Shown: positions 1 through 64,000 of the stretch, in pieces
How positions within the stretch are numbered: position 1 is the stretch's first letter
Layout of the letters: every line of letters starts with the position of its first letter
Assembly: GCA_017427945.1 (NCBI GenBank)
Contig: JAFRRT010000039.1
Coordinates: 1-64,000, forward strand
Reading direction: 5' to 3'
From: Muribaculaceae bacterium
Lineage (GTDB): Bacteria; Bacteroidota; Bacteroidia; Bacteroidales; Muribaculaceae
Length of the DNA stretch: 64,000 nt
Made by a program: the position numbers and the translations under genes
The notes under the pieces: generated by a model
Database searches by the model: none
Told to the model about the DNA's origin: nothing
What the model saw: only the letters and a program-made list of their open reading frames with translations

Positions 1-48
1 ACGCAGCAGATTTACAGTCTGCCCCATTTGGCCACTCTGGAATCTACC
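1..48 (-). tRNA. tRNA-Tyr (GTA), 3' part cut off by the window edge
   Basis: Read on the minus strand, the 5' acceptor arm begins at 48 (GGTAGATT), followed by a class II-style D arm and an anticodon stem-loop GACTGTAAATC with anticodon GTA. The long variable arm, T arm and acceptor 3' end lie beyond position 1. It follows tRNA-Thr by a 19-nt spacer, so the two are probably cotranscribed. Confidence 0.9.
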
Positions 49-67
49 CATTGTGTTATGTTCTTTG

Positions 68-141
68 AGCCTCTTGTCGGATTCGAACCAACGACCCCGA
101 GATTACAAATCACGTGCTCTGGCCAACTGAGCTAAAGAGGC
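68..141 (-). tRNA. tRNA-Thr (TGT)
   Basis: This is a complete 74-nt cloverleaf on the minus strand. The acceptor arms GCCTCTT and AAGAGGC pair, the discriminator is T, the anticodon loop TTTGTAA carries TGT, and the T loop is GGTTCGAATCC. The CCA end is not encoded. It lies upstream of tRNA-Tyr. A Thr-Tyr tRNA cluster close to hpf is familiar in Bacteroidota, where an elongation factor Tu gene often follows; that part would lie outside this window. Confidence 0.96.
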
Positions 142-187
142 GTTTATCGTCTTGCTTTGAGACACGGGGTGATCTCGTTAGCGGGTG

Positions 188-218
188 CAAAATTACGACC
201 ATTTTTTGAACTGACAAA
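188..218 (-). promoter_or_regulatory. Promoter of the tRNA-Thr/Tyr operon
   Basis: On the minus strand TTTG (218-215) is followed after 19 nt by TAATTTTG (195-188), matching the Bacteroidota -33/-7 consensus. Transcription would start near 181, about 40 nt before tRNA-Thr. Confidence 0.7.
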
Positions 219-360
219 CTTTTTCTGTCTTTTTTTTCAAAAAATTTTTCAACACCCATTAATCCAGCCATGCAATAACCTGTCAATCAATTTATTGCGT
301 AAGCGCTACCCGAAGCGGAGATTTTCACCATCACACGGCCCCGCCGGTGGCTTAAGGGCA

Positions 361-390
361 GGAAAAGGCCCGCTTGATGTGACGCGGGCC
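361..390 (-). terminator. Intrinsic terminator after hpf
   Basis: A 7-bp GC stem (GGCCCGC with GCGGGCC) and 10-nt loop is followed on the minus strand by TTTTCC. It lies about 75 nt past the hpf stop and separates hpf from the tRNA promoter. The remainder of the 142-463 gap shows no convincing gene. Confidence 0.75.
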
Positions 391-463
391 CTGATTCGTT
401 TTCGTTAGTGTGCTTCCTTTACGCGCACGCTATTATAAATAATGTATGACGACAAAGAAGGTG

Positions 464-757
464 TCACCTGTCGCGGCGTCCTTTCTCGAGCTGGCGCTTG
501 AGGGCGTCCATGCAGTTGTCTATGGCTTCCTCGAAGGTGTCGGCCACCTTGCTGGCGAACAGGTCTTCACTACGGGGCACGGTGAGTTTTACCGATGCTT
601 CCTTGTTCATGGCAGTTTCAGGTTTCACCACCTTGAGTACGATTTCGGCAGTGTTAACGAGCTCGTTGTGTTTTGCCAGTTTCTCCACTTTCTTGTTGAT
701 GAAGTCGTTGAGTTTCTCAGTTGCTTCAAAATGAATAGCATTAATCTTGATTTCCAT
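464..757 (-). CDS. hpf: Ribosome hibernation-promoting factor, short form (HPF/RaiA)
   Basis: This 97-residue protein has the beta-alpha-beta-beta-beta-alpha pattern of the HPF/RaiA (YfiA) family, starting MEIKINAIHF and ending in a basic tail (KRQLEKGRRDR). Family members bind the 30S decoding region in stationary phase and stabilise inactive ribosomes. Only the N-terminal domain is present, so it is a short HPF that would need a separate partner to form 100S dimers. The start has a strong Shine-Dalgarno (AGGAGG, 5 nt before ATG). The gene follows the xer stop by a single base, so the two are cotranscribed and translationally close. Confidence 0.92.
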   Translation of the reverse strand: MEIKINAIHFEATEKLNDFINKKVEKLAKHNELVNTAEIVLKVVKPETAMNKEASVKLTVPRSEDLFASKVADTFEEAIDNCMDALKRQLEKGRRDR

Positions 758-758
758 A

Positions 759-1658
759 TTATCCTCCTTTTTTTAGTGCCCGTGGATGGGCGAGTTCATA
801 ATTATGTTGTAATTCACTAAGAGTTACATGAGTGTACACTTGTGTAGCCGCAAGGCTCTCGTGACCCAGCAGTTCCTTGACGCTGTTGAGCTGGGCGCCG
901 CTGTTGAGCATCACGCTGGCAAACGTGTGGCGCAGCACGTGGGGACTCAACTTGCCAGTGCCGCCGGCACGCGTCAGTTCGCCGTGCACGACGCGATAGA
1001 CCAGCTGGGGATACAAGGGTTTCCCCTTGGCCGTCACCACTAGATTGGTGCACTCGGGGCGCACCTGGCTGCGCAGCTCGCGGTAGTCGGCGATGTGGCG
1101 GGCCAGTTCTTCGCCAAAGGGGACGATGCGGTCCTTGTCGCGCTTGCCGCGCACCTTGAGTTCCCGTTTCACGATATCGACAGCGGCATCCTGCAGACCA
1201 ATGAGTTCGCTCAAGCGGATGCCGGTCTCGTAGAACAGCATCACGATTAAGCGGTCGCGCACCAAGGTGAAATCACGCTCATCGATGTCGGCGTCGAGGA
1301 TGGCGTCAACTGTCTTCTCGCGAACAAATTTGGGAAGGGGCTTGGCAAGTTTGGCCAGTTCGACCTGTGCCGCAGGGTTCGAGTTCACCTCGCCGTGGCG
1401 CAGCAGGTAGCGGTAGAGGGCACGCAGCGCCTGCACCTTGTGGCGCAAGGTAGCGGGGCCGTCGCCCTGGTTAGAACGCGACATGAGCCACGAGCGGATG
1501 TCGCCGGTCGTTACCGACGCCAGGTCCAAGTGGTCCCTACCCGCAGTCATGTGGGATTCCCATTGTCCGAGGTCACGGCGGTACAGGTCCACCGTCCTCA
1601 TCGACAGGTTGCGCTCAAGGCGCAGGTATTGTAGGAAACGTTCTATCGTAGCGTTCAT
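759..1658 (-). CDS. Tyrosine recombinase XerC/XerD
   Basis: The 299-residue protein has the N-terminal SAM-like DNA-binding domain (about residues 1-90) and the C-terminal catalytic domain of tyrosine recombinases. The catalytic set is visible: R148 (TGIRLSEL), K172, H240 and R243 (PHVLRHTF), H266 (LLGHES) and Y275 (QVYTH). Length and lack of extra domains fit the housekeeping Xer proteins that resolve chromosome dimers at dif rather than a phage integrase. Which of XerC or XerD it is cannot be decided from sequence alone; Bacteroidota carry both. It is the first gene of a two-gene unit with hpf, a conserved neighbourhood in this phylum. Confidence 0.9.
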   Translation of the reverse strand: MNATIERFLQYLRLERNLSMRTVDLYRRDLGQWESHMTAGRDHLDLASVTTGDIRSWLMSRSNQGDGPATLRHKVQALRALYRYLLRHGEVNSNPAAQVELAKLAKPLPKFVREKTVDAILDADIDERDFTLVRDRLIVMLFYETGIRLSELIGLQDAAVDIVKRELKVRGKRDKDRIVPFGEELARHIADYRELRSQVRPECTNLVVTAKGKPLYPQLVYRVVHGELTRAGGTGKLSPHVLRHTFASVMLNSGAQLNSVKELLGHESLAATQVYTHVTLSELQHNYELAHPRALKKGG

Positions 1659-1729
1659 TACTGGCTATCAAGTGTGTAGCATGCAACAGCCATGGCCTGT
1701 CACGCGCCAGAGGCATTGCATTTGGGTGC

Positions 1730-1761
1730 TAAAGTTAGCAACTATTTCTGACAAATGCAAA
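1730..1761 (-). promoter_or_regulatory. Likely promoter of xer-hpf
   Basis: On the minus strand TTTG (1761-1758) and TAACTTTA (1737-1730) are 20 nt apart. The -7 box differs from consensus at its last base. The -33 element touches one arm of the 17-bp inverted repeat at 1760-1807, so a protein bound there could control this promoter. Confidence 0.45.
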
Positions 1762-1807
1762 TTTTGTACCAGAAAAATGCTTTTCCCCACTTTTCTGGTA
1801 CAAAATT
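1760..1807. repeat. Perfect 17-bp inverted repeat with 14-nt spacer
   Basis: The arms AATTTTGTACCAGAAAA (1760-1776) and its exact complement (1791-1807) surround a pyrimidine-rich spacer. It lies between the SGNH hydrolase 3' end and the xer promoter. It is AT-rich and has no U-tract, so an operator or small element end is more likely than an intrinsic terminator. Function unknown. Confidence 0.7.
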
Positions 1808-1859
1808 CAACTACTACACAAAGCCTGTTTTGCCTTATCCTTCATTACCCATATTCGGG

Positions 1860-2513
1860 CTACTTGATGTAGGGGGCGATGGCGTCGCGCCAGATGAGGT
1901 AGCCTTTGCCCATGAGGTGGAGGCCGTCGTTGGTGAGGTCGGCACGCAGGCGGCCCTGGTCATCGACGAACAGGGGATAGAGGTTGATCCATGTGACACC
2001 TTGGCGAAGGGCCACTTGCTCGAGCAGCAGGTTGGCCTCAACAACAACGTGGTCTCGCCCCTTGAGTAGCTTCCACTCGCGCACATCATTGTTGAAGGGC
2101 AAGAGGCTCTGGAGGTAAATCTTGGTCCTCGGTGAGCCTTTCTTGACCATGACGATGAGCTTCTCCGTCACTCGGGCAATGCTGTCGGCGCTCACATCAT
2201 GAGAGATGTCGTTCACGCCACTCATGATGAAGAGTTTCTTGGGCTGTCCCTTGATGATGGGGTCAATGCGGTCAATGAGGCCCTGCACGATGTCGCCCAC
2301 GATGCCGCGGTTCTTGATGTGACGGTTGTTCAGTAACTCGTTGAACTCGCAGCCGTCAGTGAGGCTGTTGCCCAGCATGACGATGTCTTTTTTGCCGATG
2401 GGCAACTCGTCAAAGAGGGTTGCCCGGCGGGCATAGTACGGGTCCTGATTGGCCTGAGCCAACGCAGTGAGACTCATCAAAGCCACCACTGCCAACAATG
2501 CTATCCGTTTCAT
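1860..2513 (-). CDS. Secreted SGNH/GDSL-type esterase
   Basis: The 217-residue protein has a signal peptide (MKRIALLAVVALMSLTALAQA) and SGNH hydrolase blocks: nucleophile Ser50 in GNSLTDG, Asn101-Asp102 in GVNDIS, and the Asp196/His199 pair in DGLHL. Family members remove acyl groups from carbohydrates or lipids, usually in the periplasm. It is the last minus-strand gene of the peptidoglycan cluster, 87 nt after murQ with no promoter seen in the gap, which suggests (inference) a role in removing O-acetyl groups from muramic acid or glycans. A sialate or xylan esterase role cannot be excluded. Confidence 0.85.
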   Translation of the reverse strand: MKRIALLAVVALMSLTALAQANQDPYYARRATLFDELPIGKKDIVMLGNSLTDGCEFNELLNNRHIKNRGIVGDIVQGLIDRIDPIIKGQPKKLFIMSGVNDISHDVSADSIARVTEKLIVMVKKGSPRTKIYLQSLLPFNNDVREWKLLKGRDHVVVEANLLLEQVALRQGVTWINLYPLFVDDQGRLRADLTNDGLHLMGKGYLIWRDAIAPYIK

Positions 2514-2600
2514 ATTTTCTACGAATCTCGCTAATTAGACTAATTTGGCATCTGCACTCATAATCAGTTGCTTGATACCCTATAGCATCTAAAAAATCCA

Positions 2601-3416
2601 TTACTTGCCGCGATAAGCGTCGATGGCTTTTTTTACCGAGCCGTGGAGGAGCAGCAGTCGTTTGGCCTCGTCATAGGGGAGCTTCAGTTCCTCGACTAGC
2701 CAGCGGGTGCCACGGTCCACAAGCTTTTGGTTCGTGAGCTGCATGTTCACCATCTTGTTGCCCTTGACGCGTCCCATCTGAATCATCACGCTGGTCGAAA
2801 TCATGTTGCAGATGAGCTTCTGCCCCGTGCCGCTCTTCATGCGGGAGCTACCCGTGACATACTCGGGACCAACGACCATCACGATGGGAATCTCGGCAGC
2901 CTCGCATACCGGCGCATCGGGATTGCTCGTGATGGCAGCCGTAAGGCAACCGTGAGCCCTCGCATCACGCAAGGCTCCGATGACATAGGGCGTGGTGCCC
3001 GAAGCGGCGATGCCGATGACCGTGTCAAGCGGCGTAATCTTATACTCCTGCAGGTCTTTCCAACCCTGCTCGGTATCGTCCTCGGCATTCTCGACGGCAT
3101 TGCGCAATGCCGTGTCGCCGCCTGCGATGAGTCCGATAATCCACCCGGGAGACATGCCAAAGGTGGGAGGAATCTCGCTGGCATCGAGCACGCCCAGGCG
3201 TCCGCTGGTGCCTGCACCCATGTAGAAAATGCGGCCACCCTTCTTCATGCGCTCAACGATGCCGGTGACAAGGAGTTCGATTTGCGGGATTGCTTGCTGC
3301 ACCGCATCGGCCACCTTGTGGTCCTCCTGGTTGATTTCGGTGAGAATCTCATGCACCGACTTCTTTTCCAGGTTATCGTAGAGCGACGGTTGTTCGCTGA
3401 TTTTCACAAAAGCCAT
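2601..3416 (-). CDS. murQ: N-acetylmuramic acid 6-phosphate etherase
   Basis: The 271-residue protein is full length for MurQ, a SIS-domain enzyme that cleaves the lactyl ether of MurNAc-6-phosphate to give GlcNAc-6-phosphate and D-lactate. Signature stretches are visible: GAGTSGRLGVLDASEIPPT (sugar phosphate-binding and glutamate motif), the ENAEDD glutamate motif, and GSSRMKSGTGQK near the C-terminus. It starts 10 nt after murK ends, so the two are coupled, matching the MurK-MurQ order known in Tannerella forsythia. Cytoplasmic. Regulation is presumably with the whole operon; no internal promoter was seen. Confidence 0.96.
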   Translation of the reverse strand: MAFVKISEQPSLYDNLEKKSVHEILTEINQEDHKVADAVQQAIPQIELLVTGIVERMKKGGRIFYMGAGTSGRLGVLDASEIPPTFGMSPGWIIGLIAGGDTALRNAVENAEDDTEQGWKDLQEYKITPLDTVIGIAASGTTPYVIGALRDARAHGCLTAAITSNPDAPVCEAAEIPIVMVVGPEYVTGSSRMKSGTGQKLICNMISTSVMIQMGRVKGNKMVNMQLTNQKLVDRGTRWLVEELKLPYDEAKRLLLLHGSVKKAIDAYRGK

Positions 3417-3426
3417 AATACAACAA

Positions 3427-4278
3427 TTATTCAGTGGTGCTGTGATACTTAATCAAACCTTCCATCGGGTCTTTCATGATGGTGCCGATGGTGATGCCGA
3501 GAGGTTCGGCAGCTTCCTTGAGGACATTCTTCTCGCACAAAGCGATGGAGCCCACAAAGTTGCAAGGCAGTTCCTTGTAGTTGGGATAGCTGGCGACATT
3601 GCGGGTGAAGAAATCGGTGAACGAGCGCAGCACGATGTTGTGAATCGAAGGCTCATCAATGTTGTGCTCTAGGAAGGGAGCGAACTGAGCCAGGAAGCGG
3701 TTAGCGGCAGGCTTACGATAGACCGACGTGATAATCGTGGTGTAGTCCAGATCATACTCCTTCATGAACTTGTCGCACAGGTGCTGCGGAATCTGCTTCT
3801 TCAACACATCGCCCACGAGCAGCTTGCCCAACACGGCACCACTGCCCTCATCGCCCAAGATGTAACCCAAAGGTGACACATTCTGCACCACCTTCTCGCC
3901 ATCGTAGTAGCACGAGTTGCTGCCGGTGCCCAGAATGCAGGCAATACCAGGCTTACGGCCGCAGACGGCACGCGCTGCTGCCAACAGGTCACTGGACACC
4001 TCAATCTTCTCGGCACTGGGCAGATTGGCATGCAGGGCATTCACCACCTGCTGCTTGATCTCGTCCGAGATAATACCGGCACCATAGTAGTAAATCTCAT
4101 CCACCTTGTAGTTGGTGAGGTGCGGAATGAGTTCACGCTTAATCTGTTCCTTCATCTCCTCCTCGGTGAGCAGCAGGGCATTCATGCCGGTCGTGAAAAT
4201 CTGCGCCACCTTTTCTTTTCCGTTTAGCAGGCACCAATTAATCTTGGTGGAGCCGCAGTCAGCAATTAAAATCATCAT
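3427..4278 (-). CDS. murK: N-acetylmuramic acid kinase (BadF/BadG-type ATPase)
   Basis: The 283-residue protein belongs to the BadF/BadG/BcrA ATPase, N-acetylglucosamine kinase-like fold. The phosphate-1 motif ADCGSTKINW is at the N-terminus, and the phosphate-2 region GTGSNSCYYDG and LGDEGSGAVLGK lie near the middle. In Tannerella the homologue MurK phosphorylates imported MurNAc (and GlcNAc) at O6, giving the MurQ substrate. Direct adjacency to murQ and to a MurNAc permease supports this use here. Tandem ATGs at the start make either Met possible. Confidence 0.9.
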   Translation of the reverse strand: MMILIADCGSTKINWCLLNGKEKVAQIFTTGMNALLLTEEEMKEQIKRELIPHLTNYKVDEIYYYGAGIISDEIKQQVVNALHANLPSAEKIEVSSDLLAAARAVCGRKPGIACILGTGSNSCYYDGEKVVQNVSPLGYILGDEGSGAVLGKLLVGDVLKKQIPQHLCDKFMKEYDLDYTTIITSVYRKPAANRFLAQFAPFLEHNIDEPSIHNIVLRSFTDFFTRNVASYPNYKELPCNFVGSIALCEKNVLKEAAEPLGITIGTIMKDPMEGLIKYHSTTE

Positions 4279-4332
4279 AATTCTATAGTATTTAATTGAT
4301 AGTTGTCTTAAAATGTTTAGATCAACATGAGA

Positions 4333-5493
4333 TTATATCTTGATGTAGATTTTCTTCTTGTAAAGGATGTGACCGATTACCCAGTTGAGCAGCACAAAGG
4401 CAATGGCATAAAGCGCCGAAGCCGTGTAATTGTCACAGAACGACTGGAAGAAGTGGTAAACCGCGCTGTGGATGCTGATGTTGCCACCCTCGGCATCGTG
4501 GCCGATGGGAATGGCACCGAACAGGATGGCAAGAATCGTCCCCAGCAGATAGAGTGCCAGCGGATTCACGCCAAACGACTCAAAGAAGCGGCTCCAACGT
4601 CCCTTCTTGCCCTTGATATCGACAAAGTAGATGAGCATCGCCTGAATGCACATCGCCATGCCGCAGGTGATGAGTACAAACGTCGAGGACCACATCTTCT
4701 TGCCACAGGGGATGCCATACTGCAACAGCCATCCCGCCAGCAGCATCACGCTGCCCCAAAGCAAGAGTTTTGTCACGCGCTCGGTGTTGTTAAAGGTCGT
4801 CAAAAGCATCCTACCTGCCATGAAACCGATGAGTACATGTGCAATACACGGCAGCGTGCTCAAGATGCCCTCGGGGTCAAACGAGATGCTCTCCCCATAG
4901 GCAGACTCGTGGTACATGTGGTTGGTGCCCAGCACACTGTTGTCAATCTGGGCAATGATGTTCTCGAGCGAGAAATCATAGCCATGACCCAGACCCAAAA
5001 TGAGGGCGTAAACGACCAGAATGATGCCGATGAGCCACGGGATGAACTTGCGGCTGAACAACACTGCGCACAACGACCCGAAGAAATAGACCAGAGCCAA
5101 GCGCTGGAAGACGCCCAGATAACGCAGCGTGTCCAGATTGTTGACCGCCTCGCTGAAAGGTTCACCCTTGCACAGTCCACGCACCAGGTGGCCGAACCAC
5201 TGCACAGCCCAACCGATAAGGAATAGGATGACCGTGCGGCGCACGATTTTCCACAACAGCTGCTTTGACATCTTGTAGTTGAACTTCTTCAACGAGAAGG
5301 CCATCGACACACCCATGCAGAAGACGAAGAACGGGAACACCAGGTCGGTAGGCGACAACCCGATCCAGTCGGCATGCTCCAAAGGCTTATAGATGTAGCT
5401 CCATGTACCGGGGTTGTTTACCAGCAGCATGCCCGCGATGGTGATACCACGCAGGATATCGAGCGATAATAATCGTTTATTGTCTTTACCCAT
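4333..5493 (-). CDS. NagX-like membrane acyltransferase (DUF5009/HGSNAT-like)
   Basis: This polytopic inner-membrane protein (386 residues, about ten hydrophobic segments) begins with the family signature RLLSLDILRGITIAGMLLVN, followed by PTDLVFPFFVFCMG. It belongs to the COG4299/DUF5009 group related to human heparan-alpha-glucosaminide N-acetyltransferase, called NagX in amino-sugar regulons. Its exact reaction in bacteria is not settled; acetylation or handling of amino sugars is inferred. A longer open frame runs to 5628 but overlaps namZ and encodes basic non-family sequence, so the ATG at 5493, 8 nt after the namZ stop, was chosen. Confidence 0.85.
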   Translation of the reverse strand: MGKDNKRLLSLDILRGITIAGMLLVNNPGTWSYIYKPLEHADWIGLSPTDLVFPFFVFCMGVSMAFSLKKFNYKMSKQLLWKIVRRTVILFLIGWAVQWFGHLVRGLCKGEPFSEAVNNLDTLRYLGVFQRLALVYFFGSLCAVLFSRKFIPWLIGIILVVYALILGLGHGYDFSLENIIAQIDNSVLGTNHMYHESAYGESISFDPEGILSTLPCIAHVLIGFMAGRMLLTTFNNTERVTKLLLWGSVMLLAGWLLQYGIPCGKKMWSSTFVLITCGMAMCIQAMLIYFVDIKGKKGRWSRFFESFGVNPLALYLLGTILAILFGAIPIGHDAEGGNISIHSAVYHFFQSFCDNYTASALYAIAFVLLNWVIGHILYKKKIYIKI

Positions 5494-5501
5494 AATGTTG
5501 A

Positions 5502-6755
5502 TTAATGATAGATGTAGTACTTTGAGGAGCGGGCACGGAAGGCATCTGCATCCTTGTTCCAATAGTCTGCCATGTCCTCGACACGGTAGCGATTGCAGAA
5601 ACGCTCGCGAATCTCTTTGCTGCCGCACACCTTGTCAAACATGGCGTAGCGCTTGGGATTCTGCTCAAACAGTTCCACATTGGGATACATCTCGTGGATG
5701 ACCTGCAGGAAATAGAACTGCGTCAAGCACAAGTTGGCAGCATCAGGGTCGGTGATGTAGGTCTGTACACCGTGCACCTCCTGCAGCGACTTATCGACCG
5801 CCACGCTCAACGCAAAGAAAGGCTTGTAATTGATGGGCCTGAAATGCATTCCAGGCAGGTTCAGCGCGTTCATATTCATTGCCAGCGAGTCGGCGTTGAT
5901 CCACGATGCAGCAAACGTCTGGAACGGCAGCGTGTAGCCGATGCCAGTGTTGAAAATGTACAACTCGCCCAAAATGCCCGACACAGGATAGAAGAACGCA
6001 CTCTCAGGCGTGGGAATCTGCGGTGAAGGCAGCACCCAAGGCATACCCGTGTCACGGAATTTCATGTCACGCGTCCAACCCTCCATAGGAATAACAGTGA
6101 GTTTGCATCCGTGACCCGTTTTGGAACGCTCGGCAATAACGCCTTCCTCGTTGAGGAAAATGGCGAGTTCACCAGGGGTAAGACCGTAAATATAGGGAAT
6201 GGCATACTTGCTCACGAACGAGAAATAACCATCCTCGACAAGGTTACCCTCGACCTTGTTGCCGCCCAACGGATTGGGGCGGTCAAGCACCATAAACTCA
6301 GTGTCGTGCTTGGCGCAGGCCTCCATGCACACACCCATCGTGGCATAGAAAGTGTAGCTGCGGCATCCCACATCCTGGATGTCATAGATGAGCACATCGA
6401 TGTCCTTGAGCATCTCGGCAGTAGGCTCGTGCGTCTTGCCGAAGAGCGAATACATCTTGATTCCCGTCAGGGGGTCCACAGCATCGCCCACGGCATCACC
6501 CGCATGGGCATTACCGCGAACACCGTGCTCGGGACCAAATAGCGCGACAAGATTCACACCCGGTGCCTCGTTGAGGATGTCAACGGTGCTCTTGAGGTTG
6601 TTGTCGATGCCACTGGGGTTGGTCACCAGCCCCACGCGCTTACCTTGCAACTGGGCGAATCCGCCATCACGCAGAACCTCGACACCAGGCTTGACAACTG
6701 CTCCAGCTGTCACCGCAGCCATCACACATACTACCAAAAACAATATCTTTTTCAT
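5502..6755 (-). CDS. namZ: Exo-beta-N-acetylmuramidase NamZ (DUF1343)
   Basis: The 417-residue protein has a signal peptide (about residues 1-19) and the DUF1343/YbbC fold, with the family motifs LFGPEHGVRG, LIYDIQDVGCRSYTF, LDRPNPLGG and GVQTYITD. Characterised NamZ enzymes from Bacillus subtilis and Tannerella forsythia release MurNAc from the non-reducing end of peptide-free peptidoglycan glycans. The Glu of PEHG is the presumed catalytic residue. Placed between the AmpG-like permease and NagX, it would generate MurNAc in the periplasm for import. Gene ends lie 25 nt from the permease and 8 nt from nagX. Confidence 0.93.
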   Translation of the reverse strand: MKKILFLVVCVMAAVTAGAVVKPGVEVLRDGGFAQLQGKRVGLVTNPSGIDNNLKSTVDILNEAPGVNLVALFGPEHGVRGNAHAGDAVGDAVDPLTGIKMYSLFGKTHEPTAEMLKDIDVLIYDIQDVGCRSYTFYATMGVCMEACAKHDTEFMVLDRPNPLGGNKVEGNLVEDGYFSFVSKYAIPYIYGLTPGELAIFLNEEGVIAERSKTGHGCKLTVIPMEGWTRDMKFRDTGMPWVLPSPQIPTPESAFFYPVSGILGELYIFNTGIGYTLPFQTFAASWINADSLAMNMNALNLPGMHFRPINYKPFFALSVAVDKSLQEVHGVQTYITDPDAANLCLTQFYFLQVIHEMYPNVELFEQNPKRYAMFDKVCGSKEIRERFCNRYRVEDMADYWNKDADAFRARSSKYYIYH

Positions 6756-6780
6756 AAAAACTACTGTTTAAAATCGGGGG

Positions 6781-8136
6781 TTATTTGTCGGTTTTCTTGC
6801 CGTAGTTGGGATCGATGGTACGGTCCACAAAGTAGGTCACTATCAAGGTGGCAAAGCAGCAAGCCATTACCATCCAGAAGAAGTTTACATAACCGATGGC
6901 CTCCTGAATGTAACCGGCAACGAAGCCGGGCAACATCATGCTCAGCGCCATGAAGGCGGTACAGATGGCATAGTGCGAGGTTTTAAACTCGCCCTCGCTG
7001 AAGTACATCATGTACAACATGTAGGCGGTGAAACCAAAGCCGTAACCAAACTGCTCAATGCACAAGGCAATTGTGATGATGATGACGTTGGACGGCTGTG
7101 CAATTGCCAGATAGACGAAGGTAAGACACGGCAGCGTCATACATGCCGCCATCACCCACAACGATTTCTTCAGGCCCACACGCGACGAATAGATACCTCC
7201 GAGGATACCACCCAACAGCAACGCAATCACACCAAAGACGCCATAGACGGTACCTACCATCTCGGTACTCAAGCCCAAACCACCCTGCTCAGTAGAATGC
7301 ACGAGGAAGGGCTGGCACAACTTGATGAGGAATCCTTCGGGCAAGCGGTACAGCAACATGAAAGCGATGGCCAGCAACACACCAGGCTTCCTGACAAAGG
7401 TGACAAACGAATTGCCCAACTCAGCAAGGTTGCTCTTGGCTGCACCATTGGCGCCTTCGTTGCGGGGCTTATCGTCGGCTGAGCGCGGCAAGGCGAATGT
7501 GTGGTAGAGCGTAATCAGGAAGAAGACAGCGGCCGACACACCCAAGGTAATCTGCCACGACATGGGTATGTTACCCGTCTTGCTCTCGATAAGTCCGGCA
7601 ATGAACACCAGTCCACCCTGACCGAAGACCGAAGCCACACGGTAGAACACGCTGCGGATGCCGATGAAAGCGGCCTGGCTGCTAGGACTGTGGGCAAGCA
7701 TGTAGAAGCCGTCGGCAGCGATGTCATGAGTAGCACTTGCGAATGCCGCAATGATGAACAGCACCAGCGTGAACCAGAAGATGCTGATAGACGTGTTGCC
7801 GCCTGCGATAGTAGCCACATCGGGACGAGGCAGTGTCACAGTAAGCAGAACGAGCATCGCAGTCATGACAATCTGCATGGCGATAATCCACCAGCGTTTG
7901 GTCTTGACCACATCGACGATGGGGCTCCAAATACCCTTGAGGAACCACGGGAAATAGAGCAGTGTCGTGAAGAACGACATGTCACCGTTAGGGACTCCCA
8001 TCTTGGTAAACATCATTACCGAGATGTTGTTAACGACAAAATAAGGTACACCCTCGGCAAAATAGAGGGTCGGCACCCACCACCAAGGGGTCTTTTGTCT
8101 TGGTTCAATCTGTACGTCTTGCATATCAATATTCAT
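6781..8136 (-). CDS. AmpG-like MFS permease, probable MurNAc transporter (MurT)
   Basis: The 451-residue inner-membrane protein has about twelve transmembrane helices and resembles AmpG/MFS muropeptide permeases (PTLYFAEGVPYFVVN start; loop DVVKTKRWWI between helices 2 and 3). Tannerella MurT, an AmpG-like MurNAc importer, sits beside murK and murQ, and this gene has equivalent context. The substrate could be free MurNAc, GlcNAc-MurNAc or anhydro-muropeptides; context with NamZ favours free MurNAc (inference). It starts 7 nt after the SpoIID-domain gene, implying tight translational coupling. Confidence 0.88.
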   Translation of the reverse strand: MNIDMQDVQIEPRQKTPWWWVPTLYFAEGVPYFVVNNISVMMFTKMGVPNGDMSFFTTLLYFPWFLKGIWSPIVDVVKTKRWWIIAMQIVMTAMLVLLTVTLPRPDVATIAGGNTSISIFWFTLVLFIIAAFASATHDIAADGFYMLAHSPSSQAAFIGIRSVFYRVASVFGQGGLVFIAGLIESKTGNIPMSWQITLGVSAAVFFLITLYHTFALPRSADDKPRNEGANGAAKSNLAELGNSFVTFVRKPGVLLAIAFMLLYRLPEGFLIKLCQPFLVHSTEQGGLGLSTEMVGTVYGVFGVIALLLGGILGGIYSSRVGLKKSLWVMAACMTLPCLTFVYLAIAQPSNVIIITIALCIEQFGYGFGFTAYMLYMMYFSEGEFKTSHYAICTAFMALSMMLPGFVAGYIQEAIGYVNFFWMVMACCFATLIVTYFVDRTIDPNYGKKTDK

Positions 8137-8143
8137 TTATAAG

Positions 8144-9478
8144 TTAATATCTCTTTTCGATGCTGGCACCCACGAAGTAGTGCAGCAGAATCTGCTTGTA
8201 GTCGTAACCCTTGGCGCCCATTACAGCGGCACCGATTTGGCAGAGGCCTACGCCATGGCCCCACCCTGCCCCACGCAGCACAAACTTGGCGGGATAGCCA
8301 TCCTCGCCCAGATCATGCTTCTCGACAACGAAAGCCGAGCTATACAGGCATGAAGGTGACAGGGCGTAACGTATGGTGAGTTCCTTGCCGATGATGCGTT
8401 CACACTTCTCGCCCACGATGCGCAGGCGATACAGGCGGCCGCTGGTGCCACGAGCCACAGGCTGCAGGTCGCGGATGCGGCCATAATCGATGCCCGTGCG
8501 CTGCTTAACGAGTTCAGCGATTTCGTCTTGGGAATACTCCACCTTCCAGCGGTAGAAATCCTTGGTCTCCTGGTCATAATCGTTCAGCACCTGTGAGAGG
8601 ATTTCTGGGTCGCGGGTGTTACAGAAAGCATCGGGACTTGACAGAATCCACTCGACAGCATTGTCCTCACGGGTGAGGTTGGGGAAATCCTCTTCGTTCT
8701 CACCGTCGCGACGCGCCTCCAGATAGTCATGGTGATGCGGTTCCCAGCAGTTTTCAAACTCCTCCATCACGCCACCGCACGACTTGGAGAAACGGGCGTC
8801 GCACAACGCACCGCCGTGCATCAGCACCTGGCCCCACGTAGCGCGGATGGCCTGCTCCACCTTTTCGGTCGAAGCGCGGGTGATGCCCTGATAACGCTGG
8901 CAGTGGTCATCGGCACACACGTCGAAGTTCACGTGATCGTCACGGTCCCACCACTTGACCTGTTCCTCGGGAGTGTCCATCATCTCGCCGGGAGCATCGG
9001 GGTTGCGGTCAACGGGTTTGACGGTCTCCTCGGTATGTATCTGCGCCAGCAACCAGCTGCGGGAAATAACGGCATGAGCCTTGAGCAGTTCAAGCGAGGC
9101 ATGGGCACTCATCTCGCTCGAGATGACGCTCAGCAGGTAGTCCTCGACACTCAATACGTTGACGGGCGTCAGTTTGCCGTCCTCAACAATGAGGTGCAAC
9201 GCCCCCTTAAAGGTCTGGTCCTCCTGACGTTTCCAGTGGAAGCTCACACCGATGGTTACCGCCTTGAGCGTAAACGAGGCTTTCTCGGCATCGACAGGCT
9301 CGAACAGCAGTTCGCTGTAGCGGTTGCCGTTCCACTCTACCTGTCCGTCGGCGCACAGCGCCTTTTGGTCACCATTGCACACGATGCCATTCACGCGGTA
9401 GTCGCCATTGAGCACAAACTCAATCTCGGGCTCATTCATGATGCCCACCCGCACTTGCGGTATCTGTTTCTCGTCCAT
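8144..9478 (-). CDS. SpoIID/LytB-domain protein
   Basis: The 444-residue protein contains the SpoIID core: VLSVEDYLLSVISSEM, then LKAHAVISRSWLLAQ, and the C-terminal GAGWGHGVGLCQIGA motif, with a large insertion between them. Sporulation SpoIID is a lytic transglycosylase acting on peptide-free glycan strands; Bacteroidota homologues sit in peptidoglycan salvage loci. The start is fixed: an in-frame stop lies three codons upstream. The N-terminus MDEKQIPQVRV shows no signal peptide, which is odd for an enzyme whose substrate should be periplasmic. It may act on imported glycan fragments in the cytoplasm or use another export route. Confidence 0.87.
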   Translation of the reverse strand: MDEKQIPQVRVGIMNEPEIEFVLNGDYRVNGIVCNGDQKALCADGQVEWNGNRYSELLFEPVDAEKASFTLKAVTIGVSFHWKRQEDQTFKGALHLIVEDGKLTPVNVLSVEDYLLSVISSEMSAHASLELLKAHAVISRSWLLAQIHTEETVKPVDRNPDAPGEMMDTPEEQVKWWDRDDHVNFDVCADDHCQRYQGITRASTEKVEQAIRATWGQVLMHGGALCDARFSKSCGGVMEEFENCWEPHHHDYLEARRDGENEEDFPNLTREDNAVEWILSSPDAFCNTRDPEILSQVLNDYDQETKDFYRWKVEYSQDEIAELVKQRTGIDYGRIRDLQPVARGTSGRLYRLRIVGEKCERIIGKELTIRYALSPSCLYSSAFVVEKHDLGEDGYPAKFVLRGAGWGHGVGLCQIGAAVMGAKGYDYKQILLHYFVGASIEKRY

Positions 9479-9556
9479 AATATTTTAGTTTCTTGTTTTT
9501 AATCCCTGGATTCTTGTTGTTTTTGCCATCAAAGGAACCGTCCCCTTTTCCCTACT

Positions 9557-10516
9557 TTAAATCGGTTGTATATCTTCCCAATGATGGGTGTAGCCGTTGA
9601 TGACGGGGGAAAGGTCCTTGCGCGTCATGCACAATTCGTCAAAAATCGCTTGCACCTGGGGTGCCGTCAGCGACTCAAAGTCCTTGCGCTCGGGGACAGC
9701 CCACAGGCCGCCCATGTCAACCGAAGCAGGACTCACCATCAGGCGCCCCTCGCCTTCGCCGTAACAGGCGGGACGATGCTTGCGCCGCGGGAAGATGACC
9801 AAACGCCAAACTCGGTCGATCGTATCCCACCAGCACAGCACGTTGACCATGGGTTCGTCGGCACCGACAGGTACCGGCAACAAATCCAACAGGCGCAAGG
9901 CAAAACGCTCGGCAGCACGCTGGGTTGAAGTTTCAATAGTAAACAAATTGCGCCCCAGCATATCGATAAAGCCAATGAACCCCTCATCGCCGTCGGCCAT
10001 CAATTGAGTGGTGGCATGTGCTATCTCGCCGCACAAGGGCATAGAGCCTTTGCACCCTGCTTGGAAGTGGGCATGGTCGGGTGCCGAAGCACCGCATTGC
10101 GGTCCGTTGTAGAAGATGACAAAGTCGGGCAAATCCTTGGCAATCTGCAACATATCTCCTACTCTGCCCGCCAACAGTTGCGGCACATGATTCAGATCGG
10201 CGATTGTCAAGTGGCGGTCAAAGATAGGATAAGGATTCACCTGGATTTTGTAATGGTCTCCCCACAAGATGGCCTTTTGCTTGGCAGGCTGGTTCTCGGA
10301 GCACAAGAAGCATTGACGCTTTGCCAGCGAACGCTTGTCGATGGCAGCAGCCGTCGAGCGGCGTCGCTCAGGATTGAACTGCAAGACGATGTTGGACTCG
10401 CCCAGCGACAGCGTGCGCGTGGCAATACCGGCAAGCGCGCCGTAGTTGCGCCCCGCCAGTTCCCAATCACGCAGCTGCTTGGTGATGAGTCTATCTATCG
10501 CCTTGCTGTAATCCAT
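9557..10516 (-). CDS. DUF4922 protein, HIT-like nucleotide phosphorylase fold
   Basis: The 319-residue protein fits the DUF4922 family. It carries features of the HIT/GalT-like superfamily: FLCSEN (possible metal or structural Cys), IQVNPYPIFDRHLTI, and the histidine motif DHAHFQAG that corresponds to the HxHxQ active site of Ap4A phosphorylases and GDP-hexose phosphorylases. A nucleotidyl transfer or phosphorylase reaction is therefore likely, but the substrate is unknown. Its position inside the peptidoglycan operon suggests a nucleotide-sugar or amino-sugar role (inference). No signal peptide; cytoplasmic. Confidence 0.75.
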   Translation of the reverse strand: MDYSKAIDRLITKQLRDWELAGRNYGALAGIATRTLSLGESNIVLQFNPERRRSTAAAIDKRSLAKRQCFLCSENQPAKQKAILWGDHYKIQVNPYPIFDRHLTIADLNHVPQLLAGRVGDMLQIAKDLPDFVIFYNGPQCGASAPDHAHFQAGCKGSMPLCGEIAHATTQLMADGDEGFIGFIDMLGRNLFTIETSTQRAAERFALRLLDLLPVPVGADEPMVNVLCWWDTIDRVWRLVIFPRRKHRPACYGEGEGRLMVSPASVDMGGLWAVPERKDFESLTAPQVQAIFDELCMTRKDLSPVINGYTHHWEDIQPI

Positions 10517-10532
10517 AATATTGCACCCTTCC

Positions 10533-10596
10533 CCACGCTAAGTCGCTAAGATTAATTCTAAATTGCAATAAAAAAACTTTGCGTCTTAGCGTGAGG
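10533..10596. repeat. Interspersed CTTAGCG-type repeat, copy 1 (complete)
   Basis: Imperfect inverted ends (CACGCTAAGTCGC on the left, GCGTCTTAGCGTG on the right) enclose an AT-rich centre. The element fills most of the gap between the GT2 and DUF4922 genes. Related half-copies occur at 44928-44958 and 52698-52730. Confidence 0.7.
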
Positions 10597-10608
10597 TTGT
10601 AGTCTCAG

Positions 10609-12096
10609 TTACTGTTTCTTGTTCAGGGCGATGCGCGCCTGGAGTTCCCAAGTGCGGATGCGGTCCTTATAGAGGTTATTGCGGTTCATCTTCTCGACGT
10701 CGAGCGATGCATCGCTGTTGTCGTCCCAACGACGGCACAGATAGACGGGGTCATACACGCGGCCAATCTGGTAATAGCGTGAGATGTTCAGACCCAGTGC
10801 ATAGTCCTCACCATAGCTGGTGTTAGGAATCTTCACTTCACGCAGCACGGGAGTATAGAATGCACGAGGTGCGCCCAGGCCGTTGATGCGCAGAGCATTG
10901 TTGCGGCCGTTGCTGGGTGACCACTCCCTGTGGTCGATGATGCCGGGAGGAATGGGATTGAGGTGGATGTCAGTCATCTGATAGGTGCCCACCACCATTG
11001 CTACATTCTGCTCATAGAAGGCGTTAACCATCGTCTGCAGCGTGTGTTCGTCTTTATACATGTCGTCGCTGTCGAGCTGCACGATGAACTTACCTACATT
11101 CTGACGATGGGCAGCCAGGTTCCAGTAGCCACCGATGCCCATATCATAATAGTCGGCGATGATGTGAATCAGTCGCGGATCTTTGTACTCGGCAATGGCC
11201 TCACGGGTGCCGTCGGTGGAGAAGTTGTCCACTACCATCAGGTTGAACTTGAAGTCGCACTCCTGTTTAAGGACTGAATCGATGGCGTCGCGGATGGTGC
11301 GAATGCGGTTGCGCACGGGAATCATCACCGTTGCCTCGACCTCAAAGTCGCCCTGATTGAACTCGATATGGCGGAAGTTGGGCACTTGCTCGCCATTCTC
11401 TTCACGCGTGGGAGACAGATAGCCGCCCACCTCCTGGAGGTGCTCGGTACATGCTTTTTCCATCTCGATCTGGCGGCCGCGGTTGCGCGGATCAACATAG
11501 TCGAAAATCTTCTCACCGCTCTTGCGGGTGTCCAGTTCCACATCGCTGTAGAGGAACTCGTTGATGTGGGTGATGGCAGCGAACTGCGACAACTTGAGGC
11601 GCAGGTCATATAGACCGGCAAACTCATAGTTGGCCTTCATCGCTTCCACAGCCTTCTTGAAGCACTTGCTGCAGAAGAACAGCACCGAACCAAAGTCGAA
11701 GTCATCCCTGAGGCTACCCATCTGGTAGTCGATAACGGGAGCCTTGTCGGCGCCCTTTTCGGTCACGTTGTAATGGTCGGCATAGAGCATACCCGACTGG
11801 GTATCGTCACCCAACTTGGCGAAACGTTCCAACGAGAAGGGACCCATCTTCAAGGTGTCATACTTGGTGTAGAGCAGCACATAGTCGGCATCGGCATGTG
11901 CAGCAATTTCGCGCATAGTGGCGCTTGAGAAAAGCACATTGACGGGCAGCATTTCGCAGCCCTCGACAGGTGCGGGTTTATCCACTGTGGCGAGCAGATA
12001 AATTTTGTTCACCAGTTCCTCGTTCTTGAGGTGCTCGATGGTTTGTGCAGCCTGTTTTTCACTGACAAACGGAATAAAGCAATTAATTCTTCCCAT
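10609..12096 (-). CDS. Family 2 glycosyltransferase
   Basis: The 495-residue protein is a GT-A fold family 2 glycosyltransferase. The second half has the clear GT2 core: VEATVMIPVRNR, VVDNFSTDGT (nucleotide-binding Asp), and QLDSDDMY (metal-binding DxD equivalent). The first half looks like a divergent or duplicated GT-A segment (ADYVLLYTKYDTLKMG). No signal peptide or membrane segment is evident. The acceptor is unknown. It lies 43 nt after the amidase gene in the peptidoglycan cluster, so a link to cell wall or glycan handling is possible, but it could equally serve surface polysaccharide. Confidence 0.82.
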   Translation of the reverse strand: MGRINCFIPFVSEKQAAQTIEHLKNEELVNKIYLLATVDKPAPVEGCEMLPVNVLFSSATMREIAAHADADYVLLYTKYDTLKMGPFSLERFAKLGDDTQSGMLYADHYNVTEKGADKAPVIDYQMGSLRDDFDFGSVLFFCSKCFKKAVEAMKANYEFAGLYDLRLKLSQFAAITHINEFLYSDVELDTRKSGEKIFDYVDPRNRGRQIEMEKACTEHLQEVGGYLSPTREENGEQVPNFRHIEFNQGDFEVEATVMIPVRNRIRTIRDAIDSVLKQECDFKFNLMVVDNFSTDGTREAIAEYKDPRLIHIIADYYDMGIGGYWNLAAHRQNVGKFIVQLDSDDMYKDEHTLQTMVNAFYEQNVAMVVGTYQMTDIHLNPIPPGIIDHREWSPSNGRNNALRINGLGAPRAFYTPVLREVKIPNTSYGEDYALGLNISRYYQIGRVYDPVYLCRRWDDNSDASLDVEKMNRNNLYKDRIRTWELQARIALNKKQ

Positions 12097-12139
12097 GATT
12101 CTTTCTTTTTTATTATTTGTAATTGAATGTTTTGTCTAA

Positions 12140-15100
12140 TTAGTGGGTGAGATATTCCATGATGCGGGTCATCAGGCTGGTGCGCTCCTGGGCGGTGGTC
12201 ACCGTCTCGAGGGGGAAGCCCACGACCACTGTGCGATAGCCGCCGCGGTCGCTGGCAATGGCTGCGGGCAGACCGTTCTCGCCGTAACGCATCCAGGTGA
12301 AGCCACGGTCATCGCTGGCACGAATGGCGTCGGGCGACTCAACAGCATAAGTCTTGTCGTTGAGTTTGCTTGTGAAGTTCCATGCACCGGGCGACGACAA
12401 GTGGTTGGCAGGGCTGTCTACGGCATTGACGGTGCCGTCGAGTGACGCGCGGCCGTGCAGGCCCTCAAAGCCGAGCACTTCCTTGACGAAGGTCTTGCCT
12501 GCCTCGTCATTATTAGCGGCCGCATTGTCCCACAGGTCGCTGCCCACATAGGCACCGCTAAGCAGCACACTGCCACCTGCAGCGGTAAACTGCCGCAGGA
12601 CATTCTGCAAGCCCAAAGTATAGATTTTGAAACGAGTAGGCATCAGCCCACTACCGGTTTTAATCTCCTTTTGCTTACCCAGGATGATATCCATCAGTTT
12701 GTAATCACCAGTGAAGTAATTGTTCTCCAATGCCTGCTGACTGCACGACACGAATGAGTAGCCGGCATTCATCAGCGCCTCGCCATGAATGGCAGGATAG
12801 TCAAAGGTGTTACCTGCCACGTTCATCGTCTCGTGGTCGCTGCGGCTGCTGCCGAAGCCTGGCGCATCATCATCCTTCCACTCGATGTCACGGCGGAACT
12901 CATACTGAGATCCCAGGTAGTTGATTTGCTGGATATAAGGCACACCGTGGTCCTTGTCATCGTCAAAGCCGGCACGGTCAGGACCATCAAACCAGTCGGG
13001 AGCACTCACACGAGTGAAACCATTCACTATCAACACGTCGCCCTGGCTGCCTGCTGCCTCACCCAGACTCAATGTCTCGCTGGGGAAGCTGCGGCCACCG
13101 TCGTTCACGGCGATGATACGGTAAGAGTGTATCTTATTGTCGTTGATGCGAACACTGTATTGCGGGCCACGCGTGGTCGCAATCTCCTTGAAAGCGCCAT
13201 CGAGCCCAACACGTTCGCACACGATGTAGCTCGTGGCATCGGCATTGTCGCTCAGGTCGTCGTGGGTAGGATTCCACATGAGCAGGTAGTGGTGCTTGTC
13301 AGACTTGCTGATGGCAAAGCCGTTGACAGGCAACGGCTGAACCACATAGCTGCGGTGGTCACGCTGCGCGATGAACTTCAACATACCTTTATATATAGCA
13401 CGGCTCACATCGAAGCGGAACATCGGGTCAAGACCGTATTTCATATCGGCGAAGTTCTGGTGCGAGAGCAGCTCCATCAAGACGGCAGGCACCTCGGGCA
13501 CGCGGGCCTCATAGTAGCTCTTGTCCCACATGCCGCGACGCGTCCAGTTGGGTTCCCACTTGGCGCGGATGTCCTTGACAATCTCGGTTGAAAGCAGGTT
13601 ACAGTAGCGGCGCGACAACTCACGCGGTGTGCCGTTAGCATACTTGCCGAACTGCTTGCCGTTAGCACGGGTGCAATAGATGAGCAGGGTGCCCACAATC
13701 TCGTCGTCGGGCGTGGAGCCGGCATCGGTGTGCAGGCAGAACGAGAGGTCCACCGGCACCTTCAAGCCGCCACGGTTGGGCAGCACGTCACTGCCACCAG
13801 CGAGGTAGTTCACCCACTCGCCACGACTGCGGTAGTCATCGGTATAATCGTTGATGCCATGAGAAGTGGAATATACAGTGTCGGGGAAACCGGCCCACTG
13901 CAAGTAGTAGCGCGAACCCAGATGGAACCAGGGATGCTCACCGCTACCAACATAGCTGTATTCCACGCCTTCCTTGCCCAGGTATTTCTCGTTTTCCTGC
14001 TCGGCGGCGATAAGCTGGTTCTCCTCGGTGGGCAAAGCCACGCGACGAACGATGTTGCCCTTGCCGCCACCTACCTTGATGGCGTCGGCTGTGATTACAG
14101 CATTCTTGTCCTCGCTCAGGTTGGAAACCTCTACAACAGCCTTGTTCATACCCTTGGCAAGAGGGAAGGTTCCCAAATATACCCATACACCGCCAGCCAT
14201 CGTCTGGTCAACGCGGAAAGTGCGAGTACCGCTCAAGCTGTTGACTGTATAGGTCACGTCACGCGCACTGTTGGGCAGCGACTTATAGGAAATGTAAACG
14301 GCAAACTCACCGGCCTCGGGCATATCAACGTCCCACGAAGCGGTCGAAAGTTTCTTTTTGTCCTTCTCGGCATTGACCATGCGGTAAGTGCCCTCGGTGA
14401 AGGGGTTTTCAAAGTCTTTGTATTGAGGGCGCAGATAGGCAAATCCGCCTTCGGTACCTGCCTGCCACTTTTGCTTGCCATTGTGCTCAGTGTAACCTTG
14501 CTGTGCCTCGCCGCCGTCGTTATCGACCACAGCGCCGAAATTGTGGGTGTCGCGTTCACGAGCGTTCCACACATAGGCTCCCGCATTCTCCAGCATGGGG
14601 ATGAGGAAAGGCAACACATAACTGTGGGTGTACATGTCCTCGACAGTCTGCATCAGGCGGGCACGCTGCCACTCCCAGCGGTTGAGCTTAGGCTCGAAAT
14701 ACCAGCCGTGGCTGGGCCACATCGCCACGATGTTGCCGTCCAAGCCGTGTTTGTAATGACGGCTGGCATCCATCTCGCTGATGAAAGCCTTGTGACTGCG
14801 CTTGTAGGCGGGTTCAAAGTCAGAGAAGTACTTCTCGATATCGTTGCCGGCAATCGTGATGAGCACGGGGCTGTCGCCGTATTCGTCAACACCCAGCGCC
14901 TCGCGAATCTCGCTACGCATTGTCGAGACATCGGCCTCGGTGAACGGTACATCACCGAAATTTTCACTCACGTCCACCTTAACAGTGTCGTTTTCTACCA
15001 TCAGGGAACGAACCTTGAGGTTGCCAACGCCCATGTGTTCGGGCAGTTTGCTTGCCACAACACGCTGAACGGCGTCCTGTTGCTCCTGGGTAAATTCCTG

Positions 15101-15169
15101 CGCCTGTGCCGGACATACCACCGCCACACAAGCTGCAAGACTCATCAATACTTGACTTAATTTCTTCAT
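12140..15169 (-). CDS. Secreted multi-domain N-acetylmuramoyl-L-alanine amidase-like protein (golvesin/FnIII modules)
   Basis: The 1009-residue protein has a signal peptide (MKKLSQVLMSLAACVAVVCP). In order it shows a unique N-terminal region; a golvesin C-terminal-like beta module (around 260-380, with VYISYKSLPNSA and GGVWVYLGTF); an Amidase_3-like region with FCLHTDAGS and AVLMELLSHQNF, matching the zinc His and catalytic Glu motifs; a fibronectin III-like segment; and a C-terminal domain of glutamine amidotransferase-like appearance. Database labels for such proteins are often 'xanthan lyase'; the visible motifs and operon argue for peptidoglycan amidase instead. It is first in the ten-gene operon. 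The Met at 15169, not the ATG at 15208, begins the signal peptide and lies downstream of the promoter. Confidence 0.8.
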   Translation of the reverse strand: MKKLSQVLMSLAACVAVVCPAQAQEFTQEQQDAVQRVVASKLPEHMGVGNLKVRSLMVENDTVKVDVSENFGDVPFTEADVSTMRSEIREALGVDEYGDSPVLITIAGNDIEKYFSDFEPAYKRSHKAFISEMDASRHYKHGLDGNIVAMWPSHGWYFEPKLNRWEWQRARLMQTVEDMYTHSYVLPFLIPMLENAGAYVWNARERDTHNFGAVVDNDGGEAQQGYTEHNGKQKWQAGTEGGFAYLRPQYKDFENPFTEGTYRMVNAEKDKKKLSTASWDVDMPEAGEFAVYISYKSLPNSARDVTYTVNSLSGTRTFRVDQTMAGGVWVYLGTFPLAKGMNKAVVEVSNLSEDKNAVITADAIKVGGGKGNIVRRVALPTEENQLIAAEQENEKYLGKEGVEYSYVGSGEHPWFHLGSRYYLQWAGFPDTVYSTSHGINDYTDDYRSRGEWVNYLAGGSDVLPNRGGLKVPVDLSFCLHTDAGSTPDDEIVGTLLIYCTRANGKQFGKYANGTPRELSRRYCNLLSTEIVKDIRAKWEPNWTRRGMWDKSYYEARVPEVPAVLMELLSHQNFADMKYGLDPMFRFDVSRAIYKGMLKFIAQRDHRSYVVQPLPVNGFAISKSDKHHYLLMWNPTHDDLSDNADATSYIVCERVGLDGAFKEIATTRGPQYSVRINDNKIHSYRIIAVNDGGRSFPSETLSLGEAAGSQGDVLIVNGFTRVSAPDWFDGPDRAGFDDDKDHGVPYIQQINYLGSQYEFRRDIEWKDDDAPGFGSSRSDHETMNVAGNTFDYPAIHGEALMNAGYSFVSCSQQALENNYFTGDYKLMDIILGKQKEIKTGSGLMPTRFKIYTLGLQNVLRQFTAAGGSVLLSGAYVGSDLWDNAAANNDEAGKTFVKEVLGFEGLHGRASLDGTVNAVDSPANHLSSPGAWNFTSKLNDKTYAVESPDAIRASDDRGFTWMRYGENGLPAAIASDRGGYRTVVVGFPLETVTTAQERTSLMTRIMEYLTH

Positions 15170-15205
15170 ATTCTCATTTGTTTTTTGCTCAAGAATGTTA
15201 TGCAA

Positions 15206-15237
15206 CAAAATTACTATCTCGGTACGAAAATCACAAA
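15206..15237 (-). promoter_or_regulatory. Promoter of the peptidoglycan salvage operon
   Basis: On the minus strand TTTG (15237-15234) and TAATTTTG (15213-15206) are 20 nt apart. Transcription would start near 15199 and give a leader of about 30 nt. No comparable promoter was found between the downstream genes, supporting one transcript to about 1860. Confidence 0.72.
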
Positions 15238-15410
15238 CGAATCCCGCCCAAATGGCCGTTTTTCAACATTATTTATACTTTAACTACATTTTTTAAGAAT
15301 AATTTCAGTCAAATAAGCCACTCGAAGACCATCAAGCAAAGGTCAATTCAAGCAATCGGCGGGTGCAAGCCGTAAAAATACTGAAATATCATTTTCTTAA
15401 AGAACAGAGA

Positions 15411-15439
15411 TAGAATTCCAAGAATTCTATGTATATTTG
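15411..15439 (+). promoter_or_regulatory. dsbD -7 box with adjacent palindromic operator
   Basis: The perfect inverted repeat TAGAATTC-CAA-GAATTCTA (15411-15429) sits immediately upstream of a -7 box TATATTTG (15432-15439). It occupies the place of the -33 element, for which no TTTG is seen. This is what an activator- or repressor-controlled promoter would look like. The rest of the 15170-15473 gap is AT-rich and holds no gene. Confidence 0.55.
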
Positions 15440-15473
15440 TCGGCGAATATAGACACTAATAACTTTCTACAGC

Positions 15474-17603
15474 ATGAAGAAAATTGCAATATTGCTGACG
15501 ATGGCCACCATGGCGATGTTAGCTGCCGCTCAGATGGCCAACCCCGTCACCTTCACCTCACAACTCAAAACCAATGGCACCAGCGAGGGCGAAATCGTTT
15601 TCACTGGTAAGATTGACAAAGGCTGGCACGTGTACTCGACCAACCTGAACGGTGCGGGCCCGACCGAGGCAGCCATCACCTTCCATAAGAAAGACGGTGT
15701 GGAACCCGTGGGCGCATTGAAACCCGTCGGCAAGGAGATTTCACAGTATGACGAGATGTTCGGTGCTAAGTTGCGCTACTTTGAGAACAATGTGCAATTT
15801 GTGCAAAAGGTAAAGTTCACCAAGCCTAACTACGACATCGACGCTGATCTGGAATACGGCGCCTGCAACGACCAGTCGTGCCTGCCGCCATCGAGCGTAA
15901 GTTTCAAGAAAGCCGGCAAGTCACCTGCCGTTGACGGCGAAAAGGATAATGATAAGGAAAAAGAAGAACAAGAGAAGAAAGAAGCTGAAGCACTTGCCAA
16001 GGCTAAGGCCGACTCACTCGCAGCCCTGGCAGCTGCCGCAGCCGACAGCGCCGCTATGGCACCCCCCGTTGACAGCGCAGCCCTCGCCGCCCTTGACCAT
16101 GACGCATTGTGGCGTCCTGTAGTAGGCGACATTCAGGCCATCGACGGCACCGACGGAGCCAGCGGTGGACGTTCACTGTGGTACATCTTCCTGTTGGGTC
16201 TGCTGGGCGGATTGGTGGCATTGTTCACCCCCTGCGTGTGGCCCATCATCCCCATGACGGTAAGCTTCTTCCTCAAGCGCGCCAAAGATGACAAGAAAAA
16301 GGGTATCAAGGACGCCATCACCTATGGCATCTCGATTGTCGTCATCTACCTGCTGTTAGGACTTATCGTGACCGCCATTTTCGGTCCCAGCGCGCTCAAC
16401 GCGCTCTCGACCAATGCGGTGTTCAATATCTTCCTGTGCCTGCTGCTGGTAGTCTTTGCCCTGTCGTTCTTCGGCATGTTCGAGATCAAGCTGCCTAGCA
16501 AATGGTCCAACGCCGTTGACAGCAAGGCCAGCAACACCAGCGGACTGCTGTCCATCTTCCTGATGGCCTTCACGCTGGCACTTGTATCCTTCTCGTGCAC
16601 CGGTCCCATCATCGGTTTCCTGCTGGTGGACTTTGCCACGAGCGGTAACTTCTGGGGACCCGCCATCGGCATGCTGGGCTTTGCATTGGCTCTGGCACTG
16701 CCGTTCACGCTGTTTGCCCTCTTCCCCTCATGGTTGAAGTCGGCGCCCAAGTCGGGTGGTTGGATGAACATCCTCAAAGTGGTGCTTGGTTTCATCGAAC
16801 TGGCGTTTGCCTGCAAGTTCTTCTCGGTGGCCGACCTCGCCTACGGCTGGCATCTGATGGACCGCGAGGTGTTCCTGTGCCTGTGGATTGCCATCTTCGG
16901 CCTGCTGGGCCTCTACCTCATCGGCAAACTCAAATTCAAGAGCGACATCGTCGAGCCTGGTGATGAGACCAAACCCATGCCTGTCATCTGCATCATGGGC
17001 GGATTGGTTTCCATCGCCTTCGCCATCTACATGCTGCCGGGCCTGTGGGGAGCACCGTGCAAGGCCGTAAGTGCCTTTGCACCGCCCATGAATACCCAGG
17101 ACTTCAACCTCAACACCAAGGAGGTGCGAGCTGCCTACACCGACTATGAGCAGGGCATGGCCGCCGCTGCCGCCTCGGGCAAACCCGTCTTCCTGGACTT
17201 CACAGGCTTCGGTTGCGTGAACTGCCGCAAGATGGAGGCTGCCGTATGGACCGACCCGAGCGTGGCCGACAAGCTCAACGAGGACTATGTGCTGATTTCG
17301 TTGTTTGTCGATGACAAGCGCCCGCTGCCCGAGCCCATCGAGGTGACCGAGGCAACAGGCGAGAAGCGCACGCTGCGCACCATCGGCGACAAGTGGAGCT
17401 ACCTGCAGCGCTACAAGTTCGGCAGCAATACGCAGCCGTTCTACGTGTGCGTGGACCCGCAGGGCAACGCCTTGAGTGGCTCGTTTAGCTACAAGGAGGA
17501 CGTACCCGCCTTCCTCGACTTCCTGGAAGGCGGCCTCGATACTTATAAAGAACATCTCAACTCGAAGATGAAGGAGATCGAAGAAGCCCTATACAAAAAG
17601 TAA
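15474..17603 (+). CDS. dsbD: Thiol:disulfide interchange protein DsbD
   Basis: The 709-residue inner-membrane protein moves electrons from cytoplasmic thioredoxin to periplasmic disulfide reductases. The three modules and six cysteines are visible: a signal peptide and N-terminal DsbD-alpha-like domain with C131/C136 (ACNDQSCLPP); eight or so membrane helices (about 235-525) with C254 in TPCVWPIIP and C375 in FSCTGP; and a C-terminal thioredoxin domain with C581/C584 (GCVNCRKME). An unusual Lys/Glu/Ala-rich linker (about 155-205) joins the first two. It is probably monocistronic; the next gene is on a separate inserted element. Confidence 0.93.
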   Translation: MKKIAILLTMATMAMLAAAQMANPVTFTSQLKTNGTSEGEIVFTGKIDKGWHVYSTNLNGAGPTEAAITFHKKDGVEPVGALKPVGKEISQYDEMFGAKLRYFENNVQFVQKVKFTKPNYDIDADLEYGACNDQSCLPPSSVSFKKAGKSPAVDGEKDNDKEKEEQEKKEAEALAKAKADSLAALAAAAADSAAMAPPVDSAALAALDHDALWRPVVGDIQAIDGTDGASGGRSLWYIFLLGLLGGLVALFTPCVWPIIPMTVSFFLKRAKDDKKKGIKDAITYGISIVVIYLLLGLIVTAIFGPSALNALSTNAVFNIFLCLLLVVFALSFFGMFEIKLPSKWSNAVDSKASNTSGLLSIFLMAFTLALVSFSCTGPIIGFLLVDFATSGNFWGPAIGMLGFALALALPFTLFALFPSWLKSAPKSGGWMNILKVVLGFIELAFACKFFSVADLAYGWHLMDREVFLCLWIAIFGLLGLYLIGKLKFKSDIVEPGDETKPMPVICIMGGLVSIAFAIYMLPGLWGAPCKAVSAFAPPMNTQDFNLNTKEVRAAYTDYEQGMAAAAASGKPVFLDFTGFGCVNCRKMEAAVWTDPSVADKLNEDYVLISLFVDDKRPLPEPIEVTEATGEKRTLRTIGDKWSYLQRYKFGSNTQPFYVCVDPQGNALSGSFSYKEDVPAFLDFLEGGLDTYKEHLNSKMKEIEEALYKK

Positions 17604-17633
17604 CTCAAACATTTTCCACAGAATACTATTAAC

Positions 17634-17663
17634 CGCCCTACGGGCGGGAAATTAAACAAAATT
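17634..17663 (+). repeat. Left end of GxxExxY element: hairpin plus 15-bp inverted repeat
   Basis: A GC hairpin CCGCCC-TAC-GGGCGG (17634-17648) is followed inward by GAAATTAAACAAAAT (17649-17663), the exact complement of the right end at 18173-18187. The ATG of the enclosed gene is only 10 nt further in. Confidence 0.85.
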
Positions 17664-17673
17664 TAATAATTTA

Positions 17674-18159
17674 ATGACCGCCAAAGAGCATAACGAGCGC
17701 TATAGATTCTTTCATGAAATCACTGGAGAAGCTATGCTTGTTCACAGTGAGTACCATGAAGGCCTACTAGAATCAGCCTATGAAGCCGCCTTGACCTATT
17801 TGCTAAGGCAAAAAGGATATTCTGTAGAGAAACAAGTTATGCTACCCATGTATTGGAAGGATGTGAAACTCGACCAAAGATACTGCATGGATTTGGTCAT
17901 CAACAATGATATAATTGTAGAGCTCAAAGCCATTAGCAATATCGGAAGCCCACACCGTAGACAATTATGGAATTACATGAATCTCACGCACAAGCCGTAT
18001 GGCATGCTTGTGAACTTTGGTGCTAAAAGTTTCTATAGTGAGTGGTATCATCGACACGAAGATGGAAACATTGAGAAAATCACATGGCGAGATTCCATTC
18101 AAGAGATGATTGATTCCAGGATTGAAAAAGTAATAAATTCCAGTCAAACCAGCATGTGA
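17674..18159 (+). CDS. GxxExxY protein, PD-(D/E)XK nuclease-like
   Basis: The 161-residue protein carries the family's namesake motif GLLESAY (G-x-x-E-x-x-Y, around residue 30) and a PD-(D/E)XK-type core MDLVINNDIIVELKA (Asp about 72, Glu-x-Lys about 82-84). The family is widespread in Bacteroidota and related phyla, usually in several copies per genome, with no established function; a DNA or RNA nuclease fold is predicted. The gene is visibly AT-richer than dsbD and the next gene. It is enclosed by a perfect 15-bp inverted repeat with GC hairpin caps, and gene-less relatives of this framework occur elsewhere in the window. This suggests a small selfish element (inference). No clear Shine-Dalgarno. 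Confidence 0.88.
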   Translation: MTAKEHNERYRFFHEITGEAMLVHSEYHEGLLESAYEAALTYLLRQKGYSVEKQVMLPMYWKDVKLDQRYCMDLVINNDIIVELKAISNIGSPHRRQLWNYMNLTHKPYGMLVNFGAKSFYSEWYHRHEDGNIEKITWRDSIQEMIDSRIEKVINSSQTSM

Positions 18160-18172
18160 TCATTTAAAACAT

Positions 18173-18202
18173 ATTTTGTTTAATTTCCCGTGCGAAGCAC
18201 GG
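18173..18202 (+). repeat. Right end of GxxExxY element: 15-bp inverted repeat plus hairpin
   Basis: ATTTTGTTTAATTTC (18173-18187) is the exact complement of 17649-17663 and is followed by a GC hairpin CCGTGC-GAA-GCACGG (18188-18202). The hairpin architecture matches the left end although stem bases differ, which implies conservation of structure rather than sequence. Confidence 0.85.
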
Positions 18203-18232
18203 TCATAATATGAACTTAATTGACCAAGGAAT

Positions 18233-19525
18233 ATGATTGAAGAGAAGGTTAGAGAACAGATTATTGCGTTAATTAAGCGTGAAGTAGTGCCCGCCGTAGG
18301 CTGTACCGAGCCGATGGCAGTAGCCTTGTGCGTGAGCCGCGCCACCGAGGCACTGGGCCATATTCCAGAGAAAATCACCGTTCTGCTCAGCGCCAACGTC
18401 CTGAAGAACGCCATGGGCGTAGGCATTCCCGGCACCGGTATGATAGGCCTGCCCATCGCCATCGCCTTGGGCGCCATCATCGGCAAATCGGAATACAAAC
18501 TTGAGGTGCTCAAGGACATCACCCCTGAAGCACTCGAGCAAGGCAAACAGTATATCAACGAAGGACGCATCGACATCCAACTGAAACAGGACTGCTGCGA
18601 CAAACTCTACGTCGAGGCCATCTGCGAGGGCGGTGGTCACAAGGCCGGTGCCATCATCCAGGGCTCACACACCTGCTTTGTTCAAGTTTCCAGCGATGAC
18701 ATGATCATGCTCATCGACCCTGTTCCCGACGGCTTTGTCGGCGATGACAGTAACGACATCGAGCTGAATCTGCGACTGGTCTATGACTTCGCCATGCAGG
18801 CGCCTGTCGATGAAATACGTTTCATCCTCGAGACCCGTGACTATAACCTCAAGGCAGCTGAAGAGTCCCTGAAGGGCAACTACGGCCACTGCCTGGGCAA
18901 GACGATGGACAGGCCGCTGAGTCACGGCATCTTTGGCAACACCATCTTCTCACGCATCCTCTCAAAGACCGCCCTGGCCTGTGACGCGCGCATGGGTGGT
19001 GCCCTCATCCCCGTGATGAGCAACAGCGGTTCGGGCAACCAGGGCATCTGCGCCACCAATCCTGTCGCCGTCTATGCGATGGAGAATGAAAACACTGAGG
19101 AGGAACTCATCCGCGCCCTCACGCTGAGCCACCTGACCGCCATCTACATCAAGCAGAGTCTGGGCAAACTGAGTGCCCTGTGCGGCTGCGTCGTGGCATC
19201 CATCGGCAGCAGTTGCGGTATCACCTACCTGATGGGCGGCGATTATGAGCGCATGTGCCACGCCGTAAAGAACATGGTTGCCAACCTGACGGGCATGATT
19301 TGTGACGGAGCCAAACCCAGCTGCGCACTGAAAATCACCTCTGGTGTCTCAACTGCCTTGCTAAGCGCCGTTCTCGCCATGGAGGGCCGTCACGTCACCA
19401 GCGCTGAGGGCATCGTCGACGACGACGTGGACCGCTGCATCCATAACCTGACTGTCATCGGTGCCGACGCCATGTGCGCCACCGACAACATGGTCCTCAA
19501 CATCATGACCGGCAAGTCCTCGTGA
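18233..19525 (+). CDS. Serine dehydratase alpha family protein / L-cysteine desulfidase (CyuA-like, UPF0597)
   Basis: The 430-residue protein belongs to the UPF0597/CyuA (YhaM) group, iron-sulfur enzymes that degrade L-cysteine to pyruvate, ammonia and sulfide, or L-serine to pyruvate and ammonia. Signatures are VGCTEPMAVAL with C24, NAMGVGIPGTGM, the SNSGSGNQGI loop, and conserved cysteines in LCGCVVASIGSSCG. These cysteines are candidates for the [4Fe-4S] ligands. Cytoplasmic. Preceded by a fair Shine-Dalgarno (AAGGA). It ends at a strong bidirectional terminator facing the susD gene. Confidence 0.88.
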   Translation: MIEEKVREQIIALIKREVVPAVGCTEPMAVALCVSRATEALGHIPEKITVLLSANVLKNAMGVGIPGTGMIGLPIAIALGAIIGKSEYKLEVLKDITPEALEQGKQYINEGRIDIQLKQDCCDKLYVEAICEGGGHKAGAIIQGSHTCFVQVSSDDMIMLIDPVPDGFVGDDSNDIELNLRLVYDFAMQAPVDEIRFILETRDYNLKAAEESLKGNYGHCLGKTMDRPLSHGIFGNTIFSRILSKTALACDARMGGALIPVMSNSGSGNQGICATNPVAVYAMENENTEEELIRALTLSHLTAIYIKQSLGKLSALCGCVVASIGSSCGITYLMGGDYERMCHAVKNMVANLTGMICDGAKPSCALKITSGVSTALLSAVLAMEGRHVTSAEGIVDDDVDRCIHNLTVIGADAMCATDNMVLNIMTGKSS

Positions 19526-19540
19526 CGCATTTCCATAGAG

Positions 19541-19586
19541 AATATATCAAGGGCCGCATCCGTTTTGGTTGCGGCCCTTGATATAT
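19541..19586. terminator. Bidirectional terminator between the desulfidase gene and susD
   Basis: A very long stem (ATATATCAAGGGCCGCA with its complement) lies between convergent genes. GC-rich centre and AT-rich base serve both directions. Confidence 0.85.
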
Positions 19587-19608
19587 GATTGTAGTTATTC
19601 AGTCCCGA

Positions 19609-21084
19609 TTAACGGCTGCCACCAGCCCACCAAACGGGCTCGGTGAAGATGTACTGGCCAGCGTTGTTGCCGGTGCCGAAGGCTGCCGACACATTGGGAT
19701 TGCTGGTCACGTCACTGCTGCCGTACGGCAGACGCAGGGGCCAGGTGTTACCCGTCGAACCCATGTTCTTGGGATTAGTGAGCACGATGAACTCCTCGCC
19801 CAGCGCCTTGCAACGACGAATGTCATTGTAGGCCTCGATTTGCTCGTCACGGCACTGTGACAGATACTTCTGCACCATGATTTCCTTCAAGGTCACGGGC
19901 AGTGAAGCGATATAATCGGCTGCCGTGGAGGGATCAAACTCAGTGTAATCGGGATAGGCGTCACTATAGGCGTAATCCTCGAACGAAGCCTCGATAGCGG
20001 TTGCCATGTCGTCAGTAGCGTCCTGACCCAGACGGGCCTTGGCCTCGGCAAGGATGAAGTACAACTCACTCTTGCTGAACACGTGGATGGGCGCAGCGCC
20101 ATTGTCAAGCCAAGTGGGACAGTTCACTGATTGAACCAACTTGGCAGCGGCAGCGTCACCAGGCTCGCCAACGATGTTTTCACCGAAGTAGTCGATGTTA
20201 TAGACCGTCTCACGGGGGTCGTCACGTTCCAGCATCAGGTTGTCCACCGTGGTGGATGAACCGGTGTAGTAGCGGCTCCACCAGTAAGCGCTCCAGGGGT
20301 TGTCGGCGGTAACGCCGTTGAACACGTCGAGTTGGGCACCGTCAAAGCCTGCGTCGATAGCGGCCTCGACAGCAGCAATCACCTCGTTCAAGACGTTGCG
20401 GTTACGGAAGTAGGTGTGCAGTTTGTAGCGTGCCTTCAGAGCATAGGCAAGGCCTAACCACTGGTCACAGTCACCGCCGAACAGGATATCGCTCTCGCCC
20501 ACATTGTCGCCACCTTCCTCCAGATTGGCAATGGCGTCTTCAAGCAGATTGAAAATGGCAGTGTAGATGCTTTCCTGACTGTCCAGTTCAGGCTGCAGGT
20601 TGTCAATACCCTGCAGAGCCTGGCTGTAAGGCACGTCACCATGCAGGTCGGTGAGAATACCCAAGTTAAGGGCAGTGAGCGTCTCGGCCATACCCAGCAC
20701 GTCGGTTTGGCCGTAGTTGGGACCGCCTTCACCGCATTTCTCAATGACTTCTTTCAGGCCCTTAAGGGTGCTGTAAGTAGCGTTCCACTCGTTATTAAAG
20801 CAGCTGGTAGCCATATACTCGCTGACGTTGCGCAACTCGGTCCTCATCAGCTGGTTATTGCCCGTGCCGAACTCCTGCTCGGTGAACGAGGAGATATACC
20901 ATGCATAGTTGCCCGAGATGGTGTTGTAAGCCGTGTTCATGATGGATCCGGGAATTACAAACTTGCCATCGACCGTCTCGGCGGTAGGATTGGCCTTGTC
21001 CACATTGATTCGGTCCATCAAGTCTTCACTACAAGAAGTGAACATGATAGCCACTAAGCCTATAAATAAATATTTCAGTTTCAT
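19609..21084 (-). CDS. SusD/RagB-family glycan-binding lipoprotein
   Basis: The 491-residue protein has a lipoprotein signal with C18 (IMFTSCSED) and the all-helical SusD-like fold (SusD_2 type: AWYISSFTEQEFGTGN, then a C-terminal EPVWWAGGSR). It is expected to sit on the outer membrane as a lid over the adjacent SusC pore and to bind the oligosaccharide before import. It follows susC by 52 nt and is the last gene of the locus. Ligand cannot be read from sequence; neighbouring GH97 and GH13 point to alpha-glucan. Confidence 0.93.
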   Translation of the reverse strand: MKLKYLFIGLVAIMFTSCSEDLMDRINVDKANPTAETVDGKFVIPGSIMNTAYNTISGNYAWYISSFTEQEFGTGNNQLMRTELRNVSEYMATSCFNNEWNATYSTLKGLKEVIEKCGEGGPNYGQTDVLGMAETLTALNLGILTDLHGDVPYSQALQGIDNLQPELDSQESIYTAIFNLLEDAIANLEEGGDNVGESDILFGGDCDQWLGLAYALKARYKLHTYFRNRNVLNEVIAAVEAAIDAGFDGAQLDVFNGVTADNPWSAYWWSRYYTGSSTTVDNLMLERDDPRETVYNIDYFGENIVGEPGDAAAAKLVQSVNCPTWLDNGAAPIHVFSKSELYFILAEAKARLGQDATDDMATAIEASFEDYAYSDAYPDYTEFDPSTAADYIASLPVTLKEIMVQKYLSQCRDEQIEAYNDIRRCKALGEEFIVLTNPKNMGSTGNTWPLRLPYGSSDVTSNPNVSAAFGTGNNAGQYIFTEPVWWAGGSR

Positions 21085-21136
21085 ATTTCAGTCTTTTTGA
21101 ATGTATTAAATATGATTGAAAACTCTCAGGAATACT

Positions 21137-24100
21137 TTAGAACGTGATCTTCATACCGCCACCGAAGCTTGAGGTTGCGGGCAGTGAATAGCGCTCGAAG
21201 TAACCGCTCATGTTGCCGTTGGACTGCGACGACTCGGGGTCAAAGTCAGTGAGTTTTGACCAGATGAGGACGTTGCGGGCAAAGCCATAGATTGACAGGT
21301 TGATGCCTGCAAACTTGGGCAGGTCATAGGTCAGCGTGATGTCACGCAGCTTGACATAGCTCATGTCATAGACCATAGACTCGGTGATGTCATAGTATTC
21401 CATGTACCAGTCCTGCTTGAGCACCTCCTTGGTGTTGGGTTGACCTGTAGCCTCGTCGATACCCTCGGCCACCATGGTGCCCTCGTGATAAGGCAGTGAG
21501 TTCTTGGTGGTACCGAAGTACTCCAGAGTGCCCAGCGTACCGTGGTACATCTTGCCGCCCTTGTTCCAATCCCAAGTGGTGGCCAGTGAAACGCGTTTGT
21601 AGCGACCACCCAGGTTGAAGCCCACCTGGAAGTCGGGCGAGCAGTTACCCAGGTTTTCGCTGTCGGCGGTACCCTGAGGCAGACCGTCCTTCAACAGCAG
21701 ATTGCCTGCCTCGTCACGCTTGAAAGCGTAACCGTAGATGTTGGGATAGGTGCAGCCGGCTTGAGCGCGGATCTGCGGCTCAACGAAACCACCCAAGAAG
21801 ATCGACTCAACGCCCTCGGCAAGTTCAACGACTTTGTTATTGATCTTGGAGAAGTTCACACCGAAGGTCAGGTCATAGTCCTTACCCTGGAGAATGTCAG
21901 CGTTCAGCGAAACCTCGTGCGACCAGGTTTCCATCTTACCGGCGTTGGTCATCAAGTACTGATAACCGCTCGAACCCGAGCAGGGAACCGAGAAGATCTG
22001 GTCGGTCACGTTCTGATAGCTCAAGGTGTACTCGAGACGCAGACGGTTATTGAAGAAGTACAGGTCAAGACCGGTCTCAAAGTTGTTGGTGTTCTGAGGC
22101 TTCAGGTTACTGTCATACTTCACCTCGTAGGGAACCAGCGACGATACACCGTTCATCGGGAAGGCCACCGGAGTATAGGTATACATACCGCCGCCATAGG
22201 TCGGAACGGTATAGTAGTCCTTGTAGTAGTGACCTGCCTGGCCCACCTGTGCCCAAGAAGCACGGAATTTACCATAGCTGAGGCCGCTCTTACCCTTCAG
22301 GCCGGGGAGCTCGGTGAAGATCCAACCCAGCGATACCGAGGGATAGAAGAACGAGCGGTTCTTGTAAGGCATCGACGAAACGATATCCTCACGACCGGTC
22401 ACGGTCAAGTAAACCATATCCTTCCACGACATGGTAGCCTGGCCGAAGAAGGCCACACTGCGGTCCTTCCACTCATAGTCCAATGCATAGTCATAGCTGG
22501 TACAGTTCTGCAACGTGGGGAAGCCGAAGTAGTTGAACGCTGAGCCGTCAGTCTCCCAAGTGCGGGCGTTCTCGTGGTTGATCTCATTACCGAGCATGAA
22601 GTTCAGGAACCATTCATCGTCAGCACCGAACTTATAGTCCAGGTTAGCCCAGAACAGGTTGTTGAACACATTCTCACGAACACCAGTCACACTAATCGAA
22701 CCCTTGTCCATGCTATTGCCGGTCCTGCCGTCATAGTACATTTCCTGCACGTCACGGTTGTCGGTAGTCCAGAAGTCGATACCGGCCTGCTCACGGAAAG
22801 TGAGCTTCATGTTCTCGTTGCCCAAATTGGGTGAGAACTCCAGATATGCGTTGCCGAAGAAACGGTTGGTATGACGATAGTACTCGCAATACTTAGCCCA
22901 CCAGTAGGGGTTGTTGAACGAGGTGGTGCGGAAACATACCTGATACTTGGGATCATCGGGGTAGTTGGGGCTGATGCCCTTCAGGTTATACTCGGCGGGA
23001 GCAGCATAAACCACGTTCATGATACCCGAGTTGGCACCAGGAGCGGTGTTGATCTTGCTACTGGAGTAGTTGCCGCTGAAACCTGTCTTCCACTGCTTGT
23101 TGATTTCCCAGTCAACCAGACCACGGGCACCCCAACGAGTCATGTTGGTCGAGGGGATAAGACCTTTCTGGTAACTGTTACTCAAACCGAAGGAGTAGTT
23201 CACGTTGTTGTGCTTCTGAGTGATGGTCAGGTTGACGTTCTCGGTGTAGGCATTCTCAAAGAAGTCACCCAGGTTGTCATAGATCTGGGGAGTCTGCCAA
23301 CCACTCAAGCCACCCCAAGCATACTTGGGGTTATAGTACTGGCCGGCGCTGCCGCCACCAGGAGTTGCGGCACCACCAAATCCGTAATTGACGTCTTTGG
23401 GCAGTTCACTGATCTTGGGACCCCAAGTCATCGAGCTGGCGGGAGAGTAACCCTCGACGGAACCATCATCATATTTCTCATAGTAGTTACCCTGGGCATA
23501 CACATCCTGACGCTGGAACTTGCGCGACACGCGGTCGGCGGCGATGTTGAAGTTCAAGGTCACCGTCGGCTTATCACTGTTGAAAGTTCCGCGTTTGGTG
23601 GTGATGACAATCACACCATTGCTGGCGCGCATACCATAAAGGGCGCTTGCTGCCTGACCCTTCAGCACGTTGATGCTCTCGATGTCATCGGGGTTCAGGT
23701 CAATCGAACGGTTGGGATAATCGGCACCCGTCACACTCTGACCTGTCGAATAGTCGGCAGTCGAGGCGATGGGCATACCATCAACCACATACAGCGGGGT
23801 GTTGTTGCCGCTGAAAGAGCGGGCACCACGGATAACAATCTGAGCCGACGAACCGGGAGCACCACTGGCCTGACGCACCTGTACACCGGTCAACTTGCCC
23901 TGAATGGCGTTGGCCAGTGAGGTGGTTCCGCTGGTATTCAGATCCTCGGCTTTCAAGTTCTGGGTATTATAACCCAGGGCTTTTTTCTCTCGCTTGATAC
24001 CCATGGCAGTCACAACCACTTCATCAAGCAATGTGTTGTCTTCCTGGAGAGCGACAGACACATAACTTGTAGCCGGAACGATTTGGGTTTTGTAGCCCAA

Positions 24101-24322
24101 ACAACTGATGGTCAGCTGCTTCACGTCATCGTTGACGGATACTGTAAACTCACCGTTCGTGTCGGTGGAAGTGCCTTGTGACGTACCCACCGCTTGAATG
24201 GTGGCGCCAATCAGCGGCTCATTGTCACTTGCACTCACGACCTTACCGGTAATGGTCTTGTTGGCCCATGCACTCATCCCAATGAGGCATACGACCATGA
24301 GAGTTGATAAAAGTCTCTTCAT
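21137..24322 (-). CDS. SusC/RagA-family TonB-dependent outer membrane transporter
   Basis: The 1061-residue protein has a signal peptide (1-20), a carboxypeptidase regulatory-like beta domain (ITGKVVSASDNEPLIGATI), a plug domain with the SusC signatures LANAIQGKLTGVQVRQASG and NTPLYVVDGMP, and a beta-barrel ending in aromatic-rich GGGMKITF. It imports oligosaccharides across the outer membrane using TonB energy in complex with the SusD partner. No N-terminal sigma/anti-sigma extension is present, so it is not an FecA-type signalling transporter. A leader of roughly 310 nt precedes it. Confidence 0.96.
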   Translation of the reverse strand: MKRLLSTLMVVCLIGMSAWANKTITGKVVSASDNEPLIGATIQAVGTSQGTSTDTNGEFTVSVNDDVKQLTISCLGYKTQIVPATSYVSVALQEDNTLLDEVVVTAMGIKREKKALGYNTQNLKAEDLNTSGTTSLANAIQGKLTGVQVRQASGAPGSSAQIVIRGARSFSGNNTPLYVVDGMPIASTADYSTGQSVTGADYPNRSIDLNPDDIESINVLKGQAASALYGMRASNGVIVITTKRGTFNSDKPTVTLNFNIAADRVSRKFQRQDVYAQGNYYEKYDDGSVEGYSPASSMTWGPKISELPKDVNYGFGGAATPGGGSAGQYYNPKYAWGGLSGWQTPQIYDNLGDFFENAYTENVNLTITQKHNNVNYSFGLSNSYQKGLIPSTNMTRWGARGLVDWEINKQWKTGFSGNYSSSKINTAPGANSGIMNVVYAAPAEYNLKGISPNYPDDPKYQVCFRTTSFNNPYWWAKYCEYYRHTNRFFGNAYLEFSPNLGNENMKLTFREQAGIDFWTTDNRDVQEMYYDGRTGNSMDKGSISVTGVRENVFNNLFWANLDYKFGADDEWFLNFMLGNEINHENARTWETDGSAFNYFGFPTLQNCTSYDYALDYEWKDRSVAFFGQATMSWKDMVYLTVTGREDIVSSMPYKNRSFFYPSVSLGWIFTELPGLKGKSGLSYGKFRASWAQVGQAGHYYKDYYTVPTYGGGMYTYTPVAFPMNGVSSLVPYEVKYDSNLKPQNTNNFETGLDLYFFNNRLRLEYTLSYQNVTDQIFSVPCSGSSGYQYLMTNAGKMETWSHEVSLNADILQGKDYDLTFGVNFSKINNKVVELAEGVESIFLGGFVEPQIRAQAGCTYPNIYGYAFKRDEAGNLLLKDGLPQGTADSENLGNCSPDFQVGFNLGGRYKRVSLATTWDWNKGGKMYHGTLGTLEYFGTTKNSLPYHEGTMVAEGIDEATGQPNTKEVLKQDWYMEYYDITESMVYDMSYVKLRDITLTYDLPKFAGINLSIYGFARNVLIWSKLTDFDPESSQSNGNMSGYFERYSLPATSSFGGGMKITF

Positions 24323-24593
24323 ACAGTAAACAATTAATTAATACAATTGCTGAGCTAAGCGAGCGCATACTCAGACCAGCAAAAAAGTTGATTATCTCTA
24401 AGGTGTTGTGTTGCAGCAAGTGCGCTCTTCTCACTGAATTTTCTCACCACGATATCAGCCCCTGGTCGTCATGTCATCATGTACACACGCCGAGTTGCTG
24501 TCGTGCAATACACGACAAGCCCCAAGCCAGTGACATGGCTCAAAAACGATCCATACAGAGTTGACATCATCATCACATTTTCATTTTGCCGCA

Positions 24594-24669
24594 CACGGGG
24601 AAAACCCCGTGACGTGAGTTTTAAGGACTTTCTCGAACGGCAAAGATATACAATATTTCACAAAAGCAA
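24594..24669 (-). promoter_or_regulatory. susC promoter with a hairpin at the start of a long leader
   Basis: On the minus strand TTG (24669-24667) is followed after 18 nt by TATCTTTG (24648-24641), placing the start near 24634. About 25 nt downstream lies a strong hairpin CACGGGG-AAAA-CCCCGTG (24611-24594). The remaining leader to 24323 shows no credible open frame. The other contents of the 24323-24743 gap are A/T tracts. Confidence 0.6.
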
Positions 24670-24743
24670 GGCTTTTTTGAAAAAAAATCAAAAAAGCCAC
24701 GCGTTTTTGTGAAAAAACGTCTATTATTTTGTCACTTTTCCTC

Positions 24744-26726
24744 TCAAATAGCCCTGATTTGCACGGCCGCACCGCCACCGGGAGCAAGATGGAGATGAAG
24801 CACGGTGTCGCGGTTCACATCAAGGCGGCGGATGGTCATGGGATAGGGATTGTTGCGGTAGTCGGCATCGGGGCCGTCCTCATAGATGATGGCTTGATAA
24901 CTGCCCTTGCCCAGGAAATCAAGCGACAGGTCAAAATTGCGGGCCTGCTCATCGGTGACTGCGCCTACATACCAGTTGGCGGCGCCACGCTCCTGACGCG
25001 CATATATCACATACTTGCCCATCGCGGCAAACGGCACCAGGGTGCGTTCCCAGTTGGTGGGCACGTCCTCGATGAACTTGAAGGCAGGCTGGTGCTCGTA
25101 ATTCTCAATCAGGTCGGCAGCCATGTGACCCGGGCTATATATAACAATGTATTCGGCAAGTTGGTGCGCAAGGGTGGTCTGCGGACGTGTACCGGGCACC
25201 GAATCGTTGCGGTACTCGAAGATACCGGGTGTGAAGTCCATGGGTCCTCCCAAGCCGCGCGTGAAAGGCAGGATGCACTCGTGATATGGCGGATTGCCGC
25301 CCGCACGGTCAAAGGCGTTCCACTCCTGTCCGCGCATGCTCTCGGTACCAATAAGGTTGGGCCATGTGCGCTGTATGCCGCTGGGCATGGCGCCCTCGTG
25401 GTTGACAATCATCATGTGGTGGCGTGCAGCGGTCTCGATGACCTTGCGGAAGTGTCGCACGCCCCACTGCGAGTGCTGCAGCTCGCCGTTATAGAAATGG
25501 GTGTTCACATAACCCGTCTTGATGGTGTTGATTCCCAGTGACTCATAGAGCGTGTAGGCCTCCTCCATCTGGTTCTCGTAATTTTGTGCGGCGCCACCCG
25601 TCTCGTTATGGGCAATGATGCGCACGCCGCGCTCACGGGCATAGCGGCACAGACCCTCCAGGTCATAGTCAGGATAAGGCTTGGTGAAGCTGAACTTGTC
25701 GCCATAGCGCGTCCAGTCGCCATCCCAGCCGTAGTTCCATCCCTCGACCAGCACACCGCCCATGCCATGACGCGCGGCAAAGTCGATGTAACGCTTGGTG
25801 TTCTCGGTGGTGGCACCGTGACGCTCGCCCTGCGACCAGGTCCACAGCTGTTTCTGCATCGCCCACCAGATGCCGACATACTTCGAGGGCTTCAGCCACG
25901 AGGTGTCTTCGATTTTGCACGGGTCATTCAGGTTGAGCGCCATGCGCGAGAGCAGGATGTCGGCAGCCTTGCGCCCGATGATTATGGCACGCCACGGCGA
26001 GACACGCGTCTGCCCCACCCTGACCTTGTCGCCGTTCTGCCAGGGCACGAGGTCCACCTTGAGGACCGTGCCCTCGTGCGACAGGTTCATCGTCGAGTAG
26101 TCGGTGAGGTTCGCCTCCATGATGGCCATGTAGAGCGAGTCGTTCACCTCGAGGGCGACGGGACCTGACATGTTACCCTTCTTGCTCACGGTCTCGCGGG
26201 TATAGACACCCTCATAATAAGCTGTCAGCGCGGGAATGGACCATGCCGGAGCATCGGCAGGCAAAGCAAACTGCGTTACCTCGTCCATGATGACAAACTC
26301 TTTGAGGCCGGGCTGCTCAGGGAACTCATAGCGAAAAGCCACACCGTCGTCAAAGGCACGGAACACCACGTCGAGCATGCGACGCTGACCGTTCTTTTCC
26401 TGCAGTCGCACCTTCATCTCGTTGTAGTGGTTGCGCACCTGGGCATCCTCGCCCCACGGCTGGCTCCATGTCTCGTCAAGGCTTGTACGGGTCGTTTTGC
26501 CCATCTTGAAGTTGTCCTTGAAATCTCCGTCACGCAGCACAAATCCCAGTGCCGAGGGCTTTATGATGACTTTCTGACCGCGCATGACCTGGTACCAGGC
26601 CTTGCCGCCGTCAACACCCATCGTCACGGTCAAGGACCCGTTGGGGGAAGTCAGCGACATGTTTTTAGCCGTTGATAACACGCTCACCATCAGGAGCATC
26701 AATGCAAAAATCGACAATCGTTTCAT
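24744..26726 (-). CDS. GH97 alpha-glucosidase (SusB-like, inverting type)
   Basis: The 660-residue secreted enzyme has a signal peptide (MKRLSIFALMLLMVSVLSTA) and full-length GH97 architecture: beta-sandwich, catalytic barrel, C-terminal beta domain. Motifs HNETGG, NHEGAMPSGIQRTWPN and IGTESMRGQE supply the glutamates used by inverting SusB-type enzymes. Where retaining GH97 members have a catalytic Asp, this protein reads IKTGYV with Gly. It should release glucose from maltooligosaccharides in the periplasm. It starts 78 nt after the GH13 gene, and susC follows behind a separate promoter. Confidence 0.94.
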   Translation of the reverse strand: MKRLSIFALMLLMVSVLSTAKNMSLTSPNGSLTVTMGVDGGKAWYQVMRGQKVIIKPSALGFVLRDGDFKDNFKMGKTTRTSLDETWSQPWGEDAQVRNHYNEMKVRLQEKNGQRRMLDVVFRAFDDGVAFRYEFPEQPGLKEFVIMDEVTQFALPADAPAWSIPALTAYYEGVYTRETVSKKGNMSGPVALEVNDSLYMAIMEANLTDYSTMNLSHEGTVLKVDLVPWQNGDKVRVGQTRVSPWRAIIIGRKAADILLSRMALNLNDPCKIEDTSWLKPSKYVGIWWAMQKQLWTWSQGERHGATTENTKRYIDFAARHGMGGVLVEGWNYGWDGDWTRYGDKFSFTKPYPDYDLEGLCRYARERGVRIIAHNETGGAAQNYENQMEEAYTLYESLGINTIKTGYVNTHFYNGELQHSQWGVRHFRKVIETAARHHMMIVNHEGAMPSGIQRTWPNLIGTESMRGQEWNAFDRAGGNPPYHECILPFTRGLGGPMDFTPGIFEYRNDSVPGTRPQTTLAHQLAEYIVIYSPGHMAADLIENYEHQPAFKFIEDVPTNWERTLVPFAAMGKYVIYARQERGAANWYVGAVTDEQARNFDLSLDFLGKGSYQAIIYEDGPDADYRNNPYPMTIRRLDVNRDTVLHLHLAPGGGAAVQIRAI

Positions 26727-26804
26727 ATCGTATGTAGTTTCATTTGTTAATTATTCTGTTTACAAATGCAAATATTCATCCTCGACAGCAGTAGTCTAAT
26801 TATC

Positions 26805-28685
26805 TTAACCCAAAATAATATCAATGGTAGCCGTTACGTCAGCGATGGTGATTTCACCGTCGGCATTCACGTCAGCAGCCTCAAAACTGATGTTGCCCAA
26901 ATCACCCAGGAGGATATCAATTAGCGTGGTAACATCACCGATGGTGACCTCGCCGTCGCCGTTCACGTCACCGCGCACCACGACGTGGGGCTCACCCTTG
27001 ACATACACCTGATAGCCGCCTGCAGGAACAGTAAAGCTTTGTGTTGCGCCAAAAGTAACAGGAATACTTGTCAACCCTTGACTGATGTTCTCGACATCAA
27101 TGGCACGCTTCCACACACCAGCCTCCAGTCCTGCAACAGTAGTGCTTATCGATGCGGTTCCCAAGTTGAGCACCACCAGGCACTTTTGACTGCCATGGCT
27201 ACGCTGATAGGCGATAACATTGTTGTTGCCCGTGGTAAGGAAAGTCACCTCGCTGGCCCGGTCGCCATTATCGATGAGGGCATCACAACTGTGCTTGAGC
27301 GCCGTCAGGGCCTTGACGGTGTTCAGCATCTTGTTATCCACGCTGTTCCAGTTGATGGGTGTGCGGTTGAAATAGTCGAGTTTGCGCGACATCAGGTAAC
27401 CGGTCTCCTGACCGTTGTACAGCATGGGCATGCCGTATAGGGTAAAGGTGAGCACAGTGAAGGCATAGGCATTGTTGCCGTATTGCGCGTTCATCGTGCT
27501 GTTGTAGTTCTGGTCATGGTTAGTGAGATAAATCATGCGGCTGATGTCGATGAATCGCAGGTCACTCACCAGATTGCGGCACTGCGTGAGCACGCCAGCG
27601 GGATTGTTCTTGTTGTTGACTAACGCCGACTGGAAATTCCAGGCATAGTCATAGTCCCAACCGCATACCAGCAGGCGCGGAACGCTGTTGGCCATGTCAC
27701 CCTCTCCAAGCATGGTGATGGTCTTGCCCGGCTTGTATTCCTTCAATGCTGTAATGGCACGGGTCCAAAATGACGTGGGTATCGTGTTGCTGCTGATATA
27801 GTCGCAGCGGTAGCCGTCGATGTCCGCCTGGTCAATCCAGTACTCCATCGCCTCAATCATCGCAAGTTGAGTCGCCTCTTTGCTGTAGTCAAGCTGATAG
27901 ACGTCGCCATAGCCGTTGGGGCTCGTAAGTGTCGAGTTGTAGTAGTTGCGATGCTGGGTAATCCACACATTGTCCTTCGCTGTATGGTTGGCCACCCAGT
28001 CGAGCCACACCTGCATGCCGCGTTGATGGGCAGCAGTGACGAAGGCCTTGAGGTCGGCAATCGTGCCGAAGTCACTGTTTACGGCATGATAATCGCGAGG
28101 TGCGTAGGGGCTGCCTAACGAGCCGATGCGGCCCTCAATGCCACGAGGGTGGATGGGCATGAGCCAGATGATGTCAACCCCCAAGTCCTTGAGGTAGTCC
28201 AGACGCTGCTGGGCAGCTGCAAGGGTTCCCGCACTGGTGAAGTTGTATAAGTCAAGTTCATAGATGACGTTCTGGTTGGGCACGAAGGTGCTCTCACCAG
28301 CCCCGATAATGCGCGTGAGTTGGCCCATCGTGTAGTAGCCATGGTTGGTGAACGAGCCGTCAACACGTCCGCTCTGGTTGTTCCAGGTAAAGATGAGGCC
28401 GGTGGGCATCGTGAGAGTTCCGGTATAGGTCCACTTGTAGATCTTGTTACCGCTCTGGGTGTCGCCCATGTAGGTCATCGACGGACCAGGCCACGATGTA
28501 CCCACATAGTCACGGCCGTCGGTGTTACCTTCCCACACCCAAATCTTGGGGGTATCGTTGACCGTGCCGTTGGCTTCAAAAAACACACATACCTCGCTGT
28601 CGCTCGTGATGGTAGGCTCATAAACCGCCGCCATCGAGAACAGCGTCACAACAGTCAGGGCAAAAAATGATAATACTCGTCTCAT
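26805..28685 (-). CDS. Secreted GH13 alpha-amylase with N-terminal starch-binding-like and C-terminal dockerin-like repeats
   Basis: The 626-residue protein has a signal peptide, then a beta-rich module (about 25-130, with PKIWVWEGN and TSWPGPSM, like CBM26-type starch-binding modules). The GH13 barrel contains all four conserved regions: DWVANHT (229-235), GYRCDYIS with nucleophile D295, LGEGD with E328, and TNHDQN with D391. Two calcium-loop repeats close the protein (GDVNGDGEVTIGDVTTLID and DVNADGEITIADVTATID). It should cleave starch at the cell surface or periplasm. It heads the minus-strand amylolytic pair. Confidence 0.95.
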   Translation of the reverse strand: MRRVLSFFALTVVTLFSMAAVYEPTITSDSEVCVFFEANGTVNDTPKIWVWEGNTDGRDYVGTSWPGPSMTYMGDTQSGNKIYKWTYTGTLTMPTGLIFTWNNQSGRVDGSFTNHGYYTMGQLTRIIGAGESTFVPNQNVIYELDLYNFTSAGTLAAAQQRLDYLKDLGVDIIWLMPIHPRGIEGRIGSLGSPYAPRDYHAVNSDFGTIADLKAFVTAAHQRGMQVWLDWVANHTAKDNVWITQHRNYYNSTLTSPNGYGDVYQLDYSKEATQLAMIEAMEYWIDQADIDGYRCDYISSNTIPTSFWTRAITALKEYKPGKTITMLGEGDMANSVPRLLVCGWDYDYAWNFQSALVNNKNNPAGVLTQCRNLVSDLRFIDISRMIYLTNHDQNYNSTMNAQYGNNAYAFTVLTFTLYGMPMLYNGQETGYLMSRKLDYFNRTPINWNSVDNKMLNTVKALTALKHSCDALIDNGDRASEVTFLTTGNNNVIAYQRSHGSQKCLVVLNLGTASISTTVAGLEAGVWKRAIDVENISQGLTSIPVTFGATQSFTVPAGGYQVYVKGEPHVVVRGDVNGDGEVTIGDVTTLIDILLGDLGNISFEAADVNADGEITIADVTATIDIILG

Positions 28686-28721
28686 TTTGGTTATTCTTGT
28701 TTTTAGAGTCTTGATTTTTCA

Positions 28722-28729
28722 CAAAGGTA
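28722..28729 (-). promoter_or_regulatory. -7 box for the GH13-GH97 unit
   Basis: TACCTTTG on the minus strand lies 37 nt before the GH13 start; transcription would begin near 28715. No good TTTG at -33 was found, so the promoter may need an activator, as expected of a sugar-inducible locus. Confidence 0.5.
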
Positions 28730-28914
28730 AGCATAAAAAACACAACGCGCCCCATATCAGACGAAAAAACCGACTTTTTGCCATCTTACAATCTTCTTGA
28801 AACCAACATTTTATTGAAAACCACAGTAAAAACGGCAAACCCTGTTAGCAATAATCGTCACAAGACTCCTGCCACTTTAAGTCATCGGTGATGTAGTAAA
28901 AGAAATAGTTTTAG

Positions 28915-28922
28915 TACCTTTG
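28915..28922 (+). promoter_or_regulatory. -7 box for the sodium:solute symporter gene
   Basis: TACCTTTG lies 27 nt before the start codon, giving a very short leader. A matching -33 is not evident. Confidence 0.45.
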
Positions 28923-28948
28923 CAGGCCGTAATAGGCAATTATTCAGC

Positions 28949-30463
28949 ATGGTATCAATCACGCATCTCATAGGAGTCATGTTGACGGTGGCGCTGCTAC
29001 TGTTGGTGAGTTGGATGTCGGGCCGCAAGGTCAAGGACGCAAAGACTTTCACCACCGGCGGCACGAGCGGCAGTTGGATGGTGTGCGGTGCCTTGTTGGG
29101 AACGCTCGCCGGCGGCCAGTCTACCATCGGCACTGCACAGTTGGCCTTTTGCTACGGCCTGTCGGCATGGTGGTTCACCATCGGTGCCGGGTTAGGTTCG
29201 CTGGTGCTGGGGCTGTTCTATGCCGGCCCGTTACGGCGCAGCGGTTGTTCAACATTGCTTGAGGTAGTGAGCCGCGAGTACGGTCGTAAAGCCGAGACGG
29301 TCGGATCCATCTTGTTTCTTATCGGCATCTTCATCAGCATCGTGTCACAGGTGCTCTCGTCCTCGGCGATGCTCACGAGCCTGTTCGGCATCCATCTGGT
29401 GTGGGCAGCACTGGTCAGCGCTGTGCTCATTATGCTGCTTGTGCTGTTCGGCGGCATCCGCAGCGCCGGAGCCGGAGGCATCGTCAAGTTAATCCTGCTG
29501 TATATCAGTTCGGTGGTGGCAGGCGTGGTCGTTTGGAACATCGCCGGAGGCCTATTGGGACTCAAGGAAGGTATCGATCGTGTTTACCTTGACACACCCG
29601 GCCTGGCAAACTTTAACGACTTGAGTGATATCGAGAGCATCCATCACCGTTACGGCAGTCCGTTTGCCCGAGGGTTTTTCAAAGATATGGGCGGATGCCT
29701 GTCGCTCGTGCTAGGTGTGGTGTGCACCCAGAGCTATGCCTTGTGCATCTGGTCAGCCTCCAGTACTCGCAAGGCACGCCGCGGAGCCCTGTTGTGCTCG
29801 CTGTTCATGCCCATCATCGGTGCCGCATGCACCCTTGTTGGTCTGTACATGCGCGGACATTATATTACCAGCAGCGAATTGGCCGCCATCCAGCGTATGG
29901 GAGAGGCGGTGCCCACCGGGCTTGGAGTCATCGAGGGAACGGCATTGGCTTTTCCTGTTTTTGTACTCGAGCATTTACCCGATTGGTTAGGCGGATTGTT
30001 GTTAGGAACTATGCTCATCAACATCCTGGGGTGCGGCAGTGGTTTGTCGCTGGGCGCCTCGACCATCCTGGTGCGTGACGTGTATGGCAACCTGAAGCGA
30101 CGCAAAAGCACAACGGCCTCTTCCCTATCCCAACTCCGACAAACGCGCCTTTCCATCGTGGGCATCCTCATGGTAGCATTCATTGTGGCTATCCTCTTCA
30201 ACGGTACCTTCATCAATGACCTGGGCTTCCTGTCGTTGGGCCTGCGTGCCGTGGCCATCCTGTTCCCGCTGAGCTTTGCCTTGTGGTGTCCCGAGCGTTT
30301 CCAGTCAAGTCGCATCTTGCTGGCCATGCCCGTCGGCGTGGCAGCCATGCTTCTTGCCAACGCCATCTCATTACCTGGCGATGCCGTCTATTACGGCCTC
30401 ACCGCCTCCCTCCTCGTCATCCTCACGGGCAAAAAGCAACACCCTACCCCCGATGCGGGATAG
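28949..30463 (+). CDS. Sodium:solute symporter (SSS) family protein
   Basis: The 504-residue inner-membrane protein has about thirteen hydrophobic segments and SSS hallmarks near the N-terminus (FTTGGTSGSWMVCGALLGTLAGGQSTIGTAQ split over helices 2-3). It would import a solute with Na+. Substrate unknown; sugars, amino acids and carboxylates are all handled by the family. Its stop codon lies inside the hairpin of the downstream terminator. Divergent from the starch locus, so a role in sugar uptake is possible but not shown. Confidence 0.85.
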   Translation: MVSITHLIGVMLTVALLLLVSWMSGRKVKDAKTFTTGGTSGSWMVCGALLGTLAGGQSTIGTAQLAFCYGLSAWWFTIGAGLGSLVLGLFYAGPLRRSGCSTLLEVVSREYGRKAETVGSILFLIGIFISIVSQVLSSSAMLTSLFGIHLVWAALVSAVLIMLLVLFGGIRSAGAGGIVKLILLYISSVVAGVVVWNIAGGLLGLKEGIDRVYLDTPGLANFNDLSDIESIHHRYGSPFARGFFKDMGGCLSLVLGVVCTQSYALCIWSASSTRKARRGALLCSLFMPIIGAACTLVGLYMRGHYITSSELAAIQRMGEAVPTGLGVIEGTALAFPVFVLEHLPDWLGGLLLGTMLINILGCGSGLSLGASTILVRDVYGNLKRRKSTTASSLSQLRQTRLSIVGILMVAFIVAILFNGTFINDLGFLSLGLRAVAILFPLSFALWCPERFQSSRILLAMPVGVAAMLLANAISLPGDAVYYGLTASLLVILTGKKQHPTPDAG

Positions 30464-30468
30464 GGTGT
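30429..30468. terminator. Terminator between convergent symporter and GHL10 genes
   Basis: The stem ACACCCTA/TAGGGTGT with an inner CCC/GGG pair spans 30439-30468 and overlaps the symporter stop. On the minus strand it is followed by TGCTTTTTG, making it an intrinsic terminator for the GHL10 gene. Confidence 0.75.
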
Positions 30469-30505
30469 CCATGAGAGGCAATGCAATCTTTTTATTGTTC
30501 TATCA

Positions 30506-33064
30506 TCAATTCGACAAAATCAGGTCGATGAGGGTGTTGATGTCGGCAATGTTGATTTCGCCGTCACCGTTCACGTCGCCATGAGAATCGACAGTTCCGC
30601 CCAGGATCATGTCGATGATACAATTGATATCAGAGATGTTAATTTCACCGTCGCCGTTCACGTCGCCCGGCACCACGGCATTCGCTTTATAGACAAACGA
30701 GATGGTCGGGCCGTAGGCAGTATTGTGGGTGTTGCCGTCAAAGTCCAGGTAACTGGTCTTGCAGCGGGCATAATAGGTCGACCCGTCCTCCATGAACTTG
30801 CCGTCGACCTTGATTTGTTCGGCAGGCAGCGTGGTCTCATACTGACCGTTTTTCAACGTCTCGATAAAGCGCGTGCGTCCCCACGTGTTCTCCTTGCCGG
30901 AGACTTCGATGACATAGGAGGTCGCCCACTGCTGCGGCTTGAGGGTGATGTGCTGGCCAGCATAGAGTGTGCCGCCATCGACGGGCACAGCGAAACGTGC
31001 AGCAGCATGTGCCACCGAGAAGCGCACCGTGTTGCTCGTCATCATCACGCCATCGGCAGGGAGCATGACACGCAAGAAATAGGTATTGCCCGGCTCCAGC
31101 ACTTCCTCGGGAATCTCAAGACTTCCTGTTGACGATGTCCCTTGATAAACGACTGATGAGAACATATCGTCATTTGACACATACAGGTAAGCGTCGTTGT
31201 CGCTTCCACAGGTGTACCACTCGGCGACAACGGGCACGTCAAGTTCCTCACTGCCGTCGGCAGGCGAGGTGATAGTGAGCAGCATGGGCGTGAAAGCGAG
31301 CACCCCGCTCACGCCGCTGTAGCAACTGTCGGCACATGACTGCACACGCCAGTAATGCACTTCGCCGTGGGTGAGTTTCGAGAATCGGAGCACACTGACG
31401 GTATCGGCGGTAACCGAGACGCGCTCCAGCACAGTGCTGAATTCAGGGCTGGCGGCGATTTCAACCAGGTAGCTGGTTGCGCCGAGCACCGGATGCCATG
31501 CGAAATTGAAGGGAGCATCAACGATGGCTCCATCCTGGGGAGTGATAGGCACGGGGGCGCCGAGTTGGTCGAGTTCCACACTCAGGAATGCCGGTTCCCA
31601 CTCGTTACCCACACGGTCGAGCACGCATACAGCGAACTGATAACCCTGCTGGTAAGCGGCGGGAATCTCGTAGGACGGCTCATAAGTCATGCCCAGCAGA
31701 TAATCAATCTGGCCCGAGAACGTAGTAATGTTCATGGTCATCGGGAACGCATAAACCGTGTAGCGTACATTGTCATAGCCATCCCAATGGATGCTGTTGC
31801 CCGTGCGCTCAAGATTTTGCACCACACCTGGGTTATAGCCTTCCTTCCATGACATGACAGGGGGCAAAGCAGGCTTGGTGAACACTGTATTCTTGAGGTA
31901 ATGTCCCAAGGGGTTGCTATTGAGGGCATATAGGTACTTGCACGAGTAGAAGATGGCACCTGGATTGCCGTCAAGCGAACTGGTGCGATTGAACTCCACC
32001 TCGTCGGCATATTCCTTGTACTGCACTGCGGTCGATGAACTTGTCAATCCAGAGATTGACGAAGAGATATAGACGTGACGGCCAAAGTGTTCGGCGATTT
32101 GTCCCCACCACCCCGTAATCAGGCCGTAGTCGTTGGTGCTGTGGCCGAAAGGCCAATAGACCTGAGGCGACATGTAGTCGATGCTCTGCGATTCGTACCA
32201 TGCCAGCGGGTCGCTGAAGATACCGTTATACTGCCAGTCGCTGCCGGTGGGACACGGATCCACACCATGCGAGGCGGCCACCGCCGAATTCGAAGCGGCG
32301 ACACCGGCGGGCGAGATGCCGTAACGCACCTCGGGCCTGGTCTGCTGAATCATGTCATACACGGCCTTTACCATGCGGTTGACATTGTCGCGGCGCCAGT
32401 CGGCAAACGAGAGCGTGGTCCCCGATTGCCGCCACTCGTCATAGTCCTCAGCGCTGGCATCGGCAGGGATACCGCTGGGATAGAAGTAGTCGTCATAGAG
32501 GATGCCGTCCACGTCATAGTTGGTGATAATTTCCTGACACACGGCCACAATGCGGTCGATGGTGCGTTGCTGGCCCGGGTCAAGGATAATGGTCGAACCA
32601 TAGGTCAACAGCCAGCCGTCTTGCTTCAATTCCTGATCATAGGGCGTGTTCCAGTTGGTGCCGGTGCTCCAACGGTAGGGATTCACCCAGGCGTGACATT
32701 CCATGCCACGCTTGTGACAGCCCTCCACGACATACTGCAGGGGGTCAAAGCCGGGGTCTTGTCCGCGCGTTCCTGTCAGGTAGCTCGACCAGGGCTCTAT
32801 GCTCGACTGATACATCGCGTCACACATCGAACGCACCTGGAAATTCACAGCATTGAAATTGTTGACCTGCAGCGAGTCAAGCAGGCGGTCCATCTGGGCT
32901 TTTTGAACGGTGGCACCCGCACCCTGCGAGGGCCAGTCAAGGCACCACACTGTGGCAATCCAAGCCGAACGGAACTCACGCTTGGGGATACCGTAGGCCC
33001 ATGCCTGAGCCATCAGGCCCGCCAACAACAATGCTACGAAAATAGACGAAAAGAATCGTTTCAT
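30506..33064 (-). CDS. Secreted family 10-like glycoside hydrolase (GHL10/DUF187) with dockerin-like repeats
   Basis: The 852-residue protein has a signal peptide (MKRFFSSIFVALLLAGLMAQAWA), then the GHL10 domain (about 27-400: PKREFRSAWIATV, NNFNAVNFQVR, HAWVNPYR, GILYDDYFYP, MSPQVYWPFG). Two fibronectin III-like segments follow (about 500-600 and 610-690), and two dockerin-like calcium repeats end it (GDVNGDGEINISDIN and GDVNGDGEINIADIN). GHL10 proteins are predicted hydrolases; some relatives (DigH/YngK) act on peptidoglycan glycan strands lacking peptides. That activity would suit this genome, but remains inference. It has its own promoter. Confidence 0.88.
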   Translation of the reverse strand: MKRFFSSIFVALLLAGLMAQAWAYGIPKREFRSAWIATVWCLDWPSQGAGATVQKAQMDRLLDSLQVNNFNAVNFQVRSMCDAMYQSSIEPWSSYLTGTRGQDPGFDPLQYVVEGCHKRGMECHAWVNPYRWSTGTNWNTPYDQELKQDGWLLTYGSTIILDPGQQRTIDRIVAVCQEIITNYDVDGILYDDYFYPSGIPADASAEDYDEWRQSGTTLSFADWRRDNVNRMVKAVYDMIQQTRPEVRYGISPAGVAASNSAVAASHGVDPCPTGSDWQYNGIFSDPLAWYESQSIDYMSPQVYWPFGHSTNDYGLITGWWGQIAEHFGRHVYISSSISGLTSSSTAVQYKEYADEVEFNRTSSLDGNPGAIFYSCKYLYALNSNPLGHYLKNTVFTKPALPPVMSWKEGYNPGVVQNLERTGNSIHWDGYDNVRYTVYAFPMTMNITTFSGQIDYLLGMTYEPSYEIPAAYQQGYQFAVCVLDRVGNEWEPAFLSVELDQLGAPVPITPQDGAIVDAPFNFAWHPVLGATSYLVEIAASPEFSTVLERVSVTADTVSVLRFSKLTHGEVHYWRVQSCADSCYSGVSGVLAFTPMLLTITSPADGSEELDVPVVAEWYTCGSDNDAYLYVSNDDMFSSVVYQGTSSTGSLEIPEEVLEPGNTYFLRVMLPADGVMMTSNTVRFSVAHAAARFAVPVDGGTLYAGQHITLKPQQWATSYVIEVSGKENTWGRTRFIETLKNGQYETTLPAEQIKVDGKFMEDGSTYYARCKTSYLDFDGNTHNTAYGPTISFVYKANAVVPGDVNGDGEINISDINCIIDMILGGTVDSHGDVNGDGEINIADINTLIDLILSN

Positions 33065-33108
33065 ATTCTAAAGATTTGTGGTTAATTCTTAAAAACTCTT
33101 TAATGCGA

Positions 33109-33139
33109 CAAAGGTAACACAAAAAAACGCAATCACAAA
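33109..33139 (-). promoter_or_regulatory. Promoter of the GHL10 gene
   Basis: On the minus strand TTTG (33139-33136) and TACCTTTG (33116-33109) are 19 nt apart, an exact consensus match. The TTTG lies in the loop of the upstream terminator hairpin. Confidence 0.75.
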
Positions 33140-33148
33140 CGATTGCGC
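33121..33148 (-). terminator. Intrinsic terminator of the pyrE transcript
   Basis: On the minus strand the hairpin CGCAATC-GTTTGT-GATTGCG is followed by seven T. It ends the pyrE unit and overlaps the next promoter. Confidence 0.8.
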
Positions 33149-33189
33149 TTTTCCTTATAATAATTTAACGATTGTCCTGCCAAGAACGG

Positions 33190-33633
33190 TTACAGCCGGT
33201 CAAAAGGAATGCGGGACAGTAACTCGCCGAAGCGCTCTGCACCCTCCTGAAGCTGCCCCTCTACCATCTTACGCAGGAAGAACGGGAGGTTAAGCTGCAA
33301 TTCGGCGGTACTCATGGTCGTGTCGTCATCCTGACGTTCAAGATTGATGACCATGTTAATGGGGACAGGCGACTGCAAGGCCGTATAAACGATGCGCTCG
33401 CCGTCGATGCTGGCCTCATGGTCAAGGGCAAGAGTCACCTCACCCATGGGCGACTGGATGGCGATGGAGTCCTCACCAAAGGTCACCGTGTCAAGGTGCT
33501 GCCGAGCCTGCTCATCGATTTTGTCGGCATGAGTCTCGATTTGCTGCTTGATGAGCGAGGGGTTGGTGAGTTTTGAATAGATGGTTGTTGCATCACAAGC
33601 GATGACGCGGGGATTACTCTTGAATGATTCCAT
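33190..33633 (-). CDS. Conserved protein of SRPBCC-like appearance
   Basis: The 147-residue protein is acidic, without signal peptide or membrane segment, and starts MESFKSNPRVIACDATTIYSKL. Pattern and length resemble SRPBCC/polyketide cyclase-like ligand-binding proteins conserved in Bacteroidales: an N-terminal strand, a helical insert, central strands with DHEASIDGERIVYTA, and a long C-terminal helix (LRKMVEGQLQEGAERF). Ligand and role are unknown. It follows pyrE by 16 nt and shares its terminator, so the two are cotranscribed. Confidence 0.72.
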   Translation of the reverse strand: MESFKSNPRVIACDATTIYSKLTNPSLIKQQIETHADKIDEQARQHLDTVTFGEDSIAIQSPMGEVTLALDHEASIDGERIVYTALQSPVPINMVINLERQDDDTTMSTAELQLNLPFFLRKMVEGQLQEGAERFGELLSRIPFDRL

Positions 33634-33649
33634 GTTTATCAGTCAGTTT

Positions 33650-34303
33650 TTAGTCGATTGAATCATTGACGGCGGGAACCCAGGATTCGGGGTCGCTGTG
33701 CCACTGTTGCAGCGTGTCGGCATCGGCAGTGGTGATTTGCTCATTATCCAACGCTACATCAATCATTGTTTCAAAATTAGTGAGTGTGATGACAGGCAAC
33801 TTAGCGCGCTTGAGGGCCTTGGCGGCCTGAGCAAACTGAAAATCAAAGATGACCACCACGCCCAAAACGTCGCCACCAGCCTCACGCACGGTGTTCAGGC
33901 ACTTCATGCAGTTGTTGCCCGTAGAAAGCTGGTCCTCGATGAGTACCACCTTCTGTCCTGGTTTGATGTCACCCTCGATGAGGTTTTCCAAACCGTGATT
34001 CTTGGGGGTAGAACGCACATACACAAAAGGCATGGCCAGAGAGTCGGCCACGAGAGCGCCATGAGCAATGGCACCTGTTGCAATGCCGGCAATAACCTCG
34101 GCATCGCCAAAATTTTCCATAATCAGTCTCGCCATCTCCACCTTAATGAGGTTACGCACCTCGGGGTAGGACAACGTCATGCGCAAGTCACAATAGATGG
34201 GTGAGTTCCAACCAGTAGCCCAAGCAAAAGGGCTGTCGGTCTGCAACTTAATGGCACTGATGCGCATCAGTTTCTCGGCAAGAAGGGTATCTAAATTCTT
34301 CAT
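33650..34303 (-). CDS. pyrE: Orotate phosphoribosyltransferase
   Basis: The 217-residue enzyme converts orotate and PRPP to orotidine 5'-phosphate in pyrimidine synthesis. The PRPP-binding loop VVLIEDQLSTGNNC is clear, as are the N-terminal substrate loop SPFAWATGWNSPIYCDLR and the hood region VYVRSTPKNHG with catalytic Lys. Length is normal. First gene of a two-gene transcript; a weak TAATTTCG box at 34332-34339 on the minus strand may be its -7 element. The 34304-34512 gap also holds a GC-rich hairpin (GCGGGG/CCCCGC near 34461-34494). Confidence 0.95.
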   Translation of the reverse strand: MKNLDTLLAEKLMRISAIKLQTDSPFAWATGWNSPIYCDLRMTLSYPEVRNLIKVEMARLIMENFGDAEVIAGIATGAIAHGALVADSLAMPFVYVRSTPKNHGLENLIEGDIKPGQKVVLIEDQLSTGNNCMKCLNTVREAGGDVLGVVVIFDFQFAQAAKALKRAKLPVITLTNFETMIDVALDNEQITTADADTLQQWHSDPESWVPAVNDSID

Positions 34304-34512
34304 TTTGGTCGTTAATGGTTCAAATATTGAGCGAAATTAGCAAAAAAGTGCGGTTGACAATCACATATTGCCAAGAAAAAATCAAAAAAAATTATTAACA
34401 CAGCTTTGGGGGCAGCAAGAAAGAAGGTTATTTCATGTCGTAGTCCGACCTTTCATCGACGCGGGGCATCACCCCAAAAGAGCGATACCCCGCTTGATGA
34501 TTGTGAGATTTT

Positions 34513-35496
34513 TTACTGGCAATTCATCACCATGCGGAAGCCCAAGTCACTGGTTTTCTTATGGGGATCAAGATTGCCACGGGCCGACACTCGGCACATC
34601 GAAGCAGGCGAAGACCAACTACCGCCACGATACACGTTGGTTTGGCCCGACTCGGGCCCGACGGGATTGACCACTGAACCACTGTCATACCTGACGTACC
34701 AGTCCTGGCACCACTCGGCTACATTGCCACTCATGTCAAAAAGGCCCAACTCGTTAGGCACCTTTTGGGCAACAGGATGAGCGTCAGCACCGGCATTCAC
34801 ATCGTACCAAGCCACCGCGTCAACATCATGCGAGCCCGAGTACTTGTAATACTTGCTCAAATTACCGCCTCGCGCAGCAAACTCCCACTCGGCCTCGGTG
34901 GGCGTACGGAAGACGCGGCCCGTCTCTTCAGTGAGTTTGTCAACAAAAATGGCGACATCAAACAACGACACATTAGTTACCGGGCTTCTCAAATCGCCCT
35001 GGAAGTCGCTCGCATCATCACCCATCACTGCAAACCACAGTTCCCAAGTCACCTCGGTCTGAGCGATATAGTAATCGTAGGTAATCGTCACCTCATGGGC
35101 AGGGAACTCATCGGCTTGAGCCTCATCAAGTTGCTCGGCAGTGGCACCCATCATAAAGGTGCCTGCATCGACCTTTACCATCGTGAAAGTCACTCCATTC
35201 ACATCGATGTTCTCAGTGATCACCACGGGTACCGCGCCCCCTTCGCCTGAGAGCAGGAAATCTATCAGCAGGGTAACGTCGGCGATGCTTACCGAGTTGT
35301 CGTGGTTCAAATCGGCAACCAAACTCATCTCGTATGAATCGACATTCGACAGGAGATAGTCAATCAAGGCCGTCACATCGGCAATGGTCACCTTGCCGTC
35401 TCGATTCACGTCGCCGTTCACATAACCGGCATAGGACGTGAGGGGCATAGCCATCATGGCCGTCAAAAACAGGGTTCTTAATAGTTTCTTCATCAT
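34513..35496 (-). CDS. Secreted SUMF1/FGE-domain protein with N-terminal dockerin-like repeats
   Basis: The protein (327 residues from this start) has a signal peptide (MMKKLLRTLFLTAMMAMPLTSYA), then two dockerin-like calcium repeats (GDVNRDGKVTIADVTALID and DLNHDNSVSIADVTLLID). A formylglycine-generating-enzyme-like domain follows: FMMGATAEQL, PTEAEWEFAARGG, GNVAEWCQDWY, YRGGSWSSP, LGFRMV. The FGE cysteine pair is not complete (one Cys in SMCRVSARG), so true sulfatase-activating function is unlikely. Repeats are N-terminal here, unlike the other three repeat proteins in the window. The open frame extends to 35565, but the signal peptide fixes the start at 35496 or 35493. Confidence 0.85.
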   Translation of the reverse strand: MMKKLLRTLFLTAMMAMPLTSYAGYVNGDVNRDGKVTIADVTALIDYLLSNVDSYEMSLVADLNHDNSVSIADVTLLIDFLLSGEGGAVPVVITENIDVNGVTFTMVKVDAGTFMMGATAEQLDEAQADEFPAHEVTITYDYYIAQTEVTWELWFAVMGDDASDFQGDLRSPVTNVSLFDVAIFVDKLTEETGRVFRTPTEAEWEFAARGGNLSKYYKYSGSHDVDAVAWYDVNAGADAHPVAQKVPNELGLFDMSGNVAEWCQDWYVRYDSGSVVNPVGPESGQTNVYRGGSWSSPASMCRVSARGNLDPHKKTSDLGFRMVMNCQ

Positions 35497-35635
35497 AATT
35501 CTCAAGTTTAGATATTCAACAACATTAACTGCCACAAAAGTAGTGATTTGTGATTGATTTATCAAGTTTTTGCACCAAATATTGTCCCATGAACCGGCAA
35601 AGATGACAGAAGCCTGAAAAACAGACTCCTAAAAA

Positions 35636-35665
35636 TTGACATCTGACAACTTTTCACTATATTTG
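35636..35665 (+). promoter_or_regulatory. Promoter of patatin-recX-comF
   Basis: TTG (35636-35638) and TATATTTG (35658-35665) are 19 nt apart, with a predicted start near 35672. It lies inside a longer open frame that begins at 35636, which rules out that upstream start. Confidence 0.65.
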
Positions 35666-35695
35666 CACCGTGAAAACCAAAAAACCAGGAAAATC

Positions 35696-36568
35696 ATGAC
35701 AACAGGAAAAACAGGCATCGTGCTTGAAGGCGGCGGGATGCGCGGGATGTACACCTGCGGCATTCTCGACGTGCTCATGGAAAATCACATCTATGTCGAT
35801 GGCATGGTGGGCGTGTCGGCTGGCATCGCCTTCGGGTGCAACTACAAGTCACGGCAGGCCGGCAGGGCGCTGCGCTATAATGTGCGTTTTGCACACGATA
35901 AACGTTACAGCGGCATGCGTTCCCTGCTCAAGACCGGCAACTACTACAATGCCTGGTTTGCCTATCATCTGGTGCCCACCCACTACGACGTGTTTGACTA
36001 CAATGCCTTTGAGGACTCGCCCATGGAATGTTATGCCGTGTGCTTCGACGTGAATACAGGCGAAGGAGTTTATCAACGGCTCGACCATGTGGACAACGAT
36101 TGCTTTGAGTGGATCAGGGCGTCGGCATCCATGCCTGTGGTTGCCCGCCCGGTACAGGTGGGCGGCAGGTTGCTGCTCGATGGAGGCCTTGCCGATTCTA
36201 TCCCCCTGGAGTTCATGATGAACAAGGGCTATGACCGCAACGTGGTCATCCTCACCCGTGAAGACGGCTACCGCAAGACCGCCGAGCATGGCCTGTGGCT
36301 GATGAAGCCGTTCCTACGCAAATATCCCAAGGTCATCGAGGCCTTGCAGCACCGTCCCGCCCACTACAACATGCAGCTGCAACAGGTGCGGGAACAGGAG
36401 CGCCAAGGCAATGCGTTTGTCTTCAGACCATTAAAGCCCCTCAACGTGAGCCGCACAACACATAATCCCGAGGAGATGAACCGCGTGTACCAGCAGGGGC
36501 GCGAAGAAGCCAAACAACGGCTCGAGGAATTAAAGAAGTTCCTTGCCGACAGCGACTCGACCCTATGA
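35696..36568 (+). CDS. Patatin-like phospholipase family protein
   Basis: The 290-residue protein has the Ser-Asp dyad of patatin-like acyl hydrolases: oxyanion loop EGGGMRG, nucleophile in GVSAG, and catalytic Asp in LDGGLADS. Bacterial members of this size (RssA/YjjU-like) are cytoplasmic or peripheral lipid esterases of poorly known substrate. The ATG at 35696 has a good Shine-Dalgarno (AGGA) and lies after the promoter. Its last bases overlap the recX start (ATGA), implying translational coupling. Confidence 0.9.
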   Translation: MTTGKTGIVLEGGGMRGMYTCGILDVLMENHIYVDGMVGVSAGIAFGCNYKSRQAGRALRYNVRFAHDKRYSGMRSLLKTGNYYNAWFAYHLVPTHYDVFDYNAFEDSPMECYAVCFDVNTGEGVYQRLDHVDNDCFEWIRASASMPVVARPVQVGGRLLLDGGLADSIPLEFMMNKGYDRNVVILTREDGYRKTAEHGLWLMKPFLRKYPKVIEALQHRPAHYNMQLQQVREQERQGNAFVFRPLKPLNVSRTTHNPEEMNRVYQQGREEAKQRLEELKKFLADSDSTL

Positions 36569-37059
36569 GTTATACCAAGCGTCCTCTGACCGTTGAACAG
36601 GCCACCAACCGTGCCGCAGCCCTGTGTGCACGCAGTGAGCAGGCACCCGCCGATATCACCGACAAACTGATGAAGTGGGGCCTGAGCGCAAGTGACGCAG
36701 CACGGGTGACGCAGCAGCTCATAGAAGGGGGATTCCTCAACGAGCAGCGTTTTGCCCGTGCCTTTGTCAAGGACCGCTTCGCCTTTAACGGCTGGGGTAA
36801 AATCAAGATGGCCCACCAACTGCGACAGAAAGGTATTCCCGGCGACATCATCGATGAAGCGATGTTGGCCATCGATGAGGACCAATATCGTCAACGGCTT
36901 TTAGAACTGTTGCGTGCCAAATGGCGCACGGTCAAAGACCGCGAGCCGCGCGCAGCCTGGGCAGCAATGATGCGATTTGCCGCCTCACGGGGCTTCGAAA
37001 CCCACCTTGCCGGCGACTGCGTAAAACAAGTTACCCATCTCGATGCTCAAGACGATTAA
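36565..37059 (+). CDS. recX: Regulatory protein RecX
   Basis: The 164-residue, mostly helical protein has the three-repeat RecX pattern (KLMKWGLSASDAARVTQQLIEGGFLNEQRFAR and GWGKIKMAHQLRQKGIP, each only quoted in part by position here). RecX restrains RecA filament growth in many bacteria. In this genome it is not next to recA, which lies about 16 kb away on the same strand. The gene overlaps both neighbours by 4 and 17 bp, so patatin, recX and comF form one tight operon. Confidence 0.88.
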   Translation: MSYTKRPLTVEQATNRAAALCARSEQAPADITDKLMKWGLSASDAARVTQQLIEGGFLNEQRFARAFVKDRFAFNGWGKIKMAHQLRQKGIPGDIIDEAMLAIDEDQYRQRLLELLRAKWRTVKDREPRAAWAAMMRFAASRGFETHLAGDCVKQVTHLDAQDD

Positions 37060-37750
37060 ACAATGGCTTGGGGCTGCCGCCGACGTGGCGATGCCCCGTG
37101 TATGCCCTGTGTGCGGAAAAGCCCTCGACGGCGACGAGCGGTGGATTTGCCGCAAATGCCTTGCCGCCCTGCCCCGCACACGATATGAAGAGGTGGAGTT
37201 CAATACCATGGAACAGCGTTTTGCCGGAAAGGTTCCCATCGAGCGTGCCACCGCCTATTTCTTCTATGAGAAAGGGTCACCTTACGCATCGGTTTTGCAC
37301 GATATCAAATACCACAACTCACCACGCATGGGCCGTTGGCTGACCGCACGCGCCGTCAGCGACATGGCGGGAAGTCATTTCTTTGACGGCATCAACATGG
37401 TGACTGCCGTACCGCTCCACCGCAGCAAACTCGCACAACGCGGTTACAACCAGAGTAAATACCTCGCCCGCGGCATCGCCGACGCCCTTAACATTCCTTA
37501 CCTCGAGACCTTGAAAGCCGTCCGACCCCACTCCACTCAAACCCACAAGGGGGCCATGGAACGCTGGCAGAACATCCAGGGCAACTATGCCTTAAGAAAC
37601 AATACCGATGACCTGACAGGCAAACACATCCTGCTGGTTGATGACGTTGTGACTACCGGCTCAACGCTCACCGTGTGTTCTTCTTTGCTTAAAACCATCC
37701 CTGGAGTCACCGTCTCTCTCTTCACCCTTGCCGCCGCCCGCTTGGATTAG
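37043..37750 (+). CDS. ComF family phosphoribosyltransferase-like protein
   Basis: The 235-residue protein has an N-terminal zinc-ribbon-like set of cysteines (VCPVCG and WICRKC) and a C-terminal type I PRTase fold with the PRPP loop ILLVDDVVTTGSTL and the ComF motif QRGYNQSKYLARGIA. ComF is needed for DNA uptake in competent bacteria; in many non-competent species the homologue has an unclear role. It overlaps recX by 17 bp. Converges on rpoZ behind a shared terminator. Confidence 0.9.
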   Translation: MLKTIKQWLGAAADVAMPRVCPVCGKALDGDERWICRKCLAALPRTRYEEVEFNTMEQRFAGKVPIERATAYFFYEKGSPYASVLHDIKYHNSPRMGRWLTARAVSDMAGSHFFDGINMVTAVPLHRSKLAQRGYNQSKYLARGIADALNIPYLETLKAVRPHSTQTHKGAMERWQNIQGNYALRNNTDDLTGKHILLVDDVVTTGSTLTVCSSLLKTIPGVTVSLFTLAAARLD

Positions 37751-37782
37751 TTATGGGTATAATAAACCAACATCCACAATAC

Positions 37783-37817
37783 AATTAACGGCGCCTTGCG
37801 GGGCGCCGTTAATTAAT
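37783..37817. terminator. Terminator between comF and rpoZ
   Basis: A perfect 13-bp stem (AATTAACGGCGCC with GGCGCCGTTAATT) and 6-nt loop lies between convergent genes. U-tracts are short, so it is a moderate call. Confidence 0.65.
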
Positions 37818-37831
37818 TCTTTGCTTGACTC

Positions 37832-38164
37832 TTAGAAGTCCTCCTTTTCCTTTGCCAGGTTGCGGAAGGCAAGTTTGTCTTCCAGATACTCCTGCGTGGC
37901 AATCAGGGTGGGCTTAGGAAGCTTCTCATAATATTTCGAGATCTCAATCTGCTCGCGATTCTCGCTGATTTCCTCCAGATTATCATTCATCGTGGCGAAC
38001 TCCTGCAACTTCTGCTCGAGGTCAGATTTCATCTCGGCAGCAATCTGGTTGGCTCGCTTACTGATGATGCAAACGGTCTCGTAGATGTTACCCGTGGGCT
38101 CAGCCATCTCAATGATGTCATGCACTGTAGTGGTGAGGGGTGCGTTGGTCTTCTTGTAATCCAT
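37832..38164 (-). CDS. rpoZ: RNA polymerase omega subunit (Rpb6-type, Bacteroidota)
   Basis: The 110-residue protein matches the Bacteroidota omega/Rpb6 family: a central VCIISKRANQIAAEMK segment corresponds to the conserved omega core, with a longer helical C-terminus (EEISENREQIEISKYYEKL). Omega helps fold and assemble the beta' subunit. It follows bamD by 39 nt on the same strand, a common pair in this order, so they are cotranscribed. Confidence 0.88.
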   Translation of the reverse strand: MDYKKTNAPLTTTVHDIIEMAEPTGNIYETVCIISKRANQIAAEMKSDLEQKLQEFATMNDNLEEISENREQIEISKYYEKLPKPTLIATQEYLEDKLAFRNLAKEKEDF

Positions 38165-38203
38165 ATTCTCCTTTAATATTATATATGTTGTTATTTTCGT
38201 TGA

Positions 38204-39010
38204 TTATTCGCCAGTGACTTGCTTGGAGGCAATCTTGAAGATATTGTCAGCCTCTTTGCGCATCTTGCTGTCGGGATAGTCGTTGATGAACGAGTAGTAC
38301 TCGTCAATCACGGTGCGGAAGCGTTCCTCTTTCTTCTCGACAACACTCTCGGAGGCTTCCTTGAAACGTGCGCGGAGCACGAGCATCTCCAGTTCTTCCT
38401 TGTACTTGCTGTAAGGATAGGACTTGATGGCATTCTGGGCGGTGATGACAGCACTCTCATAGTTGTTGCCCATATAATTGCCCAGGTTGTAATAGAGCGT
38501 GGCGTTCTGCAGTTCCTTGAGCACCAGCTTGTCCTGCAACTCAAAGACGGCACTCTGGGCGATGGAAGCTTTGTCGCTCTTGGGGAAATAGTCAAGAAAG
38601 GCCTGCAACTCTTCCATGGCGCGGATGGTCTCGGTCTGGTCCAACTGTGCATCAGGCGAGTCGAGGTAGAAGCCGTAACCGGCATAGAAACGCGCCAACT
38701 CGGCATACTGTCCGCGCGGATAACGCTGATAGTACTGCTTGAAGTAAGAACCCGCACTGATGTAGTCCTTGTTCTCGTAGTAGCTCAAGCCCAGCAGATA
38801 AAGCGACTCCTCGGCATGAGGTGTACCACGGAAAATCGGCACAAGGTCGGTGAGGATGGTGTAGGCCTGGGCATAGCGTTTGTTCTCAAACGCCTTTTTG
38901 GCATAGGCATACTTGTACTCCAAGTCACTGCTTTTCATCACCTTGTTGTACTCGCCACAGCCCATCAGCACACAGGCCAGCGCCACGATTATTGTCAATC
39001 TCTTGATCAT
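38204..39010 (-). CDS. bamD: Outer membrane assembly lipoprotein BamD
   Basis: The 268-residue lipoprotein has a lipobox with C18 (ALACVLMGC) and TPR-type repeats over the rest (KKAFENKRYAQAYTILTDL, ESLYLLGLSYYENKDY, YYQRYPRGQYAELA). BamD is the essential lipoprotein partner of BamA in beta-barrel insertion. Length and TPR content fit. It is the promoter-proximal gene of the bamD-rpoZ pair. Confidence 0.93.
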   Translation of the reverse strand: MIKRLTIIVALACVLMGCGEYNKVMKSSDLEYKYAYAKKAFENKRYAQAYTILTDLVPIFRGTPHAEESLYLLGLSYYENKDYISAGSYFKQYYQRYPRGQYAELARFYAGYGFYLDSPDAQLDQTETIRAMEELQAFLDYFPKSDKASIAQSAVFELQDKLVLKELQNATLYYNLGNYMGNNYESAVITAQNAIKSYPYSKYKEELEMLVLRARFKEASESVVEKKEERFRTVIDEYYSFINDYPDSKMRKEADNIFKIASKQVTGE

Positions 39011-39041
39011 TAGATACGTCGATTCATTCGAAATTAGCCCG

Positions 39042-39073
39042 CAAAGTTACTCCTTTTTTCTAAGATGTACAAA
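39042..39073 (-). promoter_or_regulatory. Promoter of bamD-rpoZ
   Basis: On the minus strand TTTG (39073-39070) and TAACTTTG (39049-39042) are 20 nt apart, with the start near 39035 and a leader of about 25 nt. Confidence 0.72.
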
Positions 39074-39138
39074 CCGTAACCACAAATCACTGAAATATTT
39101 CGCAAAATTTAACGGACAAGCATGATTTGCAACATCTC

Positions 39139-40200
39139 CTAAGTGGTGCGCTTGACACCGAATAACCAGTGCTCCAGGAAAGGACTCAAGCGGATGATGT
39201 TGCTGATAAGCAGGCATGCTGCGATGATAATGATGGCAATAACCGATGAAACAGTAAACTCCAGAATAGGCATGGGATGGTCCTTAAACAAAGTGAAAAA
39301 AGAAAGATTATAGGGAATGAAGAAATAATGTATCAAATATATATCCAACGTACGTCTTCCTGTGTATTGCATCACGCGCCCAAGCTTTGTCTCCTTAGAG
39401 AAAAGGGCTTGTTTCTTTCTGAAAAAAGAAAAGACTATAATAAGTCCAGATACAGATAACAATAACGATTCTACAGTGCCAGAAATTATTTGTGATAACT
39501 CAAAAGCATTTCCAACAAAGAAAACAAGAATACAGATTGTAATCAACCATTGGGTGTCTAGCATACACTCCACTTTTTCAAAGTATTTCTTGAATAACGT
39601 ACCCATCACAAAAAAGAAAAAATAATACCAATGCTCAAAACTTAAAAAAGACAGCAAATTTAATGGCACAGGCATATAATTTTTCAAAAATGGCCACTTT
39701 GTCGCATACAAGCATATACCCAACAAAACAAGGGCCCAATCAGCCCATTTATTCCGAATGAAAAACCTTACAATTGCATATAATACAAAATACTCAAACA
39801 GAACATAGGTAAACCAATAGCCCATCTTTCCATCAGCAATGATACCCTCCAACAGATTCTTTTTGAAAACCCAAGTAAACAAGAAAAAGAAGATAAATGG
39901 AGATATCAACTGTACCGGTATCTTTTTCTTGAAGAACTTGACTATGTGTTCAAAATTCCAAACAACCCCACTCTTGTAGAGCACAAAACCACTAATAAAG
40001 AAGAATAAAGGCATTCGTATCTGTAAAAGATATACAGTCAATGTCGGGACTCCGTTGCCCAACACATTGAAGCACAAATTAGATATATGGTGAGATACCA
40101 CCAGGAACATTGTGAATCCCCTCAACGCGTCAATATATTCGATACGTTTTGTTCCAGTTTGTCCAGATTGGAGCGTATTTGATGTATTCTGGATTTCCAT
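39139..40200 (-). CDS. Acyltransferase family 3 membrane protein
   Basis: The 353-residue polytopic protein has about ten hydrophobic segments and the acyltransferase_3 start motif RIEYIDALRGFTMFLVVSHH, with PLFFFISGFVLY following. Such proteins O-acetylate surface polysaccharide, lipid or peptidoglycan sugars. Base composition is visibly more AT-rich than its neighbours, with many A/T-ending codons, and it sits alone between bamD and bcp, suggesting later acquisition. Acceptor unknown. The flanking 40201-40443 gap is AT-rich with no gene seen. Confidence 0.85.
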   Translation of the reverse strand: MEIQNTSNTLQSGQTGTKRIEYIDALRGFTMFLVVSHHISNLCFNVLGNGVPTLTVYLLQIRMPLFFFISGFVLYKSGVVWNFEHIVKFFKKKIPVQLISPFIFFFLFTWVFKKNLLEGIIADGKMGYWFTYVLFEYFVLYAIVRFFIRNKWADWALVLLGICLYATKWPFLKNYMPVPLNLLSFLSFEHWYYFFFFVMGTLFKKYFEKVECMLDTQWLITICILVFFVGNAFELSQIISGTVESLLLSVSGLIIVFSFFRKKQALFSKETKLGRVMQYTGRRTLDIYLIHYFFIPYNLSFFTLFKDHPMPILEFTVSSVIAIIIIAACLLISNIIRLSPFLEHWLFGVKRTT

Positions 40201-40401
40201 TCGACGAATTTATTAACCCACTAGAATGTGTGGAAGAACATCTTTTTGAGATGCAAAATTACTAAAAAAAACGATTCGATGAAAATCCGCCCTTAATTTT
40301 ATCGACTACAAGCCATGCAAGTTCAGTAATGCCCCTCCATTAGCATCCATAAAAAAGTAATCGCTTTTTATTGGCATGACAGGTTATTCCCATTTTTTTA
40401 T

Positions 40402-40409
40402 TACTTTTG
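40402..40409 (+). promoter_or_regulatory. -7 box for bcp
   Basis: TACTTTTG lies 35 nt before the bcp start; no consensus -33 at the right distance was seen. Confidence 0.45.
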
Positions 40410-40443
40410 TGGAACAAAATAACCTTTTAAACTGAATGACGCT

Positions 40444-40896
40444 ATGAAAATTGGAGATAAGATTCCCGAATTCCTTGGCTTGGACGCCAACGGCAACGAA
40501 GTGAAAGCCAGCGACTTCGCAGGCAAGAAGCTCATCATCTATTTCTACCCGAAGGACAATACGCCGGGATGCACCGCCGAGGCATGCAGCCTGGCCGACG
40601 GCTACGGCAAACTCAAGCGTGCGGGCTTTGCCCTGCTGGGCGTGAGCAAGGACAGTGCGGCAAGCCACCAGAAGTTTGCTGACAAATACAGTCTGCCTTT
40701 CCCACTGATTGCCGACACCGATACTGCGTTGAATCAAGCCTTCGGCGTGTGGCGCGAGAAAAAGATGGCGGGCCGCACCTACATGGGCACGGTGCGCACG
40801 ACCTTTATCATCGATGAGCAGGGCGTTGTCAAGCACATCATCGAGAAAGTGAACACCAAGGACAGCGCTAATCAGATTTTAGAGCTTGACATTTGA
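40444..40896 (+). CDS. bcp: Thiol peroxidase, BCP/PrxQ-type peroxiredoxin
   Basis: The 150-residue protein reduces hydroperoxides using thioredoxin. The peroxidatic Cys43 and resolving Cys48 lie in NTPGCTAEACS, the typical five-residue spacing of BCP/PrxQ. The rest of the thioredoxin fold (LIIYFYPKD, GRTYMGTVRTTFIID) is intact. Cytoplasmic. It overlaps only the non-coding lead of the following peptidase open frame, whose real start is 35 nt downstream of the bcp stop. Confidence 0.94.
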   Translation: MKIGDKIPEFLGLDANGNEVKASDFAGKKLIIYFYPKDNTPGCTAEACSLADGYGKLKRAGFALLGVSKDSAASHQKFADKYSLPFPLIADTDTALNQAFGVWREKKMAGRTYMGTVRTTFIIDEQGVVKHIIEKVNTKDSANQILELDI

Positions 40897-40930
40897 CCAA
40901 TTGTCAAGCCAGAGTTTAAAATTCAGAAAG

Positions 40931-43099
40931 ATGAAAAAAATAGTTTTAACTCTATTGATGCTGGTGCTCGCCATGGATGCCGGAGCGTTGACGCTTGAGG
41001 AATGTGTGTTGCGCGAAAGTTCTCCTAAAGGCATAGGGGCGATGCAGCCTAGCAAGAGTGACGGCCGCTACTTCTACCGCTTGAGCGACGACGGCAACAT
41101 CATCAACCGCATAGGCTATGCCAAAGGAGACGAGAGCGTGCTGGTGGACACCAGCGACGAGACGGTGACCGGCTGGGACGACTTTGAGGTGACCGCCGAC
41201 GGTGCCTATGTCCTGCTGTGGAACAACACCGAATACATCTACCGCTACAGCTTCAGTGCCGACTACTACGTATATGACCTGAAAAATAAGACGCTCAAGT
41301 CGCTGAGCGACGGCGGCGGTGAGGAAATCGCCACCCTGTCGCCCGACGGTAAACGCGTGGCATACGTCAAGGGCAATAACGTGTTTGTACGCAACCTCGT
41401 TGACGGTACGACAGTGCAGGTGACTCATGACGGCAAGAAAAACAATATCATCTACGGCGTGCCCGACTGGGTTTACCAGGAGGAGTTGGGTATGCTCAAC
41501 ACCCTGAACTGGTCGAGCGACAGCCGCTCGCTGGCGTTCCTGCGCTGGGACGAGAGCCAGGTGAAAATGGCGTCGATGGTCATTTATCAGGGCACTTGCA
41601 ACCCGAAGGACGAATATGAGCTCTACCCTGGCCGTTATGATTTCAAGTACCCCGTGGCGGGCGAGAAGAACTCCATCGTGAGCGTTCATTGCTATGATGT
41701 CATCGACGGCACGTTCAAGAAACTTGACGTGCCCCTTGACGAGGAAGACTACGTGTGCCACATCACCTTTAGTCCCGACCCGCAGCGACTGATGGTTCAA
41801 CGGCTTAACCGTCACCAGAACGACTTGCGCATCTATGCCGTAAACCCCATCACGGGCGTAGCCAAGCAGGTCTATCACGAGACGTCCGACACCTGGGTGG
41901 ACGCCGAGACGTCGCAACAGGTCCAGTATGAGGACAATTTCTTTGTCATCCCAAGCGAGCGCTCGGGTTACATGCAGCTTTACCAGTATGACCTTGACGG
42001 TAACCTGATGCGCCAGCTTACCAACGACAACAACCGCATCATCTCCAGGTTCTACGGCTATGACAAGGCTACCAAGCGTTTCTACTACCAGGCTTCTTGC
42101 GGACCGCTGAACCGTGTTATAGAGTACGTAGATGCCAAGGGCAAAGTGAAGCGTCTTGCACCGTCATCGGCCAACGGACAAGGCACCGCCTCGGCAAATT
42201 TCAACGGCGACTTCACCTACTATGTGGGTTGTTACAATGACGCTCAGACGCCCCATCAGTACCGCATCTATGACCGCAACGGCAAGCGGGTGCGCGACCT
42301 TGAGCTCAACGAGGAATATGCCCTTCGCTACACCGCTGTTGATGTTCCGCAAAAGGAGTTTTTTACGATGGAGCACGACGGCTATACCCTGAACGGTTAC
42401 ATGATCAAGCCGGTGGACTTTGACCCGAACAAGAAATATCCCGTCATCATGGAGCACTACAACGGCCCCGGCTCGCAGGAGGTGGTCAACCGCTGGCGCA
42501 TGGGTTGGGAGCAGTACTTTGCCACCGAAGGTTACATTGTGGTCGAGGTGGACAGCCGCGGCACGGGATTCCGTGGCAAGGAGTTCGAGTCCATCACCTA
42601 TCTGAATCTGGGCAAATATGAGACCGAGGACGCCGTGGCAGCTGCCAACTACATGGCGCAACAGCCGTGGGTAGATGCCGACCACATAGGCATCATGGGT
42701 TGGAGCTACGGTGGTTTCCAGACGCTGATGGCGATGAGTGAGCCGGGCAGCAACTATGCCTGCGGCGTGAGCATCGCACCGGTGACGACCTGGCGCTTCT
42801 ATGACAGCATCTACACCGAGCGATACATGCGCACGCCCCAAGAGAATCCCGAAGGCTACAGCAACTTCCCGCTGAACCGCGCGGAGAACCTCAACGGCCG
42901 CGTGCTCATCATGTTCGGCAGTGCCGATGACAACGTGCACATCGTCAACTCGATGCAGTATGTGTCCAAACTGGTGGACATGAACCGCACTTGCGACATG
43001 ATGGTGTTCCCCAACATGAACCACAGCATCCGCGACTGCTCGGCCCGTTATGTGGTTTACAAGCGCGCCCTCGAGTTCTACGACCAATACCTGAAATAA
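40931..43099 (+). CDS. Secreted S9 family peptidase, dipeptidyl peptidase IV-like
   Basis: The 722-residue protein has a signal peptide (MKKIVLTLLMLVLAMDAGA), an N-terminal eight-blade-type beta-propeller with a DPPIV motif (WVYQEELG, the Glu pair that holds the substrate N-terminus as EE), and a C-terminal alpha/beta hydrolase. The catalytic triad is visible: Ser in GWSYGGFQ, Asp in GSADDNVH, His in NMNHSI. It should remove Xaa-Pro dipeptides in the periplasm. The upstream in-frame ATG at 40886 overlaps bcp and would bury the signal peptide, so the start at 40931 was chosen. Confidence 0.93.
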   Translation: MKKIVLTLLMLVLAMDAGALTLEECVLRESSPKGIGAMQPSKSDGRYFYRLSDDGNIINRIGYAKGDESVLVDTSDETVTGWDDFEVTADGAYVLLWNNTEYIYRYSFSADYYVYDLKNKTLKSLSDGGGEEIATLSPDGKRVAYVKGNNVFVRNLVDGTTVQVTHDGKKNNIIYGVPDWVYQEELGMLNTLNWSSDSRSLAFLRWDESQVKMASMVIYQGTCNPKDEYELYPGRYDFKYPVAGEKNSIVSVHCYDVIDGTFKKLDVPLDEEDYVCHITFSPDPQRLMVQRLNRHQNDLRIYAVNPITGVAKQVYHETSDTWVDAETSQQVQYEDNFFVIPSERSGYMQLYQYDLDGNLMRQLTNDNNRIISRFYGYDKATKRFYYQASCGPLNRVIEYVDAKGKVKRLAPSSANGQGTASANFNGDFTYYVGCYNDAQTPHQYRIYDRNGKRVRDLELNEEYALRYTAVDVPQKEFFTMEHDGYTLNGYMIKPVDFDPNKKYPVIMEHYNGPGSQEVVNRWRMGWEQYFATEGYIVVEVDSRGTGFRGKEFESITYLNLGKYETEDAVAAANYMAQQPWVDADHIGIMGWSYGGFQTLMAMSEPGSNYACGVSIAPVTTWRFYDSIYTERYMRTPQENPEGYSNFPLNRAENLNGRVLIMFGSADDNVHIVNSMQYVSKLVDMNRTCDMMVFPNMNHSIRDCSARYVVYKRALEFYDQYLK

Positions 43100-43100
43100 A

Positions 43101-43114
43101 TTTCCCCTGCGGGG
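43101..43114 (+). repeat. Fragment related to the hairpin-capped repeat family
   Basis: TTTC followed by the hairpin CCC-CTGC-GGG resembles the right end of the 82-bp elements but lacks the partner arm. It occupies part of the short gap between the peptidase and miaA. Confidence 0.4.
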
Positions 43115-43143
43115 CTAATGCGAATTTCACGAATTAAACTAAA

Positions 43144-44082
43144 TTGACTCACGACTATAAGGACATATTTTTTGTGGTGACGGGGCCGACGGCGACGGGC
43201 AAGACGGCGCGGGCAGTGCATCTGGCAAAGGCTATCGGCGGCGAGATTATCAGCGCCGACTCACGTCAGATTTACCGCGGCATGGACATCGGCACGGGCA
43301 AAGACCTTGACGAGTATGACGACGTGCCCTATCATCTCATCGATATCCGTCCCGCGGGCTACCGCTACAGTCTGTATGAGTTCCTGGAGGACTTTGAACG
43401 CGTGTATCACGACATTCGCGGCCGTGGCAAGCCTGTCATCATGTGCGGCGGCACGGGGATGTATGTCGAGACGGTGGTCAAAGGCATCAAGTTGCCGCCC
43501 GTTCCCCGCAACGAGGAGTTAAGGGCAGAGTTGGCAGGCAAATCGCTTGACGAGTTGACCGCCCTGCTCAAGACGATGAAGACCCTGCGCAACAACAGCG
43601 ACATCGACACGCCGGCACGTGCGATCCGCGCCATCGAAATCTGCCGTTACTACGAGCTGCATCCCGAGTTGAAGGCCCTCACCGAGCCCCACCCGATGGA
43701 GAATGCGCTGGTCATCGGCGTGGAAGTGGACCGCGACACGCGACGCGAACGCATCAGCCGCCGACTGCGAGCCCGCCTGGACGAGGGAATGGTTGACGAG
43801 GTGCGCCGCCTCATTGACGAGGGCATCGACCCCGAAGACCTTATCTACTACGGCTTGGAGTACAAGTTTGTCACGCAATATGTCATCGGACAGTTGACAG
43901 AGGAAGAGATGTTCCGCCAACTGGAAATCGCCATCCATCAATTCGCCAAGCGTCAAATGACCTGGTTTCGCGGCATGGAAAAGCGCGGCACCCCCATCCA
44001 TTGGCTCTCTTGCCAGCTCACGGCAGAAGACTTCACCCAACAAGTCCTCGCCCTCGCAGACAAGCTACCAAACAACAATTGA
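43144..44082 (+). CDS. miaA: tRNA dimethylallyltransferase
   Basis: The 312-residue enzyme adds an isopentenyl group to A37 of tRNAs reading U-starting codons. The P-loop GPTATGKT is near residue 16, with conserved ISADSRQIYRGMDIGTGK and the catalytic region GLEYKFVTQ and KRQMTWFRG. The start is a TTG at 43144; no in-frame ATG lies between it and the previous gene. The sequence after the P-loop looks like the second MiaA paralogue of Bacteroidota rather than the classical form, an impression only. Confidence 0.92.
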   Translation: MTHDYKDIFFVVTGPTATGKTARAVHLAKAIGGEIISADSRQIYRGMDIGTGKDLDEYDDVPYHLIDIRPAGYRYSLYEFLEDFERVYHDIRGRGKPVIMCGGTGMYVETVVKGIKLPPVPRNEELRAELAGKSLDELTALLKTMKTLRNNSDIDTPARAIRAIEICRYYELHPELKALTEPHPMENALVIGVEVDRDTRRERISRRLRARLDEGMVDEVRRLIDEGIDPEDLIYYGLEYKFVTQYVIGQLTEEEMFRQLEIAIHQFAKRQMTWFRGMEKRGTPIHWLSCQLTAEDFTQQVLALADKLPNNN

Positions 44083-44087
44083 TAATA

Positions 44088-44127
44088 AAATCGGCTCACG
44101 ACCATAAAGTTGTGAGCCGATTTATTT
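44088..44127. terminator. Bidirectional terminator after miaA
   Basis: A 15-bp stem (AAATCGGCTCAC and its complement, extended by a wobble) spans 44088-44123, followed by TATTTTCTTT on the plus strand. On the minus strand it also closes the toxin-antitoxin side and overlaps the stop of the small basic frame. Confidence 0.82.
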
Positions 44128-44256
44128 TCTTTCCTCGTTTTTCTTTTTTATGTATTCCTCGCGGGCTTTCTTCAGACGGCGCTGACGCTCGGCCTCACGG
44201 CGACGACGGCGCTTCTCGGCGTCTTCCTGACGGTATGCAAAATCGTTGTCAGCCAT
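44122..44256 (-). CDS. Possible 44-residue basic helical protein
   Basis: A short frame on the minus strand starts MADNDFAYRQEDAEKRRRRR and ends KKKNEERK. Nearly all residues after 11 are charged, giving a single Arg/Lys/Glu-rich helix able to bind nucleic acid or form a coiled coil. It begins 4 nt after the toxin stop, so it could be the third gene of that operon, and its stop lies in the terminator. No convincing Shine-Dalgarno is seen. The skewed charge pattern and neat placement favour a real gene, but coding status is not proven. Confidence 0.5.
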   Translation of the reverse strand: MADNDFAYRQEDAEKRRRRREAERQRRLKKAREEYIKKKNEERK

Positions 44257-44259
44257 TTT

Positions 44260-44532
44260 TCATTTATCTCGATAATGGCCCTTAGCTGTCAGAACAAGTA
44301 CTTTTACAATGTCATCAAACACATCATATATCAAGCGATCTTTCTTCGTGATACGTCTTGAATATGAAATGTTATTCCCACTTTGGAGAGGTTCGGGATG
44401 ACCCGTCCCTTCCCTGGGATGCACTTGCAATTCGCCCAACATCTTTGCCACTTTGGCAAAAGCTGTTGGATTGGATTTCTTGTACTGCGCAATCTCTTTC
44501 TGAGCGACTTTGGAAATCTCAAGTATATACAT
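44260..44532 (-). CDS. Txe/YoeB-family mRNA interferase toxin
   Basis: The 90-residue protein has RelE-fold YoeB features: the GHPEPL loop with E47, YSRRIT, R66 in KKDRLIYD, and the C-terminal GHYRDK with H86-Y87. These correspond to the catalytic Glu, Arg and His-Tyr tail of E. coli YoeB, which cleaves mRNA at the ribosomal A site. All key residues are present, so it is likely active. It follows the antitoxin gene by 11 nt. Confidence 0.93.
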   Translation of the reverse strand: MYILEISKVAQKEIAQYKKSNPTAFAKVAKMLGELQVHPREGTGHPEPLQSGNNISYSRRITKKDRLIYDVFDDIVKVLVLTAKGHYRDK

Positions 44533-44543
44533 AGCAAACTACA

Positions 44544-44798
44544 CTAAAGAGATTCCAAAAACATCTCCAATTCTTGTTGATTGCGTATAGTTGCGGTATC
44601 TCCTGTATTGAACTCCTCACGAGCTTGCGCAATTTTCCTTTGCGTCTCGTCATCCAAACGGCTCTCTACCGGGACTCTATTTAGCACAAACAATTCCTTG
44701 CCACGGCAAATGAGAATCGACACCCCTTGAGCCGCCAAATCCAAGAATTTCTTTTGATTTTGGCGGAATTCTGTCGTTGTTAATTCTATCGTATTCAT
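44544..44798 (-). CDS. Phd/YefM-family antitoxin
   Basis: The 84-residue protein starts MNTIELTTTEFRQNQKKFLDLAAQGV, the Phd/YefM fold used for dimerisation and DNA binding. Its C-terminal half (EEFNTGDTATIRNQQELEMFLESL by position 61-84) is acidic and flexible, as needed to wrap and neutralise the toxin. The first gene of the pair; promoter and palindrome at 44823-44861 support autoregulation. Confidence 0.9.
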   Translation of the reverse strand: MNTIELTTTEFRQNQKKFLDLAAQGVSILICRGKELFVLNRVPVESRLDDETQRKIAQAREEFNTGDTATIRNQQELEMFLESL

Positions 44799-44822
44799 TT
44801 TTTCTAAATCAATATTGTAAAT

Positions 44823-44861
44823 ATTTTGTACAAAATTAGCACAAATTCATCAACTGGCAAA
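44823..44861 (-). promoter_or_regulatory. Toxin-antitoxin promoter with overlapping TGTACA palindrome
   Basis: On the minus strand TTTG (44861-44858) and TAATTTTG (44838-44831) are 19 nt apart. The perfect 14-bp palindrome ATTTTGTACAAAAT (44823-44836) overlaps the -7 box and has the TGTACA core known from the E. coli yefM-yoeB operator. Binding there would shut the promoter. Confidence 0.75.
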
Positions 44862-44927
44862 TCTTTTTTCTGTTTTTTATTGAAAAACTAATAATTAAAG
44901 GGGAAAAGAGCAAATTGCGACTCAATA

Positions 44928-44958
44928 ATCTTAGCACCTTGGCGACTTAGCGTAAGGT
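44928..44958. repeat. Interspersed CTTAGCG-type repeat, copy 2 (half)
   Basis: Contains two CTTAGC units, the second as GGCGACTTAGCGTAAGG, very similar to the right end of the 10533-10596 element. It abuts the recR stop codon. Confidence 0.6.
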
Positions 44959-44959
44959 T

Positions 44960-45589
44960 TTATTCTTTGTGGAAGGTGTCGCTGAAGAGGGTGCGATTGA
45001 GGATGGAGCGGCCCAAGGTGAGTTCGTCGGTGTACTCAATCTCGTTGCCGACGCTCACGCCGCGCGCCAAGATGGTGATTTTCACGTCGGGGTACGGTGC
45101 CAGGCGACGAAAGATGTAGAAGTTGGTCGTGTCGCCCTCCATCGTCGCGCTCAACGCCAGGATGACCTCCTTGATGCCACCGGCCTTGACACGTTCCTCC
45201 AGGCTGTCCACCTCGATGTCGGCGGGCCCGATGCCGTCCATAGGCGAAATGAGTCCGCCCAGCACGTGATAAAGGCCCTTGTGCTGATGGGTGTTCTCGA
45301 TGCTCATCACGTCCTTGACGTTCTCGACGACGCAGATGGTGGATGCGTCACGCGAAGGGTTGTTGCAAATGGGGCACACCTCGGTCTCGCTGATGTTGTG
45401 GCACACCTTGCAGTAGCGGATTTCGCGCCGTAGCCTGATGATGGCCTCGCCAAAGTTGGTTGCCTCCTGCTCGTCCTGCTTGAGCAGATACAGTACCAGG
45501 CGGAGCGCTGTCTTGCGCCCGATGCCCGGCAGCTTGGCAAACTCGCTGACCGCCGTCTCTAACAACCGTGAAGCAAACTCCTGTTCCAT
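44960..45589 (-). CDS. recR: Recombination mediator RecR
   Basis: The 209-residue protein works with RecO (and RecF) to load RecA on gapped DNA. It has the N-terminal HhH region [15 protein letters not shown], the four-cysteine zinc finger ([18 protein letters not shown]), and the Toprim domain ([29 protein letters not shown]). The in-frame ATG at 45613 lies inside the -7 box TACCTTTG (45620-45613), so it cannot be on the transcript; the next ATG at 45589 was chosen. Confidence 0.93.
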
Positions 45590-45612
45590 GTGCAGATGTC
45601 TGTAAAGCGGCA

Positions 45613-45620
45613 CAAAGGTA
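45613..45620 (-). promoter_or_regulatory. -7 box of recR
   Basis: TACCTTTG on the minus strand, with a start near 45606. A TTG at 45640-45638 is a possible but poorly spaced -33. Confidence 0.55.
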
Positions 45621-45714
45621 GTGAAAAGTTTTCAGACAACAGACCATCTCACACATTCCTGTGAAGAGAAAAGACATCTTTCACAATATTTAATCATAAA
45701 TAGTTTCAATTTGC

Positions 45715-45745
45715 TTGCAGTGATGGCAAGATTTAATTACCTTTG
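45715..45745 (+). promoter_or_regulatory. Promoter of mdh
   Basis: TTG (45715-45717) and TACCTTTG (45738-45745) are 20 nt apart; the start would lie near 45752, about 48 nt before the ATG. Confidence 0.6.
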
Positions 45746-45799
45746 CAGTGGTAAAATTTCAAATTGATATTAATCATAACTTTTAAAAGACATAATAAA

Positions 45800-46792
45800 A
45801 TGGCATTCTTAACAAACGACAAATTGGTCATCGTCGGCGCTGCCGGCATGATCGGCTCCAACATGGTACAATCCGCCCTGATGATGGGTCTGACAAATGA
45901 CATCTGCCTGTATGACGTGTTCTCGCCCGAAGGTGTGGCTGAGGAAATGCGCCAGAGCGGTTTCGGTGACGTGAAAATCACCGCCACCACCGATGCCAAG
46001 GAGGCCTTTACCAACGCCAAGTACATCATCTCGAGCGGTGGTGCTCCCCGCAAGGAGGGCATGACCCGCGAAGACCTGCTGGCCGGCAACTGCAAGATTG
46101 CTGAGGAACTCGGCATGAACATCAAGCAATACTGCCCCGACGCCAAGCACGTCATCATCATCTTCAACCCCGCCGACCTGACGGGTCTGGTTACCCTGCT
46201 CTACAGCGGCTTGAAACCCAACCAGGTAACCACCCTCGCCGCACTTGACACCACACGCCTGCAGAGCGCGCTGGCCAAAAAGTTTAATGTGATGCAGAGC
46301 GAAATCACCGGTTGCGCCACCTATGGCGGCCACGGTGAGCAGATGGCAGTCTTTGGCAGCCACGTCGAGATTGCCGGTCGCAAGCTAACCGACATCATCG
46401 GCACTCCCGAGTTCCCCGCCGAGGAATGGGAGCAGATGAAGACCGACGTTACCAAGGGCGGTGCCAACATCATCAAGCTGCGCGGACGCAGCTCGTTCCA
46501 GAGCCCCGCTTACCTGTCCGTTGAGATGATTCGCTCAGTCATGGGCGGCGAGAAGTTCCGCTTCCCCGTGGGCACCTATGTGTGCAACGACAAGTACAAC
46601 CACATCATGATGGCCATGGACACCGTGCTCGACGAGAACGGTGCCACCTACACTGTTCCCCAGGGCACGCCCGAAGAGAACGCCAAACTCGACGCCAGCT
46701 ACGAGCACCTGTGCCACATGCGCGACGAGTTGGTTGACCTGGGCATCGTTCCTCCCATCAGCGAGTGGAACGCCATCAACCCCAACCTGTAA
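45800..46792 (+). CDS. mdh: Malate dehydrogenase (LDH/MDH family)
   Basis: The 330-residue protein has the NAD-binding GAAGMIGSNM motif, the substrate-binding arginine stretch GAPRKEGMTREDLL, the second Arg in LDTTRLQSALA, and the catalytic His in TYGGHGEQMA. It interconverts malate and oxaloacetate, in these fermenters largely toward malate and succinate. Longer than typical bacterial MDH by about 15 residues, as in Bacteroidota homologues. The upstream ATG at 45764 gives a basic non-family leader and is close to the predicted transcription start, so ATG 45800 was chosen. Confidence 0.92.
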   Translation: MAFLTNDKLVIVGAAGMIGSNMVQSALMMGLTNDICLYDVFSPEGVAEEMRQSGFGDVKITATTDAKEAFTNAKYIISSGGAPRKEGMTREDLLAGNCKIAEELGMNIKQYCPDAKHVIIIFNPADLTGLVTLLYSGLKPNQVTTLAALDTTRLQSALAKKFNVMQSEITGCATYGGHGEQMAVFGSHVEIAGRKLTDIIGTPEFPAEEWEQMKTDVTKGGANIIKLRGRSSFQSPAYLSVEMIRSVMGGEKFRFPVGTYVCNDKYNHIMMAMDTVLDENGATYTVPQGTPEENAKLDASYEHLCHMRDELVDLGIVPPISEWNAINPNL

Positions 46793-46818
46793 TTAAGGAC
46801 TTAGATTGATTTTAACAC

Positions 46819-46853
46819 CTGGAGGCGCCCCAAGGTGCCTCCAGAGTTTTTTA
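46819..46853 (+). terminator. Intrinsic terminator of mdh
   Basis: An 11-bp stem (CTGGAGGCGCC with GGTGCCTCCAG, one wobble) and 4-nt loop is followed by AGTTTTTTA. Confidence 0.88.
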
Positions 46854-46877
46854 TTATCAACTAATTTTTCTTAAATA

Positions 46878-46909
46878 TTTGGGTGATGTTAAACTTTTAA
46901 GTACTTTTG
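46878..46909 (+). promoter_or_regulatory. Promoter of tRNA-Val
   Basis: TTTG (46878-46881) and TACTTTTG (46902-46909) are 20 nt apart, 31 nt before the tRNA. Confidence 0.72.
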
Positions 46910-46940
46910 CAGTGCTTTTCGGGAGAGAAGTTAACGGCGC

Positions 46941-47015
46941 GGGCAGTTAGCGCAGTTGGTTCAGAGCATCTGCCTTACAAGCAGAGGGTCGGGGGTTCGA
47001 ATCCCTCACTGCCCA
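46941..47015 (+). tRNA. tRNA-Val (TAC)
   Basis: A complete cloverleaf: acceptor GGGCAGT pairs with ACTGCCC, discriminator A, anticodon loop CTTACAA with TAC, and T loop GGTTCGAATCC. CCA is not encoded. It lies just upstream of the pseudouridine synthase gene. Confidence 0.97.
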
Positions 47016-47121
47016 CGATTTTTAAAGATTTTAGTATTGTTACCGGCCGCGAGGCCACTACATTTTTTTATTTTTACTGTATTAACTACATCAACAACTT
47101 TAACCAAACTATCTAAAAACG

Positions 47122-48600
47122 ATGGACGAGAATTTGAAAAAACCGAAAAGGCCCAGAATCGGTGAGAGCAATGCAAGTTTTGAAGAGAATTCTGAAGGTC
47201 GTTATGAGAAGGTAGAGTACACCACTCATGAAACTCATCAGGGAGAGGACACTAATGCTCCCGAAAGCTATCAGCAAGAAGGTTATCAGCCCCGTCAAGG
47301 CGGTTACCACCGTCAAGGCGGCTATCAGCCCCGCTATCAACAGCGACAGGGTGGATACCAGCCCCGTTATCAACAACGCTACCAGCAGCCTCAGGCTTCG
47401 GCCGAGAATGAGACCGATGCCGAAGGCACTACGACTAATTCCGATAATCAGCAAGACGGTTACCAGCCCCGTCAGGGCGGTTACCAGCCTCGTCAAGGCG
47501 GATATCAGCCTCGTCAGGGCGGATATCAGCCCCGTCAAGGTGGATATCAGCCCCGTCAGGGCGGATATCAGCAGCGCCAAGGCGGATACCAGCAGCGCCA
47601 GGGCGGTTACCAGCAGCGCCAGCAGGGTGGCTATCAGCCCCGTCAACAGGGCGGTTACCAGCCCCGCCAGCAGGGTGGTTACCAGCAGCGTCAGGGAGGC
47701 TATCAGCAGCGTCCCGGCGGATACCAGCAGCGCCCCGGTGGTTACCAGCAACGTCAGGGTGGCTACCAGCAGCGCCCCGGTGGTTACCAGCAGCGCCCCA
47801 AGCGTCAGGGTCCCAAGCCCCAGATGCGCTTCACGCCCAAGCCCCAACGCATCATCTATGAAGAGGCTCCCATCGATCCCAACATGGAGGTTCGCCTGAA
47901 CAAGTTCCTCGCCAACGCCGGCATCTGCTCGCGCCGTGTGGCTGATGAATATATCCAGAAAGGCCTTGTGATGGTCAATGACGAGGTCGTTACCGAACTC
48001 GGCATGAAGATCACGCCCAAGGACATCGTGAAGTACAACGGTGAAATCGTGACCACCGAGAAGAAGTGCTACGTACTGCTCAACAAACCCAAAGACTGCG
48101 TGACCACCAGCGACGATCCCAACGGCCGCAAGACCGTCATGGACCTTGTCAAGGGAGCTTGTGAAGAGCGCATCTACCCCGTGGGTCGTCTGGACCGCAA
48201 CACCACCGGTGTTCTCCTGCTGACCAACGACGGTGACCTTGCCGCCAAGCTTGCCCACCCGCAGTATGTCAAGAAGAAAATCTATCAGGTGTGGACCGAC
48301 AAGCCCATCAGCGAGGAGGACATGCAACACATCGCCGACGGCGTTGAGCTCGATGACGGTCCCATCCACGCCGATGCCGTGAGCTACGTCTCCCCCACCG
48401 ACCGCAAGCAGGCCGGTATCGAGATTCACTCGGGACGCAACCGCGTCGTTCGCCGCATCTTTGAATCGCTGGGTTACCATGTGGTGAAGCTCGACCGCGT
48501 TTACTTCGCAGGCCTGACCAAGAAGAACCTGCCGCGCGGCCGCTGGCGCTACCTCACCCAGGAAGAGGTGAACTTCTTGAAACAAAACTCATTTGAATAA
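47122..48600 (+). CDS. RluB/RsuA-family 23S rRNA pseudouridine synthase with long GYQ-R repeat tail
   Basis: The 492-residue protein joins three parts. Residues about 53-228 are low complexity: roughly twenty units of GYQPRQG or GYQQR(Q/P)G with a Ser/Glu/Asn break near 93-115. An S4 RNA-binding domain follows (from about 256, EVRLNKFLANAGICSRR). The catalytic domain holds Asp358 in VGRLDRNTTG and the motifs LTNDGDLA and GRNRVVRRIFESLGY. RluB-type enzymes modify helix 80-93 region uridines of 23S rRNA. The Arg/Gly/Tyr/Gln tail is expected to be disordered and to bind RNA or self-associate. Repeat units are near-identical 21-bp DNA repeats, so copy number may vary. Confidence 0.92.
   Translation: MDENLKKPKRPRIGESNASFEENSEGRYEKVEYTTHETHQGEDTNAPESYQQEGYQPRQGGYHRQGGYQPRYQQRQGGYQPRYQQRYQQPQASAENETDAEGTTTNSDNQQDGYQPRQGGYQPRQGGYQPRQGGYQPRQGGYQPRQGGYQQRQGGYQQRQGGYQQRQQGGYQPRQQGGYQPRQQGGYQQRQGGYQQRPGGYQQRPGGYQQRQGGYQQRPGGYQQRPKRQGPKPQMRFTPKPQRIIYEEAPIDPNMEVRLNKFLANAGICSRRVADEYIQKGLVMVNDEVVTELGMKITPKDIVKYNGEIVTTEKKCYVLLNKPKDCVTTSDDPNGRKTVMDLVKGACEERIYPVGRLDRNTTGVLLLTNDGDLAAKLAHPQYVKKKIYQVWTDKPISEEDMQHIADGVELDDGPIHADAVSYVSPTDRKQAGIEIHSGRNRVVRRIFESLGYHVVKLDRVYFAGLTKKNLPRGRWRYLTQEEVNFLKQNSFE
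47281..47805 (+). repeat. In-frame 21- to 24-bp tandem repeats encoding GYQxRxG units
   Basis: Direct repeats of the type GGCGGATATCAGCCCCGTCA run through the N-terminal coding part of the pseudouridine synthase. Third-position differences between units show age, yet the reading frame is kept throughout. They are coding repeats without spacers, not CRISPR. Confidence 0.92.
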
Positions 48601-48646
48601 ATAACAATCACATTGTAATGTTGTGTCATTGCTACGCTGCATTTAA

Positions 48647-48728
48647 CCGTGCTAACGCACGGGAAATTATTCAAATTATTATAAAATTTTAATATCTAAA
48701 TTTGTTTAATTTCCCGCCCTACGGGCGG
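48647..48728 (+). repeat. Gene-less hairpin-capped element, solo copy 1 (82 bp)
   Basis: The left hairpin CCGTGC-TAAC-GCACGG is followed by GAAATTATTCAAATT, an AT-rich centre, then AAATTTGTTTAATTTC and the right hairpin CCGCCC-TAC-GGGCGG. The AT arms pair with each other apart from TT mismatches. It shares arms and hairpin style with the GxxExxY element and sits between rluB-type and asnS genes. The outer bases are A before and T after, as in the other copies. Confidence 0.82.
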
Positions 48729-48780
48729 TCGATGTTCAGAAGCATTAAGAGACACGTTATGAATATTTAAGAATAGAACA

Positions 48781-50172
48781 ATGGCTTTGAAACGTACAAA
48801 AATCGTCGATATCTTTGATCCCGCACTGGTGGGACAACAGGTGTGTGTTAAGGGCTGGGTACGCAGCCGCCGTGGTAACAAGTTCGTGCAGTTCATCGCG
48901 TTGAACGACGGCTCGACCATCAACAACCTGCAAATCGTCATCGACCTCGAGAAGTTCAGTGAGGAGGAGTTGCGCCCCATCACCACGGGTGCCAGCCTCC
49001 ATGTCGAGGGACAGCTCGTCCAGTCCCAGGGCAAGGGCCAGACCGTAGAGGTACAGGCCCAGACCGTAGAAATCTACGGCACCTGTGACGAAGACTATCC
49101 CATGCAGAAGAAAGGCCACACGCTGGAGTTCCTGCGCTCAAAGGCTCACCTGCGCATGCGCACCAACACCTTCGGCGCCATCTTCCGCATCCGCCACCAC
49201 CTGGCTTTCGCCATCCACAACTTCTTCAACGAGAAGGGTTTCTTCTACCTGCACACGCCGCTGATTACCGCCAGCGACTGTGAGGGTGCCGGCGACATGT
49301 TCCAGGTGACCACCCTCGACCTGGGCGACCTGCCCAAGACCGAGGACGGCAAGACCGACTACTCGAAGGACTTCTTCGGCAAGTCCACAAGCCTGACCGT
49401 GTCAGGTCAGCTCGAGGGTGAGCTGGGCGCTACCGCACTGGGTGCCATCTATACCTTTGGCCCCACCTTCCGCGCCGAGAACAGCAACACCCCGCGCCAC
49501 CTGGCTGAGTTCTGGATGATTGAGCCCGAGATGGCATTCTATGACATCACCGACAACATGGACCTTGCCGAGGAGTTCATCAAATACTGCGTGAACTACG
49601 CGCTGGAGCACTGCAAGGATGACCTGGAGTTCCTCAACAAGATGTATGACAACACCCTCATCGAGCGTCTGCACAGCGTTCTTAAGGAGCCGTTCGTGCG
49701 CCTGACCTACACCGAGGGTATCGACATCCTTAAACAGGCCAAGAAGAAATTTGAATTCCCCGTGGAATGGGGTGTGGACCTGCAGAGCGAGCACGAGCGC
49801 TACCTCGTCGAGGAGCACTTCAAGCGCCCCGTTATCCTCACCGATTATCCGCGTGAAATCAAGGCCTTCTACATGAAGCAGAACGAGGACGGCAAGACCG
49901 TGCGTGCCATGGACGTGCTGTTCCCCATGATCGGCGAAATCATCGGCGGCAGCGAGCGCGAGGCCGACTACAATAAACTGATGAGCGAGATTGAGCGCCG
50001 CGGCATCCCCATGAAGGACATGTGGTGGTACCTCGACACACGCCGCTTTGGCACCGTGCCTCACAGCGGCTTCGGTCTGGGCTTCGAGCGCCTCATCCTG
50101 TTCGTGACTGGTATGGCTAACATCCGTGACGTCATCCCGTTCCCCCGCACGCCCAACAACGCCGAGTTCTAA
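48781..50172 (+). CDS. asnS: Asparaginyl-tRNA synthetase
   Basis: The 463-residue class II synthetase has the N-terminal OB-fold ([21 protein letters not shown]) and the catalytic core with motif 1 around [12 protein letters not shown], motif 2 [21 protein letters not shown], and motif 3 [15 protein letters not shown]. The segment [12 protein letters not shown] is diagnostic for AsnRS rather than AspRS. Length is standard. Transcription ends at the strong hairpin 50199-50235. Confidence 0.96.
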
Positions 50173-50198
50173 GCACTCGACATTCATAAAGCAAAAAG

Positions 50199-50235
50199 AG
50201 TAGAGACGCAAGTGATTTTGCGTCTCTACTTTTTT
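50199..50235 (+). terminator. Intrinsic terminator of asnS
   Basis: A 13-bp perfect stem (AGTAGAGACGCAA and complement) with a 6-nt loop is followed by a run of T. Confidence 0.92.
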
Positions 50236-50240
50236 ATAGA

Positions 50241-50322
50241 CCGCCCTGCGGGCGGGAAATTATTCAAATTATTTTTAAATTTTATACTAATATTGTTTAA
50301 TTTCCGCGAGCCTAGCGAGCGG
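50241..50322 (+). repeat. Gene-less hairpin-capped element, solo copy 2 (82 bp)
   Basis: The left hairpin CCGCCC-TGC-GGGCGG and arm GAAATTATTCAAATT lead into an AT-rich centre, then TTGTTTAATTT and a right hairpin CCGCGAGC-CTA-GCGAGCGG containing a tandem G-A mismatch. It has the same length and orientation as the copy at 48647-48728. It lies just past the asnS terminator in the 50173-50501 gap. Confidence 0.82.
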
Positions 50323-50367
50323 TTATTAGAGAAGGCATCCGTGCTTTATTATTATTATGACTAATTG

Positions 50368-50402
50368 GCATCCGCGTTCATTATTGGGCGCGGATGCATT
50401 TT
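50368..50402 (+). terminator. Terminator-like hairpin before the LRR gene
   Basis: The stem GCATCCGCG/CGCGGATGC (50368-50376 with 50389-50397) is followed by ATTTTAAG. It insulates the LRR gene promoter. Confidence 0.6.
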
Positions 50403-50421
50403 AAGAATATGAACTCTTATT

Positions 50422-50452
50422 TTTGCTATTTCTGCATTTTATCATATCTTTG
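50422..50452 (+). promoter_or_regulatory. Promoter of the LRR gene
   Basis: TTTG (50422-50425) and TATCTTTG (50445-50452) are 19 nt apart; the start near 50459 gives a leader of about 43 nt. Confidence 0.72.
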
Positions 50453-50501
50453 CAGTATTACTTGTATTTTGATTTCTATTAACCACTAAATTATTGATAT
50501 T

Positions 50502-52634
50502 ATGAAAAAGCTATTACTTATTTTCCTGACCGTGTTGACGGCATCGCTCGCCGCCCAGGCCGACGTGACAATCAACGCCACGAACTTTCCTGACGCGAAC
50601 TTCCGCTCCTACCTGCTGAGCGAGTATCCCAGCGGTACAATCACAACGGCGCAGCTCAACGCCCGCACCACGCTGGAGGTAAACAACAAGAGCATTTCCA
50701 ACATGAAGGGTGTCGAGTATTTCGCCCAGTTGACCAGGCTCAGTTGCTATGGTAACAACCTCACCTCGATTGATGTGTCCAACAACCTGCAGTTGACCTA
50801 CCTCAATCTTTATGACAACAAGCTGACATCGATCAACGTGGTAAACAACTCACGCCTGGAACAGCTGTACTTACACAGGAACCAGCTGACCGAGGTCACG
50901 GTCACCTATCACACTGCCTTGAGAACGTTCTGGGTTAGGGACAACCCTAATTTGACCAGCCTGAACTGCTGCCGCAACGCGATTACCAATCTTGACATCG
51001 CCAACTGTACGTCCCTGAAAACATTAATGTGCTTCGAGAACAGTAGTCTCTCCATAATCCAGGGCTTGGAAAGCTGTACTGCCCTCACCTATATTGATTG
51101 TGAGGACTGCGCCATCTCCAGCCTGAGCGGCGTGAATAGCCTGAACAACCTGGAGAAACTCTATTGCCGCAACAACAACCTCACCTCCCTCACAGTGACC
51201 AACAAGCCTAACCTGAAAATCCTCAGATTAACCGGCAATACCTTGCTGACCACGGTCAACTGCTATAGCTGCGCGTTGACGGAACTCTATGTCAGTGGCT
51301 GTGGAGCCATCACCACTCTGATGTGCTACGGCAACTCCAACCTGACAGCGATTACCGGCCTGGCGAACTGCATATCGATGAAGAAATTGTCGTGCTATGG
51401 CTGTTCCTTGACCGACCTGCCCGGCTTGAACGGCATGGATAACTTGACGAACGTTGTCTGCTCCTACAACAAGCTCACCTCGCTCACTCTGAGCGAAAAG
51501 AGCCAGCTGACACAGCTGTGGGTAGATGATAACCTCTATCTCACCAGCCTTGAAACCTACGGCAACCCGTTGTTGACCAGCCTCAATGTCACCGGTTGCA
51601 CACAGTTGCAGATCCTCCATTGCTATTCTAATGCGACCCTGGCCCAAATTACCGGTCTTGGGGATTGCGCAGTATTGAAGGAAATCAAGTGCTCTTCATG
51701 TGCCCTCACTACCCTTGACGGCCTGCAAGGGAAGACCAAACTGGAAAATGTTTCTTGCTCCATGAACCAGTTAACCTCACTTGATTTGTCGGGATGCCTT
51801 TCCCTGAATCGCGTCGTTTGCGTTAACAACAATATCTCGCTTAACGGCATGGAAACCCTGGTGAACAGCCTGCGCACATGTCCGGCGTCCAATCCCGGAA
51901 CGCTGATTCCCGTATATGAAGGAAACTCAAACGAGCATAATGTCATTTCCATTGAGCAAGCCATCACCGCCTACAACAAGAACTGGTCGGTCGAGGCCGC
52001 GCTCGGCTCCACCACCGAGCCCATCGTCAGTCTGGACAAAATCCTTGACGCCACCGAGGGTTCTATCCACTTCTCGACCGATGGGGAGTATCCTTGGATT
52101 CTGGCGGTTGACGAAGACGGCACGGTCTGCGCCCGTTCAAGCAATGACGGCGAGGCGAACACCGTATCGACGCTCACCGCCACCGTCACGGTAACGGTAC
52201 CAGGCACTTCACTGTTAACTGTTTTCAAGGCCAGGGGCGAGGGCTCGAGCCCGATCTATGACGCGTGCACCTTTAAGGTTGACGGCAATCAGGTGTTCTC
52301 CTTCGGATCTTTGGGTAACTACTGGACCACCAACAACTCGACTCTGGAAGTGGGCACCCACACGCTCACCTGGACCTATTCCAAGGATAGCAGCGTCAAT
52401 CCCGCCGGCGATTTCTTCGCCATCAGCCAGGTATCTCTGTACATACCTGCCTCCACCCGTGGCGACGTGAACGGCGACGGTAGCGTGACCATTGCCGACG
52501 TGACGGCACTGATTGACATCCTGCTGAGCGGCGCATCGGCTCCCGCCGGTGCCGACTGCAACCAGGACAACAGTGTGACCATCGCAGACGTCACTGCCCT
52601 GATCGACTACCTGCTGAGCCACAGTTGGAATTAA
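50502..52634 (+). CDS. Secreted leucine-rich-repeat protein with dockerin-like C-terminus
   Basis: The 710-residue protein has a signal peptide (MKKLLLIFLTVLTASLAAQA), about eighteen leucine-rich repeats of the form L-x-C/L-x-x-N-x-L-T-S-L (residues about 60-470), a beta-sandwich region (about 500-640), and two dockerin-like calcium repeats (GDVNGDGSVTIADVTALID and DCNQDNSVTIADVTALID). Cysteines are unusually frequent in the LRR part and recur at one repeat position (SCYGN, NCYSC, MCYGN), so a stacked Cys ladder is likely. Function is probably adhesion or glycan/protein binding at the surface; ligand unknown. Confidence 0.86.
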   Translation: MKKLLLIFLTVLTASLAAQADVTINATNFPDANFRSYLLSEYPSGTITTAQLNARTTLEVNNKSISNMKGVEYFAQLTRLSCYGNNLTSIDVSNNLQLTYLNLYDNKLTSINVVNNSRLEQLYLHRNQLTEVTVTYHTALRTFWVRDNPNLTSLNCCRNAITNLDIANCTSLKTLMCFENSSLSIIQGLESCTALTYIDCEDCAISSLSGVNSLNNLEKLYCRNNNLTSLTVTNKPNLKILRLTGNTLLTTVNCYSCALTELYVSGCGAITTLMCYGNSNLTAITGLANCISMKKLSCYGCSLTDLPGLNGMDNLTNVVCSYNKLTSLTLSEKSQLTQLWVDDNLYLTSLETYGNPLLTSLNVTGCTQLQILHCYSNATLAQITGLGDCAVLKEIKCSSCALTTLDGLQGKTKLENVSCSMNQLTSLDLSGCLSLNRVVCVNNNISLNGMETLVNSLRTCPASNPGTLIPVYEGNSNEHNVISIEQAITAYNKNWSVEAALGSTTEPIVSLDKILDATEGSIHFSTDGEYPWILAVDEDGTVCARSSNDGEANTVSTLTATVTVTVPGTSLLTVFKARGEGSSPIYDACTFKVDGNQVFSFGSLGNYWTTNNSTLEVGTHTLTWTYSKDSSVNPAGDFFAISQVSLYIPASTRGDVNGDGSVTIADVTALIDILLSGASAPAGADCNQDNSVTIADVTALIDYLLSHSWN

Positions 52635-52697
52635 TGCTCGCTGTGCTCGCAGTTTAAAGTTTAAGGTTTAGAGTTTAGAGAGGCTGCCGCATACGGG

Positions 52698-52730
52698 CCA
52701 CCACACTAAGACGCTAAGGCGACAAAATTG
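52698..52730. repeat. Interspersed CTTAGCG-type repeat, copy 3 (half)
   Basis: CACACTAAGACGCTAAGGCGAC resembles, in the opposite sense, the unit seen at 10533-10596 and 44928-44958. It lies in the 52635-52954 gap between the LRR gene and recA. Confidence 0.55.
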
Positions 52731-52733
52731 AAT

Positions 52734-52797
52734 AAAACAACTGAATTTTCTGAGAGTTCTGAGTTCAGATTCATCAGATTATTCAGTTGTTTTTGAT
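52734..52797 (+). terminator. Long hairpin terminator after the LRR gene
   Basis: A perfect 13-bp stem (AAAACAACTGAAT, 52734-52746, with 52781-52793) encloses a partly paired 34-nt loop, with TTTG following. Otherwise the gap to recA shows only a poor promoter candidate, TTCCTTTG at 52851-52858. Confidence 0.6.
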
Positions 52798-52954
52798 GGG
52801 ATTTAACCTTCTTTGGTTTAATAGTGCCGAAAAATTGCACTCGGTCATAGTTCCTTTGCATCGTGAAAAGGATTAGAGGCTTTAGGCGGCATCCGCTTTC
52901 ATAAGACAACAGTATAAATAAATAAATAACTAACAACTTAAAACGTAATAAACT

Positions 52955-54058
52955 ATGACTGAGCAGATTTTAAAGCAAGACGTAATGATTGACGGGCAGC
53001 AGGTATTGAGCATCGCCACGCCCGACATTGTGAGCAACCACGTGAGCGAGGCCGCACCCCATACAGCGCGCACCGTCGAAGTGGACCCCATGAAGCTGCA
53101 GGTGATGCAGAACGCCGTTGCCAAGATTGAGAAGGCCTTTGGCACCTGTGCCATCATGCGCATGAACGACGAGAGTGTCGAGGACGTTGACGTCATCCCT
53201 ACCGGCAGCATCGGACTGGACAAGGCGTTGGGCGTGGGCGGCTATCCGCGCGGACGCATCGTGGAAATCTACGGTCCCGAGTCATCGGGTAAGACCACGC
53301 TGGCCCTGCACGCCATCGCGCAGGCGCAACAGATGGGTGGCATCGCTGCCTATATCGATGCCGAGCACGCCTTTGACCGCTCCTATGCCGAAGCCGTCGG
53401 CGTGAACACACGCAACCTGTGGATCTCGCAGCCCGACAACGGCGAACAGGCGCTGGAGATTGCCGACCAGCTCATCCGTTCGGCCGCCATCGACGTCATT
53501 GTCATCGACAGTGTCGCCGCTCTCACCCCCAAGGCCGAGATCGAGGGCGAGATGGGCGAGAGCAAGATGGGCCTGCAAGCTCGCCTGATGAGCCAGGCGC
53601 TGAGGAAACTCACCGCCACGATCGCCAAGACACGCACCTGCTGCATCTTCATCAACCAGCTGCGAGAGAAACTGGGCGTGATGTTCGGCAACCCCGAGAC
53701 GACCACTGGTGGCAACGCTTTGAAGTTCTACAGCAGTGTGCGCCTTGACATCCGCCGTTTGGCGCACATCAAGGACGGAGAACGCGTACTGGGTGCCCAG
53801 ACGCGTGTGAAAGTGGTGAAAAACAAGGTCGCCCCACCCTTCCGCAAGGCCGAGTTTGACGTCATCTACGGCACAGGCATCAGCCGCGAGAGCGAACTCA
53901 TCGACATGGGTGTCGAGGCAGGCATCATCAAGAAGAGCGGCGCATGGTTCAGCTGGCAGGACCAGCGCCTGGGACAAGGCCGAGAAGCCGCCAAGCAACA
54001 CCTTATCGATAACCCCGACACCGCCGATGCCATCGCGGCACTGCTGCAATCCACATAA
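52955..54058 (+). CDS. recA: Recombinase RecA with N-terminal extension
   Basis: The 367-residue protein has the RecA core: Walker [10 protein letters not shown] (107-115), catalytic Glu in YIDAEHAFD, Walker [11 protein letters not shown], loop L1 GEMGESKMG, loop L2 [15 protein letters not shown], and the C-terminal domain. The P-loop lies about 41 residues later than in E. coli RecA because of an N-terminal extension ([20 protein letters not shown] onward). The C-terminal acidic tail is almost absent. No strong Shine-Dalgarno distinguishes ATG 52955 from an internal ATG at 53090, which would give a normal N-terminus; the longer form was kept as first ATG. Confidence 0.92.
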
Positions 54059-54088
54059 ACTTTAAACCCAATACCATGAAAACCACCT

Positions 54089-54123
54089 GGAGCGGGGAGG
54101 CACTGCTTCCCCGCTCCGTTTTA
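54089..54123 (+). terminator. Intrinsic terminator of recA
   Basis: A 12-bp GC stem (GGAGCGGGGAGG, one wobble) and 5-nt loop is followed by GTTTTAT. Confidence 0.9.
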
Positions 54124-54201
54124 TCAAAAAACGCAAACGATTGCATAATAAAAAATGTTAATAATTAGGCAGTTAACACATTATTATAAAAGAACTGGAA
54201 C

Positions 54202-54209
54202 TATTTTTG
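54202..54209 (+). promoter_or_regulatory. -7 box for the 1625-residue protein gene
   Basis: TATTTTTG lies about 100 nt before the start codon. No clear -33 element; the leader would be about 95 nt. Confidence 0.4.
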
Positions 54210-54309
54210 CGGTCCTTTGGCTTGCAAACTTTCTAAAAGAACAGCGTCAAACCAATTACCAGAGTAACCTGAAATTACTTACTGATAACCAATATATTAA
54301 CTACTAACA

Positions 54310-57300
54310 ATGAAAAAATTGAAAATGCTATCAACGACAGCATTCAGGCTCATGGCGCTGATGCTGTGCCTTGCTATGGCTGTACCGCAGGCTGTGGCAG
54401 ATGACTTTTATGTCATGGGCGACATGACCACATGGAACACCAGCAGCCTGCTCAACAACAGTTACAAGATGACTGAGTCAAGCGGTGAATGGACATGGTC
54501 CTACACGCCGACGACGAGCGGCGACGTGTACTTCCGCATCATGGGCCGCTGGTCTGGCGGTTGGTATGACAACGGCATTGCGCCTTCGACCAACGGTACC
54601 GCCGTCACCACAAGCTATCAGAACTGCAGTTGGAACAACAGCAATGCGTGGAAGCTGACGGTGACAGCTGGTAACACCTACACGCTGTACAAGAACAGCA
54701 GTAATCAAGTAAAATACTCGGTTGAGAATGTCCCTGATACTTATGTTATCGCTGGAAGTCCCGCATCGGTGTTTGGAGCAGAATGGAATGGTTCCTACGG
54801 ACCTAACACCATGACTGAAAGCGCTAATGGCAGTTACACGCTCACTTTGAGTAGTGTAACCCTCACGGCAAGTACCGAATATGAATACAAAGTCGTCCTT
54901 AATGGAGGCAGTTGGATTGGCGACCCCAATAACAACAATGACAATTTTAAGTTTGCTGTGCCTCGCAACGGCTCATATAAAGTGACTTTCACTTTCGACC
55001 CGTCAACGAACGAATGTGTTGTCACTTATGAATTGCTGAACGGCACTGGCGGCGAAACATTCACTGTTGCAGGTTCTAATACCACTATTTTGGGATCATC
55101 ATGGGATCCTGCCAACAGTAACAATGACATGACGCTGGTTGATGGTGTCTATCAACTCACGAAAAACGATGTTGAACTGACCGACAACAACCCATCATGT
55201 GACTTCAAAGTTGCCGTTAACCACTCTTGGGTAATTGCTTATCCAAGTGGAAATACCAGCGTTACCGGTTTTAACGGCAGTGGCACATATGACATCGTGT
55301 TCACCTATGATCCGACAAATGATGCCGTAACCGGCGTTGCTACCAAGCAGACTCCGCCTACTCCCACTGTCTATTACGTGAAGGGCGATGACCTCAGTAT
55401 CTTCCCCAACGGGTGGAACGAGGGTGAAAACACCGTGATGACCGACAACGAGGATGGCACCTATAGCTGGACCTCAGGTGAATTCCAATTGAACGCTGGC
55501 ACCAACTACGCCTACAAGGTTTGGGGTGATAACGGTTCTTGGCACCCCACTGGCGACAACGCCACCTTTAGTGCCAATATTCCCGGTACCTATACCGTGA
55601 CCATCACCTACGACAGCAATAATGAGACCGTAACCCACGAGCTTACGCTCATCGCAGCCAGCCCGATTTACATCACTGGTGATGCTCCCATGGGCATCAG
55701 CGACTGGTCACCCGTTCCCACCACAACGTTGACCTATGACGCTACGACCGGCTATTACACCTATGAGTGCATAGTGGCCAATACCGGCAGCTACCGGTTT
55801 GTATTTGCCACCGGACAAGGTGCCGATGCCGACGACTGGGACACCTTTAACAACAACTATCGCATGGGTCCGCAATACGGTGATCAAAACATCACCGTCA
55901 ACAGCGACTGGATTACCACGCAGAAATCCAACGGCGATAACGGAGCCTACAAGGTTATGCTGCCTGCCGGCACTTACACCATCATCTATGACCCCGCTAC
56001 CGGCAAGTTCAAGATTACAGGCGTTGCGCCCATCTTCATCACGGGTGACCTGGGTCTGGGTCTGGGATGGTCCTATGCTCCCACCACCGCCATGATTTAT
56101 GACGAGAGCACCGGTCTGTACAGCTACACCTACAGGGTGCCCAAACAGGGAACCTACGGCTTTGTCTTTGCCACGGCCCAAGTCCTCGGCATTGACAATG
56201 AGGGTGATGCCTGGAACACCTTTAACTCTAACTACCGCATCGGCCCCACGGGCGACAGCGATGAGGTGTACACTCTGGGTACCGACGAGTGGAAACCCAC
56301 GCAGATGGCGAACCTGGGCGAGAGTGACGATGCCCATGCCTATTCTGTTAAACTGCCTGCCGGCTATGTCACCATCTACTTTGACAACACTGCCGACAAC
56401 ATGCAGTTCAAGGTTGAGAGTGAAGGCATCCTGGGCGAAGACCTGTACATGGTGGGTGGCATCACCTGCGACAGCACCATCCACTACTACAACTCCAACG
56501 ATGGTGTGCTCATGAAGTATGACAACTCCAAGAAGTTGTACTACCTGAATCACATCACCCTGAACACCAACTCCACCTTCTGCTTCACCACGGCATTGGG
56601 CGAGGACTGGCAGCACGTGGGCACCCGCTACGGCAACAGTGACACCGATCCCAACTACTTTGAGCCCGAGAACGGCGACGCCACTGCCCACCTGAGGGTT
56701 ACCGGCGACAAGATCAACGTGAATATGCCGCTCGATGAATGGGATGACGCCACTGGCGAATGGCAGATGAATACCGCAGGCATCTATAACGTGGTTGTTA
56801 ACATCGAAGACGGCTGGGTGAAGCTCATCAGGACCGACCAGTTCACACTCTTCCCCATGAACGTCTATCTCCAGCAGACCGACAACGTCGAGATCAACAA
56901 CATCGGCACTCCCGGCACCACCTATAGCAAGGATGACTTCACCGGTTACTGGCCTCTGGTGGCCTACAACCGCCTGACGGGTGACTGGGATCCTAACGAT
57001 GACGCCTGCCACTATGCAGTGACCTATATGGGCGACACTACAACCACCGATGGCAAAACGTGGTGGCACTGGCAGGTGAGCGCCTCGATTGCCGAGGTAA
57101 TTTTCACCCGTACCAACCAGAGTCCTTACCAAAGCGAAGTCATCGCCCGCAAAGCTGGCGTGCTGTGGTACACTTGGGAGGAGGACAACACCATGACCGC
57201 CCACAGCCGTGAGTACTTCACGTCGTCGGCAACGGCATTGCCCGGCAATGTGGTAGTCGAGGAAGGTCACTACTATGTTTACTTCATCAACACCGTGGGA

Positions 57301-59187
57301 TGGGAAACCGTCAACTGCGTGGCTTGGGGCGGCAACAGTTCGCCTTACTATGACGGCCACGGCAAGGACGTGCAGACCTGGCCCGGTCAGACCATGACCT
57401 GCATCGGCATTGACCCGATGACGGGCTACGAAGTGTGGGAATATGACTTCGGCGCCATCGACGACAGCCGTGCTCCCGACGATGTGCTGTTCCACGACGG
57501 AACGCCCTTCGCCACCACCGATGCCAAGGAGCAGACCGGCGACTTTGACTTCATCAATGGCGGTGTGTATGACTACCTCGGCCTGTTTGATGATGCCTAC
57601 ACGTTGAACAGCCTAATCCGCACTGCCAGGAAGAACGTGCGCTACACCATCAGCAACGACCTGCTCGGCGTTTACTATGATCCTGATGCCGAGACCGACA
57701 TCACCTACGAGCTGAGCAATGGTTCCTACACGACCGAGAGGGTATTCGGTGCCCTGTATGCCAAGGACCTCAACGACTACGGCGAGAAGTCCGAGAAGCC
57801 ACTGGGCGAGGAGTTCGTTGACTATGTTTATGACATCTGCGGCGGCACGGGTGATGACCCCAGACCGTCACAAATCATGAACAAGGAGAAAGAGTATGAC
57901 CAGAGTAACTGGATTAAACTCGTTGTTTCTCCCAACTACGACGGCGGCACTCCATTGCCCTCTGCCCATCCCGACCTGAAAGACTATGTGGACCACATCA
58001 TTCCGGGCAAGAGCCTGCAGTTGTACATGACCGACAGCATCAACCCGACGGGTCGCGTGATGGCCATCAGCATGGGTGAGTCCAAGGAATACAACCTCAA
58101 TGTCTATGTGTCGAGCCACTTCAACGACACCGTGGTGTTCAACTACACCCACCGCGACTGGCAGCCCGACGTTTACAAGGGCAATTACCGCACGGTGCCC
58201 TACGTCACTTGGAAACAGAACAGCCAGGGCAACATCATCTCGGGCGAAGTCACCCGTAAACTCATCGATGAAGATCCCGTCAAGATGTTCTATGTGGCTC
58301 CCAAGCCTCAGGAGGTTGCCTACATCACATGGGTAGTATATGACAACGACAATGAGCCCATGAATCCCAACGATGTGCCTCCCTACGGCAACTACGTGTC
58401 GGGCGTCTATCAGCCTTACACCATCGAGGGCCTTTCACTGCCCAAGGACCCGGGACGTTTCTATGCTCCCAGCAACTGGGACCGCAGCATCACCATCAAC
58501 TACAGCTACCTTGAGCAGCTTGTTGCCCAGGGCAAGATGACTCAGGAAGAGTTAGAAAGCCTGAGCACCGATGGCTACCTGAGCGAGAACCAGCTGAATG
58601 ACATGGCCGGAGGTTTTGGACAGCAATATGGTCCCTACTCCAACGGTTACATGCAGTATGGCGGCATCAAGGTCAACTGGTCACTCTTTGATGAGTCGAA
58701 GAGCGGCGGCAAGGCCTGGTGGCAGATCTTCAGGCCCGGACAGGCCTATAAGTTCAAGGCCATCATCCGCTATGCCCGCGGCAGCGAGGGCGATGACAGC
58801 GCCGACAACTACTATTATGGTCCCAGCAACGGCGGCCATGAGACAGGTGACGGCACCGTCCTGAGCGCTCCGCGTCGTGAAGGCGCTGAGGACACCTACA
58901 AGCCCAACATGTACTTCACCGACGATTACACTGACGAAGGTCTGGACAAGAGCAAGTTCATCATCTTCCCCATCGAGGCCAGCGAAGTAGGTTCCAACGG
59001 TGGTGACATGGGTAACGTGACCGCTATTAAGGAAATCGTTCAAGACGTTGCAACGAGCCGCACGGTTACCAGTGTGCGCTACTTCAACCTGACGGGTGTG
59101 GAGAGCAGCCAGCCGTTTGATGGCATCAACATCGTGGTGACCACCTACAGCGACGGTAGCCGCACCAGCAAGAAAATCCTGCGCTGA
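54310..59187 (+). CDS. Very large secreted protein with tandem SusE/F-like glycan-binding modules
   Basis: The 1625-residue protein has a signal peptide (to about residue 30, PQAVADDF). It then has at least seven beta-sandwich modules that each start with a similar strand: FYVMGDMTTW, YVIAGSPASVFG, FTVAGSNTTILG, YYVKGDDLSIFP, PIYITGDAPMG, PIFITGDLGLG, LYMVGGITC. Such modules resemble the starch-binding SusE/SusF domains. The later half (about 850-1560) holds carbohydrate-binding-like stretches (NVYLQQTDNV, YVYFINTVGWETVNCVAW). A C-terminal tail VRYFNLTGVESSQPFDGINI looks like a type IX-style sorting or anchor domain. It has no catalytic motif and is more than three times a usual SusE. Glucan or other glycan capture is inferred. 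Confidence 0.8.
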   Translation: MKKLKMLSTTAFRLMALMLCLAMAVPQAVADDFYVMGDMTTWNTSSLLNNSYKMTESSGEWTWSYTPTTSGDVYFRIMGRWSGGWYDNGIAPSTNGTAVTTSYQNCSWNNSNAWKLTVTAGNTYTLYKNSSNQVKYSVENVPDTYVIAGSPASVFGAEWNGSYGPNTMTESANGSYTLTLSSVTLTASTEYEYKVVLNGGSWIGDPNNNNDNFKFAVPRNGSYKVTFTFDPSTNECVVTYELLNGTGGETFTVAGSNTTILGSSWDPANSNNDMTLVDGVYQLTKNDVELTDNNPSCDFKVAVNHSWVIAYPSGNTSVTGFNGSGTYDIVFTYDPTNDAVTGVATKQTPPTPTVYYVKGDDLSIFPNGWNEGENTVMTDNEDGTYSWTSGEFQLNAGTNYAYKVWGDNGSWHPTGDNATFSANIPGTYTVTITYDSNNETVTHELTLIAASPIYITGDAPMGISDWSPVPTTTLTYDATTGYYTYECIVANTGSYRFVFATGQGADADDWDTFNNNYRMGPQYGDQNITVNSDWITTQKSNGDNGAYKVMLPAGTYTIIYDPATGKFKITGVAPIFITGDLGLGLGWSYAPTTAMIYDESTGLYSYTYRVPKQGTYGFVFATAQVLGIDNEGDAWNTFNSNYRIGPTGDSDEVYTLGTDEWKPTQMANLGESDDAHAYSVKLPAGYVTIYFDNTADNMQFKVESEGILGEDLYMVGGITCDSTIHYYNSNDGVLMKYDNSKKLYYLNHITLNTNSTFCFTTALGEDWQHVGTRYGNSDTDPNYFEPENGDATAHLRVTGDKINVNMPLDEWDDATGEWQMNTAGIYNVVVNIEDGWVKLIRTDQFTLFPMNVYLQQTDNVEINNIGTPGTTYSKDDFTGYWPLVAYNRLTGDWDPNDDACHYAVTYMGDTTTTDGKTWWHWQVSASIAEVIFTRTNQSPYQSEVIARKAGVLWYTWEEDNTMTAHSREYFTSSATALPGNVVVEEGHYYVYFINTVGWETVNCVAWGGNSSPYYDGHGKDVQTWPGQTMTCIGIDPMTGYEVWEYDFGAIDDSRAPDDVLFHDGTPFATTDAKEQTGDFDFINGGVYDYLGLFDDAYTLNSLIRTARKNVRYTISNDLLGVYYDPDAETDITYELSNGSYTTERVFGALYAKDLNDYGEKSEKPLGEEFVDYVYDICGGTGDDPRPSQIMNKEKEYDQSNWIKLVVSPNYDGGTPLPSAHPDLKDYVDHIIPGKSLQLYMTDSINPTGRVMAISMGESKEYNLNVYVSSHFNDTVVFNYTHRDWQPDVYKGNYRTVPYVTWKQNSQGNIISGEVTRKLIDEDPVKMFYVAPKPQEVAYITWVVYDNDNEPMNPNDVPPYGNYVSGVYQPYTIEGLSLPKDPGRFYAPSNWDRSITINYSYLEQLVAQGKMTQEELESLSTDGYLSENQLNDMAGGFGQQYGPYSNGYMQYGGIKVNWSLFDESKSGGKAWWQIFRPGQAYKFKAIIRYARGSEGDDSADNYYYGPSNGGHETGDGTVLSAPRREGAEDTYKPNMYFTDDYTDEGLDKSKFIIFPIEASEVGSNGGDMGNVTAIKEIVQDVATSRTVTSVRYFNLTGVESSQPFDGINIVVTTYSDGSRTSKKILR

Positions 59188-59220
59188 CGCCTTAGTGCGA
59201 CAGCCATCAACCCACTGCGA

Positions 59221-59256
59221 CAGCCGTGCCCGATAACGGGTGCGGCTGTTGTTTGT
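59221..59256 (+). terminator. Intrinsic terminator after the 1625-residue protein gene
   Basis: A 12-bp stem (CAGCCGTGCCCG with CGGGTGCGGCTG, two wobbles) and ATAA loop is followed by TTGTTTG. Confidence 0.85.
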
Positions 59257-59331
59257 AGGTAGCCGACCTTGTTTTTTACATGACATGAAAAATTTTTCGG
59301 CGACAATCATGGGAATACACAGGAAAAACAT

Positions 59332-59339
59332 TAATTTTG
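59332..59339 (+). promoter_or_regulatory. -7 box of the DUF1599 operon
   Basis: TAATTTTG lies 30 nt before the DUF1599 start; no consensus -33 was found. Confidence 0.45.
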
Positions 59340-59369
59340 TAGGTTAAAACAGAATTTTTAAAATCGATT

Positions 59370-59927
59370 ATGCAGAATACCACCAGCAAACAATATGACG
59401 AGGCGATTGCCCAGTGCCGCGAGTTGTTTATCAACAAGATGAAGGACTACGGAGCCTCGTGGCGCATCCTCAGGCCCCGCTCGGTCACCGACCAGATTTT
59501 CATCAAGGCAAAACGCATCCGCACCCTGGAGCTCAACGGCGAGACCAAGGTGGGCGAAGGCATCTGGCCCGAGTTCATAGGCATCATCAACTATGGCATC
59601 ATCGGGCTCATCCAGCTGCGCCTGGGCTATAGCGACACGGTGGACATCACCAATGAGGAGGCCCTGAGACTCTATGACGAGTTGATACTGGCGACCAAGA
59701 ACCTGATGATTGCCAAGAACACCGACTATGGCGAGGCATGGCGCGACATGCGCATCTCGAGTTATACCGACCTGATTCTGACCAAGATACAGCGCACCAA
59801 GGAGATTGAGAACCATGACGGAGCCACCCTGGTGAGCGAGGGCATCGATGCCAACTATCAGGACATGATCAACTACAGCGTGTTCGCCCTCATCAAGCAC
59901 AGCGAGGAAACATCAGGTCAAGAGTGA
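59370..59927 (+). CDS. DUF1599 protein with internal duplication
   Basis: The 185-residue protein is a tandem duplication of the DUF1599 domain: KMKDYGASWRILRPRSVTDQIFIKAKRI in the first half is mirrored by KNTDYGEAWRDMRISSYTDLILTKIQRT in the second, and both are followed by GxGI...Y(Q/x)DMINY-type endings. Pfam names the domain nucleotide-modification associated; its cellular role in Bacteroidota is unsettled. It is helix rich and cytoplasmic. In this phylum it regularly precedes a BT_3928-family membrane protein, as here, 58 nt upstream. Confidence 0.88.
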   Translation: MQNTTSKQYDEAIAQCRELFINKMKDYGASWRILRPRSVTDQIFIKAKRIRTLELNGETKVGEGIWPEFIGIINYGIIGLIQLRLGYSDTVDITNEEALRLYDELILATKNLMIAKNTDYGEAWRDMRISSYTDLILTKIQRTKEIENHDGATLVSEGIDANYQDMINYSVFALIKHSEETSGQE

Positions 59928-59985
59928 GGAGTTGTTTTATAGTAACTCTATATAATCTGGCTGAAAACCGTAAAACTGAAAAGAA

Positions 59986-61305
59986 ATGACCTTTAAAGCG
60001 CTCATCAATGCGGTAAAGTATGAGAAGTGGTGCCAAGTGCTGACGCTGCTCATGCGCCTCACTGTGGGCGGCGTGTTCATCTTTTCGGGCTTCACCAAGG
60101 GCATTGACCCATGGGGCACCTGCTACAAGATTACCGACTACTTCACCGCCATGGGGCTGGAACAATGGAGTGCGACCGCACTGTTCATTGCCGCTGCTCT
60201 GGCAGCGCTGGAATTCACGCTGGGAGTGCTGATTGCCGTGGGAGCCTACCGCCGCGGCGCGCCCATCTTGGCCCTGCTCCTGCTGCTGGTGATGACGCCG
60301 CTGACGCTGTGGCTTGCGGTTACCGGCGCAGTGCCCGACTGCGGATGCTTTGGCGATGCCCTGCACTTGAGCAACTGGGCGACCTTCGGCAAAAACATCC
60401 TGCTGCTGTTGGGAGTGGTCTATCTGTTGCTATTCAACACTTCGTTGCGTGGAGTTTATGGCCCTGCCGTACAGTGGGCAGTCATCGCCCTGTCGTTTGT
60501 GTTCATCATGGCCATCGCCTATTATGGCTACTTCGTGCAACCGCTTATCGACTACCGCCCCTACCCCGTAGGTACCCGTTTGGTAACTACCGCTGAAGAA
60601 GACTCCGAAGAAAGCGAGGACGACTTCATCTTTATCTACAGCAAGAATGGCGAGGAACACGAGTTCACCATCGACAGTCTGCCCGACGAGAATGACGGCT
60701 GGGAATATGTGACACGCTATCATGCGCGTCGTCCGCAGGGCAAGATCATCATACAAAACGGTGACAACCTCAACGGTATCGCCATCCAGGACGAAGACGG
60801 CATTGACGTCACCCTTGATGTGCTGGCAGACAGCCGCCGCACGGTGCTGCTCCTCTTCCCCGCACTGGAACAGGTGGGCGTGGTCAACTCCTTCGCATTG
60901 AATGAGATGAACGATGCCGCCCTGGTATCAGACGCCCAAGTGGTGGGGCTCACCTCGGCCACGGCCGAACAGGTTGAAGATTGGCGGGACTTGTCAATGG
61001 CAAGCTATCCCATCTATTATATGGACGACAGCGAACTCAAAATGGTGGCCCGCGGCAACCCCGCCGTGGTCTATGTCGAGGACGGTGTCATCAAGTGGAA
61101 ACGTACCCTGTCATCGCTCGACAACGTTGAGCAAGCCGAGTCGCTCGCCGACATGAGCAACGATTATGACAGTGACAACATCATGACAAGCCTATTGATT
61201 GCCTACCTGGCAGCAATGCTTGCCCTGCTGTTGCTTAACCGTTCCCACCTTGTCATCCTGAGCCTGTTCAAACGCAAAAACAAGAAACCTGAAACCACCG
61301 ACTAA
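59986..61305 (+). CDS. BT_3928-family DoxX/MauE-like membrane protein
   Basis: The 439-residue protein starts with a four-helix DoxX/MauE-like membrane domain (LLMRLTVGGVFIFSGFTKGIDPWG, then GCFGDALHLSNWATFGKN). A large periplasmic thioredoxin-like region follows (about 250-380: RRTVLLLFPALEQ, SMASYPIYYMDDSELKMVARG), and a final helix (about 400-420) precedes a basic cytosolic tail. MauE/DoxX domains with CGCFG motifs act in quinone-linked disulfide or electron transfer. Function in Bacteroidota not established. It follows DUF1599 and starts an operon with the kinase-AAA+ gene, 12 nt downstream. Confidence 0.85.
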   Translation: MTFKALINAVKYEKWCQVLTLLMRLTVGGVFIFSGFTKGIDPWGTCYKITDYFTAMGLEQWSATALFIAAALAALEFTLGVLIAVGAYRRGAPILALLLLLVMTPLTLWLAVTGAVPDCGCFGDALHLSNWATFGKNILLLLGVVYLLLFNTSLRGVYGPAVQWAVIALSFVFIMAIAYYGYFVQPLIDYRPYPVGTRLVTTAEEDSEESEDDFIFIYSKNGEEHEFTIDSLPDENDGWEYVTRYHARRPQGKIIIQNGDNLNGIAIQDEDGIDVTLDVLADSRRTVLLLFPALEQVGVVNSFALNEMNDAALVSDAQVVGLTSATAEQVEDWRDLSMASYPIYYMDDSELKMVARGNPAVVYVEDGVIKWKRTLSSLDNVEQAESLADMSNDYDSDNIMTSLLIAYLAAMLALLLLNRSHLVILSLFKRKNKKPETTD

Positions 61306-61317
61306 AAAAACTAAAAT

Positions 61318-63168
61318 ATGATACTGAAAGAAGGACAAACGATTGGCAATAAATGGCATGTGGTTTACCTCATCAAGGAAAACCCCTATGCCGAGAGTTA
61401 CCGCGTCGAGGACGAGAGCGGCAACCCCTACTTCATGAAGATTTACCGCCTCAAGAACACGCCCGAGAAACTCATCGTCAACGGAGACGTTGTCGAGATT
61501 GCGGCATGCCGCCAGTTGAGCCACAAGAACATCGTGAGCTACATCGATGACGGCACCTATCAGGACGAGGCAGGCGAATGCCGTTACCTGATAGCCACTT
61601 ACTTCAGCGGCAAACTCCTGAGCGAACTGCTGCAGAGCAAGAAGAAAAACAAACTCGACAAAAAAACTGCCGTGAAGATTTTCATCGAGATGCTGCAGGG
61701 CCTGCAATACCTGCATGAGCGTCCCGGCGTGATGCTGCACAATGACATCAACCCCACCAACGTGATGCTCAGCAGCAAGACACGCGGCATTGCCGAAATC
61801 ATCGACATGGGACACTTGTCATCCCGTTTCATGGGCACGCCGCCGTTTGACACGGCCGACCTTGACCCGCGCTACGCCAGCGGCCAGTCTTTCCTGGGCA
61901 AGTATGACGAGCGCAACGACATCTTTGCCGCCACAGGTGTCTTCTACACCATGCTGACGGGCAAAGCCCCCTGGGGAGTGGAATTCTCACCCGACATGTC
62001 ACGCAAAGAGAAAATCAGGCTGGTGCAGAAAGCCCGTAGCGAACAGGGCGAAATCAACGTCGATGACATCGAGGACGAGAAGCTGCAAGCCATCGTCGCC
62101 TGTGGCCTGTCACTGAGTTACACTGACCGCTATGAGAGCGTTGACGAAATACTCAATGACCTCATTGCCGATGACGACAGCGAGATTGCCAACGAACTGC
62201 GCGACCGCCTTGCCACAAGGCAGCAAGAGGCCACTAAGGACGACGAGGAATCCCAGGACTGGAGCGGTGGCAGTAGCCGTACCCAAGTCGCCAGCGAGAC
62301 CAGCGCCGACATCGAAATCAAGCGCGGCAACGGCAACGGCTTTGCCGACATCGCCGGTATGGACGACCTGAAGGAGATGCTGCGCAAACGCGTCATCCTC
62401 ATCCTCAAGGACAAAGAACTGGCCGAGAAATACAAACTCACCCCGCCCAACGGCATGTTGCTCTACGGTCCCCCGGGATGCGGCAAGAGCTTCTTTGCCG
62501 AGAAGTTTGCCGAGGAGACAGGCTTCAACTTCATCCTTGTCAAGGCCAGTGACCTGGGCTCCATCTACATCCACGGTTCCCAGGGCAAAATCGCCGACCT
62601 GTTCAAGAAGGCCGAGGAGAACGCCCCATCGGTATTGTGTTTCGACGAGTTCGACGCATTCGTCCCCAGCCGCTCGGGCGACCTAGGCAGCAACCAGGCA
62701 GGCGAGGTCAACGAGTTCCTGTCGCAGCTCAACAACTGCTCCAAACGCGGCATCTTTGTCATTGCCACCAGCAACCGTCCCGACAAGGTGGATCCAGCCG
62801 TGTTGCGCACCGGCCGCATCGACAAGCAGGTGTATGTGCCCATGCCCGACCTCACGGCACGTCGCCTCATGTTCGAGCTCTACCTCAAGGACCGTCCCTG
62901 TGGCGAGATTGACAGTGAGGCCCTGGCACAGAAGGCCGACGGTTATGTCGCCAGCGATATTGCCTATGCCGTGAACGAGGCCGCCACGATTGCTGCTTTC
63001 AACAATGAGATCATCACCCAAGAGCTGCTCATCAAGACCATCGAGGGCATCAAGCCGTCGGTGAACAAAGACCTGCTCAAGGAGTATGAAGAGATGCGTA
63101 ACCAAATGGAGGGTATCTCCCGCAGCAACTCCCTGCCTCGCGTGGGTTTCAACACCAATAACGACTGA
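61318..63168 (+). CDS. Protein kinase-AAA+ ATPase fusion
   Basis: The 616-residue cytoplasmic protein has an N-terminal eukaryotic-like Ser/Thr kinase domain (about 1-285): VAIK-type lysine K41 (YFMKIYRL), catalytic-loop H141-N-D143 with N148, and D163-M-G in the DFG position. The glycine-rich loop is weak and HRD reads HND, so activity is plausible but not certain. An acidic linker (about 285-340) leads to an FtsH/Cdc48-type AAA+ domain: Walker A 384-391 (GPPGCGKS), Walker B with D443-E444 (VLCFDEFD), sensor 1 N486, and R500 of the arginine-finger region, then the helical lid. This fusion is unusual. It is placed between a membrane protein and a YbjN-like protein. Confidence 0.9.
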   Translation: MILKEGQTIGNKWHVVYLIKENPYAESYRVEDESGNPYFMKIYRLKNTPEKLIVNGDVVEIAACRQLSHKNIVSYIDDGTYQDEAGECRYLIATYFSGKLLSELLQSKKKNKLDKKTAVKIFIEMLQGLQYLHERPGVMLHNDINPTNVMLSSKTRGIAEIIDMGHLSSRFMGTPPFDTADLDPRYASGQSFLGKYDERNDIFAATGVFYTMLTGKAPWGVEFSPDMSRKEKIRLVQKARSEQGEINVDDIEDEKLQAIVACGLSLSYTDRYESVDEILNDLIADDDSEIANELRDRLATRQQEATKDDEESQDWSGGSSRTQVASETSADIEIKRGNGNGFADIAGMDDLKEMLRKRVILILKDKELAEKYKLTPPNGMLLYGPPGCGKSFFAEKFAEETGFNFILVKASDLGSIYIHGSQGKIADLFKKAEENAPSVLCFDEFDAFVPSRSGDLGSNQAGEVNEFLSQLNNCSKRGIFVIATSNRPDKVDPAVLRTGRIDKQVYVPMPDLTARRLMFELYLKDRPCGEIDSEALAQKADGYVASDIAYAVNEAATIAAFNNEIITQELLIKTIEGIKPSVNKDLLKEYEEMRNQMEGISRSNSLPRVGFNTNND

Positions 63169-63194
63169 AAAACAAAAACTAAAGACTAAAAGAT

Positions 63195-63611
63195 ATGGAC
63201 TTAAACAAACTGATGATGGATTTTCTTGCCGAGGAAGGGTTCCGTCCGCACGAGACCCCCTTTGGCATCGCCTTCAAGAGCGAAGGCGTCAACTACCTTT
63301 ACTTCAAGGACGAGGATGACGAACAGTACTTCAGGCTGATGATGCCTGCCATCTTTGTCGTCACCGAGGACAACGAGGAGATGATCATGCGTGCCATGAA
63401 CGATGTAAACGGCAACATCAAAGTCGTGAAACTCTACACCATGGAAATGCAAGACGAGAACGACAAGAAGGAGACCAGCGTGTGGGTAGCCTTTGAAATC
63501 CTTGCCGACACCACGCCCGAACTGGGCGACATCGTGCCCCGCGCCATCAACCTGCTGCAAGGCGCACGCATCGCCTTCCTTGCCAGGTTGGAGGAAATGG
63601 CCGACAAATAA
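63195..63611 (+). CDS. YbjN-like / type III chaperone-fold protein
   Basis: The 138-residue protein is acidic, starts MDLNKLMMDFLAEEGFRPHE and shows an alpha-beta-beta-beta-alpha-alpha order like YbjN and type III secretion chaperone folds (VNYLYFKDEDDEQYFRLMMP, then KVVKLYTMEMQ and a final helix RAINLLQGARIAFLARLEEM). Such proteins often bind or shield partner proteins. It begins 26 nt after the kinase-AAA+ gene and ends at a shared terminator, so it is most likely a cofactor of that ATPase (inference). No signal peptide. Confidence 0.75.
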   Translation: MDLNKLMMDFLAEEGFRPHETPFGIAFKSEGVNYLYFKDEDDEQYFRLMMPAIFVVTEDNEEMIMRAMNDVNGNIKVVKLYTMEMQDENDKKETSVWVAFEILADTTPELGDIVPRAINLLQGARIAFLARLEEMADK

Positions 63612-63636
63612 CCGCGCCACACAACATCATTCAATA

Positions 63637-63680
63637 AAACGGGTTCCCGCCAAGTTGTTTTGGCAGGAACCCGTTTTTTC
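63637..63680. terminator. Bidirectional terminator at the end of the kinase-AAA+ operon
   Basis: A stem AAACGGGTTCC plus GCCAA, with one C-A mismatch, spans 63637-63676 and has T-runs on both strands. It separates convergent transcription units. Confidence 0.88.
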
Positions 63681-63701
63681 GTGTTGTGTTGCTATGAATC
63701 T

Positions 63702-64000
63702 TTACAGATATGGCTCAATGGCGCTGTCCTTGACACGAGTGAATGTGGCAGTAACTTCTTGTCCGTCATCTTCGAAGGTGAGCGTCAATTTGTCTCCCTT
63801 TACCTTATAAAGACATTTGACAATTTCATCCTCATACAAGTAATTGTAAGTAATGGTCAAGACATTACCCGATACGGTATATGTTCCTTGAAAAATATCG
63901 ACACCGGTTTCGCCATTGAGCATGGATTTATTCACTTCATAAAATGTACCGTCTTTAGTAAATTGGAACAATGTCACCGCTGCTCCATAACCAGTATTAT
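63702..64000 (-). CDS. Lipocalin-like protein, 5' part beyond the window
   Basis: The frame is open to the window's end, so the N-terminus, probably with a lipoprotein signal, is missing. The visible 99 or so residues show repeating beta strands with the pattern FTKDGTFYEV, GTYTVSGNVLTITY, KVKGDKLTLTFED and ATFTRV. This is the usual C-terminal half of lipocalin-like Bacteroidota proteins (similar to the DUF5004/lipocalin_4 groups). A GTG at 63975-63977 could start a shorter protein, but the frame runs upstream with family-like residues (NTGYGAAV). Ligand unknown. Confidence 0.7.
   Translation of the reverse strand, partial: NTGYGAAVTLFQFTKDGTFYEVNKSMLNGETGVDIFQGTYTVSGNVLTITYNYLYEDEIVKCLYKVKGDKLTLTFEDDGQEVTATFTRVKDSAIEPYL

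Follow-up and report, generated by a model that had tools for sequence, protein, structure and literature searches.

The window, that is, the whole stretch of 64,000 nt of Muribaculaceae DNA that was analysed, carries a compact cassette between dsbD (15474–17603, forward strand; Pfam DsbD_TM and DsbD_N) and a cyuA-like gene of the serine dehydratase alpha family (18233–19525, forward strand; Pfam SDH_alpha). In this cassette, one GxxExxY gene (17674–18159, forward strand; 161 aa, assigned to a PD-(D/E)XK nuclease by TIGR04256 at 115 bits, PF13366, and alignments) is enclosed by two inverted 31-nt ends, each composed of a GC hairpin and an AT-rich arm. The left end has the hairpin CCGCCC(TAC)GGGCGG at 17633–17647, followed by its arm at 17648–17662; the right end runs from its arm at 18173–18187 into the hairpin CCGTGC(GAA)GCACGG at 18188–18202. 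Taken as a single inverted pair (17632–17662 and 18173–18203, 31 nt), the ends are 84% complementary, and most mismatches oppose GCCC/GGGC in one stem to GTGC/GCAC in the other. An earlier note on this DNA had described a perfect 15-bp inverted repeat, capped outside each arm by a 6-bp GC hairpin with a 3-nt loop whose stems differ while the structure is retained; all of these elements are present, with the left arm lying one base off the position given there (17649–17663). Similarly, the start codon (ATG at 17674) does lie just inside the left arm, at a distance of 11 nt and not 10 as first stated, the gene is indeed AT-richer (40.5% G+C vs 56.6% for dsbD, 57.2% for cyuA, and 53.1% for the window), and no transposase-like ORF was found between dsbD and cyuA.

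When folded as DNA, the 51-nt ends give z-scores of −3.6 to −4.7 against shuffles on both strands. A covariance model of the 35-nt end, termed R1, was built from gene-bearing cassettes and matches there by construction; it scores 55.1 bits at the left end (17631–17665, forward strand) and 51.6 bits at the inverted right end (18170–18204, reverse strand), both being training sequences. Because the same structure stands at related genes in other genomes, and in view of these R1 scores, the cassette structure is beyond chance. No T-run lies outside the hairpins of the window's cassette, and Rfam returned one weak unrelated match only, within the dsbD gene.

The cassette protein is a member of the GxxExxY family (TIGR04256, 115.2 bits against a cut-off of 35), and PF13366 (PDDEXK_3) is the only Pfam domain assigned to it. 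Residues E33, D73, E83-x-K85, and Q97-x3-Y101 are invariant in the alignments, with D73 and E83-x-K85 unchanged in alignments of 33 and of 29 sequences. The predicted structure (pLDDT 94) has PD-(D/E)XK proteins as its best-ranked folds, lies near SSO0001 and Hjc, and resembles Cas4 and Holliday-junction resolvases; judging from alignment and model, the active site of the predicted PD-(D/E)XK nuclease is intact. Values of dN/dS between 0.02 and 0.13 in 12 of 16 pairs (undefined in four) indicate strong purifying selection on the gene. PADLOC returned no family for the nuclease, PHROGs gave three weak matches, a comparison with phage records gave no match, and a sequence search against solved structures gave three insignificant matches only.

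Some GxxExxY match occurs in 88 of the 101 genomes of the genus (own included), and a distinct subfamily of 45 copies in 37 genomes can be set apart (E ≤ 3.1e-48; next match 4.0e-28). One gene of this subfamily is found in the own genome, together with two distant GxxExxY genes of 37–38% identity with other flanks. The gene tree, which leaves out L032 and L034 (the places of L052 and L053) as well as L035 and L036 (the places of L004 and L005), resolves into clades labelled here A (12 copies, the window's included; support 91/97), B (4), Y (5; 88/99), C (4), and D (8), the rest being unresolved; on this tree, the two nuclease clades at dsbD-cyuA may derive from a single insertion or from two. 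Ten copies of clades A and B adjoin cyuA, a gene read by eye as yidC stands next to four of the five clade Y copies, and polA, rimO, and pfk are among the other neighbours named by eye. Given several different neighbour genes and ten copies beside cyuA, the subfamily has spread among sites yet also stays long at sites. The isolates Prevotella sp. tc2-28, Hoylesella pleuritidis JCM 14110, and Prevotella nigrescens carry subfamily genes as well, and in each of the three more hairpin-and-arm units were seen by eye near the gene. On IMG/VR contigs listed as viral (L352–L358), which may be phage or host DNA, GxxExxY genes of the subfamily also occur, and by eye their flanks show hairpins and arms.

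In clades A, B, and Y, each of the 21 copies is flanked left and right by a GC hairpin whose arm lies towards the gene. In the 42 ends of these cassettes (38 distinct), 98.2% of the stem cells are paired, and 47 two-sided stem changes stand against no one-sided change, counted as sequences and not as events, with five 7-bp stems aligned out of register; when the partners were slid by 1 to 3 columns as a control, at most 50.5% of the cells were paired. The selection on hairpin structure that the earlier note had read from two stems is thus supported by covariation. By rule, eight left and five right flanks of the 45 copies had no hairpin; on the outward strand, the loop of the nearest hairpin reads G..A on the left in 28 of 37 cases and on the right in 27 of 40, with T..C in none of the 37 and 3 of the 40. 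Read outwards, the pattern is GN(N)A at both ends. Since the two ends would stand in opposite sense within one transcript, the loop sense speaks for recognition at DNA ends. Two or three successive hairpins stand on each side in clade D, with 88.5% pairing in the inner stem and 64% in the outer stem. The right ends of clade C (L021, L025, L039, and L041) are CCGAGCGAAGCGAGG-like, their hairpin pairing only with two adjacent G-A mismatches and bearing the word GCGAAGC at its centre. GCGAAGC is a very stable DNA mini-hairpin.

The dispersed copies that the earlier note proposed to look for exist, and most of them are short palindromes in which a few dozen AT-rich bases occupy the place of the gene. 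R1 finds 44 ends in the own genome (150 scored among 1639 candidates), including gene-less copies as inward-facing pairs; the arm as a unique sequence was discarded as an idea, an exact 15-base search giving only the two known copies and the structure-aware model 44. All 15 pairs of ends less than 700 bp apart face inward, with lengths of 72–304 bp and of 574 bp for the gene cassette, which is counted among them; 14 ends are without a partner within 700 bp, one of which has a degenerate partner (window 50287–50324), and 17 of 19 loci lie outside long open frames. In the window, one gene-less inward pair (48645–48730; R1 50.2 and 39.4 bits) separates a pseudouridine synthase gene, taken by eye as rluB, from a gene taken by eye as asnS, and another (50239–50324; 49.6 and 19.2 bits), the second end of which is degenerate, comes after asnS. 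Folding gave z −9.6 for one 184-nt unit and z −3.2 for window positions 48610–48765. R1 ends occur in 68 of the 101 genomes of the genus, with 69 candidates scored in each, so that counts for the richest genomes are lower bounds; close relatives hold from 2 to at least 69 ends, and G013 and G069 hold 58 and 73, respectively.

A pattern admitting GTGC and GCCC stems only found 27 gene-less pairs in the fetched loci, and 27 of 27 combine one GTGC with one GCCC stem. An outer inverted repeat with a consensus near GAGGGTGTGTCATAATT lies beyond the hairpins in 12 of these 27 and in none of the nine own-genome pairs among them, as judged by comparing 60-nt outer flanks with the best of 100 shuffles that preserve base composition only. 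The gene-less pairs that lie in such a larger palindrome are at L128, L130, L139, L141, L149, L151, L184, L190, and other loci. It is very probable that the cassette represents the gene-bearing copy of a family of REPIN/MITE-like repeats.

Orthologous sites were read at two places. For dsbD-cyuA, 30 loci (own included) of the 74 genomes with cyuA comprise 8 with a gene cassette, 1 with ends and no gene, and 21 with no R1 end. The earlier note had suggested looking for empty sites between these neighbours, and near-empty ones occur in two close relatives, with stop and start 18 bp apart in G026 and 17 bp apart in G084; in G078, two ends overlap and the gene is lacking. The other 19 loci contain mostly other inverted repeats (by eye), and L080 has a single hairpin followed by TTTATAT. 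For rluB-asnS, 30 loci (own included) were read of the 90 genomes with asnS, and the window pair at 48645–48730 is absent from the site in all 29 relatives; the sole R1 match in those 29 loci, in G052, lies at a different place, taken as past the asnS end. This G052 end (L203), apparently just past asnS, may be the same insertion as window 50239–50324. Palindrome turnover at these sites is high, and no insertion junction or target duplication could be placed at either site, the flanks of the relatives being too different. In the relatives (L055–L082 and L193–L221), both regions also hold several other gene-less inverted repeat families (ACAATAAATACAATGA-, AACTTAAAACTTACAACT-, and CACGCTAAGACGC-like), by which dsbD-cyuA and rluB-asnS look like hot spots of palindrome turnover. 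As for the minimal mobile element envisaged in the earlier note, a cassette with defined ends stands, but movement was unobserved, target duplication was not found, and the number of ends does not follow the gene significantly (p = 0.11).

If nuclease and repeat are linked, dispersed ends of a distinct kind are to be expected for a different nuclease clade. A second model, R2, was built from 15 ends of eight gene-bearing clade D loci, where it matches by construction. Its matches are spread over 20 of the 101 genomes, and every one of the 8 genomes that carry clade D genes is among them. Each of these eight has 8–38 R2 matches (training ends counted), some always on other contigs, and 0–5 R1 ends; the 20 close-clade genomes that carry genes of clades A, B, Y, or C have no R2 match. 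A subfamily gene is present in 13 of the 20 R2 genomes vs 4 of the 41 remaining genomes outside the close clade. R3, modelled on seven gene-bearing clade C ends, matches in 22 of 101 genomes: in the four clade C genomes nearly all R3 ends stand in tandem at the gene, with two further pairs elsewhere in G071, and dispersed ends occur in G066 (19) and G073 (16), both without a clade C gene. Clade D fits the prediction of own ends, and clade C fits it in part only. The co-partition of ends and clades also follows species kinship, and shared descent would yield the same partition; in G082, which has a clade B gene, the pair L141 has clade A-type ends.

The close clade was set by hand at an asnS identity of at least 89% (35 genomes) plus five genomes without an asnS match and with cyuA of at least 83%, leaving out G006 and G010 (cyuA 83%, asnS 73–74%). 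Within it, 20 of 40 genomes have no subfamily gene, and R1 ends are found in all 20, six of them at 58–73; the median is 49 ends with the gene vs 25 without it (n = 20 and 20, p = 0.11, not significant, some counts being lower bounds). Most genomes are drafts, in which gene absence is uncertain, but the six end-rich gene-less genomes are 80–95% complete, and draft gaps are unlikely to account for all six. In light of the R1 ends in gene-less genomes and the G082 mismatch, the repeats can persist without the nuclease gene, and a different mobiliser may be at work. Accordingly, the tie between repeats and GxxExxY genes implied by the earlier note holds in one direction, with ends at 21 of 21 A, B, and Y copies, and fails in the other, with dozens of ends per genome away from such genes.

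Inverted repeats around small genes extend beyond the subfamily. Comparison of the upstream 120 nt with the reverse-complemented downstream 120 nt, scored above the best of 100 shuffles that preserve base composition only, detects flanking inverted repeats at 72 of 87 subfamily loci and 11 of 18 distant GxxExxY loci, and at 1 of 35 window ORFs as a control (asnS, with an R1 pair on either side). Loci with short flanks or with upstream sequences already represented were removed to leave these 87 and 18, and L334 (53% identity) is counted as subfamily. GxxExxY genes are thus mostly inside inverted repeats, and a strict rule for GC hairpins on both flanks is passed by 42 of the 87 subfamily loci. 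Arms of a different kind were seen by eye in distant members, among them CATGAATT-like and ACGAATT-like units, and a copy on a Bacteroides finegoldii plasmid has ACCACAGAGGACGCAGAGG-like arms (by eye). Similarly, genes of the four-helix-bundle family (PF05635, IVP-like) have flanking inverted repeats at 14 of 20 loci, hand-picked of 30 and tested with 140-nt flanks against shuffles that likewise preserve base composition only. Their repeats (L084–L107) belong to other families, often simple repeated words like AACTAAAAACTAAGG, and these genes were dismissed as owners of R1 ends, of which the 30 PF05635 loci hold none. In G073 (L088), the gene read by eye as yidC comes after a four-helix-bundle locus, and a yidC-like gene (by eye) also comes after GxxExxY cassettes in other genomes (L022, L026, L038, and L040), so that the yidC-like site is one place with two kinds of small gene. 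A wider class is indicated in Bacteroidales, in which small intergenic genes (GxxExxY and four-helix-bundle) lie within palindromes.

The following explanation is proposed, to which as a whole a probability of roughly 0.45 is assigned: the cassette would be the coding member of a REPIN/MITE-like family whose nuclease cuts its own ends, with repair spreading them. The two inverted ends, each a GC hairpin with an AT arm, would be able to pair into a stem with two side hairpins; the GxxExxY nuclease may recognise, and cut at, the hairpins or branched structures formed by ends of its own type, and repair of the break may copy ends from place to place. Gene-less copies would be served in trans and could represent derivatives that outlive the loss of the gene. 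Several findings weaken the link between nuclease and ends, namely the 20 of 40 close-clade genomes that lack the gene and yet have R1 ends, the non-significant difference in end number (p = 0.11), the mismatch of G082 at L141, the clade C pattern, the outer inverted repeat in 12 of 27 gene-less pairs, and a co-partition that tracks species kinship as well.

In another account, considered rather doubtful, the palindromes are MITEs or REP-like units that owe their movement to another enzyme, be it a Y1/RAYT protein or a transposase acting on the outer repeat, and carry the nuclease gene as cargo in the inner loop. Ends are abundant in genomes without the subfamily gene, a transposase could own the outer repeat near GAGGGTGTGTCATAATT seen in 12 of the 27 gene-less pairs, and Y1_Tnp genes occur in 92 of 101 genomes (no match in G013 and G089). 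But the outer repeat is seen in 0 of 9 own-genome pairs among the 27 and was unseen by eye at gene cassettes, the seven Y1_Tnp loci tested have no R1 end, and G013, a draft of 91% completeness, has its 58 ends with no Y1_Tnp match. Moreover, in other groups GxxExxY genes are enclosed by inverted repeats of other kinds, an outcome not expected of chance cargo. The RAYT-like Y1_Tnp gene of the own genome (L118, C21:16200–17900) has its own GC hairpins with GTTA loops and no R1-type AT arms.

It is improbable that the paired ends work in the transcript, as a panhandle that is processed or protects the mRNA, with the nuclease perhaps cutting its own RNA for self-control. A panhandle anatomy is shared with rRNA intervening sequences (PMC4990558), and four-helix-bundle genes are enclosed likewise (14 of 20); against this, the loop sense is symmetric between DNA ends, so that within one transcript the right loop would read G..A and the left one T..C, R1 stems show no one-sided (G-U-type) change, gene-less copies are dispersed, and Rfam gave no match of note. 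A further idea is that of a host nuclease that trims palindromes or resolves cruciforms, its gene being trapped in a repeat and limiting palindromes rather than spreading them. Strong purifying selection, the long stay of ten A and B copies beside cyuA, and the resolvase-like predicted fold agree with such a role, but gene carriers among close relatives tend to have more ends and not fewer (medians 49 vs 25, not significant) and each clade has its own ends, which leaves it distinctly improbable. Lastly, the hairpins could serve to terminate transcription of dsbD and of the nuclease gene, the arm match being chance, a reading for which the single hairpin and TTTATAT of L080 at the same site speak; it is very improbable indeed, considering the matching arms inside both hairpins, the absence of a T-run outside the hairpins in the window, and the same ends at other loci, with inward pairs recurring over the genome that already contradict it.

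Returning to the cutting of ends by the GxxExxY nuclease, a broader claim is put forward tentatively: a widespread PD-(D/E)XK family may drive hairpin-palindrome populations by cutting branched DNA, with each clade keeping its own repeat, and this would be a second, unrelated route to REPIN-like populations. PMC8049555 described REPINs in 2021 as the one intragenomic sequence population of prokaryotes known to be stably maintained; if the claim is true, the present repeats would be a second candidate with another enzyme. With many of them located in inverted repeats, and some as coding copies of dispersed hairpin families, the common, unexplained GxxExxY genes gain a concrete substrate for tests. 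An association of GxxExxY genes with repeats was not found described in titles or opening lines of abstracts in the literature searched, which leaves preprints and most subscription journals outside its scope, and novelty is thus weakly supported.

Among known systems, 23S rRNA intervening sequences with an S23/IVP gene are similar in combining a small gene with inverted repeats that form a panhandle and in being suspected selfish elements, their terminal repeats forming a stem that is cut by RNase III (PMC4990558); unlike them, the cassette lies between dsbD and cyuA and encodes a PF13366 protein, its ends are dispersed over many intergenic sites, and relatives of IVP (four-helix-bundle) are here likewise within inverted repeats (14 of 20). 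Cas4/RecB-like and Holliday-resolvase nucleases of the PD-(D/E)XK type are also among the closest known systems. Like the present family, MITEs comprise short elements without coding capacity that terminate in inverted repeats and have coding relatives bearing the same termini, whereas the coding copy here has a nuclease and no transposase, each end is a covarying hairpin, and a target duplication was not found, the flanks of relatives being too different to place a junction. Similar in layout is REPIN-RAYT, with dispersed extragenic hairpins in inward pairs, a gene-less majority, and clade-specific repeats (PMC3116915, PMC8266576, and PMC8049555), as well as a lone nuclease gene flanked by the same hairpins (21 of 21 A, B, and Y copies here, where the nuclease is a presumed driver).

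According to PMC3116915 and PMC8266576, hallmarks of REP/RAYT are a Y1/HUH transposase and a GTAG-like tetranucleotide 5′ of the palindrome. The cassette gene has no Y1/HUH domain, Pfam giving PF13366 only, and none of the 42 aligned ends has GTAG before the stem on the strand shown, the other strand having AATTTC- or GATTTC-like bases; a RAYT as owner of the R1 ends was rejected on the seven Y1_Tnp loci. The cassette thus differs from REPIN-RAYT by having a PD-(D/E)XK nuclease where that system has a Y1/HUH enzyme, by the missing GTAG tag, by AT arms that pair between ends, by a presumed driver gene within one copy, and by R1 repeats that are abundant where the gene is missing. The analogy to RAYT/REP systems drawn in the earlier note therefore stands in part, for dispersed inward pairs and defined ends and not for membership: the cassette is REPIN-RAYT-like in anatomy and is not a RAYT/REP member.
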